44,583 nucleotides of DNA from Natronococcus amylolyticus DSM 10524 (lineage in GTDB: Archaea > Halobacteriota > Halobacteria > Halobacteriales > Natrialbaceae), in the NCBI RefSeq assembly GCF_000337675.1, contig NZ_AOIB01000013.1:147650-192232 (forward strand). Reading direction: 5' to 3'. The notes under the pieces were generated by a model. That model did no database searches. It was given only the letters and a program-made list of their open reading frames with translations, and had not been told where the DNA came from. Of this stretch, positions 1-44,583 are shown piece by piece. Every line of letters begins with the position of its first letter. The stretch's first letter is position 1. The position numbers were made by a program, and so were the translations under genes.

Positions 1-19
1 AGATGTGTATAAGAGACAG
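1..19 (+). other. Nextera/Tn5 mosaic-end adapter (artefact)
   Basis: Bases 1-19 read AGATGTGTATAAGAGACAG, exactly the 19-base Tn5 mosaic end used in Nextera libraries. This is not genomic. The reading frame of the following gene runs into it and would give a false N-terminus beginning MYKRQ. Genomic sequence starts at base 20. Confidence 0.98.
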
Positions 20-562
20 ATCCTGCTCGCACTCGACTCCCTGGGATCGGAGTTCATGGAGGACCACTGCATGGAGGCCCTCGAGCGAATGGGTCGCGAG
101 GAAGCCATCGAGCCGATGATCCAGAAGGCCAGCCGACGGGATACCAAGGCGATGAGCATCCTCGGGAAGATCGGCGCTGACGACGAACAGGTCGTTGACG
201 CGCTGCTCGACTACGTCGACTCGAACATCCAGCTCCAGCGGCCTGCGTTCAGGGCCCTGGGCGAAATCGGCGCCGAGGACGCCGTCCAGCCGATCGCCGA
301 GGAGCTCGCCACCAACGACGAGCCGGCCGTTCGCAGCAACGCCGCGCGTTCGCTCGGACTGATCGGTGACACGCGGGCGATCCAGCCGCTTTCGGACGTC
401 CTCGAGGACGATGACGCCGACCGCGTCCGGGCCAGCGCCGCGTGGGCGCTCAACCAGATCGGCACGAAGGAGGCCCTCGAGGTCGTCGCGGACTACGCGG
501 ACGACCGCGCCTACCTCGTCCAGGCCGAGGCCGAGCGCGCCGACCTCGAGCCGGCTGCCTGA
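20..562 (+). CDS. HEAT-repeat protein, 5' partial
   Basis: The C-terminal 180 residues of a HEAT/PBS-lyase-like repeat protein are present; the start is lost at the contig edge. Helical repeats of about 31 residues are visible, each with an A-x-x-x-L-G-x-I-G style core: around AMSILGKIGADD, AFRALGEIGAED, AARSLGLIGDTR and AAWALNQIGTKE. Such repeats form an alpha-solenoid that binds proteins; in archaea they occur alone or joined to other domains. No catalytic residues are visible in the part seen. The next gene is 54 bases downstream and has its own TATA box, so they are probably separate units. The family call is secure; the function of the whole protein is unknown. Confidence 0.85.
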   Translation: MLLALDSLGSEFMEDHCMEALERMGREEAIEPMIQKASRRDTKAMSILGKIGADDEQVVDALLDYVDSNIQLQRPAFRALGEIGAEDAVQPIAEELATNDEPAVRSNAARSLGLIGDTRAIQPLSDVLEDDDADRVRASAAWALNQIGTKEALEVVADYADDRAYLVQAEAERADLEPAA

Positions 563-585
563 TCATCACTCCTTCTCTCCGCAAG

Positions 586-592
586 TTTATAT
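586..592 (+). promoter_or_regulatory. TATA box of the PLD-like gene
   Basis: TTTATAT is centred about 28 bases before the ATG at 617. That is the distance expected for a haloarchaeal promoter giving a leaderless mRNA. Inferred from spacing and sequence only. Confidence 0.6.
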
Positions 593-616
593 CCGAGAGC
601 GCGGCCAGGAGAGCCG

Positions 617-2371
617 ATGGTCTCCAGGCGAGTCGCGCTCGTACTCTGCGCGACGGCCCTGCTCGGTACTCTCTTTGGAACCCCGCTCGCGGCGAGTCTC
701 GGCGCTGCATCTCCCTCGTCGGGGCTCGACGGTCCGGACGCGACAGCCGAAGCTGACGAAGCCGACGGGCTCCGCTGTCCGCAACCGATCGACGCTACCG
801 AAACGGGTGATGATCCTCGAATCATCGAGCTATATCCGAACCCAACGGCACACGGAAACGTCGGCGAGTACCTCGTCGTCGAGATCCCTTCGGAGACCGA
901 CCTCGAGGACTGGTCGCTCACTGACGGCCACACGACCGCGCACCTCCCGAACGAGACGGTGTCCGGACGGGTCGCGCTTACGACCGACCCCGAGGAAACC
1001 CGAGAACTGACCGACGATCCGGTCGTCGAACTCGAGGGAACGGTGCGACTCGCCACCGACGGGGACGACCTCGAGCTTCGAGACGGAAACCGAACGGTGG
1101 ATACGGTGACGTACGACCGCGCGCCGACGGCCGAGCGGTGGTACCGGACGACTGAGACCGACGGCGGCGAGTCAGCCAACGTGACGCCCGCCGGTGGCGA
1201 GTGGTGGCCCCGCGGTGCGACCTGTGTCCCGACGTCGACCGTCGACGCCGACGAGGCGACCGCGTTCGTCCTTCCCGACAGCCCCGACATCCCGCAGGAG
1301 ACGATCCGCGACGCGGACGATCGGCTCCTGGTAGCCGGCTACACGTTCACCGACGAGGACGTCGCCGACGACCTCGTCGCGGCCGCCGACCGGGGCGTCG
1401 ACGTGGCAGTGTTGCTCGAGTCGGGACCCGTCGGCGGGACGCCCGATACGAGCGAGTCCGTCGTCGAGACGCTCGAGCGCGGCGGCGTCGACGTTCGATT
1501 CGTCGGCAGCGAGGGGGCACGCTACCGGTTTCACCACCCGAAGTACGCGGTCGCGGACGAGTCGGTCCTCGTAACGAGCGAGAACTGGAAGCCTGCGGGC
1601 GTCGGCGGCGAGTCGAGTCGCGGCTGGGGCGTCCGCCTCGCGGACGACGCGCTCGCGGACGAACTGGCCGAGATCTTTCGGGCGGACTTCGAGGGCTGGG
1701 ACGCCAAGTCGGGAGCGAGCTTTCGGGAGGACGCTACGTTCGTCGAGGACGACGCCGCGCCGCCGCGGGAGTTCCCGATGAATCACGGAGCGGAGACCGT
1801 TTCGGTCGACGCCGCCGAACTCCTTCTCGCGCCGGAGAACGCCGAGCCGCGGCTGCTGGAGCTGCTCGACGGCGCCGACGACGAGATCCTCATCAAACAG
1901 GCCAGCATCGCCGACGACGTCTCCCTGCTCGAGGCGACGCTCGACGCAGCCCGGCGGGGCGTCGACGTCCGGATTCTGCTCGACTCGAGCTGGTACGTCG
2001 AGGACGAACACGAGACGCTGGCGGCCGACCTCGAGCGCACGGCCGACGAGGAGGAGTTATCACTCGAGGCCGAACTCGTCGAGGACACCGACGCCTTCGA
2101 GAAGATCCACGCGAAGGGGATCGTGATCGACCGCGAGGTCGCCGTCGTCGGGAGCGCGAACTGGAACGAGAACTCGCTGCAGAACAACCGCGAGGTGTTG
2201 CTCGCCCTGCACGGAACCGACGCGGCGGCGTACTACGCCGACGTCTTCGAGAGCGATCAGGCTGAGGACGACACCTGGTCGCTCCCGTTCGAACTCTCCG
2301 TCGCGGTCGTCGTCGCACTCGCGGTTGCGGCGGTCGTCGGTCACCGGTACGTGCGATTTGGCTCGGAGTAG
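617..2371 (+). CDS. Secreted lamin-tail/phospholipase D-like protein
   Basis: A 584-residue exported protein. Residues 1-26 form a signal peptide (Arg-rich start, then a hydrophobic run). Residues about 60-168 resemble a lamin-tail domain (IIELYPNP...VGEYLVVE...LEDWSLTDG). Two phospholipase D-type halves follow. The first HKD motif is near residue 307 (HHPKYAVAD followed by SENW); the second is near 497 (HAKGIVID followed by SANW). Both H-x-K-x4-D motifs are intact, so the active site is probably functional. A C-terminal hydrophobic helix (about 555-578) followed by a basic tail would anchor it with the enzyme outside the cell. PLD-fold proteins with a lamin-tail domain cleave phosphodiesters in DNA or lipids; extracellular nuclease is my preferred guess. 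The substrate is not shown by the sequence. Confidence 0.88.
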   Translation: MVSRRVALVLCATALLGTLFGTPLAASLGAASPSSGLDGPDATAEADEADGLRCPQPIDATETGDDPRIIELYPNPTAHGNVGEYLVVEIPSETDLEDWSLTDGHTTAHLPNETVSGRVALTTDPEETRELTDDPVVELEGTVRLATDGDDLELRDGNRTVDTVTYDRAPTAERWYRTTETDGGESANVTPAGGEWWPRGATCVPTSTVDADEATAFVLPDSPDIPQETIRDADDRLLVAGYTFTDEDVADDLVAAADRGVDVAVLLESGPVGGTPDTSESVVETLERGGVDVRFVGSEGARYRFHHPKYAVADESVLVTSENWKPAGVGGESSRGWGVRLADDALADELAEIFRADFEGWDAKSGASFREDATFVEDDAAPPREFPMNHGAETVSVDAAELLLAPENAEPRLLELLDGADDEILIKQASIADDVSLLEATLDAARRGVDVRILLDSSWYVEDEHETLAADLERTADEEELSLEAELVEDTDAFEKIHAKGIVIDREVAVVGSANWNENSLQNNREVLLALHGTDAAAYYADVFESDQAEDDTWSLPFELSVAVVVALAVAAVVGHRYVRFGSE

Positions 2372-2410
2372 TCCGATTCTCGTCCGAAACGGTCCGTCGT
2401 CGGGAACTCG

Positions 2411-2839
2411 CTAATCTGCCCGGGTGGGGACCTCGAGGTACTTACAGCAGTCGGCCTCGGGGTCGAAACAGTCCGGACACTCCTCGGGGCGGTCGATGAT
2501 CGTGTCGAGTCGCTCTGCGACGGTGTCGTCGATCACCGCCTCGAGCGCGTGAGCCTCCTCGCGGAACTCCTCGACTTCGAGGACGTTCGCGAGAAACCGC
2601 TCAATGATACAGTAGGTCTGGAGGGCGTCGTGGGCACGCTCGAGCCCCTCGTCGGTCAGGCTGGCCCCCTTGTACTTCTCGTGTTCGACGAGGCCACGTT
2701 CCTCGAGCTTGCCGATCATCTCGTTGACGCTGGCCGGACTGACCTCGAGCAGGTCGGCGAGCGTGCCGGTCGAGGCTGGACCGTCGTCGATACGCTGTGC
2801 GAGGTAGATCGCCTTGAGATACTGGTCTGCGGTGTTCAT
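2411..2839 (-). CDS. DtxR-family metal-dependent repressor
   Basis: A 142-residue regulator of the DtxR/MntR/SirR family. Residues 1-65 form the winged helix (STGTLADLLEVSPASVNEMIGKLEERGLVEH). Residues 66-125 form the metal-binding/dimerisation helices (RAHDALQTYCIIERFLANVLE, EEAHALE). A Cys-rich tail follows (ECPDCFDPEADCCK). There is no room for the C-terminal SH3-like domain of full-length DtxR, as in MntR-type members. Family members repress iron or manganese uptake and storage genes when loaded with metal. It lies 64 bases downstream of a ferritin-like gene on the same strand, with no clear promoter between them, so co-transcription is likely. Whether it senses Fe or Mn cannot be told. 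Confidence 0.88.
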   Translation of the reverse strand: MNTADQYLKAIYLAQRIDDGPASTGTLADLLEVSPASVNEMIGKLEERGLVEHEKYKGASLTDEGLERAHDALQTYCIIERFLANVLEVEEFREEAHALEAVIDDTVAERLDTIIDRPEECPDCFDPEADCCKYLEVPTRAD

Positions 2840-2903
2840 CGCGTCCCTCCGTCGGTGTCGGTCCGGCTGCGATCCGTCGGTCGTCGATCGGTCTGGACGC
2901 CGA

Positions 2904-3398
2904 TCATGCTCTGCGCTCCATAATCTCGGTTACTTCTTCGACGCCCTCCCGTTCCTCCTCGCGGATGTCGTACAGCGTCTCGAGGAGGCGATCGCGGTCG
3001 ATGGCGAACTCGGCGTCGGAGGCCTCGACGGCCTCGATCAGGTCGTCGTAGAACTTGTAGGCGGTCTCCTCGTTGCAGAGCTGATCGTAGAGCACCCCGT
3101 CGGTATCCTCCGGGGGGCCGTACTGCGCGTCGACCAGGGCGTTGATCTCCTCGTAGGCGACCGTCTCGGCGTCGAGGTCGTCGACCAGCGTCTCGAGGCG
3201 CTCGCGATGCTCGGCCGACTCCTCGGCGGCTTCGGCGAGCAGCGCCCGCACCTCGTCGTCGATCGTCTCTCGTTCGTCGGCCGGCAGCGACTCGAGGTGG
3301 TGGGCGGCGCGCGACTCGACCACCTCCTCCAGAACGACCCCGATCTGGAGGAGTCGGGCGAGCTGGTGGTCGCTCGAGACGCGCTGTCCCAGACTCAT
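2904..3398 (-). CDS. Ferritin-like four-helix protein
   Basis: A 164-residue, almost fully helical protein. Acidic and His residues are placed as in ferritin-like diiron bundles: EEVVESRAAHH near the N-terminus, EESAEHRERLE near residue 60, NEETAYKFY near 110, and EEEREGVEEV near the C-terminus. I chose the ATG at 3398 because a TTAAGT TATA-like element lies about 27 bases upstream; an upstream extension would run into the preceding gene. Family members store or oxidise iron, or act as rubrerythrin-like peroxide scavengers. The neighbouring DtxR regulator supports a role in metal homeostasis. The family call is inferred from residue pattern and context; no exact subfamily is assigned. Confidence 0.7.
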   Translation of the reverse strand: MSLGQRVSSDHQLARLLQIGVVLEEVVESRAAHHLESLPADERETIDDEVRALLAEAAEESAEHRERLETLVDDLDAETVAYEEINALVDAQYGPPEDTDGVLYDQLCNEETAYKFYDDLIEAVEASDAEFAIDRDRLLETLYDIREEEREGVEEVTEIMERRA

Positions 3399-3430
3399 AC
3401 ACGTACCGTCGGTGAGCGTGCTACTTAACT

Positions 3431-4177
3431 TCAGGCATCCCGCCTTCGAGTGCTCCCGACGTACCGCCAGACGCGGCTGCCGGCACCGCCCTCGACCGCG
3501 TCGACCTGCTCGAAAACGTCCTTGAGAAACGCCCACCAGCCGTCGGCGGTCTCGTAGCCCACAGGATACGAGTCGTACAGCTCCCCCACGACCGTCGCCT
3601 TCTTCGCCTGGCCCTCGTCGCGGAGGAAGGCGATCGCGCGTCCGGCGACGGCCCGTCGCCGCTCGCGTCGATCCGCGGATCGACCCGGAACCGACAGCGC
3701 GTCGAGATCGATGAGGTCGGCGCCGGGTTGGAGGCCCTCCCGTCCGAGCGGGGTCGTCGATCGGTACTCGAGGCCCGTCTCGACCTCCCGATCCAGCCGA
3801 CTGCGCGTCTCGGCGACCGCTCGTCGCGAGAGTTCGTCGAGGCGATCGAACCGGACGGTCTCGAGGACGGTCGCGTCCGCGCCGACGTTGTCCTCGGGAA
3901 CTCTAGTAACGCGCTCCGGAGTCAGCGATCCCGGAGCGTCGTCGAATCCGTCGGTTTCGGTCGCCCCACTCGTACCGTCCGGGTTCGTCGTGGTCGAATC
4001 CTGGTCCTCGGACTCGATCTCGAGTCCGTCCGCTCGAGGCCGAGCGTCCTCGAGCGCGTCCCGCCGGTCGACGAGCCACCGGACGTAGGCGCCTCGGCTC
4101 TCGAATCCCAGGAGCCGTCGCTCCGCCTCGAGTTCCTCGAGCGTTTCGGCGTCGAACGCGACCGACAGCCCCGGCAT
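3431..4177 (-). CDS. Putative RHH/winged-helix DNA-binding protein
   Basis: A 248-residue protein that I do not recognise as a named family. Residues 1-40 (MPGLSVAFDAETLEELEAER...SRGAYVRWLVD) look like a ribbon-helix-helix start: a short beta strand, then two helices with the SRGAYVRWLV pattern of CopG-type proteins. A low-complexity linker (residues about 45-85) follows. The C-terminal 100 residues (RRAVAGRAIAFLRDEGQAKKATVVGELYDSY...GWWAFLKDVFEQVDAVE) look like a winged helix. Two DNA-binding-like modules in one chain suggest a chromatin or regulatory protein. It stands between the suf operon and the ferritin-like gene on the same strand. The ATG at 4177 has an upstream T-rich TATA-like element. 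Confidence 0.7.
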   Translation of the reverse strand: MPGLSVAFDAETLEELEAERRLLGFESRGAYVRWLVDRRDALEDARPRADGLEIESEDQDSTTTNPDGTSGATETDGFDDAPGSLTPERVTRVPEDNVGADATVLETVRFDRLDELSRRAVAETRSRLDREVETGLEYRSTTPLGREGLQPGADLIDLDALSVPGRSADRRERRRAVAGRAIAFLRDEGQAKKATVVGELYDSYPVGYETADGWWAFLKDVFEQVDAVEGGAGSRVWRYVGSTRRRDA

Positions 4178-4198
4178 TACTGATCGGTACCGGGCTTC

Positions 4199-4210
4199 GA
4201 TACAAAAAAG
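4199..4210 (-). terminator. T-run after sufD, overlapping a TATA-like box
   Basis: On the minus strand a run of six T followed by GTATC lies about 50 bases after the sufD stop codon, which fits a U-rich archaeal terminator. The same bases sit about 27 bases before the ATG of the next gene (4177), so they may also act as its TATA box. Dual use is inferred. Confidence 0.5.
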
Positions 4211-4257
4211 CTCGTCAGACGGACGAAAACGGCGCGTCCGAACCGGTTCGATCGTCG

Positions 4258-5478
4258 TTAGTCGCGCTTCCGGAGACGCGCCGCGACGAGATCCTCGAGG
4301 TCCTCGCGGAGCTCGTCGACCGCGATCTCGTCGAGGACGGGCACGAAGAACCCTTCGACGAGCATGTTGCGCGCGTCCCGGGGCGAGATGCCGCGGGAGG
4401 TCATGTACAGCAGGTCCTCCTGGTCGATCTGACCGACTGTCGCGGAGTGGCTTGCCTCCGTGTCGTGGTTGTTGATGATCAGCTTCGGCGAGGCGTCGGC
4501 CTCGCTCTCGTCGCTAAGCATCAGCGTGTTCTCGCGCTGGTAGGAACTCGTGTCCCACGCGTCGCGACCGACGTCCTGGACCCCCTCGTACACCGAGCGG
4601 GCGACGTCGTCGGTGACGCCACGGGTGACGAGGTCGGCCGTCGTGTGCTCGCCGCGGTGCCAGACCTTCGCGTCGAGGTCGAAGTGCTGGTCGTTGTGGC
4701 CGTAGAAGGCACCGACGATCTGCGTCTCGGAGGAGTCGCCGTTGAGCTCCGTCGAGACGCCGGACTTGGTCAGCTGTGTACCGACGTTGACCTCGATCCA
4801 GTTGATCGTCGCGTAGGTGTCGGCGTCGCCGCGCTTGAGCGCGAAGTTGTAGGCCTCCTCCGAGAGATTTTGAAGGCTGCCGTACTGGACGTTGCTGTTC
4901 TCGCCGGCGACGACTTCGACGATCCCGCTGTAGTACTGCTCCTCGGCTTCCTCGCCGGTCGACTGGCGCTCCATGATCGTAACCGAGGCGGACTCCTCGG
5001 TGACGACGAGCGTGTAGTTGAACAGCGAACTGGAGTTCTGCTCGGTCCGGATCGTCACGTCCTCGGCGTCGACGCCCTCGGGGACGTAGACCACGGTCCC
5101 GGTGCTGAACAGCGCCGTGGACAGGGCCGTCAGGTAGTTCTCCTGGGGGTCGACGATCGAACCGAAGTGCTCCTGCAGGAGCTCCTCGTGTTCGGCAACG
5201 GCCTCGCTCCAGGGCAGGACCTCTGCCTCGTCGGGCCCGACCTGATCCTTGTTTTCCGCCGCGTTCAGCGGATCGACCAGCGACTCGAAGTCGAGCTCGT
5301 GGAGGTTCGTCCAGTCCCGACCCGGCGTCCGGATGACGTCGGGCATGTCGAGTTCCTCGAGGGCCTCGAGGGCCTCGAGACGGGTCTCGAGCAGCCAGTC
5401 GGGCTCGTCGAGATCGCCGCTGATCTGGCGTACCTGTTCTTCGGTCAGATTGGCGTGTACCTGCGTTCCTGCGCTCAT
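4258..5478 (-). CDS. sufD: Fe-S cluster assembly protein SufD
   Basis: A 406-residue SufD subunit of the SufBC2D scaffold, which builds Fe-S clusters in the cytoplasm. The N-terminal helical part (VRQISGDLDEPDWLLETRLEALEAL) and the long beta-helix core are typical. The C-terminal stretch EASHSATVGQIDQEDLLYMTSRGIS carries the His that in SufD helps form the nascent cluster at the SufB-SufD interface. It lies directly after sufB with a 1-base gap, so the two are translated from one message. The order on the minus strand is sufC-sufB-sufD, the usual haloarchaeal minimal suf operon without sufS or sufE. Confidence 0.96.
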   Translation of the reverse strand: MSAGTQVHANLTEEQVRQISGDLDEPDWLLETRLEALEALEELDMPDVIRTPGRDWTNLHELDFESLVDPLNAAENKDQVGPDEAEVLPWSEAVAEHEELLQEHFGSIVDPQENYLTALSTALFSTGTVVYVPEGVDAEDVTIRTEQNSSSLFNYTLVVTEESASVTIMERQSTGEEAEEQYYSGIVEVVAGENSNVQYGSLQNLSEEAYNFALKRGDADTYATINWIEVNVGTQLTKSGVSTELNGDSSETQIVGAFYGHNDQHFDLDAKVWHRGEHTTADLVTRGVTDDVARSVYEGVQDVGRDAWDTSSYQRENTLMLSDESEADASPKLIINNHDTEASHSATVGQIDQEDLLYMTSRGISPRDARNMLVEGFFVPVLDEIAVDELREDLEDLVAARLRKRD

Positions 5479-5479
5479 A

Positions 5480-6910
5480 TTATCCGAGGCTCCCCTCCAT
5501 CTCGAGTTCGATGAGGCGGTTGAGTTCGACCGCGTACTCGATCGGCAGTTCCTCCGTGATCGGCTCGATGAAGCCGGCGACGATCATCTTCTTGGCGTCG
5601 TCGTCGTCCAGTCCGCGGCTCTGGAGGTAGAAGATGTCCTCGTCGCCGATCTTGCCGACGGTGGCCTCGTGGGCGACGTCGACCTTCGACTCCTCGATCT
5701 CCATGTACGGCATGGTGTCCGAGGTGGACTCGTTGTCGAACATCAGCGCGTCGCACTCGACGGCAGTGCTCGAGTTCTCGGCGCCGTCGGCGATGTGGAC
5801 GAGACCGCGGTAGTTGGTGCGGCCGCCGTCCTTGGCGATCGACTTGGATTCGATGGTCGAGCTGGTGTCGGGCGCGTTGTGGTAGACCTTCGCGCCGGTG
5901 TCGATGTCCTGGTCCTCGCCCGCGAAGGCGATGGTGATGTGGGTGTCCGTCGAGCCGCGACCCTTGAGGATCGTACACGGGTAGAGCATGGTGGCCTTCG
6001 AGCCCATCGAGCCCGAGACCCACTCCATCGTTCCGTTCTCCTCACAGATCGCGCGCTTGGTGTTGAGGTTGAACGTGTTCTTCGACCAGTTCTGGACCGT
6101 CGAGTACTGGACGTGGGCGTCCTCGCCGACGAACACCTCGACACCTCCGCTGTGGAGGTTGTGGGTGCCGTACTTCGGCGCGGAACAGCCCTCGATGTAG
6201 TGCACTTCGGAGCCTTCCTCGGCGATGATGAGCGTGTGCTCGAACTGGCCCATCCCCTCGGAGTTCATCCGGAAGTACGCCTGGACGGGCATCTCGACGG
6301 TGACGTCCTCGGGGACGTAGACGAACGAGCCGCCCGACCAGACGGCGCCGTGAAGCGCGGCGAACTTGTTGTCGCTCGGGGGGACGCAGGTCGTCATGAA
6401 GTGCTCCTTGACGAGCTCAGGATGCTCCTGAACCGCCTTGTCCATGTTCATGAAGACGACGCCCTTCTCCTCCCACTGCTCCTGCATGTTCTGGTAGACG
6501 ACCTCGGACTCGTACTGGGCGCCGACGCCCGAGAGGGCGTTCTTCTCGGCTTCCGGGATGCCCAGCTTGTCGAAGGTGTCCTTGATCTCGTCGGGGAGCT
6601 CGGTCCAGTCGTCGACGCCTTCGCGCTTGTCGACGTCCGGACGGATGTATGGAACGATCTCCTCGATGTCGAGCTCGGTCAGGTCGGGCTGACCGGGCCA
6701 GTCCGTCGGCATCGGCATGTTCTGGTACTGCTTGAGCGCGCGGAGACGCCGCTCGAGCATCCAGTCGGGCTCGTCCTTGTCCTCGGAGATCATGCGGATG
6801 ACCTCTTCGGTCAGGCCCTTGTCGGACTTGACGGCGGCGTTCTGCTCCTTCTTGAACTCGAAGCGCGCCTCGGTGTCGGTTTCTTTGAGGTGGTCTTGTT
6901 CGGAACTCAT
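5480..6910 (-). CDS. sufB: Fe-S cluster assembly protein SufB
   Basis: A 476-residue SufB, the scaffold subunit on which Fe-S clusters form with SufC ATPase and SufD. The N-terminus (DEPDWMLERRLRALKQYQNMPMP) and the beta-helix repeats (VEVFVGEDAHVQYSTVQNW, TNYRGLVHIADGAENSSTAVECDALMFD) are characteristic. The Cys in VECDALMF corresponds to the invariant SufB cysteine that receives sulfur, and EASKVDVAHEATVG-type sequence follows it (here EESKVDVAHEATVGKIGDED). The 61-base gap to sufC contains no strong TATA box, which supports a single operon. Length is as expected for the family. Confidence 0.97.
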   Translation of the reverse strand: MSSEQDHLKETDTEARFEFKKEQNAAVKSDKGLTEEVIRMISEDKDEPDWMLERRLRALKQYQNMPMPTDWPGQPDLTELDIEEIVPYIRPDVDKREGVDDWTELPDEIKDTFDKLGIPEAEKNALSGVGAQYESEVVYQNMQEQWEEKGVVFMNMDKAVQEHPELVKEHFMTTCVPPSDNKFAALHGAVWSGGSFVYVPEDVTVEMPVQAYFRMNSEGMGQFEHTLIIAEEGSEVHYIEGCSAPKYGTHNLHSGGVEVFVGEDAHVQYSTVQNWSKNTFNLNTKRAICEENGTMEWVSGSMGSKATMLYPCTILKGRGSTDTHITIAFAGEDQDIDTGAKVYHNAPDTSSTIESKSIAKDGGRTNYRGLVHIADGAENSSTAVECDALMFDNESTSDTMPYMEIEESKVDVAHEATVGKIGDEDIFYLQSRGLDDDDAKKMIVAGFIEPITEELPIEYAVELNRLIELEMEGSLG

Positions 6911-6971
6911 GATTGGTATGTATTCGTGTTTACGGCTGCAGCGTTATTACGGTTGTTCTAGTCGGATTCGG

Positions 6972-7880
6972 TTACGCCGTGCCGTAGACCTCTTCGCGGA
7001 CCCAGTCGTACCCCTTGTCCTCGAGCTCCTCGGCGAGCGAGGCGTCGCCGCTCTTGGCGATCTGGCCGTCGAGCATCACGTGGACGTGATCGGGCTCGAC
7101 GTAGTCGAGGATGCGCTGGTAGTGGGTGATCTGGAGGATCCCGGTGCCCTGCTCGTCGCGCAGGGCGTTGATCCCGTTCGAGACGTCCTGCAGGCGGTCG
7201 ATGTCGAGCCCCGAGTCGATCTCGTCGAGGACGGCGACCGACGGCTCGAGGATGGCGGCCTGAAGGACCTCGTTCTGCTTTTTCTCCCCGCCGGAGAAGC
7301 CGGCGTTGAGGTAGCGCTGGGCGAACCGCTCGTCCATGTCCAGTTGCTCCATCTTCTCCTGGAGGATCTCCTGGAACTCGGCGACGCCGACCTCACCCTC
7401 GTCGACGTCTCCCTCCATCGGGGACGTCTCGAATCCGGCCTCCTCTTCTTCCTCCTCGTCGGCGTCTTCGCCCTCGAAGAGCTCCTCGCGCTCCTCGATC
7501 TTGGCATTGAGCGCCGTGCGAAGGAAGTTGACCATCGTGACGCCCTCGATCTCGGCGGGGTACTGGAAGCCGAGGAAGACGCCCAGCGCCGCGCGCTCGT
7601 TGGGCTCGAGTTCGAGCAGGTTCCAGGTGCGCTGGTCCTCGTCGATCTCGATGTCCTCGCCGAACTCGTCGTCCTCGAGGTGGAGCAGGACCTCGCCCTC
7701 GGTGACGTCGTAGGCCGGGTGGCCGGCGATGACCTTCGCACAGGTCGACTTCCCGGAGCCGTTCGGTCCCATCAGGGCGTGGATCTCGCCCGATTCGACC
7801 TCGAGGTTGACGCCCTCGAGGATCTTCTCGTCGCCGTCCGCCACTTCCGCGTGCAGGTTGCGTAGTTCGAGGCGTGCCAT
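6972..7880 (-). CDS. sufC: Fe-S assembly ATPase SufC
   Basis: An ABC-type ATPase of 302 residues that powers the SufBCD scaffold. Motifs: Walker A GPNGSGKST near residue 37, ABC signature FSGGEKKQNEVLQAA, Walker B VAVLDEIDSGLD, and the switch His in QITHYQRIL. I chose the ATG at 7880 (MARLELRNLH), which matches the normal SufC start; the frame stays open further upstream but that stretch is not SufC-like. An acidic insertion of about 35 residues (GEDADEEEEEEAG and on) sits between the Walker A lobe and the signature and makes it longer than the roughly 250-residue bacterial SufC. First gene of the suf operon. Confidence 0.97.
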   Translation of the reverse strand: MARLELRNLHAEVADGDEKILEGVNLEVESGEIHALMGPNGSGKSTCAKVIAGHPAYDVTEGEVLLHLEDDEFGEDIEIDEDQRTWNLLELEPNERAALGVFLGFQYPAEIEGVTMVNFLRTALNAKIEEREELFEGEDADEEEEEEAGFETSPMEGDVDEGEVGVAEFQEILQEKMEQLDMDERFAQRYLNAGFSGGEKKQNEVLQAAILEPSVAVLDEIDSGLDIDRLQDVSNGINALRDEQGTGILQITHYQRILDYVEPDHVHVMLDGQIAKSGDASLAEELEDKGYDWVREEVYGTA

Positions 7881-7912
7881 AGTAGTCTGTCGTGTGAACC
7901 CTGGGTCGTCCG

Positions 7913-7950
7913 CCTGATAACGGTTTCGTATGCGGTTGGATACGGTTTCG
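7913..7950 (-). promoter_or_regulatory. Probable suf promoter with repeated operator-like motif
   Basis: The 213-base gap before sufC holds the only candidate promoter for the suf operon. ACGGTTTCG occurs twice (7920-7928 and 7942-7950), 22 bases apart, or two helical turns. Between them CGTAT (7927-7931) and ATACG (7940-7944) form an inverted repeat. On the minus strand TTATC near 7914-7918 could be the TATA box, placing the repeats just upstream of it. A regulator binding site is inferred; no regulator is identified. Confidence 0.4.
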
Positions 7951-8093
7951 AATAACCAAGAATATTTCACCGAACGAGAAGCGCCGACGGACAGATGCGA
8001 ACTGCAGTACTGTCGACGGTTTCGGTCCGTCGGGCGCTGAACCTGCCGATCCCCTCCTACACGAGTCCGCAAGGCGACGTCGTCGAGTGATGG

Positions 8094-11000
8094 TTACCAG
8101 TACTGGTCGAGCCCGGTCTGTTCCTGGCCCGATTTTATCTCTTCCCAGGAGACGTCCAACGCCTCGAGGATCCGCGAGATCGGCCCCTTCAGCGTCTTCT
8201 CGAGCATCGTATCGTAGTCGACCGCGAACTCCTCGGGGATCTGATCGTCGTACTCGAAGCAGATGACGTCGGGATCGCGCTTGAACGCGCCGTAGACGGG
8301 ATCCCGGCGCGCGTTGAGTCCCTCCTCGTTCTCGAGTCGCTCGAAGAAGGCGGGATCGACGCGCTCGAGGTAGAGCCGTTTCGGCTTGCTTCCGCGCTGG
8401 AAGTTCGTCCCGAGCACCCGGTTTGCGTACTTGGCGCCCCGAACCTGGGCCGTGTCGGTGTCGTAGTTGTCCAGGCGCTTGCCGATCCCGCCCGGGATGG
8501 CGATCTCCTCGAGGCTCACCTCGCCCGTGCGGACGTCCTCGATGACGCCCTGGACGTACTCCTTGGCGCCCTCGATATCGCCGTCCCTGACGATCATCTC
8601 GATCACGCGGTGTTGGACTTCCTTCGTGATCGGGGCGATGTCCGAGCGCTGGTACTCGAAGCCGACGATGTCGATGTCGTCGACGTCCTTCCCTTCCTTC
8701 CAGGTAATGTGGCCAGCGTAGCGTTTCTTCTTGCCCGCCTGGAAGAAGCGCCGGTAGAGCTTCTCGAACTCGATCTGGAAGCGGTGGAACTCCGCGTTGA
8801 GTTCGGTGCGTGCGAAGTCGTCGTACCGGTCGTTGATGTGTTCCTCGATCTCGAACGATTGCTCTATCGCCTCTTCCTTCGAGACGTCGGGTCCGAGCTC
8901 GAGCATGACTGAATCGGTGTCACCATAGGTAACTTGATAGTTCATCTCAGTCGCAGCAGTCTCGGTAAATTCGATGACTTCGCGCCCAGTAGCGGTAATT
9001 GCGGATGCTGCCTCCTTATCATATAGTCTGAATTGTTCCCACCCTGAGACACCATATAGGGATTGCCCGACGAACTGGAACTTCCCGTTTCGTCCCGCAA
9101 GCAGCGTGTGATTGTCCTCGACGGTAACACAATAGACGCCGTTTTCGGCGGTGCTTCGGGACGAACTTCGATGCATCCGAAGCGTGTTCTTCGCCCCTTC
9201 GGTGACGTAGATCCGCCACGTGTCGCTATCACGACCGTAGCTCGCGGTCAGGCCGAGGTGTGCACAGAGCCGCAGAACGTCGTCCCGGAGCTCGTCGCTC
9301 GAGGTGGAGTAGCGCCACGAGTTCACCTGTCGATCGCCATCCCCGTCGATGAGTACGTCCAGAAACCGTCGCTTCTGTCGACGGCTCCGATCGAAGACGA
9401 ACTCGGGGATTCGTTTCTCGAAACTCCCCTCGCCACAGAGCTCGGTCACGAGATCCGCGAGAAGCTTCGACGTGATCGTATACGATCGATCGTCGGCGTA
9501 CGAATTGAATCCCATCCCGTCGAGTAGTTCGCCGATCGTCGTATGGTGATTTTTCCCTCCGTCGGCGACGGGGCGATCGTCCTGCGCGAGTTTGACGGTC
9601 GTCGCAGAGCCACGAAAGTTCTCGCCGAACTGCTTGTCCTCGGACGTGTATACGTTTCCTTCCGTCACGAACCAGGCAAGCAGATCGAGGAAGTCGTCTC
9701 CGTCGTACGTCCGCGGAATCCACTTCCGGCCGGATTCCCGGTGAACGAAGCTCATCTCACAGACGTCTTCGATGTACTCGCGGTGCCGCTCGAACTCCTC
9801 GGCGGTGAACACGTATCCTACCTCCCCTACGTCGGCTTTCGGCACGCGACGGGGTGTCCATCCCAGCTCCGCGGTGAACGTGTGGCCGTGTACGGACGGC
9901 CGAACCCATACTTCGTACTCACCGTCGATCAGTTCCGTAAGATCGACGGTTTCGAGTTCGTCACCGTCGGGCCCCTCCCAGTCGTGGGGAAGCTCGTAGT
10001 TCGTCGCCCGGTCGAGATCACCTGCCTCAACGAACCCGTATCCGTCTTCCGTGATCCCGTTAGTCTCGTTCTTGCGGACGAGCATTCGGTGGTTCGGCGT
10101 GACACTGAAATCGATCTTGCTCGTCTCGATATCGATCAGATCACCGCCGTAATCGGGGTAGGCATGAGTTTCGACGACGGGCTTGGCTTCCAGTTCTTCG
10201 GTTTCCGGATCGAGCGAGTACACCACGTCACCGATCTCGAGGTCGGTAATACCTCGGACGCCCTCGGGAGTCAACACCTCCGTGTCCGGCGTGAAACAGT
10301 TCATAATAACCTTGACAGCTCCCTGCTGTCGGTCGTACTGCTCGTATTCGGGTGAGCCGGGCTCGTGGTCGTTCCGAAGCCCCTTCTTCTCCTCGCGCTC
10401 GGCGAGCAGCTCCGTGATCATCTCGCGCATCACGCCGTCGGGCTCCTTGCGAAAGTGGATGGGCTCGGGTTGGGTCGGCGCGGTGTAGGTCTCGCCGTCG
10501 TACTCGTCGGGATCGATCCGCGTCTCCGGCGAGGCGTTGATCGTCGTCATGCACATCGGATACAAACTCTTCAAATCTAGAACAGTTACGTTCTCTTTGA
10601 CCCCAGTAATCGGGTCGAAGACGGCCCCCCCCTCGTACTCCTCCCCGCCTTCCTGTTGTCCTTTCGAGGGTAGCGCGAACTGCCCGTGGGCCTGGTGAAG
10701 GACGTACATGTCGACCGCGTCGCCGGGTGTGGGGGCGTCCTCTAACTTGCAGCCGACGAACGCGCGCACCTCGTCCCAGAACGGGATGATGCTCTGCTGA
10801 CGGTCGAGCTCGACGCAGATCTCGACGTCCCGGAGGTTGTACGCGAGCAGCTGGGTGGGATCACCTTCCCAGAGGTCACCGATGTCGCCCGCGTAGCGCT
10901 CCTTGCCGACCCCGAGCTCGGACTCGCCGACGGCGTCGAGCCGGTAGGAGTCGAGTTCGGAGAAGACCATCCGCTGGTAGCCGTACAGCAGGTCGAAGAC

Positions 11001-12056
11001 GACCCGGCCCTTGATGTCGGGGCCGCCCCAGTTGCTGCGCCAGACCTCGTCGACCCGCGAGAGGCGGTCGATCTCGAGGTCGTAGTCGTGGCCGCCTTGG
11101 AGCACCTCGAGCCGGTCCAGCAGGTACGGCGCGTCGAAGTCCTCGAAGTTCCACCCCGTCAACACGTCGGGGTCCGTTGCTCGAATGTAGTCGATAAAGG
11201 CCTCGAGCATCGCTTCCTCCTCCTCGAAGCTCCGCACCTCGTGGTCGAGCGGTCCCTCGATGGGATCGTACTCCTCGACCGCGTCGGGGATCGGCCCGTC
11301 GCCGATCGGCGCCTCGTAGAGCCACATGACGTACTCGTCTCGGTAGGAGTCGTGGCTCGTGAGACAGATGATCGGTTCCTCACCGTCCTCGGGGAACCCG
11401 GAGCGGTCGTCGACCTCGATGTCGAACGTCTGGACCCGGGGCTCGGCGTCGACGTCGGCCGCCTCGACCTCCTCGTGGGGAACGACCAGCGAGTCGTCCT
11501 CGGCCCGTCGCTCGGGAACCCGGATTCCGCTGCGAACGTCCTTGTCGATGAGAAACCGGTTCGGGAAGAGGATGTCGGCCTCGTAGTGTTCGAACTCGTC
11601 GCGGACCTGGCCGACGTCCCGCGGCGTCTGGCCGAAGATCTTCGTTAGCTTCTCGCCGCGGATGCTCTCGTAGGGTTCGCCGTCCTCGCCGACCTCGCGG
11701 CTGCCGGTGAGTCGGTCGTAGGACTCCTCGGGCGGCCGCTCGAGGGACTCCGTCGGCGCGTAGAAGTACGGACGAAAGCCGACGACCTGGACGTGCTCGA
11801 GCTCGCCGTCGGCCGTCCGGCCGAAGACGTGCATAATCGGACGTTCGTCGTCGCCGTAGCCGGCGATGGTGTAGTCGACCTGCATTACGGCGAGCTCGAG
11901 CGCTCCCGTCGGCTCCGGAAGCGTCTCCTCGCGAACGTCGATCACTGCTGTGCTCTCTCCCGTTCCGTCGCCGGCGACGGCGGCTGCCTCTTCGTCCGGC
12001 CGTTCGGAAGACTCGCGGGAAAACTTCGCGAGTCCGGTCTGGCCCGCCTCGGTCAT
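8094..12056 (-). CDS. polB: Family B DNA polymerase PolB with intein
   Basis: The replicative B-family polymerase: 1,320 codons, of which 908 are extein. The 3'-5' exonuclease motifs are present: FDIEV (Exo I, near residue 210), GWNFEDFDAPYLL (Exo II, near 302) and YNLRDVEI (Exo III, near 405). Polymerase motif A is DLKSLYP near 495, motif B is KVIMN/SLYG split by the intein after residue 586, and motif C is YGDTDS near 1045. All catalytic Asp residues are present, so the spliced enzyme should be active. The N-terminus has an acidic extension of about 50 residues. The ATG at 12056 lies 28 bases from a TTAAAAA box, implying a leaderless mRNA. Codon usage changes sharply in short tracts at motifs A, B and C (see findings). 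It diverges from the small-protein operon at 12167. Confidence 0.97.
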   Translation of the reverse strand: MTEAGQTGLAKFSRESSERPDEEAAAVAGDGTGESTAVIDVREETLPEPTGALELAVMQVDYTIAGYGDDERPIMHVFGRTADGELEHVQVVGFRPYFYAPTESLERPPEESYDRLTGSREVGEDGEPYESIRGEKLTKIFGQTPRDVGQVRDEFEHYEADILFPNRFLIDKDVRSGIRVPERRAEDDSLVVPHEEVEAADVDAEPRVQTFDIEVDDRSGFPEDGEEPIICLTSHDSYRDEYVMWLYEAPIGDGPIPDAVEEYDPIEGPLDHEVRSFEEEEAMLEAFIDYIRATDPDVLTGWNFEDFDAPYLLDRLEVLQGGHDYDLEIDRLSRVDEVWRSNWGGPDIKGRVVFDLLYGYQRMVFSELDSYRLDAVGESELGVGKERYAGDIGDLWEGDPTQLLAYNLRDVEICVELDRQQSIIPFWDEVRAFVGCKLEDAPTPGDAVDMYVLHQAHGQFALPSKGQQEGGEEYEGGAVFDPITGVKENVTVLDLKSLYPMCMTTINASPETRIDPDEYDGETYTAPTQPEPIHFRKEPDGVMREMITELLAEREEKKGLRNDHEPGSPEYEQYDRQQGAVKVIMNCFTPDTEVLTPEGVRGITDLEIGDVVYSLDPETEELEAKPVVETHAYPDYGGDLIDIETSKIDFSVTPNHRMLVRKNETNGITEDGYGFVEAGDLDRATNYELPHDWEGPDGDELETVDLTELIDGEYEVWVRPSVHGHTFTAELGWTPRRVPKADVGEVGYVFTAEEFERHREYIEDVCEMSFVHRESGRKWIPRTYDGDDFLDLLAWFVTEGNVYTSEDKQFGENFRGSATTVKLAQDDRPVADGGKNHHTTIGELLDGMGFNSYADDRSYTITSKLLADLVTELCGEGSFEKRIPEFVFDRSRRQKRRFLDVLIDGDGDRQVNSWRYSTSSDELRDDVLRLCAHLGLTASYGRDSDTWRIYVTEGAKNTLRMHRSSSRSTAENGVYCVTVEDNHTLLAGRNGKFQFVGQSLYGVSGWEQFRLYDKEAASAITATGREVIEFTETAATEMNYQVTYGDTDSVMLELGPDVSKEEAIEQSFEIEEHINDRYDDFARTELNAEFHRFQIEFEKLYRRFFQAGKKKRYAGHITWKEGKDVDDIDIVGFEYQRSDIAPITKEVQHRVIEMIVRDGDIEGAKEYVQGVIEDVRTGEVSLEEIAIPGGIGKRLDNYDTDTAQVRGAKYANRVLGTNFQRGSKPKRLYLERVDPAFFERLENEEGLNARRDPVYGAFKRDPDVICFEYDDQIPEEFAVDYDTMLEKTLKGPISRILEALDVSWEEIKSGQEQTGLDQYW
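9063..10298 (-). mobile_element. PolB intein with LAGLIDADG homing endonuclease
   Basis: A 412-residue in-frame intein (residues 587-998 of the precursor) inserted between N and S of motif B (VIMN/SLYG). Block A starts at Cys1 (CFTPDTEVLTPEG). Block B is VTPNHRMLVRK with the conserved T-x-x-H. Two dodecapeptide (LAGLIDADG/DOD) motifs are visible: LLAWFVTEGN (near residue 790) and FLDVLIDGDGD (near 899). Both keep an acidic residue at the catalytic position, so the endonuclease may be active. The C-terminal splice region is HTLLAGRNGKFQFVGQ, followed by Ser+1. The last intein residue is Gln, not the usual Asn, and the penultimate is Gly, not His. Boundaries were set by restoring the uninterrupted motif KVIMNSLYG. 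Confidence 0.93.
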
Positions 12057-12080
12057 TGTGTCGACGTTTGGCGCCGCCGG

Positions 12081-12087
12081 TTAAAAA
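12081..12087 (-). promoter_or_regulatory. TATA box of polB
   Basis: TTAAAAA on the plus strand (TTTTTAA on the minus strand) is centred 28 bases from the polB ATG, the spacing for a leaderless transcript. Confidence 0.6.
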
Positions 12088-12133
12088 CCCACCATTCCCG
12101 TCGATACCACCCAAAACTGAAGGAAGAACAAAG

Positions 12134-12140
12134 CATATAA
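12134..12140 (+). promoter_or_regulatory. TATA box of the 12167 operon
   Basis: CATATAA is centred about 30 bases before the GTG at 12167. It favours that GTG over the in-frame GTG at 12176. It is back to back with the polB promoter. Confidence 0.55.
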
Positions 12141-12166
12141 TGTGGTAACACATAGCAAGGGCTGAG

Positions 12167-12355
12167 GTGACCGATGTGTCCATTCGTGCCAACGAAGACG
12201 AGGTGGCGGATCGAGGCGAACCGAGTAGCGAACCCGAGGGCACAGCGACGATCGAGGCCTACGAGATCGAGGACGGCGTCGTGTTCTACGACGCGGAGAA
12301 CCCCCTCGCGTGGGTCGAGGCGAACAGAACGCTGACGCTCGAGGAGTTCGTCTAA
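12167..12355 (+). CDS. Small conserved haloarchaeal protein (DUF7331-like)
   Basis: A 62-residue acidic protein with GTG start. The C-terminal half (EAYEIEDGVVFYDAENPLAWVEA) is a compact beta-rich motif found in many small haloarchaeal proteins; from memory this is DUF7331, not verified. No transmembrane segment, cysteines or catalytic pattern are seen. It is the first gene of a three-gene cluster that diverges from polB and converges on rad50, which suggests but does not prove a link to DNA replication or repair. The start is supported by a TATA box at the leaderless distance. Confidence 0.75.
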   Translation: MTDVSIRANEDEVADRGEPSSEPEGTATIEAYEIEDGVVFYDAENPLAWVEANRTLTLEEFV

Positions 12356-12410
12356 CGCTCTCCGCGGGTGAACGCGAATCCTTTTCCTTGCGCTTCCCGT
12401 CTTTGACCGT

Positions 12411-12980
12411 GTGGTGTTCGACCGATCCGAACACGAACCCGAGGAGTGGGACCCCGAGGAGGAGTTTACCGATCCCGAAGAGGAGTTCACCGACCCCGAC
12501 AGCGACTCGCTGACGATCCCTCGAGTGTCGACCGAGGACGCGGGCTCCAACCTCAGGTCGGACCTGCGCTCGGAGTTCGGAGCGTCGGCTGACGCGGAGA
12601 CGACGGTCGAAACCGACGTCTCGAGCGACCTGCTACAGGCGTTCTGGTCGATCGTGCTCGTCGTCAACGCGGCCGTGCTCGCGTTCTCGGTCGGCGTGTT
12701 GTTTCTGCTCTTCGACGGTCCCTCGACGAACGGTTTCGCTCTCGTCGCCGGCGGAGTCGTCCTCTCGGGGTTCGCCGTCCGCCGCTACCGAAACTACCGA
12801 GCGACGAGCCGCGAGGATCCGCCGACAACGGATGACGACACCGACACTGACGCCAACACCGACACTGACGCCAACACCGACACTGATTCCGACACGGATA
12901 CCGAACCGTCAACACCCGGCGAAACGACTTCGGAGCCGGAGTCCAAACACCAATCACCCGACGACCCCGACCGCACATGA
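12411..12980 (+). CDS. Membrane protein with acidic repeat tail (DUF7322-like)
   Basis: A 189-residue protein with GTG start. The acidic N-terminus (EEWDPEEEFTDPEEEFTDPD) has a repeated EEEFTDP unit. Two transmembrane helices follow (about residues 72-105, with FWSIVLVVNAAVLAFSVGVL, and 106-123, with GFALVAGGVVLSGFAV), then a basic RRYRNYR stretch facing the cytoplasm. The C-terminal 60 residues are a low-complexity Thr/Asp tail encoded by an 18-base tandem repeat. The stop overlaps the next start (ATGA), so the two are translationally coupled. Function unknown; a haloarchaeal-only family (probably DUF7322, from memory). Confidence 0.8.
   Translation: MVFDRSEHEPEEWDPEEEFTDPEEEFTDPDSDSLTIPRVSTEDAGSNLRSDLRSEFGASADAETTVETDVSSDLLQAFWSIVLVVNAAVLAFSVGVLFLLFDGPSTNGFALVAGGVVLSGFAVRRYRNYRATSREDPPTTDDDTDTDANTDTDANTDTDSDTDTEPSTPGETTSEPESKHQSPDDPDRT
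12841..12894 (+). repeat. 18-base tandem repeat inside a coding region
   Basis: Three consecutive 18-base units (12841-12858 and 12859-12876 identical; 12877-12894 degenerate) encode the Asp/Thr-rich tail of the membrane protein. In-frame unit length means slippage changes tail length without breaking the gene. Confidence 0.85.
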
Positions 12981-13468
12981 AACCCGTCCAAGACGACACC
13001 GGGAAGCGATACGTCCTTCTCAAACGCTCCGAGCACGCGAGTCTCGTTCGTGATCCCGAAACCGGAAACGAGTGTTACGTCCAGAACGACCGCCTCGAGC
13101 ACCTGGCCGAGGAGTCCGTCCTCGAGACCGCCGCTCGGACTGTCGAGGAACCCGTCCGAACGCTGCTGTCGGCCGTCCACGACGAGACCGGTCTCGGGCT
13201 GCTCGTCGAACTCGGCAAGCGCGGTCCGCTTGGCGTTCGCGAGATGATCGGCGTCTACGACTGCTGCGAGAGCGATCTCCACGGCCGACTCACGGTGCTG
13301 ACGGCCGCGGACCTGATCGCCGAAACCGACGTCGCCGGCGAGCGCGGGTATCGACTCACCGACGACGCCGAGGCCGCGCTCGAGGCCATCGGTGCGGACA
13401 TCGACGAGGAGTCGGCGGCAACTCGGTCGGCCGACGACGATCCCGTCGGAACCGAACCCGGCTCCTAA
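12977..13468 (+). CDS. Winged-helix protein coupled to membrane protein (DUF7346-like)
   Basis: A 163-residue protein starting at the ATG that overlaps the previous stop (ATGA). The N-terminal 40 residues (GKRYVLLKRSEHASLVRDPETGNECYV) form a beta-rich module. The remainder (VRTLLSAVHDETGLGLLVELGKRGPLGVREMIGVYDCCESDLHGRLTVLTAADLIAETDV...GYRLTDDAEAAL) matches the helix pattern of a winged helix-turn-helix, ending in a typical YRLTDDAEAAL wing strand. The tail is acidic and disordered. Probably a DNA-binding regulator or a chromatin-associated partner of the membrane protein upstream. Likely DUF7346 from memory; no function is established. Ends 27 bases from the convergent rad50 stop. Confidence 0.78.
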   Translation: MKPVQDDTGKRYVLLKRSEHASLVRDPETGNECYVQNDRLEHLAEESVLETAARTVEEPVRTLLSAVHDETGLGLLVELGKRGPLGVREMIGVYDCCESDLHGRLTVLTAADLIAETDVAGERGYRLTDDAEAALEAIGADIDEESAATRSADDDPVGTEPGS

Positions 13469-13495
13469 TCAGCTCTCCCCACCGTTTCGAACCTT

Positions 13496-16174
13496 TCAGT
13501 CCGAACGCAGCAGTGCCGCCTCCGTCTGCCGGCCGCGCTCGAGCCGCGAGCGGTTCGAGGTCGCGTCCTTCTCGACGCGGACCAGCGAGTCGGCCGCGCC
13601 GATCAGCTCCTCGTCGTGGCTGACGACGACGATCTGCTCGACGCCCAGATCCCGCATCGACTCGACGAGCGAGACCAGCTGCGTGACGTGTCCCGAGTCG
13701 AGGAAGACGGTCGGCTCGTCCAGGATCAGCGGCGGCATCGGGGCGGTACCCTCGACGCCCTCCGCGAGCAGCCGGTAGATCGCACACCGCAAGCTGAGGT
13801 TGAACAGCGCCCGCTCCCCACCCGAGAGCTGTTCGGGCTCGAGCGGTTCGCCGTCCTTCTGGTAGACGGTCAGCCGGTACTCCCCGTCGAGGTCGATCGC
13901 GGCGTAGGAGTCGTTCTGGTAGACCAGGTCGAACGTCTCGTTCAGCAGTCGCTCGAGGGTCTCGACGTTTCGCTGGCGAAGCTCCGCGCGCAACTCCCCG
14001 TAAGTCGTCTGCAGCGTTTCAGCCTCGTCGTACAGCGAGTCGAGCCGCTCGAGTTTCTCCTCGACGGTCTCGAGACGGTCTCGAAGCCGCTCGAGTTCCT
14101 CGATCTTCTCCTCGACGCCACCGATCTTCCCCTGTAGCTCGTCGCGGTCGGCTTCGAGCGACGCGAGCTTCTCGTCGACCTTCTCGAGGTACTGCTCGGC
14201 GTTTGACTGCTTCGTTCGGGCGGTCTCGACCCGATCGTCGTCGAACTCGGACTCGAGTTCGCGCTTGTGTTCGCGGTCGGCCGAGAGCTGCTCGCGGCGC
14301 TCGTCGTTCATCGTCTCCCAGTCCGCGCGTCGCTGCCGCAGCGTCTCGATCTCGCGGTCGAGTTCGGCGCGCTCGGCTTCGATCTCGCTGGCTCGACGAA
14401 GCGTCTCCAGGCGTTCTTTGATCTCGCCGCGCTCGGCGTTGATCTCGCCGAGCTCGGTCCGTGCATCCGCGACCTCGCTCTCGAGGTCGCTCGCCCGCTC
14501 GCGTTTCGTCTCGGCCTCGCGCTCATGTTCGTCGCCCTCCTCGCGGAGCCGGTTCCGCTGCTCCCGTCGGTCCTCGAGACTCTCGCGTTTCTCTTCGAGG
14601 AGCTGTGCGACGTTCTCGCGGTTCTCCTCGAGGCGGTCGACGCGTCGCTCGGCCTCGACCAGCGACTCGGCGCGCTCGATTCGCTCGTCGAGCTCCTCGC
14701 GGTCATCCTCGAGACCCGACAGCCGCTCCTCGAGCGTCGCGAGCGTCTCGCGTTTCTCCTCGAGGATGTCGACGTGGGGTGAGCCTGCGACGTCCTGGCC
14801 GCACTCGGGGCACTTCCCCGCCTCGCGGAGCCGCTCGCCCTCCTCGATCGCGTTCTCGACGGACCGGATCTCGGCGGTGACGTCGTTGATCGTCGAGACC
14901 AGCTCCTCGCGGTCGCTCTCCAGTTTCTCGAGGTGGCTCTCGGCCCCGCCAAACGCGACCGGTGCGTCGTCGAACGCCGAGCGGGCGGACTCGACATCGT
15001 CGTCGAGGTCGTCGACCGTCTCCTCGCGATCCGCGATGGCCTCGCGGTCGTTCTCGATCCGCTCGTCGAGCTCGTCGGCCTCCTCGCGGGCCTGCTCGGC
15101 CTGGGATTCGAGCTCGTCGGCCTCCTCGCGCAGCCGCTCGACCTCGCCGTTTCGCTCCGTGATTGAAACGCGGACGTCCTCGAGGTCGTCCCGGAGCTCC
15201 TCGTCGCGGGCCTCGAGTTCCTCGATTCGGGACTCGACCGCGTCGGCGTCGATCGTCTCGAGTTCGGTCTCTCCGAGCAGTCCGTCGCGCTCGTCTTCGA
15301 GTTCCTCGCGTTCGCTCCTGCGTTCGCGGAGGGTCTCGCCGGCGTTCTCCCGTTTCCGTTCGGTCTCGGCGATCTTCGAGCGCAGCTCCTCGATCCCCTC
15401 CTCGAGGTCGGCGATCTCCTCGCGGGTCTCCTCGTGGCGCTCGAGGACGCTCTCGGCCGTCTCGAGGGTCTCCCGCGCGTTCTCGCGCTGAGACTCGAAT
15501 CGTTCGATATCGTCAACGACGTCGGCGTGACTCGACTCGAGGGCGTTCAGCCGGTCGTGGAGCTCCTGGTCTTCCTTGCGCTTTACCTGCCTCCGGAGAT
15601 CCTCGAGCACCTCGCGCTGGCCGTCGAGCACCGACTTGACCCCGAGTCGGGCGTCGCTCGCCCGCTCGCGGTACTCCTCGAGCGCGCCCAGCTGCAGGAG
15701 GTCGTCGATCATGTCCTGGCGCTCGCCCGGCGAGGCGTGGATCAGCTTGTTCACCTCGCCCTGGCGGACGTACGCGCAGTTGACGAACGCCTCGGCGTCC
15801 ATCCGTAACAGTTCGGTTACCTCGTGGCGGACGTCCCGTGCCCCCTCTATCGCCCCACTCGGTCCCTCGAGGAGGCACTTGGTCGTTGTCGCGCGGTCGC
15901 CCCGAAGCTTGAGCCGTCGCTCGACGCGGTAGCTGCGGCCGTCGTGGGTGAACTCGAGTTCGACCTCACACTCCTCCTCGCCGGTCGTGATCACGTCGTC
16001 GAGGGTGCGATCGCCCAGCGCCTTCGAGCCGTACAGCGCGAAGAAGACGGCCTCGAGCAGGGTCGACTTTCCGCTGCCGTTGACGCCGTGGACGATCGTC
16101 ACGCCCCGCTCGAGGCCGAGCTCGGCCTCGCCGTAGCACTTGAAGTTACGCAGGCGTACGCGATCGACCCTCAT
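13496..16174 (-). CDS. rad50: DNA double-strand break repair ATPase Rad50
   Basis: An SMC-like ATPase of 892 residues that works with Mre11 to tether and process DNA ends. Walker A GVNGSGKST is at residues 30-38. Two long coiled-coil arms flank the zinc hook GKCPECGQD (C-x-x-C near residue 457), through which two molecules dimerise. The ABC signature LSGGERALFNLSLRCA is near 780, Walker B LILDEPTVFLD near 815, and VVVSHDEEL supplies the switch His. All parts are intact. The start ATG overlaps the mre11 stop by 4 bases (16171-16174), so the two subunits are translationally coupled. The tail converges on the small-protein operon. Confidence 0.97.
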   Translation of the reverse strand: MRVDRVRLRNFKCYGEAELGLERGVTIVHGVNGSGKSTLLEAVFFALYGSKALGDRTLDDVITTGEEECEVELEFTHDGRSYRVERRLKLRGDRATTTKCLLEGPSGAIEGARDVRHEVTELLRMDAEAFVNCAYVRQGEVNKLIHASPGERQDMIDDLLQLGALEEYRERASDARLGVKSVLDGQREVLEDLRRQVKRKEDQELHDRLNALESSHADVVDDIERFESQRENARETLETAESVLERHEETREEIADLEEGIEELRSKIAETERKRENAGETLRERRSEREELEDERDGLLGETELETIDADAVESRIEELEARDEELRDDLEDVRVSITERNGEVERLREEADELESQAEQAREEADELDERIENDREAIADREETVDDLDDDVESARSAFDDAPVAFGGAESHLEKLESDREELVSTINDVTAEIRSVENAIEEGERLREAGKCPECGQDVAGSPHVDILEEKRETLATLEERLSGLEDDREELDERIERAESLVEAERRVDRLEENRENVAQLLEEKRESLEDRREQRNRLREEGDEHEREAETKRERASDLESEVADARTELGEINAERGEIKERLETLRRASEIEAERAELDREIETLRQRRADWETMNDERREQLSADREHKRELESEFDDDRVETARTKQSNAEQYLEKVDEKLASLEADRDELQGKIGGVEEKIEELERLRDRLETVEEKLERLDSLYDEAETLQTTYGELRAELRQRNVETLERLLNETFDLVYQNDSYAAIDLDGEYRLTVYQKDGEPLEPEQLSGGERALFNLSLRCAIYRLLAEGVEGTAPMPPLILDEPTVFLDSGHVTQLVSLVESMRDLGVEQIVVVSHDEELIGAADSLVRVEKDATSNRSRLERGRQTEAALLRSD

Positions 16175-17631
16175 TCGAAATCACCCAGCGAGGCGTACTC
16201 GCCGTCGGAGCTCGGCTTCGGCTCGGTCCGGTCTTCGGACTCCGCGTCATCGGTCCCGTCGGCCGACGGTCGGTTCCCTTCGGCTCCGTCGCCGTCGGCA
16301 GTTTCGTCGGCCGACGCCACCGCGGTGTCGGCTTCGGAACCCCCGCTCGAGTCGCCCGTCTCGGATTCGTCGGCGCTCGCTTCCGCCGCACCATCGGTCG
16401 TCTCCGCGTCGTTCGTCTGCACGTCGGCCATCTCCGCGTCGTCCGCGTCCGTCAGTTGATCGGCGACCGTCGACACATCCTCGTCGCCCGGCTCCCGATC
16501 GGGTGCGGGTTCGAACGCCGTCTCCTCGTCTTCGAGCAGCTCCCGGGTGCGTCGCTCGACCTGCTCGCGGACGTTCGCGTCCGCGAGGTCGTCGTCGCGA
16601 ACGGTGCGGTCGATCTCGAGGGCGGCGTCGCTGAGTCCGAGCTCGCGAACCCGCTCGCGGACGGCGTCGTCGGGGTTGGCGAAGCTGACCGAGACCCCCT
16701 CGCCCTCGTCGGGCAGCTCCCGGCGGTCGTTCACGCGAGCAACGAGCGCGCCGCGGTCGACGGCGAGCTCCTCGACGGCCGCGGGCGCGATCGGCTTCCC
16801 CTCGCCCTCGATCGTGACGATGACGACCGCGTCCTCGAGGCCGTGCTGGCGGACCCGCTCCTGGACCCGGTCGACGCCCTCGTTCTCGGCGAGTTCGACG
16901 TCGACGAAGACGAACTCGCGGGTCAACTCGATCCCTCGACGCCGGATCGCCGGCTCCTCGCCGGGCTCGAACGCGACGAGGTTGTATCCGCGATCCCCGC
17001 GTTCGCTGGCGCTTGCGCGTTCGGTCGACCCACAGTAGGTGACCCACGTCTCCCGCAGTTCGGCGGTGTCGGGGTGGTGGTTGTCACCGAGCAGGACGGC
17101 ATCGAACTCGACGGTCGACTCCGTCAGGAGCCGCTCGGTGTCCCAGTCGGCGTGGGGGAACGGCTCGAACAGCCCGTGGCTCACGAGCGCGGCGTGTGCC
17201 GCTTCGTCGGGAACCGGGGCGAACTCGTACTCGAGGTCCTCGCGTCGGGAGCGGGGCACGAAGTCGAGGCCGTAGAACGCGACGTCGTCGAGTACGTACG
17301 GCTCGGCGCCGAGCCTGGTCGCGAGCCCGAGGTCGGCGAACAGGTCGAGCCACTGGGCGTCGCGTTTCCCCTCGTGGTTGCCGACGACTGCGAGGAAGGG
17401 GACGTCGGCGTCCTCGAGCGAGCGAAGGATTTCGACGGTCCCCTGGAGGTCGACCAGGTTCGGCCGCCGGTCGTGAAAGAGATCGCCGGCGTGGATCACG
17501 GCGTCTACGTCGCCCTCGATGGCGTCCTCGGCTACGCTCCGGAACGCCTCGAGGAAGTCCCGTCGTCGCTCGGGCGAGTTGTACTGCTGGTACCCGATGT
17601 GGGTGTCGCCCGTGTGTATCACCCGCGTCAT
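16171..17631 (-). CDS. mre11: DNA repair nuclease Mre11
   Basis: A metallophosphoesterase of 486 residues, partner of Rad50 in double-strand break processing. Metal-binding motifs: GDTHIG (residues 8-13), AGDLFHDRRPN (near 47) and VGNHE (near 84), then ALVSHG and LLGDNHHPD, which take the place of the GHxH motif. The core of about 340 residues is followed by a 150-residue acidic, low-complexity tail (many Asp, Ser, Ala, Thr) that other archaeal Mre11 proteins lack or have shorter; it ends in PKPSSDGEYASLGDFE, a short conserved-looking C-terminus that may contact Rad50 (inference). First gene of the mre11-rad50 pair. Confidence 0.96.
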   Translation of the reverse strand: MTRVIHTGDTHIGYQQYNSPERRRDFLEAFRSVAEDAIEGDVDAVIHAGDLFHDRRPNLVDLQGTVEILRSLEDADVPFLAVVGNHEGKRDAQWLDLFADLGLATRLGAEPYVLDDVAFYGLDFVPRSRREDLEYEFAPVPDEAAHAALVSHGLFEPFPHADWDTERLLTESTVEFDAVLLGDNHHPDTAELRETWVTYCGSTERASASERGDRGYNLVAFEPGEEPAIRRRGIELTREFVFVDVELAENEGVDRVQERVRQHGLEDAVVIVTIEGEGKPIAPAAVEELAVDRGALVARVNDRRELPDEGEGVSVSFANPDDAVRERVRELGLSDAALEIDRTVRDDDLADANVREQVERRTRELLEDEETAFEPAPDREPGDEDVSTVADQLTDADDAEMADVQTNDAETTDGAAEASADESETGDSSGGSEADTAVASADETADGDGAEGNRPSADGTDDAESEDRTEPKPSSDGEYASLGDFE

Positions 17632-17744
17632 CTACCGGGAGTTGATGACGGGGCCCTAAATGGATTCCGCGACCGGACTGAAAGTAGAGCGTGCTGACGA
17701 AAACGAGGGGTTCACCTCGTGTGGAATCGGTACGGAAGATTCCG

Positions 17745-18014
17745 CTACGACTCGATATCGAGACTGTACAGCCGCTTGCGCGCGTCGGAGAACGAGAAGC
17801 GGGAGTCGATGACGTGCTCCTCGTCGAGCCGGTTCAGGGCGTACCGAACCGTCCGCGCCGGCAGGAGCGTCTCCTCGGCGATCTGCTGTTGGGTCATGGT
17901 GTCGTTGTACTCGAGAACTTTCGCGACGAGTTTCGCACTCGGCGGGAGCTCGCGGACGTCGTCCCACGACCCCCGATTCGTGGGTTCGGGCTGTGGCGAC
18001 TCTAGAGAACTCAT
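17745..18014 (-). CDS. Small winged-helix regulator (MarR-like)
   Basis: An 89-residue protein. Residues 25-85 form a winged helix (PPSAKLVAKVLEYNDTMTQQQIAEETLLPARTVRYALNRLDEEHVIDSRFSFSDARKRLYSLD). The recognition helix is LPARTVRYALNRL and the wing is DARKRLYSL. Such single-domain haloarchaeal proteins are annotated as MarR- or TrmB-like. No ligand-binding domain is present. It diverges from pan across a 125-base AT-rich gap, so it could regulate itself or pan; that is inference. The ATG at 18014 is about 30 bases from an AATATTATC TATA-like element. Confidence 0.82.
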   Translation of the reverse strand: MSSLESPQPEPTNRGSWDDVRELPPSAKLVAKVLEYNDTMTQQQIAEETLLPARTVRYALNRLDEEHVIDSRFSFSDARKRLYSLDIES

Positions 18015-18041
18015 CCTGTACTCCCATTACGAATACGGCCT

Positions 18042-18051
18042 GATAATATTT
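18042..18051 (-). promoter_or_regulatory. TATA-like element of the winged-helix gene
   Basis: On the minus strand AATATTATC is centred about 32 bases before the ATG at 18014. The surrounding 18040-18080 stretch is the most AT-rich part of the divergent promoter region shared with pan. Confidence 0.5.
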
Positions 18052-18110
18052 TCTGTTTCATTCTATGTCCTATGGTAATATTCCGACGGGGCTGTAGTTA
18101 CCCGAAGCCT

Positions 18111-18116
18111 CTTATG
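18111..18116 (+). promoter_or_regulatory. TATA-like element of pan
   Basis: CTTATG is centred 27 bases before the ATG at 18140, consistent with a leaderless mRNA and with choosing ATG 18140 over the GTG at 18137. Confidence 0.5.
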
Positions 18117-18139
18117 AGCCAACACCCAACTCACGAGTG

Positions 18140-19357
18140 ATGAGCGACACTGTGGACGACGTCGACCTCCCCTACGACGAGGACGAGGCGTCCCAACAGG
18201 AGAAAATCCAAGCACTCGAGGATCGGTTAGAGATTCTCGAGTCGCAAAACGAGGAGATGCGCGACAAGCTCCTCGATGCGAACGCCGAGAACAACAAGTA
18301 CCAGCAGAAACTCGAGCGGCTTACCCACGAGAACAAGAAGCTCAAGCAGTCTCCCCTGTTTGTCGCCACGGTCCAGGAGCTGACGGACGAAGGCGTCATC
18401 ATCAAACAACACGGGAACAACCAGGAGGCACTGACTGAAGTAACAGAGGAGATGCGCGAGGACATCGAGCCCGATGCCCGCGTGGCCGTCAACAACTCGC
18501 TGTCGATCGTCAAGACCCTCTCGAACGAAACCGACGTCCGGGCCCGCGTGATGGAAGTCACCGAGAGCCCCGAGGTCAGCTACGAGGACATCGGCGGCCT
18601 CGAGGAGCAGATGCAGGAAGTACGGGAAACCGTCGAAATGCCCCTCGAGAAGCCCGAGATGTTCGACGACGTCGGCATCGAGCCACCGAGCGGCGTCCTG
18701 CTCTACGGCCCGCCGGGAACCGGGAAGACGATGCTCGCGAAGGCCGTCGCCAATCAGACCGACGCCACCTTCATCAAAATGGCCGGTTCCGAACTCGTAC
18801 ACAAGTTCATCGGCGAGGGCGCGAAGCTCGTGCGGGACCTGTTCAAGGTCGCCCGCGAACACGAGCCGGCCGTCATCTTCATCGACGAGATCGACGCCAT
18901 CGCTGCCAAGCGCACGGAGTCGAAAACCTCCGGCGACGCCGAGGTCCAGCGAACGATGATGCAGCTCCTCAGCGAGATGGACGGCTTCGAGGACCGCGGC
19001 GAAATCCGCATCATCGCCGCGACCAACCGCTTCGACATGCTCGATCGAGCGATCCTCCGTCCAGGCCGATTCGATCGGCTCATCGAGGTCCCCAAGCCCA
19101 ACCAGGAGGGCCGCGAGATCATCTTCGAGATCCACACCCGCGGCATGAACGTCGCCGACGACGTTGACTTCTCGGAGCTGGCCGCCGAGGCCGAAGAAGC
19201 GTCGGGCGCCGACGTCAAGGCGATCTGCACCGAGGCCGGGATGTTCGCCATCCGCGACGACCGCACCGAGATTCGGATGGAGGACTTCCGCGGCGCCTGG
19301 GAGAAAGTTCAGGCCGAGACCGACGAGACCGACGAGGTCTCGAAGACGTTCGCCTGA
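18140..19357 (+). CDS. pan: Proteasome-activating nucleotidase PAN
   Basis: A AAA+ ATPase of 405 residues that unfolds substrates and feeds them into the 20S proteasome. An N-terminal coiled coil (residues about 15-75, QEKIQALEDRLEILESQNEEM and on) precedes the OB-fold ring (LFVATVQELTDEGVIIKQHGNNQEALTEV). The ATPase domain has Walker A GPPGTGKT near 188, Walker B VIFIDEIDAIAA near 245, and the second region of homology AATNRFDMLDRAILRPGRFDR. The protein ends SKTFA, so the canonical C-terminal HbYX gate-opening motif is replaced by T-F-A. Preceded directly by GTG; ATG at 18140 is preferred for its spacing to the TATA box. Confidence 0.95.
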   Translation: MSDTVDDVDLPYDEDEASQQEKIQALEDRLEILESQNEEMRDKLLDANAENNKYQQKLERLTHENKKLKQSPLFVATVQELTDEGVIIKQHGNNQEALTEVTEEMREDIEPDARVAVNNSLSIVKTLSNETDVRARVMEVTESPEVSYEDIGGLEEQMQEVRETVEMPLEKPEMFDDVGIEPPSGVLLYGPPGTGKTMLAKAVANQTDATFIKMAGSELVHKFIGEGAKLVRDLFKVAREHEPAVIFIDEIDAIAAKRTESKTSGDAEVQRTMMQLLSEMDGFEDRGEIRIIAATNRFDMLDRAILRPGRFDRLIEVPKPNQEGREIIFEIHTRGMNVADDVDFSELAAEAEEASGADVKAICTEAGMFAIRDDRTEIRMEDFRGAWEKVQAETDETDEVSKTFA

Positions 19358-19383
19358 TCGGACTGTCAGGTCGACTCGTCCCG

Positions 19384-19396
19384 TCTTTTCTCTTTA
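19384..19396 (+). terminator. T-rich terminator after pan
   Basis: CTTTTCTCTTTA lies about 27 bases after the pan stop. Archaeal termination needs only a U-rich tract, so this is a plausible end point. It touches the stop codon of the convergent small ORF. Confidence 0.5.
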
Positions 19397-19531
19397 CAGC
19401 GCGGCGAAGACGAGCCACGGCACCACGAACAGCGCCGCCGTCAACACGGCGAGAATCAGGAGGTAGCCGACGACGGTGCTTCCCGCGGTGAGCCAGGCGG
19501 GATGCTCGAACTGGCGTGTATCGAGTGCCAT
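19394..19531 (-). CDS. 45-residue single-helix membrane protein
   Basis: A short ORF of 45 residues. The N-terminus is soluble (MALDTRQFEHPAWLTAG) and is followed by one long hydrophobic helix (STVVGYLLILAVLTAALFVV, then PWLVFAAL). A strong TATA-like CGTTTATGG (19555-19563) is centred 28 bases before the ATG, the correct leaderless spacing, which is the main reason to call it a gene. It is convergent with pan, its stop codon lying in the pan terminator. Function unknown; it could be a small subunit or regulator of a membrane complex. Confidence 0.65.
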   Translation of the reverse strand: MALDTRQFEHPAWLTAGSTVVGYLLILAVLTAALFVVPWLVFAAL

Positions 19532-19554
19532 GTAGGTACGAACCGAAGAGGCGT

Positions 19555-19563
19555 CCATAAACG
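19555..19563 (-). promoter_or_regulatory. TATA box of the 45-residue membrane protein
   Basis: CGTTTATGG on the minus strand, centred 28 bases before the ATG at 19531. Confidence 0.55.
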
Positions 19564-19691
19564 TACCGGCGCACCTATCTGCTACCCACTGCTGAAGCGA
19601 TGGGCTTGTGAGCCGGACCCAATCGCAGGAAACAGCGTCGAAACGAGTCGATATCCGTTGAGATGCTTGCCTCCGAATACGGCATCGGTCC

Positions 19692-21266
19692 CTAGAAGTA
19701 CCGCAACAGACCGCTCTCGTCGTCGGCGTTTCGGAGACGCCGACAGGCCAGACTGGCCTTCGACCCGATCGGGTCGGGGAACTCCGTGAGGATACGGACG
19801 ATCTCGGTCAACTCGAGGGCACGGCAGAGGACGGCGATGACCAGGAAGACGACCAATCCTGCAGGCGGGACGACGAACATCGAGATCGGGACTGCGCCGA
19901 CGATCGGGACCCCGATCGGGATCGAGAGCGCATCGGCCATAAGGTAGATCGGGACCGCCGCAACGGCGGTGGTGGCGGCTACCCGTCCGTACCGGGCGTT
20001 GGTGATCGGGTCGAACCCGGTCTTGCGAGCGCTCCAGAGGTGGAAGATCGCCATCGAGCCATACCCGATCGACGTCGCGATCGCCGCCCCGCGCATCCCG
20101 TAGGCCGGAATGAGAGCGGCGTTCAGGACCAGGTTGATTATTGCCGCGGCGCCGGTCGCGATGATCGGGTACCGGAGTTCGCCCTTTCCCTGGGCGATCG
20201 CGAGCATCGGGCGGGCGAGCGCGAACCCGACCGCACCGGGAAGCAAGAGAAGCAGCGGCGCGATCACCGGTTCGGAGCCGGGCCCCCAGTAGATCGGGAC
20301 GGCGGCGTCGGCGAGGGCCGCCATCCCGAGTGCCATCACCGCTGTGATCAAGAACGTATACCGGAGCGTCCGACCCGCGACCGCAGAGATCTGATCGACC
20401 TTCCCCTGAGACCAGAGTTCGGACGTCGAGTGGACGAACACCGTCTGTAGGACGATAGGCGCGAACCAGAGGAACTCGGCGAACACGAGCGCCGCCTTGT
20501 AGTGACCCGGCGCATCCTCCGAGGCCATCGCCTGGAGCATCAGGATGTCGATGTGGTACAGCGACATCAGGAGGAGGACGAGGACGATCGACAGCGAATT
20601 GAAGGTCATCATCTCCCGTTTGGGAAGCATCCCGTCGTTCGTCTCGAAGACACCACGGAGCGACTGATGGTAGTGGAGGACGATCAACCCGACGAGCGCT
20701 ACCAGCCCGCTCGAGAGGATGTGACCGAGTAGGGCTCCGACGACGCCGTAGCCCAAATACACGAGCGGGAGGGCGATAGCTACGAACGAGACGTTGAAGA
20801 GAACCTTCAGCGATTCCGAGTAGCGCTCGAGGCCGAATCCCATCAGCGTCTTCCTGGCAAAGGGCCAGTACTGAGCCGTGAGTACCAGCGCGACGGAGAC
20901 GTAGAAGTAGAGCGTGAACTCCTCGCGCCAGAGCCACTCGAAGAAGCCGAGATAGGTGACGATGCCAAGAGCGGCTGCGCCGAGGACGGCCAGTAGCGTC
21001 GCCAGCCGGAAGTAGAAGCCGACGACAGTCCGTTCCCAGGCGGGGTCATCGCGGTCCTCGGCGACGTACTTCCGGACGCCGTCGGCGATCGGGGTACTGA
21101 CGACGATCATGAACAGCGAGTGGGCAGAGAGGACCGTCGCGTAGGCGCCGTAATCAACGTCGCCGAGCCAGCGATAGAGCAGCGGGGAAGCGATGATCCC
21201 CAGAATCAACGCGACGAACTTGCCGCTAGCGACCGAGAGAATTGCACTCGTCAGACTACGCTTCAC
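19692..21266 (-). CDS. Polysaccharide flippase (Wzx/MATE-like)
   Basis: A polytopic membrane protein of 524 residues with about 12-14 hydrophobic helices, starting LTSAILSVASGKFVALILGI. The fold belongs to the MOP superfamily of oligosaccharide flippases (RfbX/Wzx-like). It moves lipid-linked glycans across the membrane for surface polysaccharide or S-layer/archaellin glycosylation. The start is GTG at 21266, supported by a TATAAAA box 40 bases upstream. No glycosyltransferase is adjacent, so it is an isolated member, and its substrate cannot be predicted. Codon use is a little less GC-biased than in the neighbouring pan, which may reflect horizontal exchange common to surface-glycan genes. 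Confidence 0.88.
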   Translation of the reverse strand: MKRSLTSAILSVASGKFVALILGIIASPLLYRWLGDVDYGAYATVLSAHSLFMIVVSTPIADGVRKYVAEDRDDPAWERTVVGFYFRLATLLAVLGAAALGIVTYLGFFEWLWREEFTLYFYVSVALVLTAQYWPFARKTLMGFGLERYSESLKVLFNVSFVAIALPLVYLGYGVVGALLGHILSSGLVALVGLIVLHYHQSLRGVFETNDGMLPKREMMTFNSLSIVLVLLLMSLYHIDILMLQAMASEDAPGHYKAALVFAEFLWFAPIVLQTVFVHSTSELWSQGKVDQISAVAGRTLRYTFLITAVMALGMAALADAAVPIYWGPGSEPVIAPLLLLLPGAVGFALARPMLAIAQGKGELRYPIIATGAAAIINLVLNAALIPAYGMRGAAIATSIGYGSMAIFHLWSARKTGFDPITNARYGRVAATTAVAAVPIYLMADALSIPIGVPIVGAVPISMFVVPPAGLVVFLVIAVLCRALELTEIVRILTEFPDPIGSKASLACRRLRNADDESGLLRYF

Positions 21267-21560
21267 CTATTGTCCTCCGGACGACCATAGGGAACCCGTG
21301 TCCAGTATAAAAGGTGACGAAAGCGAATCACCATCGTGTGAACCATCTCGAGAGCCACGTCCAGACGCCCCACCGACAAAGACGTGAGGGGGCAGCCAAC
21401 GACGACGATCGGGTAAGCTTCTGATCACAGTCGGTTGAACGTGCAAACATAGTCAATCGCGCAACTCGGAACAGGAGAAGTCCTGTTCCACGATCGGATA
21501 CTATATCACCCACTCGCGGTTCCGGTCCGCTTTTACCGGCCGACTGGCTATACCGTCGTA
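21267..21560 (+). promoter_or_regulatory. Divergent promoter region flippase / guaA subunit A
   Basis: A 294-base gap with no convincing gene. On the minus strand TTTTATA (21306-21312) is the flippase TATA box, leaving a leader of about 15 bases. On the plus strand TTTTACC (21531-21537) is centred 27 bases before the guaA ATG. An ATACTATAT stretch (21499-21507) is a second AT-rich element. A short ORF on the minus strand (21328-21513) has Cys/Trp/Arg-rich composition unlike haloarchaeal proteins and is rejected. Confidence 0.5.
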
Positions 21561-22121
21561 ATGACGAAGATCGTCGTGGTGGACAACCACGGACAGTTCA
21601 CCCACCTCGAGCAGCGGGCGCTTCGGGACCTCGGCGTCCAGACGGAACTGATCGACAACGACGCGGACCCAGCGGAGGTCGACGCCGATGGCGTCGTCCT
21701 CTCGGGCGGCCCCGACATGGATCGAATCGGCCGTTCGGCGGAGTACCTCGAGTCGGACGTCCCCGTCCTCGGCATCTGTCTCGGGATGCAACTGATCGCG
21801 ACGGAACTCGGCGGCTCGGTCGGCAGCGGCGAGTACGGCGGCTACGCCGACGTGACCGTCGACATCGTCGACGAGGACGATCCGCTCACCGGTAGCCTCC
21901 ACCCCGAGACGCGAGTCTGGGCGAGTCACGCCGACGAGGTCACCAAACTTCCCGAGGGGTTCGAACTCACCGCCCGTAGCGACGTCTGTGACGTCGAGGC
22001 GATGAGCGACACCGATCGCGACCTCTACGGCGTCCAGTGGCATCCCGAAGTGGCCCACACCGAGGAAGGCGAGGAGATCTTCGAGAACTTCCTCGAGATC
22101 TGCGAGGAAAACGGCGCGTAA
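21561..22121 (+). CDS. guaAA: GMP synthase glutamine amidotransferase subunit
   Basis: A class I glutaminase of 186 residues that supplies ammonia to the separate ATP-pyrophosphatase subunit of GMP synthase (XMP to GMP). The nucleophile elbow is GICLGMQ (Cys near residue 74), and the catalytic His and Glu are in VQWHPEVAH. The N-terminal VVDNHGQFTHL and the VVLSGGPD loop are family hallmarks. In most archaea GMP synthase is split in two, so the short length is normal; the synthetase subunit is not in this window. The ATG at 21561 has a TATA box at the leaderless distance. Confidence 0.94.
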   Translation: MTKIVVVDNHGQFTHLEQRALRDLGVQTELIDNDADPAEVDADGVVLSGGPDMDRIGRSAEYLESDVPVLGICLGMQLIATELGGSVGSGEYGGYADVTVDIVDEDDPLTGSLHPETRVWASHADEVTKLPEGFELTARSDVCDVEAMSDTDRDLYGVQWHPEVAHTEEGEEIFENFLEICEENGA

Positions 22122-22212
22122 CGAGAGGAGAGTCTCTACTCACCCCGGGTTTGCGTTTCGCTCTTTTCGAACCGACCTTCCGGACAGCGACGACTCGGCG
22201 CGCACGGGCCGA

Positions 22213-22226
22213 TAACACCGGTGTTA
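22213..22226. promoter_or_regulatory. Perfect 14-bp palindrome, putative operator
   Basis: TAACACCGGTGTTA is a perfect inverted repeat lying 28 bases upstream of the GTATATG box (22254-22260). GTTACGTG occurs twice downstream of its centre (22223-22230 and 22262-22269), and GTTAC/GTAAC arms (22262-22266 and 22279-22283, spacing 12) flank the likely transcription start. A regulator of the NmrA transcript is a reasonable inference. Confidence 0.5.
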
Positions 22227-22253
22227 CGTGGTATCTCCGGTGTCGCCAAACGC

Positions 22254-22260
22254 GTATATG
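22254..22260 (+). promoter_or_regulatory. TATA box of the leader ORF/NmrA transcript
   Basis: GTATATG is centred 29 bases before the ATG at 22286 but 100 bases before the NmrA start, so the transcript probably begins at the small ORF. Confidence 0.5.
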
Positions 22261-22285
22261 GTTACGTGACGAATCAGGTAACGTA

Positions 22286-22360
22286 ATGCAACCACAAACC
22301 GACGCCGCTCGAGCCGAGTTCGCCGCACCGATCGCGACCGACGAACGGGGTGTAAAATGA
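22286..22360 (+). CDS. Possible 24-residue leader peptide
   Basis: A short ORF (MQPQTDAARAEF and on, ending DERGVK) whose stop overlaps the ATG of the NmrA-like gene (AAATGA). Its ATG sits at the expected leaderless transcription start behind the TATA box at 22254. Coding bias is typical of the host (GCC, GAG, TTC, ATC, GCG). It may serve for translational coupling, or be a real microprotein. No homologue is known to me, so the call rests on position and overlap only. Confidence 0.4.
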   Translation: MQPQTDAARAEFAAPIATDERGVK

Positions 22361-23262
22361 GCACGAGCGTTCTCGTCACCGGCGCGACCGGTAACCAGGG
22401 CGGCGCGGTCGTCGACCACCTGCTCGAGAGCGATACCGAGTTCGATGTCTACGGACTGACGCGGGATGCCTCGAGCGAGACGGCTAAGGAACTGTCTGAG
22501 CGAGGGGTAACGATGGTCGAAGGCGATCTGGACGAAAAGGAGTCGCTTGCCCCCCACGTCGCCGAGGTCGACGCCGTCTTCGCCGTCACGAACTTCTGGA
22601 CCCAGGGGTACGACGCGCAGGTCCAGCAGGGCAAGAACATCGCCGAGGTCGCCGCCGACGAGGGGGTCGACCAGTTCGTCCTCAGCGGCGTCGGCAGCCA
22701 CTGGGAGGACACCGGTGTCCCCCACTTCGACTCGGCACAGGAGATCGACGAGTACGCCCAGGACCTCGAGCTCCCGATGACGGTCCTCGGCCCTGTGTTC
22801 TTCTTCCAGAACTTCGAGGCGTTCGCCGAGGACGTCGTCGAGGAAGGGCAGATCGCGCTGCCCCTCGAGGAGGGCGTCTCGCTGCAGATGATCGACACCG
22901 ACAACGTCGGCCACGCCGCCGCCGTCGCGCTCGCGAACCCCGAAGCGTTCGTCGGCGAGCGGATCGAACTCGCGGGCGACGAGCTCACCCTGGCGGAAGC
23001 TGCCGACACCCTCTCCGAGGTGACGGGTCGGGACGTCGAACCAGTCCACGTCCCGATCGAGGACGCCTACGACTCCTTCGGCGAGGAGTTTACGGTCATG
23101 TGCGAGTGGTTCAACGAGGTCGGCTACAGCGCGGATCTCGAGGGGCTCGAGGACCGCTTCGGCTTCGAGTTCACCGAGTTCGAGCGCTACCTCCGCGAGC
23201 ACGGCTGGGAGGACAAGGAGGGGATGGCCTCGGTTCCGGGCTGGGTCAAGGCGATGCAGTAG
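22357..23262 (+). CDS. NmrA-like NAD(P)-binding protein
   Basis: A Rossmann-fold protein of 301 residues in the NmrA/HSCARG group of atypical short-chain dehydrogenases. The dinucleotide-binding GATGNQGGA is at residues 8-16, and VYGLTRDAS follows at the second strand with an Arg typical of NADP preference. VDQFVLSGVGS and the GPVFFFQNF segment are family hallmarks. The canonical Y-x-x-x-K catalytic pair is absent; such proteins act as redox sensors or reductases. It is probably regulated at the palindrome near 22213 and co-translated with the short ORF that overlaps its ATG. The substrate cannot be told. Confidence 0.9.
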   Translation: MSTSVLVTGATGNQGGAVVDHLLESDTEFDVYGLTRDASSETAKELSERGVTMVEGDLDEKESLAPHVAEVDAVFAVTNFWTQGYDAQVQQGKNIAEVAADEGVDQFVLSGVGSHWEDTGVPHFDSAQEIDEYAQDLELPMTVLGPVFFFQNFEAFAEDVVEEGQIALPLEEGVSLQMIDTDNVGHAAAVALANPEAFVGERIELAGDELTLAEAADTLSEVTGRDVEPVHVPIEDAYDSFGEEFTVMCEWFNEVGYSADLEGLEDRFGFEFTEFERYLREHGWEDKEGMASVPGWVKAMQ

Positions 23263-23277
23263 CGCCTGGAGTCTTTC

Positions 23278-24363
23278 TCAATCGTCGCTCGCGACGGGCA
23301 CGCTCGCACGCACCTCGAGTCGATCCAGCTCCCCGACGAAGGAGGCGAGCATTTCGCGGGTAACGTGGGGCATACAGACGACTCGAAGCTCGCCCGTCGC
23401 GGTCCTGGAGATCCGCCACCCCTTCGCCCGGAGCGCGTCGAACGTCGCTCGAGGGACCGTCGCGGCAACCAGCGGCAGGGTGGGATTGACGACCTCGTAC
23501 CCACGTTTCTCGAGGGCGTCGGCCAGCCACTCGGCGTTGTGCTGGGAGCGAACGTACTGTTCGCGGTAGCCGTCGGGCCACAGCGCCTCCATCGCCGCCA
23601 CGGCGCTGGCGACGCCCGCACCCGACCGAGTTCCTGTTAGTGTGGCCTGGGCGGTCGACTCGAGGTAGGGCGTGTCGACGGCCAGTTCGTCAAGCAGTTC
23701 GTCGGAACGGGCGAGCAAGCCGCCCGCCGGAACCGCGGCCTGGCCCATCTTGTGGGGATCGATCGCCATCGTGTCGACGGCCGCGTGGCCGAAGTGCCAC
23801 TCGTGGTCCGTGAAGGGAAGGACGAACCCGCCCCAGGCGGCGTCGACGTGCAACAGGGCACCGACCGAGTCGGCGATTCGACCGAGTTCGGGGATCGGAT
23901 CAACCCGGCCGTACTCCGTGGTGCCGGCGACGCCGACGATCAGGGCGGTGTCGGTATCGACGCTGGCCCGAACCGCCTCGAGATCTACGCGGTGATCGTC
24001 GTCTGTCGGGACGAGCCGCAGCTCGACCTCGAGCACGTCGGCGGCCTTCTGAAAGCTGAAGTGGCCCGACTCGGGGACGACGACGTTCGGCCTCGGCGAG
24101 TCGGCTCGCTCGCGGGCGATCCGGACAGCCTGTATGTTCGCCTCCGTTCCGCCGCTTGCGACGTAGCCGGTGGGATCCCCGAGACCGGCGAGCTCCCCGA
24201 GCATCGCGACGGCGTCGTCCTCGAGGGCCGCGACCCGCTGGTAGGTGGCGGGATCTCCGGGGTTCGTCGCAAGAAACCGCTCGGCCGCATCGCGTGCGTC
24301 CGGGTGGGGTGTCGTACACATCGAGGATAACACCCGGTCGAACGCCTGCGGCTCCGCTTGCAT
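23278..24363 (-). CDS. mfnA: Tyrosine/aspartate decarboxylase MfnA
   Basis: A PLP-dependent group II decarboxylase of 361 residues. [17 protein letters not shown] binds the PLP phosphate. [15 protein letters not shown] stacks on the ring, HVDAAWGGF supplies the Asp that pairs with the pyridine nitrogen, and IDPHKMGQ holds the Schiff-base Lys (near residue 204). In archaea the family decarboxylates tyrosine (methanofuran) or aspartate to beta-alanine (coenzyme A). Haloarchaea make no methanofuran, so aspartate decarboxylation for CoA is the more likely role here. A TATA-like ACTAAGC lies about 27 bases before the ATG at 24363. Converges with the NmrA-like gene, 15 bases apart. Confidence 0.93.
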
Positions 24364-24435
24364 ATCACTCAGCAGTCGGGTCAGCCGCTTAGTAGTTGCG
24401 TTCTTCCCGAACGGAACGAGGCCCGGGCTCTATCG

Positions 24436-24559
24436 AGTACGCTGCAGTACGGAAACCGCCTGTTGGTAGCTTCGACCCCGATGTGTATCAGATTGACCAA
24501 AACTGGTACTCGTGCAGATAGTACATTCAGTACATGCCTACAAAGTACATCGAGTACAT
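24436..24559 (+). repeat. AGTACAT/GTAC repeat cluster, putative operator
   Basis: AGTACAT occurs at 24520-24526, 24529-24535, 24544-24550 and 24553-24559. These form two 16-base units with starts 24 bases apart, each made of two copies 9 bases apart. Upstream lie AGTACG at 24436 and 24446 and the inverse GGTACT at 24505. Seven GTAC sites in 124 bases is far above chance in this high-GC genome. The last unit ends about 30 bases before the ATG at 24589, immediately upstream of where the TATA box should be. A multi-dimer binding site for the adjacent MarR-like protein is inferred. Confidence 0.65.
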
Positions 24560-24588
24560 TCACAGCGCTCCGAGACGAATACACGAGT

Positions 24589-24939
24589 ATGGCGATCGAT
24601 ATCGACCAGTTCGACGAACGCTCACCCGAGGAGTTAGCGGAACTGAGCAATCCCGAGCAGGTGCTGAAGTTCCTATACAAGAATCGGGATCGCGCGTGGA
24701 AGGCCAGAGAGATCGCCAACCGAACGGGAATCAACGAAAATTCGATCCATTCCGTTCTCTCCCGCCTCGAAGAGCGAGAACTCGTTCGCCACAAGGGACC
24801 GTACTGGGCGATCACCGACGAGACGAGTAGGCTGCGCCAGGCCTACGATACGCACAGAGTAACGCAGTTGTTCGACGGTCTCTACGGCGAGGAGGATCGT
24901 GACGAGTGGATCCAAGCGAGCGAGCAAGCCAACGAATGA
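24589..24939 (+). CDS. MarR-like winged-helix regulator, antitoxin-like
   Basis: A 116-residue winged-helix protein. Its core is NPEQVLKFLYKNRDRAWKAREIANRTGINENSIHSVLSRLEERELVRHKGPYWAI, with recognition helix NENSIHSVLSRLEE and a short wing at HKGPYWAITD. From memory, haloarchaeal proteins of this exact type are usually the first gene of a pair with a MazF/PemK-like toxin. Here the second gene encodes a membrane protein instead. I chose the ATG at 24589 because the longer frame upstream runs through the repeat cluster and has no regulator-like sequence. It overlaps the next gene by ATGA. Autoregulation at the AGTACAT cluster is inferred. Confidence 0.82.
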   Translation: MAIDIDQFDERSPEELAELSNPEQVLKFLYKNRDRAWKAREIANRTGINENSIHSVLSRLEERELVRHKGPYWAITDETSRLRQAYDTHRVTQLFDGLYGEEDRDEWIQASEQANE

Positions 24940-25427
24940 GCATGCTATCGCGACGAGCACTCGCGGCGCTCGACTTCCTCGGAAACGCGACGGCCGTCCT
25001 CGTCCAGTTGTTTCTCCGGAACGAGTCGGCTCGAGTCGAACGGCTGCGACGGGAGGGCTCGCTCGAGAACCCCACCGCTGAGAGTAGCTGTTCCGGAGAG
25101 GAGCGCGAGGTGACGTTCGACGACGCGCGGACCGCCTTCGCGGTCGGGGTGACCGACGAGATGGACCTACCGACCGTTCGAACGCGCTGGGCGCTTCTCG
25201 GGGCGGTCGTCGCCGCCGGCTACCGGACGCTGCTGGATCGGAACGTCGCCGGAGTTCGTCGCTCCCGGCTCCGTCGCGCGACACTCATCGGGGGTGTCTG
25301 GACGGCCTGGTTCGCGCTCGGGTTCGACAACCGGGATCGGCTCCACAGCCTCGGTCTCGGGTCGACGATCGGCGCGCTCTGTTACCGCGCGAGATACGGG
25401 CTTCTGGGCAATCTTCCAAACGAGTAA
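24936..25427 (+). CDS. Unknown membrane protein coupled to MarR-like gene
   Basis: A 163-residue protein starting at the ATG that overlaps the regulator stop codon. An N-terminal amphipathic helix (LAALDFLGNATAVLVQLFLR) and an acidic segment precede three hydrophobic stretches near residues 88-105 (WALLGAVVAAGYRTLL), 118-135 (LIGGVWTAWFALGF) and 145-160 (LGLGSTIGALCYRA). These hint at a small integral or peripheral membrane protein. There is no recognisable domain and no toxin-like catalytic pattern. Coupling to the regulator suggests a membrane effector controlled by it. Confidence 0.7.
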   Translation: MSMLSRRALAALDFLGNATAVLVQLFLRNESARVERLRREGSLENPTAESSCSGEEREVTFDDARTAFAVGVTDEMDLPTVRTRWALLGAVVAAGYRTLLDRNVAGVRRSRLRRATLIGGVWTAWFALGFDNRDRLHSLGLGSTIGALCYRARYGLLGNLPNE

Positions 25428-25440
25428 CCCAACACGGACG

Positions 25441-25463
25441 AAAAAGACGCGGCGAAATCCGCG
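25441..25463 (-). terminator. Hairpin plus T-run terminator after ppsA
   Basis: CGCGG and CCGCG (25448-25452 and 25459-25463) make a 5-bp stem with a 6-base loop. On the minus strand it is followed by a run of five T (25445-25441). It sits 16 bases after the ppsA stop, in the gap that converges with the membrane protein. Confidence 0.6.
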
Positions 25464-25479
25464 GCTGTGACGGCCCGAA

Positions 25480-27822
25480 TCAGCGCACCGAGTCGAGCAG
25501 CAGCTTCTGCTCGACGCGCTTGACCTCGTGTTGGACGTCGCGGACGGCGTCGATGTTCGCCGAGATCGAGTGAACGCCCTCGTTGACGAGAAACTGGACC
25601 ATCTCGGGTTTCGAGCCGGCCTGGCCGCAGATGCTCGTGTCGACGTCGTGTTCGCGACAGGTCTCGATGACGTCGCCGATCAGCCGGAGCACGGAGGGGT
25701 GGAGCTCGTCGAAGCGGTCGGCGACGTGTTCGTTGTTGCGATCGACCGCGAGCGTGTACTGGGTGAGGTCGTTGGTCCCGAAGGAGGCGAAGTCGATGCC
25801 CGCTTCGGCCATTCCCTCGACGGCCAGCGCCGAGGCGGGCGTCTCGATCATCACGCCCCAGGTGCGCTTCTCGGGGTCGATCCCGGCCTCCGTCATGAGC
25901 TGTTTGGTTCGGTAGACGTCCTCGGCGTCGTTGACCAGCGGGAACATGATCTCGACGTTGTCGTAGCCCAGCTCGTAGAGCCGGCGGAACGCCTCGAGCT
26001 CGTGGGCGAAGATCTCGGGTCGGTCGAGCGAACGGCGGATGCCCCGGTAGCCGAGCATCGGGTTGTGCTCGTGGGGTTCGTCCTCGCCGCCCTCGAGCTG
26101 GCGGAACTCGTCGGTCGGCGCATCCAGGGTCCGGACGCGGACGGGTCGGGGGTAGAACTCGTCGGCGACGCCGCGAACGCCCTGGACGAGCTCCTTGATG
26201 TAGGCGTCCTCGCCGTTCTCTTCGATGAACTTCGCTGGCGTCTGATTCAGCGAGAGGATCATGTGCTCCGTGCGAAGCAGGCCAACGCCGTCGGCGCCGG
26301 TCGCGGCGGCCCGCTCTGCGGCCTCCGGAATGGAGACGTTGACCTTGACCTCGGTCGCGGTCATCGGCTTGACCGGCGACTGCGGGCGCACCTCCTCGAC
26401 GGGTTCGGTCTCCTCCTCGGACGAGACAACGTCGCCCTCGAGCACCGACCCCTTGTCGCCGTCGAGCGTGACGACCTGCCCGTCCTCGAGGACGCTGGTG
26501 GCGTTGGTCGTGCCGACGATCGCGGGCACGCCGAGTTCGCGGGAGACGATGGCTGCGTGGCTGGTCATTCCGCCTTCGTCGGTGATGATTCCCGCGGCTC
26601 GCTTCATCGCGGGCACCATGTCGGGCATCGTCATCTCGGTGACGATGATGTCGCCCTCGCCGACCTTGTCGAGCTCGTCGAGCTTGGTGACGATCCGGGC
26701 GGCGCCGCTGACCCGGCCCGGGCTCGAGCCCAGCCCGTCGACCACCACGTCGCCGGTCCCGGCTCCGGTCGCGCTCTCGGCGCTATCGGCGGCCCGGGCC
26801 TGCGTCCCGCTACCGTCGGTGAGCCCCGCCGTGATGTCGCCGGTGTCGGCGGCGCTCGTCGCGTCTGTGTCACTCTCGTCGATCGTCGTGATCGGGCGCG
26901 ACTGGAGCATGAAGACCTCGCCATCGAGGATCGCCCACTCGACGTCCTGGGGGGTGTCGTAGTGGTCCTCGACGCGCTCGCCGAGTTCGACGAGCCGGTC
27001 GATCTCGTCGTCCGAGAGGACGCGGGCGGTGCGTTTGTCCGCCGGGACCTCGCGCTCGACGGTTTCACCGGTTTCCTCGTCTTTGGCGTGCATCACCTTC
27101 TTCTCGGCGACGGTGACGTCGGTGTCACTGCCGTCCCGCGGAACGATGTAGTTGTCCGGGGAGACGGCCCCCGAGACGACAGCCTCGCCCAGTCCCCACG
27201 CGGCCTCGATGATCATCGTCGGATCGCCGGTCGAGGGGTGGCTCGTAAACATGACCCCGGATTTCTCGGCTTCGACCATCTGCTGGACGACGACGGCGAT
27301 GTTCACCGCGGAGTGGTCGAACCCCTTCTCCTGTCGGTAGTAGATCGCCCGCTGGGTGAAAAGAGAGGCCCAGCAGCTCCGAACGCGGTCGAGCAGGTCG
27401 TCCTCGGTGATGTTGAGATACGTCTCCTGCTGGCCGGCGAAGGAGGCGTCCGGAAGGTCCTCGGCGGTCGCTGAGGATCGGACGGCGACGAACGCCTCCT
27501 CGCCGGAATCGCCGACCTGCCGGTAGGCCTCGAGGATCTCATCGCGGACGTCCTCGGGAAACGGCGTCTCGAGGATGAGTTCCTGAGCGCGCTCGGCCGC
27601 CGCTGCGAGCGCACTCGAGTCGTCGACGTCGACGTCGACGACCTCGAACAGTTCCTCGTCGATGTTCGCGTTCTCGATGAACGATCGGTAGGTGTCCGCA
27701 GTTACGACGAAGCCAGGTGGGACGGGAAGTCCAGCGCCCGTGAGCTCGCCCAGAGAAGCTCCCTTGCCGCCGACCTTCTCGAGGTCACCGGCGCTGATCT
27801 CGTCCAACCAGAGTACAGCCAT
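25480..27822 (-). CDS. ppsA: Phosphoenolpyruvate synthase
   Basis: A 780-residue enzyme that converts pyruvate + ATP + water to PEP + AMP + phosphate for gluconeogenesis. The N-terminal ATP-grasp-like domain starts LDEISAGDLEKVGGKGASLGEL and contains VAVRSSATAEDLPDASFAGQQETYLN. The swivelling phosphohistidine domain has GGMTSHAAIVSRELGVPAIVGT, with the catalytic His near residue 421. The C-terminal PEP-binding barrel has FGTNDLTQYTLAVDRNN and the active-site Cys in ICGQAGSKPE (near 727). A Thr/Ala/Asp-rich linker of about 55 residues joins the first two domains and is probably a haloarchaeal expansion. The ATG at 27822 (MAVLWLDEI) matches the family start and has CTTTAGC 29 bases upstream. 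Confidence 0.97.
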   Translation of the reverse strand: MAVLWLDEISAGDLEKVGGKGASLGELTGAGLPVPPGFVVTADTYRSFIENANIDEELFEVVDVDVDDSSALAAAAERAQELILETPFPEDVRDEILEAYRQVGDSGEEAFVAVRSSATAEDLPDASFAGQQETYLNITEDDLLDRVRSCWASLFTQRAIYYRQEKGFDHSAVNIAVVVQQMVEAEKSGVMFTSHPSTGDPTMIIEAAWGLGEAVVSGAVSPDNYIVPRDGSDTDVTVAEKKVMHAKDEETGETVEREVPADKRTARVLSDDEIDRLVELGERVEDHYDTPQDVEWAILDGEVFMLQSRPITTIDESDTDATSAADTGDITAGLTDGSGTQARAADSAESATGAGTGDVVVDGLGSSPGRVSGAARIVTKLDELDKVGEGDIIVTEMTMPDMVPAMKRAAGIITDEGGMTSHAAIVSRELGVPAIVGTTNATSVLEDGQVVTLDGDKGSVLEGDVVSSEEETEPVEEVRPQSPVKPMTATEVKVNVSIPEAAERAAATGADGVGLLRTEHMILSLNQTPAKFIEENGEDAYIKELVQGVRGVADEFYPRPVRVRTLDAPTDEFRQLEGGEDEPHEHNPMLGYRGIRRSLDRPEIFAHELEAFRRLYELGYDNVEIMFPLVNDAEDVYRTKQLMTEAGIDPEKRTWGVMIETPASALAVEGMAEAGIDFASFGTNDLTQYTLAVDRNNEHVADRFDELHPSVLRLIGDVIETCREHDVDTSICGQAGSKPEMVQFLVNEGVHSISANIDAVRDVQHEVKRVEQKLLLDSVR

Positions 27823-27847
27823 CTGTAGCTGGAAGGTCACCGGACCG

Positions 27848-27854
27848 GCTAAAG
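27848..27854 (-). promoter_or_regulatory. TATA-like element of ppsA
   Basis: CTTTAGC on the minus strand is centred 29 bases from the ATG at 27822, supporting that start over an upstream one. Confidence 0.5.
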
Positions 27855-27929
27855 AAGGTTGCGAACGGCACACATGATTCAGAACTCGTGACCGAATGAG
27901 TTTGTCGCAGCCGCGGCAATTTTGAACTG

Positions 27930-28829
27930 TCAGCCCTCGATGATTTCGTCGCCGTCGTCAGCGGGAACGACGAGGCTCCCGTCCAGTGCCGTCACACCGC
28001 GGCCCCCGACCCTAACGCGGTCGCCGACCCGAACGAAGACCGTGCCGGGACGGTCGACGTAGTGGCCCTGCTCGAGACGAAGCTCGTCGGGGAGGTCGTC
28101 GTCGAACGCGCCGAACCGATCGAGGTACGCGCCGGCGGCGCCGCTCGCGGTTCCGGTGACCGGGTCCTCGGGAACGCCGGCGCCGGGGGCGAACATCCGC
28201 CCGTGCAGGGTCGACTCGCGATCGAGCGTGTCGAACGAGAAGAGGTAGATCCCGGTCGCCTCAAGTTCGTCGGTGAGTGTCTCGATAGCGGCCATATCGG
28301 GATCGGCCGCGCCGAGATCGGAGAGGTAGGTTATCGGAACGATCAGAAACGGAAGCCCGGTCGAGGCGACCGCGAGCGGGATGTCGTCGCTGGCGCCTTC
28401 GAGCGCAGCCGATTCGACGCCGAGTGCCTCGGCCACCCGATCGTAGCCGACGTCGACCTCCCGGATCGTCGGTTCGTTCTGGGTCATCCAGATCGTCCCG
28501 TCGCCCTCGAGTTCGATCTCGAGGACGCCGACGTTCGTCTCGAGGGCCGTCGTCCCCGGCTCGAGGCCCTCGTCGTGGAGGGAGGCGTAGCTCCCGATCG
28601 TCGCGTGACCGCAGAGGTCCACCTCCTGAGTCGGGGTGAAGTACCGAATCCGACGGTCGGCATCGTCGCTCGAGCGGAGAAAGGCGGTCTCGCTCAGGGA
28701 CAGTTCGCGGGCGATCGCCTGCATCTGCTCGTCGGTGAGCCCGTCGGCGTCCGGAACGACGCCTGCGGGGTTTCCCGTCAGCGCCTCGTCGGTGAACGCG
28801 TCGACCTGCAGGACCCGAATCGTCTTCAT
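27930..28829 (-). CDS. PhzF-family isomerase-like protein
   Basis: A 299-residue protein of the PhzF/YddE fold (two similar halves, diaminopimelate-epimerase-like). The start TIRVLQVDAFTDEALTGNPAGVV is diagnostic; NPAGVV lines the active site. The Glu in SLSETAFL corresponds to the catalytic Glu of PhzF, and the GHATIGSY and EDPVTGTASGAAGAYL loops form the anion-binding pocket. Some members isomerise trans-2,3-dihydro-3-hydroxyanthranilate, but most are of unknown substrate. No phenazine genes are nearby, so a phenazine role is not supported. The ATG at 28829 is preferred over the upstream frame because the family start is exact. Confidence 0.92.
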   Translation of the reverse strand: MKTIRVLQVDAFTDEALTGNPAGVVPDADGLTDEQMQAIARELSLSETAFLRSSDDADRRIRYFTPTQEVDLCGHATIGSYASLHDEGLEPGTTALETNVGVLEIELEGDGTIWMTQNEPTIREVDVGYDRVAEALGVESAALEGASDDIPLAVASTGLPFLIVPITYLSDLGAADPDMAAIETLTDELEATGIYLFSFDTLDRESTLHGRMFAPGAGVPEDPVTGTASGAAGAYLDRFGAFDDDLPDELRLEQGHYVDRPGTVFVRVGDRVRVGGRGVTALDGSLVVPADDGDEIIEG

Positions 28830-28936
28830 ACGTCGGGGTCGAACGCGTGGCGCATCAATCCATCGTCGCCCTTTCACGGTCCGTCGCTCGAATCGACGAA
28901 CCCGGAGATAGCGGTCCGACGCCGTCGAGTAGGTTC

Positions 28937-30265
28937 TTACCCGATCGTGCCGCCGCGGATCGCAACGGTGACCGTCGAATCCGCGTCGTCCGGAAGGGGG
29001 ACCGTCACGTCGATCTCGTGTTCCGCGTCGTCCCTACCGCTCTCGAACGTCTTCCGTTCGTCACCGACCTCGAGCCAGTACTCACCCGCCTCGGTCGCCG
29101 TCACGACGACCGTCCCACCGACCGTTGCACCTGGCTCCGGCTGTTCGTCGAACGTCACCGACTCGAGCGCGAGCGTCGCGTCTCGAAGGTCGATCTCGAG
29201 ATCGGTCTCGAACGACGTCGTGTACACCGGAACGTCCCGATCGTCGTCCTCGTCGTCTTCGTCGTCGTCGTCGTCTCCGCCCCCGTTACCGTCGTCCGGT
29301 TCCTCGAGGAGGATCTCCACCCCGAGCTGCCGTTCGACGTTCTCGATCCGGTTACAGATCGTCTGCTGGAACGAGCCCGCAAACAGGAGACCGACGAGCT
29401 CGCCGTTCTCGAGAAAGACCGGCGAGCCGCTGTCCCCGCCCTCGGACATGTAGTCCGTGATCAGCTGGTCGCGCAGCGTCACCGACCCCTGTTCGGCGCC
29501 GAACTCGACCTCGACGGTCGCGCTCGTGGCCTCCACGGTGGCGCTGGTTACTCCCGTCGTCCGTCCCGTCTTGGTCAGCGTCTCGTCGCGGAGGTCACCG
29601 TACTCGTCCCGGCGGATACCCGTCGGCCACGCCTCGTCGAGTTCGTGATACCGGTCGGACTCCCGCTCCGGGTCGACGGATCGTGCGGCGACGTCGACCT
29701 CGACGCCGTCCTCGACCGGAACGTACCCCACGAGCTGGCCGACCTCGTCGTCGGGGCCGCCGCCGTCGTGGGGCGAGGGCTGGAGGATCGACTCGCCGAG
29801 GTCGGCCTCGTTCGAGCGCGCGTAGACGTGGTTGTTCGAGAGCCGAACCAGCTCGTCCGGTTCGACCGCCTCGTCCCAGATCGCGTCCTCGGCGTCGCCC
29901 GTAACCCGCGCGGGGTAGGGCCCTCCGGTGCCCGCCGACAGGTCGTCGTTGGCCTCGCTCGCCCCGGCAGGCACCGGCCGCTTGCGGTCGCTTCGCCCCT
30001 CCGCGGCCTCGGGAACCGCCTCGAGGGTCGCCAACGGATCGAACCCCTGCCGCTCCTCGCCGTAGCCGGCGTCGACGACGTCGACGGTGATCTCCTCGTC
30101 GCCGACCTCGCGGATCCGTTTCTCGACGTCGTCTTTATCCTCGAGGGTACCGGGTGGCTCCTTCTGTGAGACGAACACCCGAACCTCGTTTTCGCTTTCG
30201 TCGTAGTCGACGCCAATCACGTTCTTGCACTCGAGCAGGTACTCGAAATCCTGTGTTTTGGGCAT
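28937..30265 (-). CDS. Trypsin-like serine protease without signal peptide
   Basis: A 442-residue protein whose central part looks like a chymotrypsin-fold peptidase. RLSNNHVYARSN (near residue 145) would hold the catalytic His, and SEGGDSGSPVFLENGELVGLLFAG (near 275) has the GDSG Ser motif and the oxyanion-loop region. TKTGRTTGVTSATV precedes it, as in intracellular haloarchaeal peptidases. The N-terminal about 70 residues (LLECKNVIGVDYDESENEVRVFVSQKEPPG) resemble a small beta domain. An Asp-rich linker (DDDDDEDDEDDD) leads to a C-terminal Ig-like domain (PGATVGGTVVVTATEAGEYWLEVG). No signal peptide is seen, so it may act in the cytoplasm or need an unknown route out. The catalytic Asp was not located with certainty. 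Confidence 0.72.
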   Translation of the reverse strand: MPKTQDFEYLLECKNVIGVDYDESENEVRVFVSQKEPPGTLEDKDDVEKRIREVGDEEITVDVVDAGYGEERQGFDPLATLEAVPEAAEGRSDRKRPVPAGASEANDDLSAGTGGPYPARVTGDAEDAIWDEAVEPDELVRLSNNHVYARSNEADLGESILQPSPHDGGGPDDEVGQLVGYVPVEDGVEVDVAARSVDPERESDRYHELDEAWPTGIRRDEYGDLRDETLTKTGRTTGVTSATVEATSATVEVEFGAEQGSVTLRDQLITDYMSEGGDSGSPVFLENGELVGLLFAGSFQQTICNRIENVERQLGVEILLEEPDDGNGGGDDDDDEDDEDDDRDVPVYTTSFETDLEIDLRDATLALESVTFDEQPEPGATVGGTVVVTATEAGEYWLEVGDERKTFESGRDDAEHEIDVTVPLPDDADSTVTVAIRGGTIG

Positions 30266-30394
30266 AATTTGAACTTACAACCAATTCGTACCGAACCATC
30301 TTAGCTGTGTGGCTGTCTATCGCACACCGAGATGCCGTCCGTTTAGTCCCACTTATGGGGACGGGGCGAATTCCTTCGGCTAGGTGGCCACCAG

Positions 30395-31090
30395 ATGTCC
30401 GACTTACCGGACGATTTCGACTGTACGATAACGAACTGGGACTACATCTACAGCCTCTGTCGCGACGTTAGCGACGAGGTCCGTCGGGACGACTTCGAGC
30501 CCGACGTGATCGTCGCGCTCGCCCGCGGCGGCTGGTTCGCGGGTCGCTGTATCTGTGACTTCCTCGGGATGGACGACCTGACGAGCCTGAAGATGGAACA
30601 CTACGTCGGCACGGCCGAGAAAAGCGGCGAGCCGACCGTCCGCTACCCGATGCCGGAAGGCAGCGTCGAGGGGAAAGACGTCCTCATCATCGACGACATC
30701 GCCGACACGGGCGGCTCGATCGAGCGCGCCCACGAGTACGTCGACGAGCGCAACGCAGGCGAAGTCCGAACGGCGACGCTCCAGTTGCTCCAGACTAGCG
30801 AGTACGAACCCGACTACATCGGCGAGCGCCTCGAGGAGTGGACCTGGGTCGTCTACCCCTGGAACTTCATCGAGGACATGGTCGACCTGATCTCGGGCGC
30901 GATGGAGCGGGCCGACCGGGAGCAGTTCACCAGCGAGGAGATCCGCCACTTCCTCTCGGAGTATCACGGGATCGAGCGCATGGAGATGGAGATCGCCCAG
31001 CCCGACCGTCTTCAGGAAGTTCTCCGGGAGATGGATCGACGAGAGGTCGTCGAGATGGCCGACCACGGCGAGTGGCGGCTGCTCGAGTAG
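30395..31090 (+). CDS. Purine-type phosphoribosyltransferase
   Basis: A type I phosphoribosyltransferase of 231 residues. The PRPP motif VLIIDDIADTGGS is at residues about 98-110, and the pyrophosphate loop is VALARGGWFAGR (near 42). WTWVVYPWNF near residue 150 is an aromatic base-binding hood. The C-terminal 60 residues (FTSEEIRHFLSEYHGIERMEMEIAQPDRLQEVLREM) are an added helical module. It resembles xanthine-guanine phosphoribosyltransferases and salvages a purine base to the nucleotide. The adjacent MTA phosphorylase produces a free base, so the two probably act in sequence, but base specificity is not shown. Confidence 0.88.
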   Translation: MSDLPDDFDCTITNWDYIYSLCRDVSDEVRRDDFEPDVIVALARGGWFAGRCICDFLGMDDLTSLKMEHYVGTAEKSGEPTVRYPMPEGSVEGKDVLIIDDIADTGGSIERAHEYVDERNAGEVRTATLQLLQTSEYEPDYIGERLEEWTWVVYPWNFIEDMVDLISGAMERADREQFTSEEIRHFLSEYHGIERMEMEIAQPDRLQEVLREMDRREVVEMADHGEWRLLE

Positions 31091-31140
31091 TCGGTCCGAA
31101 CCCACACCGTTTACGTCCTCGCCCGCGCGAGATGACCAGT

Positions 31141-31995
31141 ATGACCATCGGTGTCATCGGCGGCAGCGGTATCTACGAGGCACTGCCACTCGAGAACGTT
31201 TCGACAAAGTCCGTCTCGACGCCCTACGGCGAACCGAGCGAGGACGTGACCCTCGGCGAACTCGGCGGCCGAGAGGTCGCCTTCCTCCCACGCCACGGCG
31301 GCGACCACCAGCACACGCCGACGCAGGCGAGCTACCGGGCGAACATCTACGCGCTGAAGTCGGTCGGCGTCGATCGCGTGATCTCGACGAACGCCGTCGG
31401 CAGCCTCCGTGAGGACCTGCCGCCCCGAACGCTGGTCGTTCCGGATCAGATCTACGACCGGACGAAACACCGAACGCCGACGTTCTTCGGCGACGGGATG
31501 GTCGTCCACATGAGCTTCGCCGAGCCGTACTGTCCGGAGATGACCGCACACCTCGCGGAGTCCGCCCGCGACGCAACGGACGCCGACGTCTCGGAGGACG
31601 GCACCTACGTCTGTATCGAGGGTCCACAGTACTCGACGAAAGCCGAGAGCGAGTTCTACCGCGAACAGGGGTGGGATATCGTCGGGATGACGACGATTCC
31701 GGAGGCGAAACTGGCCCGCGAGGCCGAACTGAGCTACGCGACCGTCGCGGGCGTCACCGACTACGACGTCTGGAAGGACGACAGCGAGGTCAGCCTCGAG
31801 GAGGTGCTCGCGAACGCCGAGGCGAACCAGGAGTCGATCAACGCCGTCGTCGAGCACGCGATTCGGACGATGCCCGAGGGCTTCGAGAGCGAGGCCTGGA
31901 ACGCCCTGGAGGGAACGATCAACACGCCGACCGACGCGATCCCCGAGGAGACCCGCGAACGGATCGATCTGCTGGCCGGCGAGTACCTCCGATAG
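31141..31995 (+). CDS. mtnP: S-methyl-5'-thioadenosine phosphorylase
   Basis: A 284-residue purine nucleoside phosphorylase-fold enzyme that splits methylthioadenosine (from polyamine or SAM metabolism) into adenine and methylthioribose-1-phosphate. Hallmarks: IGVIGGSGIYEAL at the start, VAFLPRHGGDHQHTP, ISTNAVGSL (phosphate site), IEGPQYSTKAESEFYR, VGMTTIPEAKLARE and VTDYDVW, whose Asp pair selects a 6-amino purine. The ATG at 31141 is preferred over an in-frame ATG 9 bases upstream because GTTTACG lies 30 bases ahead of it. It follows the phosphoribosyltransferase by 50 bases and is likely part of the same salvage unit. Confidence 0.93.
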   Translation: MTIGVIGGSGIYEALPLENVSTKSVSTPYGEPSEDVTLGELGGREVAFLPRHGGDHQHTPTQASYRANIYALKSVGVDRVISTNAVGSLREDLPPRTLVVPDQIYDRTKHRTPTFFGDGMVVHMSFAEPYCPEMTAHLAESARDATDADVSEDGTYVCIEGPQYSTKAESEFYREQGWDIVGMTTIPEAKLAREAELSYATVAGVTDYDVWKDDSEVSLEEVLANAEANQESINAVVEHAIRTMPEGFESEAWNALEGTINTPTDAIPEETRERIDLLAGEYLR

Positions 31996-32446
31996 CGGAG
32001 GTCCATCGACGCTAACACGTCGACTACCGCGGTTCGTTCGTTTCTTGGAACCGTTTCCGTTCGACAATCGGTCCGTTATCGACCGCGTAGCGGAGACGTA
32101 TCGACTGGATAGTGACTCCCGCGTTCGACAGGAGTCCCGGCAGCAGGGTGGGCCTGGGCGTTATGGTCATACTATCCGAATCCTGTCAGCGAGTACCATA
32201 CCAAATATCGTTGGAGCAACCCCTATGCCACTCTCACCCCTCTCCGTAAGTACGAGACGAACCGAACCCGTCGATATGCTCGAGGAGGTGATCGGCGAAA
32301 CACTGCCGATCCCGAAGTGCAACAGTTGTGCACTTCCTCAGCGTTTAATTCTTCATTAGTATCCTATAGTTACGCATATCTTCAAAAGTTGAGATTGTCA
32401 CGGAAAGTTTTATGTATGTACGGATACCACTGTTCGAGTGAAGAGC
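31996..32446. other. 450-base gap, no clear gene, possible ncRNA
   Basis: No ORF here has convincing haloarchaeal coding bias. It is AT-richer than its flanks from about 32160. Contents: GTTATGG (32160-32166) as a possible TATA element, a perfect 8-bp hairpin at 32314-32336 followed by TTTAATTCTT, and the TATA box (TTTTATG, 32408-32414) of the next gene. A small RNA ending near 32350 is possible but unproven. Confidence 0.4.
32314..32336 (+). terminator. 8-bp hairpin followed by T-rich tract
   Basis: GAAGTGCA (32314-32321) and TGCACTTC (32329-32336) are perfect inverted arms around a 7-base loop. GTTTAATTCTT starts 5 bases later. It lies 320 bases beyond mtnP, so it may end a long 3' end or an independent small transcript. 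Confidence 0.45.
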
Positions 32447-33058
32447 ATGACCCTCGAAACTGACCACTCAGCCCACTCATCGGACGACGAGGAAGAGACG
32501 GCGTCCGACGAGACGCCGACCCTCTCCAGTGACGACATCTTCCACCTGCTCCAGACCAATCGCCGGCGGGACACCATCCGCTACCTCCTCGAGGAGGAGG
32601 GTCCCGTCAAGATGCGCGACGTCGCCGAGTACGTCGCCGCTCGCGAGAACGACACGACCGTCGCCGAGCTGTCCTCGACTGAGCGCCAGCGTGTGTATAT
32701 CCCGCTGTACCAGTCGCACCTGCCAAAACTCGACGAGGAAGGCGTCGTCGAGTACAACCAGCCCCGCGGGATCGTCAAACCGACCGACAACCTCGAGATC
32801 TTCGCGCCCTACATCGAGGCGACCGAGAAGGGAACGGCGGAGCTCGACTCCCAGCTCTCGAGCAATCGTGCGGTCCGGGAGTATTACGTCACGGCGGTCG
32901 CCGCGAGCGCGAGCCTGTTGTTCGCCTCCGCGGTCGGCCTCCTCTCGATCCCCGGTGTCGCCCTCGCGGCGATCATCACGGCGCTGTTCGCGCTGATCAC
33001 GCTCGTTACGAACCTCTCACAGTTCGTAGAATCGGCGAACAGTCTCACCGCCCAGTAA
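32447..33058 (+). CDS. Membrane-anchored winged-helix protein (DUF7344-like)
   Basis: A 203-residue protein. Residues about 30-115 form a winged helix (DIFHLLQTNRRRDTIRYLLEEEGPVKMRDVAEYVAARE, then RVYIPLYQSHLPKLDEEGVVEYNQPRGIVKPT). This is the haloarchaeal DUF7344 type (from memory). Two C-terminal transmembrane helices follow (YYVTAVAASASLLFASAVGLL and GVALAAIITALFALITLV). A DNA-binding head tied to the membrane suggests a membrane-bound transcription regulator. A GTG 9 bases upstream (32438) is an alternative start that fits the TATA box at 32408 better; ATG 32447 is chosen as the conventional start. Confidence 0.82.
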   Translation: MTLETDHSAHSSDDEEETASDETPTLSSDDIFHLLQTNRRRDTIRYLLEEEGPVKMRDVAEYVAARENDTTVAELSSTERQRVYIPLYQSHLPKLDEEGVVEYNQPRGIVKPTDNLEIFAPYIEATEKGTAELDSQLSSNRAVREYYVTAVAASASLLFASAVGLLSIPGVALAAIITALFALITLVTNLSQFVESANSLTAQ

Positions 33059-33088
33059 CGTCTCTCCCTCGTCTGTAGTGGGTCGCGT

Positions 33089-33122
33089 GCGGGTTTGCCC
33101 GACCGAACCCGCTCCCAGTTTT
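33089..33122 (+). terminator. Hairpin terminator between convergent genes
   Basis: GCGGGTT (33089-33095) and AACCCGC (33106-33112) form a 7-bp stem with a 10-base loop, followed by TTTT (33119-33122). It ends the membrane winged-helix gene; scpA converges from the other side. Confidence 0.6.
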
Positions 33123-33132
33123 GCAACGACCG

Positions 33133-34068
33133 TTAGTTCGCTACCGGCTCGGCCCGATCGGTGTCGGCGTCGGCCCGCCGGAGCCAGAGATCACCGAACA
33201 GCTCGTCCTGCTCGAGCGTGATCGTCCCTCGGTGAGAGAGAAAGAGCACGGCGAGATACGTCATCACGCGCGAGCCGCCGACCTCGTCGATCTCGGCGTA
33301 CAGGACCTCCTCGCGGCCCCGCTCGTACCGGGTCTCGAGTTCGGTCGCGACGTCGTCGATCACTCGCTCGATGTCCTCTTCGTGGGTCGTATGCGTGACG
33401 TCGTCGCTGGTCGGCTCGTCGTCGACCCGAAACTGGTCCTCCGCGTGGTAGCTCAGCTCCTGGACGCCGCGATCGTATCCCCGAGGCGAGTCGCTCGTGT
33501 CGTAGCTCCGGGACTCCTTCCACCAGGTGTCCCGCTCGGCGTCCCGGAGGTCACGAACTAGCTCGTCGAGCGTCTCGGGCTTCCCGCGGGCCTGCTTTCG
33601 CTCGAGACGGCGTTCCATCTCCGCCTCGAGTCCCTCGACGGGGTCGAACGCAGGTGCGTCGTCGCCCTCCTGAATCGGCGCCTCGTCGGCAAAGGGGGCC
33701 TCCCACGGTGGCAGCTCCTCCTCCTCGGGTTCGGCGGGGCCGAACAGCTCGTCGCTTTTCATCCGCAACAGGACGCTGGCGTAGAACAGCGCCCGACCCG
33801 AGGTCCGCAGGTCGGCGTCGTCCAGCGCCTCGAGGAACCGATCGGTCACCTCGACGATGTCGATGTCCCAGGGGTCGATCTCCCCGTTCTCGGCGAGCTG
33901 GACGAGCAGTTCGACGGGCTCGACCTTATCGTCGTCTTCGCTATCGTCGTCGACCGGCCCGACCTCTTCGTCGTCGAACTCGAACACCGCCTCATCGTCG
34001 CTCGGTCGGGCTCGCTCGTCGTGTCCGGTGATATTCAGCGGGATCTCGTCGTCGGAGTCGCTAGTCAT
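33133..34068 (-). CDS. scpA: Segregation and condensation protein ScpA
   Basis: The kleisin partner of Smc, 311 residues. After an acidic N-terminus, the family core starts VEPVELLVQLAENGEIDPWDIDIVEVTDRFLEAL, the helix that binds the Smc neck, followed by SGRALFYASVLLRMKSDELF. The C-terminal winged helix, which binds the Smc head, includes VMTYLAVLFLSHRGTITLEQDELFGDLWL. A long acidic linker (residues about 115-230) is a haloarchaeal expansion. The gene overlaps the smc stop by 8 bases, so kleisin and Smc are made from one message. No scpB is seen in the window. Confidence 0.93.
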   Translation of the reverse strand: MTSDSDDEIPLNITGHDERARPSDDEAVFEFDDEEVGPVDDDSEDDDKVEPVELLVQLAENGEIDPWDIDIVEVTDRFLEALDDADLRTSGRALFYASVLLRMKSDELFGPAEPEEEELPPWEAPFADEAPIQEGDDAPAFDPVEGLEAEMERRLERKQARGKPETLDELVRDLRDAERDTWWKESRSYDTSDSPRGYDRGVQELSYHAEDQFRVDDEPTSDDVTHTTHEEDIERVIDDVATELETRYERGREEVLYAEIDEVGGSRVMTYLAVLFLSHRGTITLEQDELFGDLWLRRADADTDRAEPVAN

Positions 34069-37000
34069 CGGCCGGAACCTCCGTCGTCTCCCCGTCGCCC
34101 AGATCGATACCGGTCACCGCGCTCACGTTGTCCCGCTGCATCGTCACCCCGATCGCGCGCTCGGCACGGTCGAGCATCGCCGAGCGGTGGGAGACGACCG
34201 CGAACTGAGCGTCCCCGGAGAGCTCGTCGACCATCTCGCCCACCCGGTCGGCGTTGACCGCGTCGAGGAAGGCGTCGATCTCGTCGAGCGCGTAGAACGG
34301 CGCCGGGTTGTGTCGCTGGATCGCGAAAATGAAGGCGAGCGCGGTCAGGGACTTCTCGCCGCCCGACATCGCGTCCAGACGCTGGATCGGCTTGTCGCCC
34401 GGCTGGGCCTTCATCGTCAACCCGCCCTCGAAGGGGTCGTCCTCGTCCTCCAGGTGCAGCGATCCGGTCCCCTCCGAGAGCTGTTCGAAGATCTCGGTGA
34501 AGTGGCCCGCGATCGCCTCGTAAGCGTCCATGAACGTCCGCTTCTTCTGGGTCTCGTACTGCTCGATCCGGTCGCGGATCCCGTCGGCCTCCTCGACCAG
34601 CGTCGCCTTCCCCTCCTCGAGCTCCGCGAGGTCCTCCCGGACTTCGTCGTACTCGTCGATCGCGAGCATGTTGACCGGCTCCATCGCCTCCATGTCGGCT
34701 CCCAGGAGCTCGATCGTCTCGAGAACCGTCTCGTGGTCGGGCACGTCCTCGGGATCGTAGTCGCCGACCTCCGCCTCGAGGCTCTCGATCTCCCACTCGA
34801 GGTCCTCGAGCCGACCCCGCTTGTCCTCGAGCTTGCTCTCGACGGCGTTGACCCGGTCCTGTTGCTGGTCACGTTTCGTTCGGGCGTCGGCGAGCTCCTC
34901 CTTGAGCTCGCTGCGGTCGGCCTTGAGCTCGGTCAGCTCGTCCTCGAGTGCCGCGACGGCCTCGTGTTTCCCTTCGAGCTCCTCGCGTTTCTCCTCGATC
35001 GTCGCCTCGTGGTCGTCGATCCGGTCCTCGTGGTCGGCCTTCCGATTCTGGGCCTCCTCGATGTCGTCGTGGAGCTCCTCGATCGCGTCCTCGGTGTACT
35101 CCTTCTCCAGGCGAAGCTCGTTGAGTTTGCCGTCGAGGTCGTCGATGCGCTCTTCGCGCTCGTCGATCTCGGCCTCGAGCTCCTCGATCTCCGCGGTGAG
35201 TTCGGGGATCTTCGAGTCGGCGAGTTCGGTCTCGAGCTCGTCGATGTCGGCCTCGATCGCCTCGATCCGCTCGGTCTTCGCGTCGATCTCGTCGGAGATC
35301 TCGGTCATCCGCTCGTCGACCGACTCGCGCTCCTCGCGCAGCTCCTCGAGTTCGCTCTCGAGGTCGTTGATCTCGTCCCGCACCGTCTCGCGGTCGCTCT
35401 CGATGCGCTCGAGTTCGCTCTCGATCGAGCGGACCTCGTCGGCCGCGTCCGTCTTTCGGTCGCGGGCGTCGTCGAGGCGATCCTCGACGCTCCGCAGCTC
35501 CTCGCGCAGCTCCTCGCGCTCTTCTTGCAGGTCGGTGATCCGTTTCGCGACGCGCTCGAGCTGGCCCTCACCGCCGCCGGTGAAGGAGTACCGAGAGCCC
35601 TTCCGGGACCCCCCGGTCATCGCGCCGCTTTTCTCGACCAGGTCGCCGTCGAGCGTAACCATCCGGTAGTCGCCCGTGTACGAGCGGGCCGTCTCGAGGT
35701 CTTCGACGACCAGCGTATCGCCGAGGACGTACGAGAAGATCCCCGCGTACCGCTCGTCGAACTCGACGAGATCGTACGCGAAGCCGACGATACCGGGATC
35801 GGTCGGCGCCGACGGGAGTCGGCGCTCGTGCATGTCGGTCATCGGGAGGAAGGTCGCGCGCCCGGCGTTGCGCGATTTGAGGTGTTCGATACACCGCTGC
35901 CCGACGCCGTCGTCGTCGACGACCACGTTCGCGAGCCGGCCGCCCGCGGCGGTCTCGCAGGCGACGGCGTACTCGCCCGGCACCGACCCCAGCTGTGCGA
36001 CCGCGCCGTGGACGCCGTCGACCCCCGCGTTCAGGATCGTCGTCACCGCGCGACCGAAGGAGGAGTCGCCGCTCTCGCCGGCGTTGGCCTCGAGTTCGGC
36101 GTACTCCTGTTGTTTCGCCTGGATCTCGTCGTCGAGCTCGTCGAGTTCGGACTGGGTTCGGCGCTTCTCGGCTTTCAGGTCGTCGACGACGCTCGCGATG
36201 TTCTCGCGGTTCGTCTCGGCTTTCTGCAGCTCGCGTTCGAGGTCCGACTCCCGTTCCTCGAGTTCGGGAAGCTCCTCGCGTTTCTCCTCGATCGTCGCCT
36301 CTTTCTCGCTGATGGCGTTCGAGCGTCGGCGGGCCTCGTCGAGCAGCCGATCCTGCTCGCGCTGGAGATCGTTTCGTTCCGTTTTGACCACCTCGAGGTC
36401 CTCCTTGCGCTCCGCGAGGTCCGCCTTGAGCTCGTCGAACTCGGTGTCGACGGCGTCGATCTCGGCCTCGAGCTCGTCGCGTTCGGCCTCTCGCTCGGCG
36501 ATCTCGGTCTTGACCGACGCCTTCTCGAGTTTGTGCTCGCGGATGTCGGCGTCGAGCTCGTCGACCTGTTCCTGCTTGCGGTCGATCCCGACGAACGCCT
36601 CCCGTCGGTCGGATTCGGCGGCCTCGATCTGTTCCTCGCTGGCCTCGATCTTGTCCTCGAGCCGGGAGATGTCGCCCTTGATCTCCTCGATCTCGCCTTT
36701 GATCCGGAGCTGTTCGTCCTCGCCTTTCCGCTCGATCTCGGCGTTCAAATCCTCGAGATCCTCCTGGAGGCGAACGACCGTTCCCTGGCGCTCGTCTAAC
36801 GTACGCCGAAGTCCCTCGAGTTCGGAGTCGAGGTCGTCGACGGTCGCCTCGAGCCCGTCGAGCTCCTCGCGTTTCTCTTCGAGCTCGCTGGCCTTCTTGT
36901 AGCTCTCGTACTCCTCCTTCTCGCGACGGAGCCGTCGGTAGCGAAGCGCCTCCCGTCGTTCGTCCTCGAGCTGGGTGAGTCGAGTTCGTTTCTCCTCGAT

Positions 37001-37642
37001 CCGGAGTTCGGCCTCGTCGATCCGCTCCTGGACCGTCTCGAGTTCCGCGAAGGCGTCTTCTTTCTTCGCGTCGAACTCCGCGACACCCGCGATCTCGTCG
37101 ATGATCTCCCGACGGGCGTAGGGCGTCATGTTGATGATTTCGGTGACGTCACCCTGCATAACGACGTTGTACCCTTCCGGGGTGACGCCGGCCTGTGCGA
37201 GCAGGTCCTGGATGTCCGAGAGGTTGACCGAGCGATCGTTGAGGTAGTAGTAGGAGTAGTAGTTGTCCTCGGTCTCCTTGACGCGGCGACGGATACGAAT
37301 CTCGTCGACGTCGCCGACGTCGTCGCTGCCGGCGGCGTTGACGACCTGAGACCGCTCGAGCGTTCGATCGGTGTTATCGAGGATCACCTCGACGGTCGCC
37401 TCGCGGGGACCGCTCGAGGAAGCGTCGTCCTCGTGACCGGGATTGTAGATGAGGTCGGTCAGCTTCTCGGCACGGATTCCCCGGGTTCGAGCGAGCCCCA
37501 GCGCGAAGAGAACGCCGTCGATGATGTTCGACTTCCCGGAGCCGTTCGGACCGGTAACCACGGTGAAGTCCTCGTAGAACGGAATCTTGGTCTTGCGTCC
37601 GAAGCTCTTGAAGTTGTCTAAGACGAGCGCCTTGATGTACAT
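34061..37642 (-). CDS. smc: Chromosome segregation protein Smc
   Basis: The SMC ATPase of the condensin complex, 1,193 residues. Walker A GPNGSGKSN is at about residues 31-39, and the head ends with the signature MSGGEKSLTALAFIFAIQ (near 1095) and Walker B FYALDEIDAFLD (near 1122). Two long coiled coils enclose the hinge domain (about 530-675), recognised by AQLGSVPGEYAVACETAAGGRLANVVV and GGSRKGSRYSFTGGG. All motifs are intact and the length is normal. A coiled-coil small protein lies 53 bases upstream and scpA overlaps downstream, giving the operon order small protein-smc-scpA. Confidence 0.97.
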   Translation of the reverse strand: MYIKALVLDNFKSFGRKTKIPFYEDFTVVTGPNGSGKSNIIDGVLFALGLARTRGIRAEKLTDLIYNPGHEDDASSSGPREATVEVILDNTDRTLERSQVVNAAGSDDVGDVDEIRIRRRVKETEDNYYSYYYLNDRSVNLSDIQDLLAQAGVTPEGYNVVMQGDVTEIINMTPYARREIIDEIAGVAEFDAKKEDAFAELETVQERIDEAELRIEEKRTRLTQLEDERREALRYRRLRREKEEYESYKKASELEEKREELDGLEATVDDLDSELEGLRRTLDERQGTVVRLQEDLEDLNAEIERKGEDEQLRIKGEIEEIKGDISRLEDKIEASEEQIEAAESDRREAFVGIDRKQEQVDELDADIREHKLEKASVKTEIAEREAERDELEAEIDAVDTEFDELKADLAERKEDLEVVKTERNDLQREQDRLLDEARRRSNAISEKEATIEEKREELPELEERESDLERELQKAETNRENIASVVDDLKAEKRRTQSELDELDDEIQAKQQEYAELEANAGESGDSSFGRAVTTILNAGVDGVHGAVAQLGSVPGEYAVACETAAGGRLANVVVDDDGVGQRCIEHLKSRNAGRATFLPMTDMHERRLPSAPTDPGIVGFAYDLVEFDERYAGIFSYVLGDTLVVEDLETARSYTGDYRMVTLDGDLVEKSGAMTGGSRKGSRYSFTGGGEGQLERVAKRITDLQEEREELREELRSVEDRLDDARDRKTDAADEVRSIESELERIESDRETVRDEINDLESELEELREERESVDERMTEISDEIDAKTERIEAIEADIDELETELADSKIPELTAEIEELEAEIDEREERIDDLDGKLNELRLEKEYTEDAIEELHDDIEEAQNRKADHEDRIDDHEATIEEKREELEGKHEAVAALEDELTELKADRSELKEELADARTKRDQQQDRVNAVESKLEDKRGRLEDLEWEIESLEAEVGDYDPEDVPDHETVLETIELLGADMEAMEPVNMLAIDEYDEVREDLAELEEGKATLVEEADGIRDRIEQYETQKKRTFMDAYEAIAGHFTEIFEQLSEGTGSLHLEDEDDPFEGGLTMKAQPGDKPIQRLDAMSGGEKSLTALAFIFAIQRHNPAPFYALDEIDAFLDAVNADRVGEMVDELSGDAQFAVVSHRSAMLDRAERAIGVTMQRDNVSAVTGIDLGDGETTEVPADD

Positions 37643-37695
37643 ACCCTTCTCGAATCCTCCGTCAACTCGGCCGTCTCGGCCCGGCTGCGGTGCGG

Positions 37696-38010
37696 TTATG
37701 CGACGATAATGTCGTCGCTACCTGAGTCTTCCGTTTCGTCGGCGTCGCTCTCGCCGTCCTCGTCCGATTCCGGCTCGGCTTCGGGGGTAGCGTCGTCCGC
37801 CGACTCCGACTGTTCGGGTGGCTCCTCGTCGACTGGCTCCTCGCTCTCGCTTCGCCGCTCCGGAACGCGGGTCGGCGTGTCGGCGTCCAGTTCGGCCTCG
37901 AGGACGCGAATTCGTTCTTTCGCCTCGATAAGTTCACTCGTCAGTCCCTCGACGGTCGACTCGAGTTCGGCGACGGTCGACTCGAGTTGCTCCACGCGGT
38001 TGTTCGACAT
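37696..38010 (-). CDS. Small coiled-coil acidic protein upstream of smc
   Basis: A 104-residue protein starting MSNNRVEQLESTVAELES. Residues 5-45 form a leucine-zipper-like coiled coil (VEQLESTVAELESTVEGL, then ELIEAKERIRVLEAEL). The rest is a disordered acidic tail of Glu, Asp and Ser ending DDIIVA. From memory this matches haloarchaeal DUF7518, which often precedes smc. The ATG at 38010 is the first that begins the coiled coil; a longer frame upstream adds nothing recognisable. Possibly an oligomeric accessory factor of the Smc complex; function unproven. Confidence 0.75.
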   Translation of the reverse strand: MSNNRVEQLESTVAELESTVEGLTSELIEAKERIRVLEAELDADTPTRVPERRSESEEPVDEEPPEQSESADDATPEAEPESDEDGESDADETEDSGSDDIIVA

Positions 38011-38094
38011 ACCATCTAGGGAATGGTCTGGAACCATAAACGTACGTCAGACACAACTAACAGTTCTGGTAACTTACTGTGAATCTGTACCAAA

Positions 38095-38811
38095 CTACAG
38101 CTCGTCGTGATCGTCCATCCCCTCGATCGCACCCAGTGCGGCCTTCAGGATCTTGCGCTCGCTGCGTCGCAGGTTCATCGAGACGGCGGTCTTCGAGATG
38201 TCGAAGTGGTCGGCCAGCTCGTCGAGCGTCGTCTCGCGGGGCGTCTCGTAGTAGCCGTTCTTCGAGGCGACCTCGAAGGTCTCCTGTTCGGTCTCGGTGA
38301 GGGAACGACAGCCCTCGAGCAGGCGAAGCGCGCTGTCGGAGTTCTCGAGCAGGTCGAACAGCGTCGTCGGGCCGAACTGGTCGCGATCCTCGACCTCGTA
38401 GTCGTTGTGTCGCTCGAGTTCGGCGAGGGTGCGATCCTCGGCGTCGTCGTCGTCGAAGCCGACGTGCCAGCGCTCGCGACCGTCCTCGATCCGGAACGGA
38501 CCGGTGATGTAGCCGTCGTTCTCCTGGATCGCCCGCATCGCGTTCGTCTGTTCGATCGTCGTCCCGATCTGAGCGACGTTGTCCCGTTTCGTGAGGATGT
38601 AACAGTCGCGCATGTTCGGGTGGGTCCGAAGCTCGTGGAGTCCCTGGTCGAGCGCCGCCGCCGACTCTCCCTTCGCGATAAGCCGCGTCTCGAGCTTCTC
38701 GGCGTCGGTGTCGAGCTGCCACTGGACGGCAGAGAACGCGACGTCGACGTCGTCGGTCGTGTCGATGAACGGGCAGTCGTACTGCCGCATGTCGAGATCG
38801 AGGTCGATCAT
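38095..38811 (-). CDS. HTH-10 (bacterio-opsin activator-like) regulator
   Basis: A 238-residue transcription regulator of the haloarchaeal Bat/HTH-10 family. An N-terminal beta-rich sensor-like domain (residues about 5-150, with FSAVQWQLDTDAEKLETRLI and YILTKRDNVAQIGTTIEQ) is followed by the C-terminal HTH-10 domain (LTETEQETFEVASKNGYYETPRETTLDELADHFDISKTAVSMNLRRSERKIL). Family members respond to light, oxygen or metabolites; no cofactor site is visible here. The ATG at 38811 was chosen because the upstream AT-rich box (about 38830-38838) sits at the leaderless distance; an ATG 12 bases further upstream (38823) is possible. Confidence 0.88.
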   Translation of the reverse strand: MIDLDLDMRQYDCPFIDTTDDVDVAFSAVQWQLDTDAEKLETRLIAKGESAAALDQGLHELRTHPNMRDCYILTKRDNVAQIGTTIEQTNAMRAIQENDGYITGPFRIEDGRERWHVGFDDDDAEDRTLAELERHNDYEVEDRDQFGPTTLFDLLENSDSALRLLEGCRSLTETEQETFEVASKNGYYETPRETTLDELADHFDISKTAVSMNLRRSERKILKAALGAIEGMDDHDEL

Positions 38812-38829
38812 AGCACGGTACATTATAAC

Positions 38830-38849
38830 CATAATACGGATATTAATCG
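38830..38849 (-). promoter_or_regulatory. AT-rich promoter of the HTH-10 gene
   Basis: On the minus strand TTAATA (38841-38846) and GTATTAT (38831-38837) lie 20-35 bases before the ATG. Either could be the TATA box depending on which start is used. Confidence 0.45.
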
Positions 38850-38924
38850 TTCGCATTTGCGGGCGACGCGGACTGCGGCCGCGACGGCGGGTCGGCAACC
38901 GCCGTTGATATGTTAACAGGGTCG

Positions 38925-38930
38925 CTTTAG
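38925..38930 (+). promoter_or_regulatory. TATA-like element of the SDR gene
   Basis: CTTTAG is centred 27 bases before the ATG at 38955; a leaderless start is likely. Confidence 0.45.
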
Positions 38931-38954
38931 CGCCCTGCGATCCACCTACACGGT

Positions 38955-39812
38955 ATGCCTCAGGACAAAGTGAGCCCGCCGACGATCACGCGGGAAGATA
39001 TTCACACGATCTCGGACGACTCCTTTACCGACCGAAACGTCTGTCTGGTCACGGGTGGTGGATCGGGTATCGGTCAGGCGACCGCGCTGGCGGCCGCGGG
39101 CAACGGCCTCACCGTCGCGATCACGGACATCGACGAGTCCGGCCTCGAGGAGACCGTCGCTCGCGGCGAGGAGCTGGGTCTCGAGGGAGAGATCGTCCCG
39201 ATCGTGGGCGATCTCACGGTCGACGACGACATCGAACGGATCGTCGCCGAGGCCGCCGAACTCGGCGACCTCAAGTACCTCGCCAACGTCGCGGGGATGC
39301 AACACATCGACTCGATCGAGGAGTTCCCGATGGAGACCTACGATATGCTCCACGAGATCATGCTCCGGGCACCGCTGTACCTTTCGAAGCTGTGTATGCC
39401 CCACTTCCGGGACACTCAGGACGGACAGGGTTGTGTCGGGAACATGGCGTCGGTCCACGCCCACTACGTCACCAGCGACAAGGTCGCGTACAACGTCTCG
39501 AAGTTCGGGCTGCGCGGGCTCACCCAGTCGATCGCCGCCGAGGGCAACGGCAAGATCCGCTCGTTCTCGGTGAGTACGGGCTACGTGAAGACCCCGCTCG
39601 TGACCGCCCAGCTCGAGGACACCGCCGAGCAACGCGGTATCAGCGTCCAGGAGGTGATCGAGGACGTGATGGTCGGCCAATCCCGGGTCAAGGAGATGAT
39701 GGAACCGATCGACGTCGGCAACCTCTTCGTCCTCGGCTTTTCGGATCTCGGCCGACACCTCGACGGTGGCGACCTGTTGTTTGATGGGGGCATGACGCTA
39801 ACCTACGAGTGA
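38955..39812 (+). CDS. Short-chain dehydrogenase, 3-hydroxybutyrate type
   Basis: An NAD(P)-dependent SDR of 285 residues. The cofactor loop TGGGSGIG is at about residues 33-40, the following strand ends ITDID (an Asp that favours NAD), NVAGMQ is the NAG-like motif, and the catalytic pair is in YNVSK (Tyr near 178). ASVHAHYVTSDK just before the active site and the C-terminal GHxDGGDLLFDGG-type segment resemble D-3-hydroxybutyrate dehydrogenases. An N-terminal extension of about 30 residues is unusual. Its stop overlaps the start region of an acyl-CoA synthetase, so hydroxybutyrate to acetoacetate to acetoacetyl-CoA is a plausible pathway; that is inference from context. Confidence 0.85.
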   Translation: MPQDKVSPPTITREDIHTISDDSFTDRNVCLVTGGGSGIGQATALAAAGNGLTVAITDIDESGLEETVARGEELGLEGEIVPIVGDLTVDDDIERIVAEAAELGDLKYLANVAGMQHIDSIEEFPMETYDMLHEIMLRAPLYLSKLCMPHFRDTQDGQGCVGNMASVHAHYVTSDKVAYNVSKFGLRGLTQSIAAEGNGKIRSFSVSTGYVKTPLVTAQLEDTAEQRGISVQEVIEDVMVGQSRVKEMMEPIDVGNLFVLGFSDLGRHLDGGDLLFDGGMTLTYE

Positions 39813-39820
39813 GAGTGACG

Positions 39821-41878
39821 ATGGGAGGAAACACCAGTCTGGAAGACGTCGACGAGATCGTTCACGAACCGAGCGAGGAGTTCGTCGAATCGACCAACGT
39901 CGCCGCGTTCATGCGGGAGTACGGGATCGACGACTACGAGGCGCTGATCGAGCGAACGACGACCGAACTCGAGGGCGAGCCAGAGAGCGGCGTCGACTGG
40001 TTCTGGGACGAGCTGGTCGACTACCTCGGGATCGAGTTCTACGAGGAGTACGACGAGGTACGGGACGACGGCGAGGCGCAAAGCACCTCGGACGACGCGA
40101 GCGGTGAAACCGCGAGCCGCGGGGGACCCCAGTTCACCGACTGGTACCCCGGCGGCGAGCTCAACCTCGCCCACAACGTCGCCGACCGCCACGCCGCCCG
40201 CGACGAGGAGCGGCGCAACAAGGTCGCCACCATCTGGGAGGGTGAGGACGGCGAGGTTCGGGAGATCACTTACCACGAGCTTCGTCGTCAGTCGAATCAG
40301 GTCGCGAACGCGCTCGAGGAGCGAGGGATCGAGACGGGCGATACGGTCGGGCTTTACATGCCGATGGTCCCCGAGGTCGCCTCGATCCTCTACGGCTGTT
40401 TCAAGGTCGGCGCGATCGCGGTGCCGATCTTCTCGGGCTTCGGCGTCGACGCCACGGCGACCAGGATCGCCGACTCAGAGTGTTCGGTGCTGTTCACCGG
40501 CGACGGCTTCTACCGCCGGGGGAGCCCCGTCCGTCTGAAGGGGTCGGCCGACGAGGCGATCGAGGAGGCCGGCTACGTCGAGGACGTGATCGTCTTCGAT
40601 CGGTTGGGTAGCAGTGACGACGGCGACGTTCCCTGGACCGACGACCGCGACGAGTGGTGGGCCGACGCCGTCGAGAGCCAGTCCGACGAGTACGAGACGA
40701 AGTCTCTCCCGTCGAATCAGGAGTCGATGCTGCTGTACTCGTCGGGAACCACCGGGAAGCCCAAGGGGATCGTCCACACCCACGCGGGCGTCCAGGTCCA
40801 GTGTCCGAAGGAGGTCCACTTCGGGATGGATCTCAAGCCCTCGGATCGGTTCTTCTGGGTCTCCGACATCGGCTGGATGATGGGGCCCTGGACGCTGATC
40901 GGCACCCACACCTTCGGTGGCACCGTCTTCATGTACGAGGGTGCACCCGATCACCCCGAACCCGACCGCTTCTGGGAGATGATCGACCGCCACGAGCTGA
41001 CCCAGTTCGGCATCTCGCCGACGGCGATCCGGGCGCTTCGAAAGCACGGAGACGAGTGGCTCTCCGGTCACGACCTCTCCTCGCTTCGACTGCTGGGGTC
41101 GACGGGCGAGCCCTGGGACCCCGAATCCTGGCGGTGGTTCTACGAGAACGTGGGCAATGGCGAGGCCCCGATAATCAACATCTCCGGCGGCACCGAGATC
41201 TGTGGCTGCTTCCTGATGCCGATGCCGAGCGAGCCCCTCAAGCCGTGTACGCTCGGTGGCCCCGGCCTCGGCATGGACATCGACATCGTCGACGCTACCG
41301 GCGAGTCGATCAGGGAGGACAACGAACGGGGGTACCTCGTCGCCCGGGACTCCTGTCCGTCGATGACCAAGTCGCTGTGGTCGGGCGACGAGCGCTACCT
41401 CGAGGAGTACTGGTCGCGGTTCGACGACATGTGGAACCACGGCGATTGGGCCCAGAAGGACGCCGACGGCTTCTGGTTCCTCCACGGCCGGGCCGACGAC
41501 GCCCTGAACGTCGCGGGCCGCAAGGTCGGCCCCGCCGAGGTCGAGGGCGCGCTGATCGATCACGACGCCGTCAACCAGGCTGCGGCGATCGGCGCCCCCG
41601 ACGACACCACGGGCACTGCGGTCGTCACCTACGTCATCCTCGAGGACGGCCGCGAGGAAAGCGACGACCTCCGCGAGGAGCTTCGTGCGCAGGTCGGCGA
41701 GGAGCTCGGCAAACCGTTCCGGCCGCGCGAGGTGCTGTTCGTCGATGAGTTCCCCAAAACGCAGTCGGGCAAGATCATTCGTCGGGCGATCGAAGCGACC
41801 TACACCGGCGAGGATCTCGGCGACATGAGCAGCATCGAGAACCCCGACGCGCTCGAGGATCTCGAGGACGCGCGGTAG
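39821..41878 (+). CDS. Acetyl/acetoacetyl-CoA synthetase-like ligase
   Basis: An AMP-forming acyl-CoA synthetase of 685 residues. The P-loop YSSGTTGKPKGIVHTH is near residue 306, NISGGTEICG binds adenylate, GDWAQKDADGFWFLHGRADDALNVAGRKVGPAEVE is the hinge region, and KTQSGKIIRR carries the catalytic Lys near the C-terminus. The size and the long N-terminal lid resemble acetyl-CoA synthetases, but the acyl specificity is not readable. I chose ATG 39821; a GTG at 39809 that overlaps the SDR stop by 4 bases is a possible alternative. Coupling to the SDR suggests acetoacetate or a related beta-keto acid as substrate. Confidence 0.93.
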   Translation: MGGNTSLEDVDEIVHEPSEEFVESTNVAAFMREYGIDDYEALIERTTTELEGEPESGVDWFWDELVDYLGIEFYEEYDEVRDDGEAQSTSDDASGETASRGGPQFTDWYPGGELNLAHNVADRHAARDEERRNKVATIWEGEDGEVREITYHELRRQSNQVANALEERGIETGDTVGLYMPMVPEVASILYGCFKVGAIAVPIFSGFGVDATATRIADSECSVLFTGDGFYRRGSPVRLKGSADEAIEEAGYVEDVIVFDRLGSSDDGDVPWTDDRDEWWADAVESQSDEYETKSLPSNQESMLLYSSGTTGKPKGIVHTHAGVQVQCPKEVHFGMDLKPSDRFFWVSDIGWMMGPWTLIGTHTFGGTVFMYEGAPDHPEPDRFWEMIDRHELTQFGISPTAIRALRKHGDEWLSGHDLSSLRLLGSTGEPWDPESWRWFYENVGNGEAPIINISGGTEICGCFLMPMPSEPLKPCTLGGPGLGMDIDIVDATGESIREDNERGYLVARDSCPSMTKSLWSGDERYLEEYWSRFDDMWNHGDWAQKDADGFWFLHGRADDALNVAGRKVGPAEVEGALIDHDAVNQAAAIGAPDDTTGTAVVTYVILEDGREESDDLREELRAQVGEELGKPFRPREVLFVDEFPKTQSGKIIRRAIEATYTGEDLGDMSSIENPDALEDLEDAR

Positions 41879-41982
41879 GACCGACCGAACCGGTATCGGA
41901 AGCGAACCCGACCCGCTCGGTGTTCCAAATCAGTCGCCGAGACGAGCCGCTGTACGAAACGCCCGCGGCCGCATCTCGCTGA

Positions 41983-41990
41983 TTTTATAA
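41983..41990 (+). promoter_or_regulatory. TATA box of the PhnD-like gene
   Basis: TTTTATAA is centred 26 bases before the ATG at 42013, one of the clearest promoters in the window. Confidence 0.65.
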
Positions 41991-42012
41991 TGAGTGACTC
42001 TGGGTACGAAAT

Positions 42013-43029
42013 ATGGCGAAGCTATCACGCCGTGGTACCAACACCCGACGAACGTTTCTGACCGCGACCGGCGGGGCCGCATTCGCGGGCCTAGCCGGGT
42101 GCCTCGGAGAGGGCGACGGCGGCGGCAGGGAGGACGACGATCCGGTTCGGTTCGTCCTCAATCCCGCGGAGGAGCAGACCGACATCGTCGAGGAGTACAC
42201 GCCGATGAAGGAGTACCTCGAGGAGGAAACCGCCGCCGAGATCGAACTGATCCGCGCCGGTAGCTACGTCGAGACCTTCGAGGCGCTCAACACCAACCAG
42301 GCCGAGATCGCCGACACGTCGCCGACGGGGCTCCCGGGGAGTCAGGAGTTCGCCGACGTCCTCGGCATGCGGACGGCCTTCGGCGGGCCGCTGTACTTCT
42401 CGACGATCATCACTACGCCCGACAGCGGGATCGAAACGATCGACGACCTCGAAGGTGAGACGATGGCCACCGGCGCGCTCCTGTCGTTCAGCGGCACGCT
42501 CGCGCCGGCGATGATGCTGAGCGAGGCCGGGCTGGATATCGGCGATTTCCCGCAGGGCGACGCGAACGATCTGGAGATCCAGACCGCGGACGACCACGAT
42601 ACGACCCGCGAGCAGATGATCAACGACGACACCGTCGCGGCCGCGGCGACGGGTGCGTTCGCCTCCGCGCCGCAGATCCCCCAGGAGCAGTTCGACGAAC
42701 ACGAGGAGTTTGTCGAACACTCCGCGGAGTACGACGACGCGGGGAGCGCCCTCGAGGACGGGGCGGAGGAACTGCAGCTGGTCGCCGTCTCGGATCCGCT
42801 CCCGCGGGCGCCGATCGCGGCTCGGAGCGACTGGGACGAGCCCGTTCGCGACGACGTCAGGGAGGCGCTGCTCGACGCCGAGGAGGAGGATCTCATCCCG
42901 GAGGACGTCGACGAGGACTACGAGCTCTGGTTTACCGGTATCGAGGAGGCCGACAGGGACGACTACGAGCTGGTCGTCGAGCTCTTCGACGAGCTGGATC
43001 TCGAGTTCGAGGACTTCGAGGACGAGTAG
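42013..43029 (+). CDS. PhnD-like ABC transporter substrate-binding lipoprotein
   Basis: A 338-residue exported solute-binding protein. The twin-arginine signal RRTFLTATGG (Arg 12-13) is followed by the lipobox LAGC with Cys30, so it is Tat-exported and lipid-anchored outside the membrane. The mature part has the two-lobe PhnD fold: RFVLNPAEEQTDI at the start, ADTSPTGLPG (oxyanion-binding loop), IETIDDLEGETMATG and VAVSDPLPRAPIAARSDW. The family binds phosphonate, phosphite or phosphate esters. No ATPase or permease gene is next to it in the window, so it is either an orphan or works with a transporter encoded elsewhere. Confidence 0.9.
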   Translation: MAKLSRRGTNTRRTFLTATGGAAFAGLAGCLGEGDGGGREDDDPVRFVLNPAEEQTDIVEEYTPMKEYLEEETAAEIELIRAGSYVETFEALNTNQAEIADTSPTGLPGSQEFADVLGMRTAFGGPLYFSTIITTPDSGIETIDDLEGETMATGALLSFSGTLAPAMMLSEAGLDIGDFPQGDANDLEIQTADDHDTTREQMINDDTVAAAATGAFASAPQIPQEQFDEHEEFVEHSAEYDDAGSALEDGAEELQLVAVSDPLPRAPIAARSDWDEPVRDDVREALLDAEEEDLIPEDVDEDYELWFTGIEEADRDDYELVVELFDELDLEFEDFEDE

Positions 43030-43280
43030 AAGCGAGTACCGCGGACGGTCGTCGGGGCCGTCTCGAGCCCGTTCGAGGGTTCGCCTCTCGAACGCAGACC
43101 AGGTGCGTGCTCCCGAAGCGGACCGCACTCGAGTCCTGGATCTCGTGGCGTGGCTCGAGGACTTCGAACGGGAACGCCGAGGGCCGATCGCCGACCGTCG
43201 AGGCGGTACCGTCGTTAGTCATCCCACGTGTAACATGGCGAATGTTTCTAAGGATGGGTGTCGAATCGACGTACAGAGCC
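43030..43280. other. 250-base gap without a convincing gene
   Basis: Open frames here lack host-like codon bias. The downstream part contains TTTCTAAG (43246-43253), a possible TATA element for the next gene. An ATG at 43254 would lengthen that gene by nine codons. Nothing else was recognised. Confidence 0.5.
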
Positions 43281-43760
43281 ATGTCCGAGGACGAGATCGA
43301 GGGGGCCGATTCGAACCCGCCGGACGACGCGAGCGACGGGGTACAGTTCACCGCGCCGACGGTCGACGACGCGAGCGGGTACGGGCTCTCGATGACGCTG
43401 CTGGGTGGGGTGTTGCTCGCGCTCGCGTACTACGGCTACCTCGCCGTGAGCGCCGTCGGCTTCGGGGCCGTGCCTGAGCCGTTTTACGTGCTGGCGCTCG
43501 CGTTGCTGTTCGTGGTCGAACTCTTTCGAAGCCCGGGGTACGACGGGGAAGCGCTCGTCCGGGCGGTCGCGTTCACCGCGGTCTACGGCGGGCTGGTCGT
43601 CCTCGCCATCGAGGGCGGCGTGTACCTCTTCGAGCGACCCGAGGCGGCGCTCGAGGGATTCGTCGGGGTGACCGTCCTCGCCGTCTCGATCGTCGTCGCC
43701 GCGCTCGCGTACTTCCTCTTTCTCGCGGTTACCACCGCGACGCTCTCGGACGAGCGCTGA
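43281..43760 (+). CDS. Four-helix membrane protein, unknown function
   Basis: A 159-residue protein with an acidic cytoplasmic N-terminus (MSEDEIEGADSNPPDD) and four predicted transmembrane helices: about 38-62 (LSMTLLGGVLLALAYYGYL), 70-88 (FYVLALALLFVVELF), 97-118 (AVAFTAVYGGLVVLAIEGG) and 128-152 (VTVLAVSIVVAALAYFLFLAV). No charged pore motif, cofactor site or known domain is visible. It is 250 bases after the phnD-like gene with its own likely promoter. The ATG at 43281 starts the acidic segment; an in-frame ATG 27 bases upstream is possible. Confidence 0.8.
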   Translation: MSEDEIEGADSNPPDDASDGVQFTAPTVDDASGYGLSMTLLGGVLLALAYYGYLAVSAVGFGAVPEPFYVLALALLFVVELFRSPGYDGEALVRAVAFTAVYGGLVVLAIEGGVYLFERPEAALEGFVGVTVLAVSIVVAALAYFLFLAVTTATLSDER

Positions 43761-43832
43761 TCGGGCGGGCAACGCCGGCGGACGGCCGATACTCCGTGTC
43801 GATCCGTTCGAGAGGCGGCGGTGATCGACCGT

Positions 43833-44547
43833 TCACTCGTCGACCTCCATCGACTCCTGGCGATCGGTCCTCCACCGCTCGACGTCCTTGATCGCGTGCT
43901 CCGGCGGGACGTCGATCGCCGGGTTCTCCTCGAAGAAGTGGGCCGGCTGGAGTTTGAACGAAACCATCTTCGCAGGCAGGATCGGCCAGTCCTCGGGCAC
44001 CGAGACGTGGGTCTGACAGAGGTTGTACCAGACGACGAGGTCCTCGCCCGCGATCGATCGGTCCGCCTCAGTCCAGGCCGGCAGCCCCTCGCCCCCGGGA
44101 TTCTGGTTCGGATACTCGCCCGCTGGGTAGCGCTCGTCGTCGGCGTACCGCGTGACCCAGAGGTGCTTCTTCGCGAATCCGGCCCGCTTCACGACGCCAG
44201 AACCGGGCTGCATCGGGAACGTGGTGTTCGTCCCGTCCCCGCCGACCAGCCGGTAGCCGACCGGTTCGCCGGTCGCGTCGTTTTGGACGTCCTCGTTGAC
44301 GATCTCCCAGTAGCGACCCGCGTGGGTGTCGGTCAGGCGCTGGGCATCGGACTCCCGTTCGAACCGCGTGCGGTCGACGTAGGCGGCGTTCCCGTGCGGG
44401 TTCAGGTGGTTTCGATCGGCGTCGGCGTAGGGTGTCGGATCGTATCCCCCGGGCCCATAGGGCACTTCCCGGAGGTTCACCTCTCGGACGGTGTTTGCCG
44501 GACCGTCGACCTCGAAATCGAGCCGACAGTTGAACACGTGCTGGTGG
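43833..44547 (-). CDS. Copper amine oxidase, C-terminal part only
   Basis: The last 238 residues of a primary-amine oxidase (TPQ-containing copper enzyme). The gene runs off the contig at the adapter. All three copper ligands are visible: HQH at the very start of the fragment and the His in CQTHVSVPEDWPILPA (signature T-x-x-x-x-H-x4-E-D-x-P, here shortened at T). The tail KLQPAHFFEENPAIDVPP is also typical. The Tyr that becomes topaquinone lies about 50 residues further N-terminal and is missing. Such enzymes oxidise primary amines to aldehyde, ammonia and hydrogen peroxide. The peptide MCIRDS seen just before HQH in frame comes from the adapter, not the gene. Confidence 0.94.
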
Positions 44548-44583
44548 CTGTCTCTTATACACATCTCTGATGGCGCGAGGGAG
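44548..44583 (-). other. Nextera mosaic end plus 454 A-primer (artefact)
   Basis: 44548-44566 is the reverse complement of the 19-base Tn5 mosaic end (CTGTCTCTTATACACATCT). 44567-44583 (CTGATGGCGCGAGGGAG) is the reverse complement of most of the Roche 454 A primer. Together they match the Nextera adapter for the 454 platform. Not genomic. Confidence 0.98.

Follow-up and report, generated by a model that had tools for sequence, protein, structure and literature searches.

Foreign-type codon tracts at the intein sites of a haloarchaeal polB gene: a reading as short imports at homing endonuclease targets

The polB gene of Natronococcus amylolyticus DSM 10524 carries short tracts of foreign-type, A/T-rich codons at its intein sites. 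The gene lies in a window of 44,583 nucleotides, the whole stretch of DNA analysed here. We lean towards the view that the tracts are short polB pieces from other haloarchaea, recombined in at homing endonuclease target sites and presumably kept as alleles that could no longer be cut. Empty intein sites are usually regarded as never visited or as vacated without trace. Should they instead hold imported recoded DNA, past contact with an endonuclease would be recorded in their codons, and homing resistance by silent change would become directly testable in natural populations. Phylogenies and strain typing that rely on these conserved motifs of the polymerase would then mislead.

Results

The polB gene, its intein and its codon tracts

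The features discussed below are as follows (^ marks an insertion point).

8094..12056, minus strand: polB, a family B DNA polymerase whose 908-aa extein contains a single intein (Pfam DNA_pol_B 3.6e-43, exonuclease 1.3e-22)
11147..11148, minus strand: polB-d, the fourth intein site, unoccupied and located in the exonuclease motif GWN^FEDFD (junction between 11148 and 11147); relatives have 451-aa inteins at this junction
10551..10610, minus strand: A tract, spanning codons -14 to +6 at the unoccupied a site (junction between 10569 and 10568), with bases absent from congeners
10560..10589, minus strand: core of the A tract, -21 to +9 nt, GTA ACT GTT CTA GAT TTG AAG^AGT TTG TAT; a similar block occurs in a-empty polB of other families
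10305..10322, minus strand: small patch of A/T-rich codons preceding the b site, GGA GCT GTC AAG GTT ATT; A/T at 5 of 12 third positions
9063..10298, minus strand: polB-b intein, 412 aa, with LAGLIDADG endonuclease (Hint_2, intein_Nterm, LAGLIDADG_3), inserted at VIMN^SLYG
9042..9062, minus strand: the seven codons that follow the b intein, TCC CTA TAT GGT GTC TCA GGG, like b-occupied flanks
8910..9041, minus strand: remainder of the B-C tract, running through the unoccupied c site (junction between 8919 and 8918); A/T-rich allele class II, in conflict with the gene tree

The polB-b intein has its Hint splicing domain, its LAGLIDADG domain and the VIMN^SLYG insertion, and the same 412-aa intein occupies the b site in many Natrialbaceae. 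Its C-terminal residue is Gln (VGQ^S), where Asn would be typical; the Gln end is common to nearly all polB-b and polB-a inteins fetched. The preliminary description took motifs A, B and C for the three known PolB insertion points. Sites a, b and c are indeed known, but haloarchaeal polB has four, with polB-d listed among them (PMC4071816). In the window polB, site d is empty and has no A/T-rich tract.

The foreign-type codons quoted earlier for the tracts are present in the sequence as stated. The third-position A/T fraction was 0.50 in codons 481-500, 0.42 in the 13 codons upstream of the b intein, and 0.58 in the roughly 50 codons from the b intein to past motif C, against a background of 0.12 in codons 1-470 and 0.11 downstream of the tracts. 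The stretch from motif A to the intein had been described as host-like, in agreement with its fraction of 0.087. The best 20-codon window of polB had 13 A/T third positions, a value reached in 0 of 5000 permutations, whose mean was 7.9. The tracts are foreign and located at intein sites, as first proposed.

Lineage specificity

The window genome groups with Natronococcus. Among its nearest relatives, Natronococcus sp. A-GB1 (L068) has a polB intein at c only, A-GB7 (L032) and N. jeotgali (L033) have one at b, and a MAG (L034) and the congener L112 have none. A-GB1, A-GB7 and the window strain form a closely related trio, with inteins at c, b and b and three different B-C alleles. Same-amino-acid codon identity between the window polB and L068 was 0.91-0.92 in the first 280 and last 245 codons, 0.90 in the A tract and 0.57 in B-C. 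In the A tract, L032, L033, L034 and L112 reached only 0.30-0.45 identity to the window. Since the A tract is shared with L068 and not with the other congeners, we place its acquisition in the ancestor from which both the window strain and A-GB1 descend; the low B-C identity between these two indicates that B-C changed again after they separated. The tract codons are not a pattern of all haloarchaeal polB genes, as close congeners are without the A tract.

A tract was also observed in the intein-free congener L112, where codons 288-305 at the empty d site are A/T-rich (GAT CCA GAT ATT TTA ACC GGT TGG AAT) and differ from the flanks of d-occupied alleles.

Origin of the A tract

The preliminary description offered precise loss of a former intein as one origin of the A tract. 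The comparison with occupied alleles does not support this. The +1 serine at polB-a was TCN in 29/29 a-occupied alleles of the order, while the window has AGT; AGY occurred in 57/181 empty and 0/29 occupied alleles (p=6.7e-5, with genomes treated as independent). The flanks of the 29 occupied alleles consisted mostly of GC-rich codons. An A block with at least six A/T codons was found in 0/29 occupied and 11/181 empty alleles, a difference that was not significant, and across the whole order A/T richness at site a showed no per-codon difference with occupancy. Apart from the class of the +1 serine, only the Cys codon at +6 (TGT/TGC, p=4e-4) differed with occupancy at this site.

The closest match to the A tract beyond the genus, among 392 genomes of the order, was an a-empty allele from another family (G408, L207), which was 90% identical. 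Over codons -14 to +6, identity to L207 was 0.90 (gene mean 0.74), and identity to congeners was 0.72-0.77 (gene mean about 0.90). Fourteen bases in codons -25 to +15 are absent from seven congeners; L068 shares 12 of them, L207 shares 10, and L208, from a further family, shares 9. The block GTA ACT/AGT GTT CTA/CTT GAT YTG AAR^AGT recurs in several other-family alleles; as these loci were picked for matching the A tract or B-C, their number is no frequency.

The A tract adjoins the a junction, as a co-converted flank would, but it does not match occupied flanks, with AGY at +1 in 0/29 of them and an a-empty allele as best match. Set against the gene background, it is closer to a distant lineage than to congeners. 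Because AGT is absent from a-occupied flanks and the tract is closer to a-empty L207 than to congeners, its sequence probably came in from a donor that lacked the intein, and an a-intein lost from this site is not its source.

L207 itself has a d intein. Its a, b and c sites are empty, each with an A/T-rich block, and the interval between b and c is GC-rich; in this respect it is a cleaner example than the window polB.

Origin of the B-C tract

B-C alleles divide roughly into a host-like class and an A/T-rich class II with specific codons shared across genera, the latter mainly in b- and c-free genomes. Most of the window B-C is class II, and its nearest alleles in the B-C tree are those of L034, L112 and L033. 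The tree of this tract disagrees with that of the rest of the gene. At b, GGY at +4 was found in 41/41 occupied and 84/115 empty alleles (p=4.6e-5, with genomes treated as independent). The window b flank shares AAC at -1 and GGY at +4 with occupied alleles, a resemblance of a few codons only, and GTC TCA after the intein as in the b-occupied L045. Judged by these codons, only the first seven or so after the window b intein look like a co-converted b flank. The middle part of B-C lies outside any endonuclease footprint. In the related pair L126 (c-occupied) and L128 (c-empty), B-C divergence was 0.21, near the background of 0.18.

A donor search for B-C in the 392 order genomes found nothing above 87%, with best matches of 85-87%. 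Viral and plasmid donors of the tracts were also considered and rejected; the best viral polB genes were 52-58% identical and without the tracts.

Concentration at intein sites across haloarchaeal polB

In 156 haloarchaeal polB genes, selected independently of their tracts, 492/526 windows with excess A/T codons lay at sites a, b, c or d or between b and c, regions that make up 123/871 windows. Only 6/871 common circular shifts equalled this concentration, and most of the excess windows were at empty sites. Taken singly, b and c were strongly enriched in this unbiased scan, d weakly (p=0.022), and a was not (p=0.54). Other conserved polB stretches had almost no excess windows, the exception being one truncated gene, that of Halolamina pelagica (L105). 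Its frame covers 728/908 reference positions, possibly owing to a draft frameshift, and the odd A/T window, at codons 198-224, is away from any intein site. Even genomes free of inteins showed a mild rise in mean A/T at B-C.

Among 41 disjoint nearest pairs of Natrialbaceae, synonymous divergence peaked at codons 581-655 (about 2.0-2.4x background), with a smaller peak at site d (1.4x). Pairs discordant for the d intein were elevated at d in 5/5 cases versus 5/36 both-empty pairs, and pairs discordant for b were elevated in B-C in 13/14 versus 8/23. In several pairs with both b sites occupied, B-C divergence was 0.00-0.04 at a background of 0.12-0.15. A/T enrichment extended about 10-12 codons to each side of occupied d and a sites. 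The dependence of divergence on intein discordance and the near-identical flanks of b-occupied pairs indicate that flanks travel with inteins in Natrialbaceae polB. Conversion of flanking exon during homing, as suggested in the preliminary description, therefore occurs in this gene, but it fails to explain the window A tract.

AU tests rejected the gene tree for every short segment, controls included; the analysis therefore relied solely on how strongly each segment conflicted with that tree. Conflict was largest of all in B-C (653 lnL units), compared with 199-423 in segments away from b-c. The A segment, at 286 units, was unexceptional family-wide.

The mcm gene

A second gene was analysed in a small sample of 50 Natrialbaceae mcm genes, 30 empty and 20 occupied. 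The surroundings of the three mcm intein sites held 83/111 excess-A/T windows (91/676 windows in all), and those near intein sites were mostly in empty alleles at site a. The +1 serine codon TCC was present in 11/14 occupied versus 4/36 empty alleles at mcm-a (p=9.8e-6) and in 6/8 versus 0/42 at mcm-c (p=1.8e-6), with genomes treated as independent in both tests; at mcm-c the amino acid at +1 also differs in some empty alleles. The +1 codon tracks occupancy and silent codons are irrelevant to protein splicing, so the link is at the DNA level. It must reflect endonuclease recognition, co-conversion, or both.

The window's own genome (L307, G000:C15:39500-44700) has two mcm inteins. One, at PGTGK^S, is a mini-intein of 181 aa, too small for an endonuclease; the other, at SSAGL^T, has 523 aa.

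Discussion

Our favored explanation is that homologous recombination concentrated at homing endonuclease targets pastes in short foreign polB pieces. An endonuclease, resident or brought in by mating, would cut the site, and repair would copy a short stretch from whatever related DNA is at hand. A template whose silent codons differ at the cut site would be retained, since it could no longer be cut. The A tract (about 60 bp) would derive from an allele without the a-intein, related to alleles now found in other families, and would have entered the lineage before the window strain and A-GB1 separated. The B-C tract would for the most part represent one form of an older, A/T-rich class of alleles that circulates in Natrialbaceae. 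The foreignness of the tracts, their location at intein sites, the cross-family match of the A tract and the association of flank codons with occupancy are observed; the cut as trigger of the exchange and endonuclease resistance as the reason for retention are inferred. Against this explanation stand the lack of a near-identical donor among the sampled genomes, the best being 90% for A and 85-87% for B-C, the non-significant difference in the A block between occupied and empty alleles, the missing enrichment at site a taken singly, and the position of the middle of B-C beyond any endonuclease footprint. With clearly less confidence, we hold it possible that a pool of silently recoded, intein-immune polB and mcm target alleles exists across haloarchaeal families, spread by endonuclease-provoked recombination.

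Co-conversion of exon flanks during homing, followed by precise loss of former inteins at A and C that left the flanks behind, would account for flanks moving with b and d inteins in sister pairs, for the A/T enrichment around occupied d and a sites, and for the obligatory +1 Cys codon in all d-occupied alleles. We nevertheless consider it rather unlikely as the origin of the window tracts. The window AGT is found in none of the 29 a-occupied flanks, which are mostly GC-rich; the A tract is most similar to an a-empty allele from another family; and most excess-A/T windows belong to empty sites. Silent changes could also have built up in place, one by one, for endonuclease resistance and with no import. 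Any silent change raises A/T in a GC3-rich gene, the core A block of about 30 nt has the size of an endonuclease target, and insertion-point codons differ between occupied and empty alleles in both polB and mcm. Such build-up appears improbable, as unrelated families made identical choices (GTA at -7, GTT at -5, AGT at +1), class II codons of B-C are shared across genera, and the tracts are longer than a target site.

Two explanations dispense with inteins. Conserved catalytic motifs offer good homology for short-tract recombination and might form replacement hotspots of their own, but other conserved polB stretches are nearly free of excess windows, site d and the mcm intein sites have them, and divergence follows intein discordance, which makes this very improbable. 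Conserved codon use at the motifs, imposed for instance by slow translation or RNA structure, would fit the mildly raised B-C mean in intein-free genomes. However, the pattern is lineage-specific and near bimodal, with congeners that use host codons; such a constraint is refuted as a general rule and hardly credible otherwise.

A silent change at the cut site of a homing endonuclease or gene drive would block cutting while the protein is kept, and resistance alleles at such targets are of this kind. If a pool of intein-immune alleles exists, it would be a natural counterpart of gene-drive resistance alleles. In contrast to the latter, the alleles described here look imported and not made by local mutation, and their resistance would follow from the altered silent codons.

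In the literature searched, of which our coverage was partial, we found no description of silent tracts at intein sites. The intein homing cycle, with polB-a, -b, -c and -d in Halobacteria (PMC4071816, PMC1654191), involves the same four sites, patchy occupancy and repeated gain and loss. It describes the element, whereas the feature here is turnover of the empty target DNA. Studies of homing in haloarchaeal mcm and polB concern the same genes and the same element family: alteration of the polB target lowers homing by experiment (PMC3024317), and neighbouring codons can move with mcm inteins (PMC10643990). Those reports deal with a flanking codon and amino acid; the tracts here are silent, 60-150 bp long, present at several sites and mostly at empty ones, and appear to include imports from intein-free donors. 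The group I intron of plant mitochondrial cox1 leaves co-conversion tracts (e.g. PMC3192709), likewise short foreign exon stretches at a homing site, which are used to trace intron gain and loss. Unlike that system, the element here is an intein, and the A tract matches empty alleles and not a flank carried by the element.
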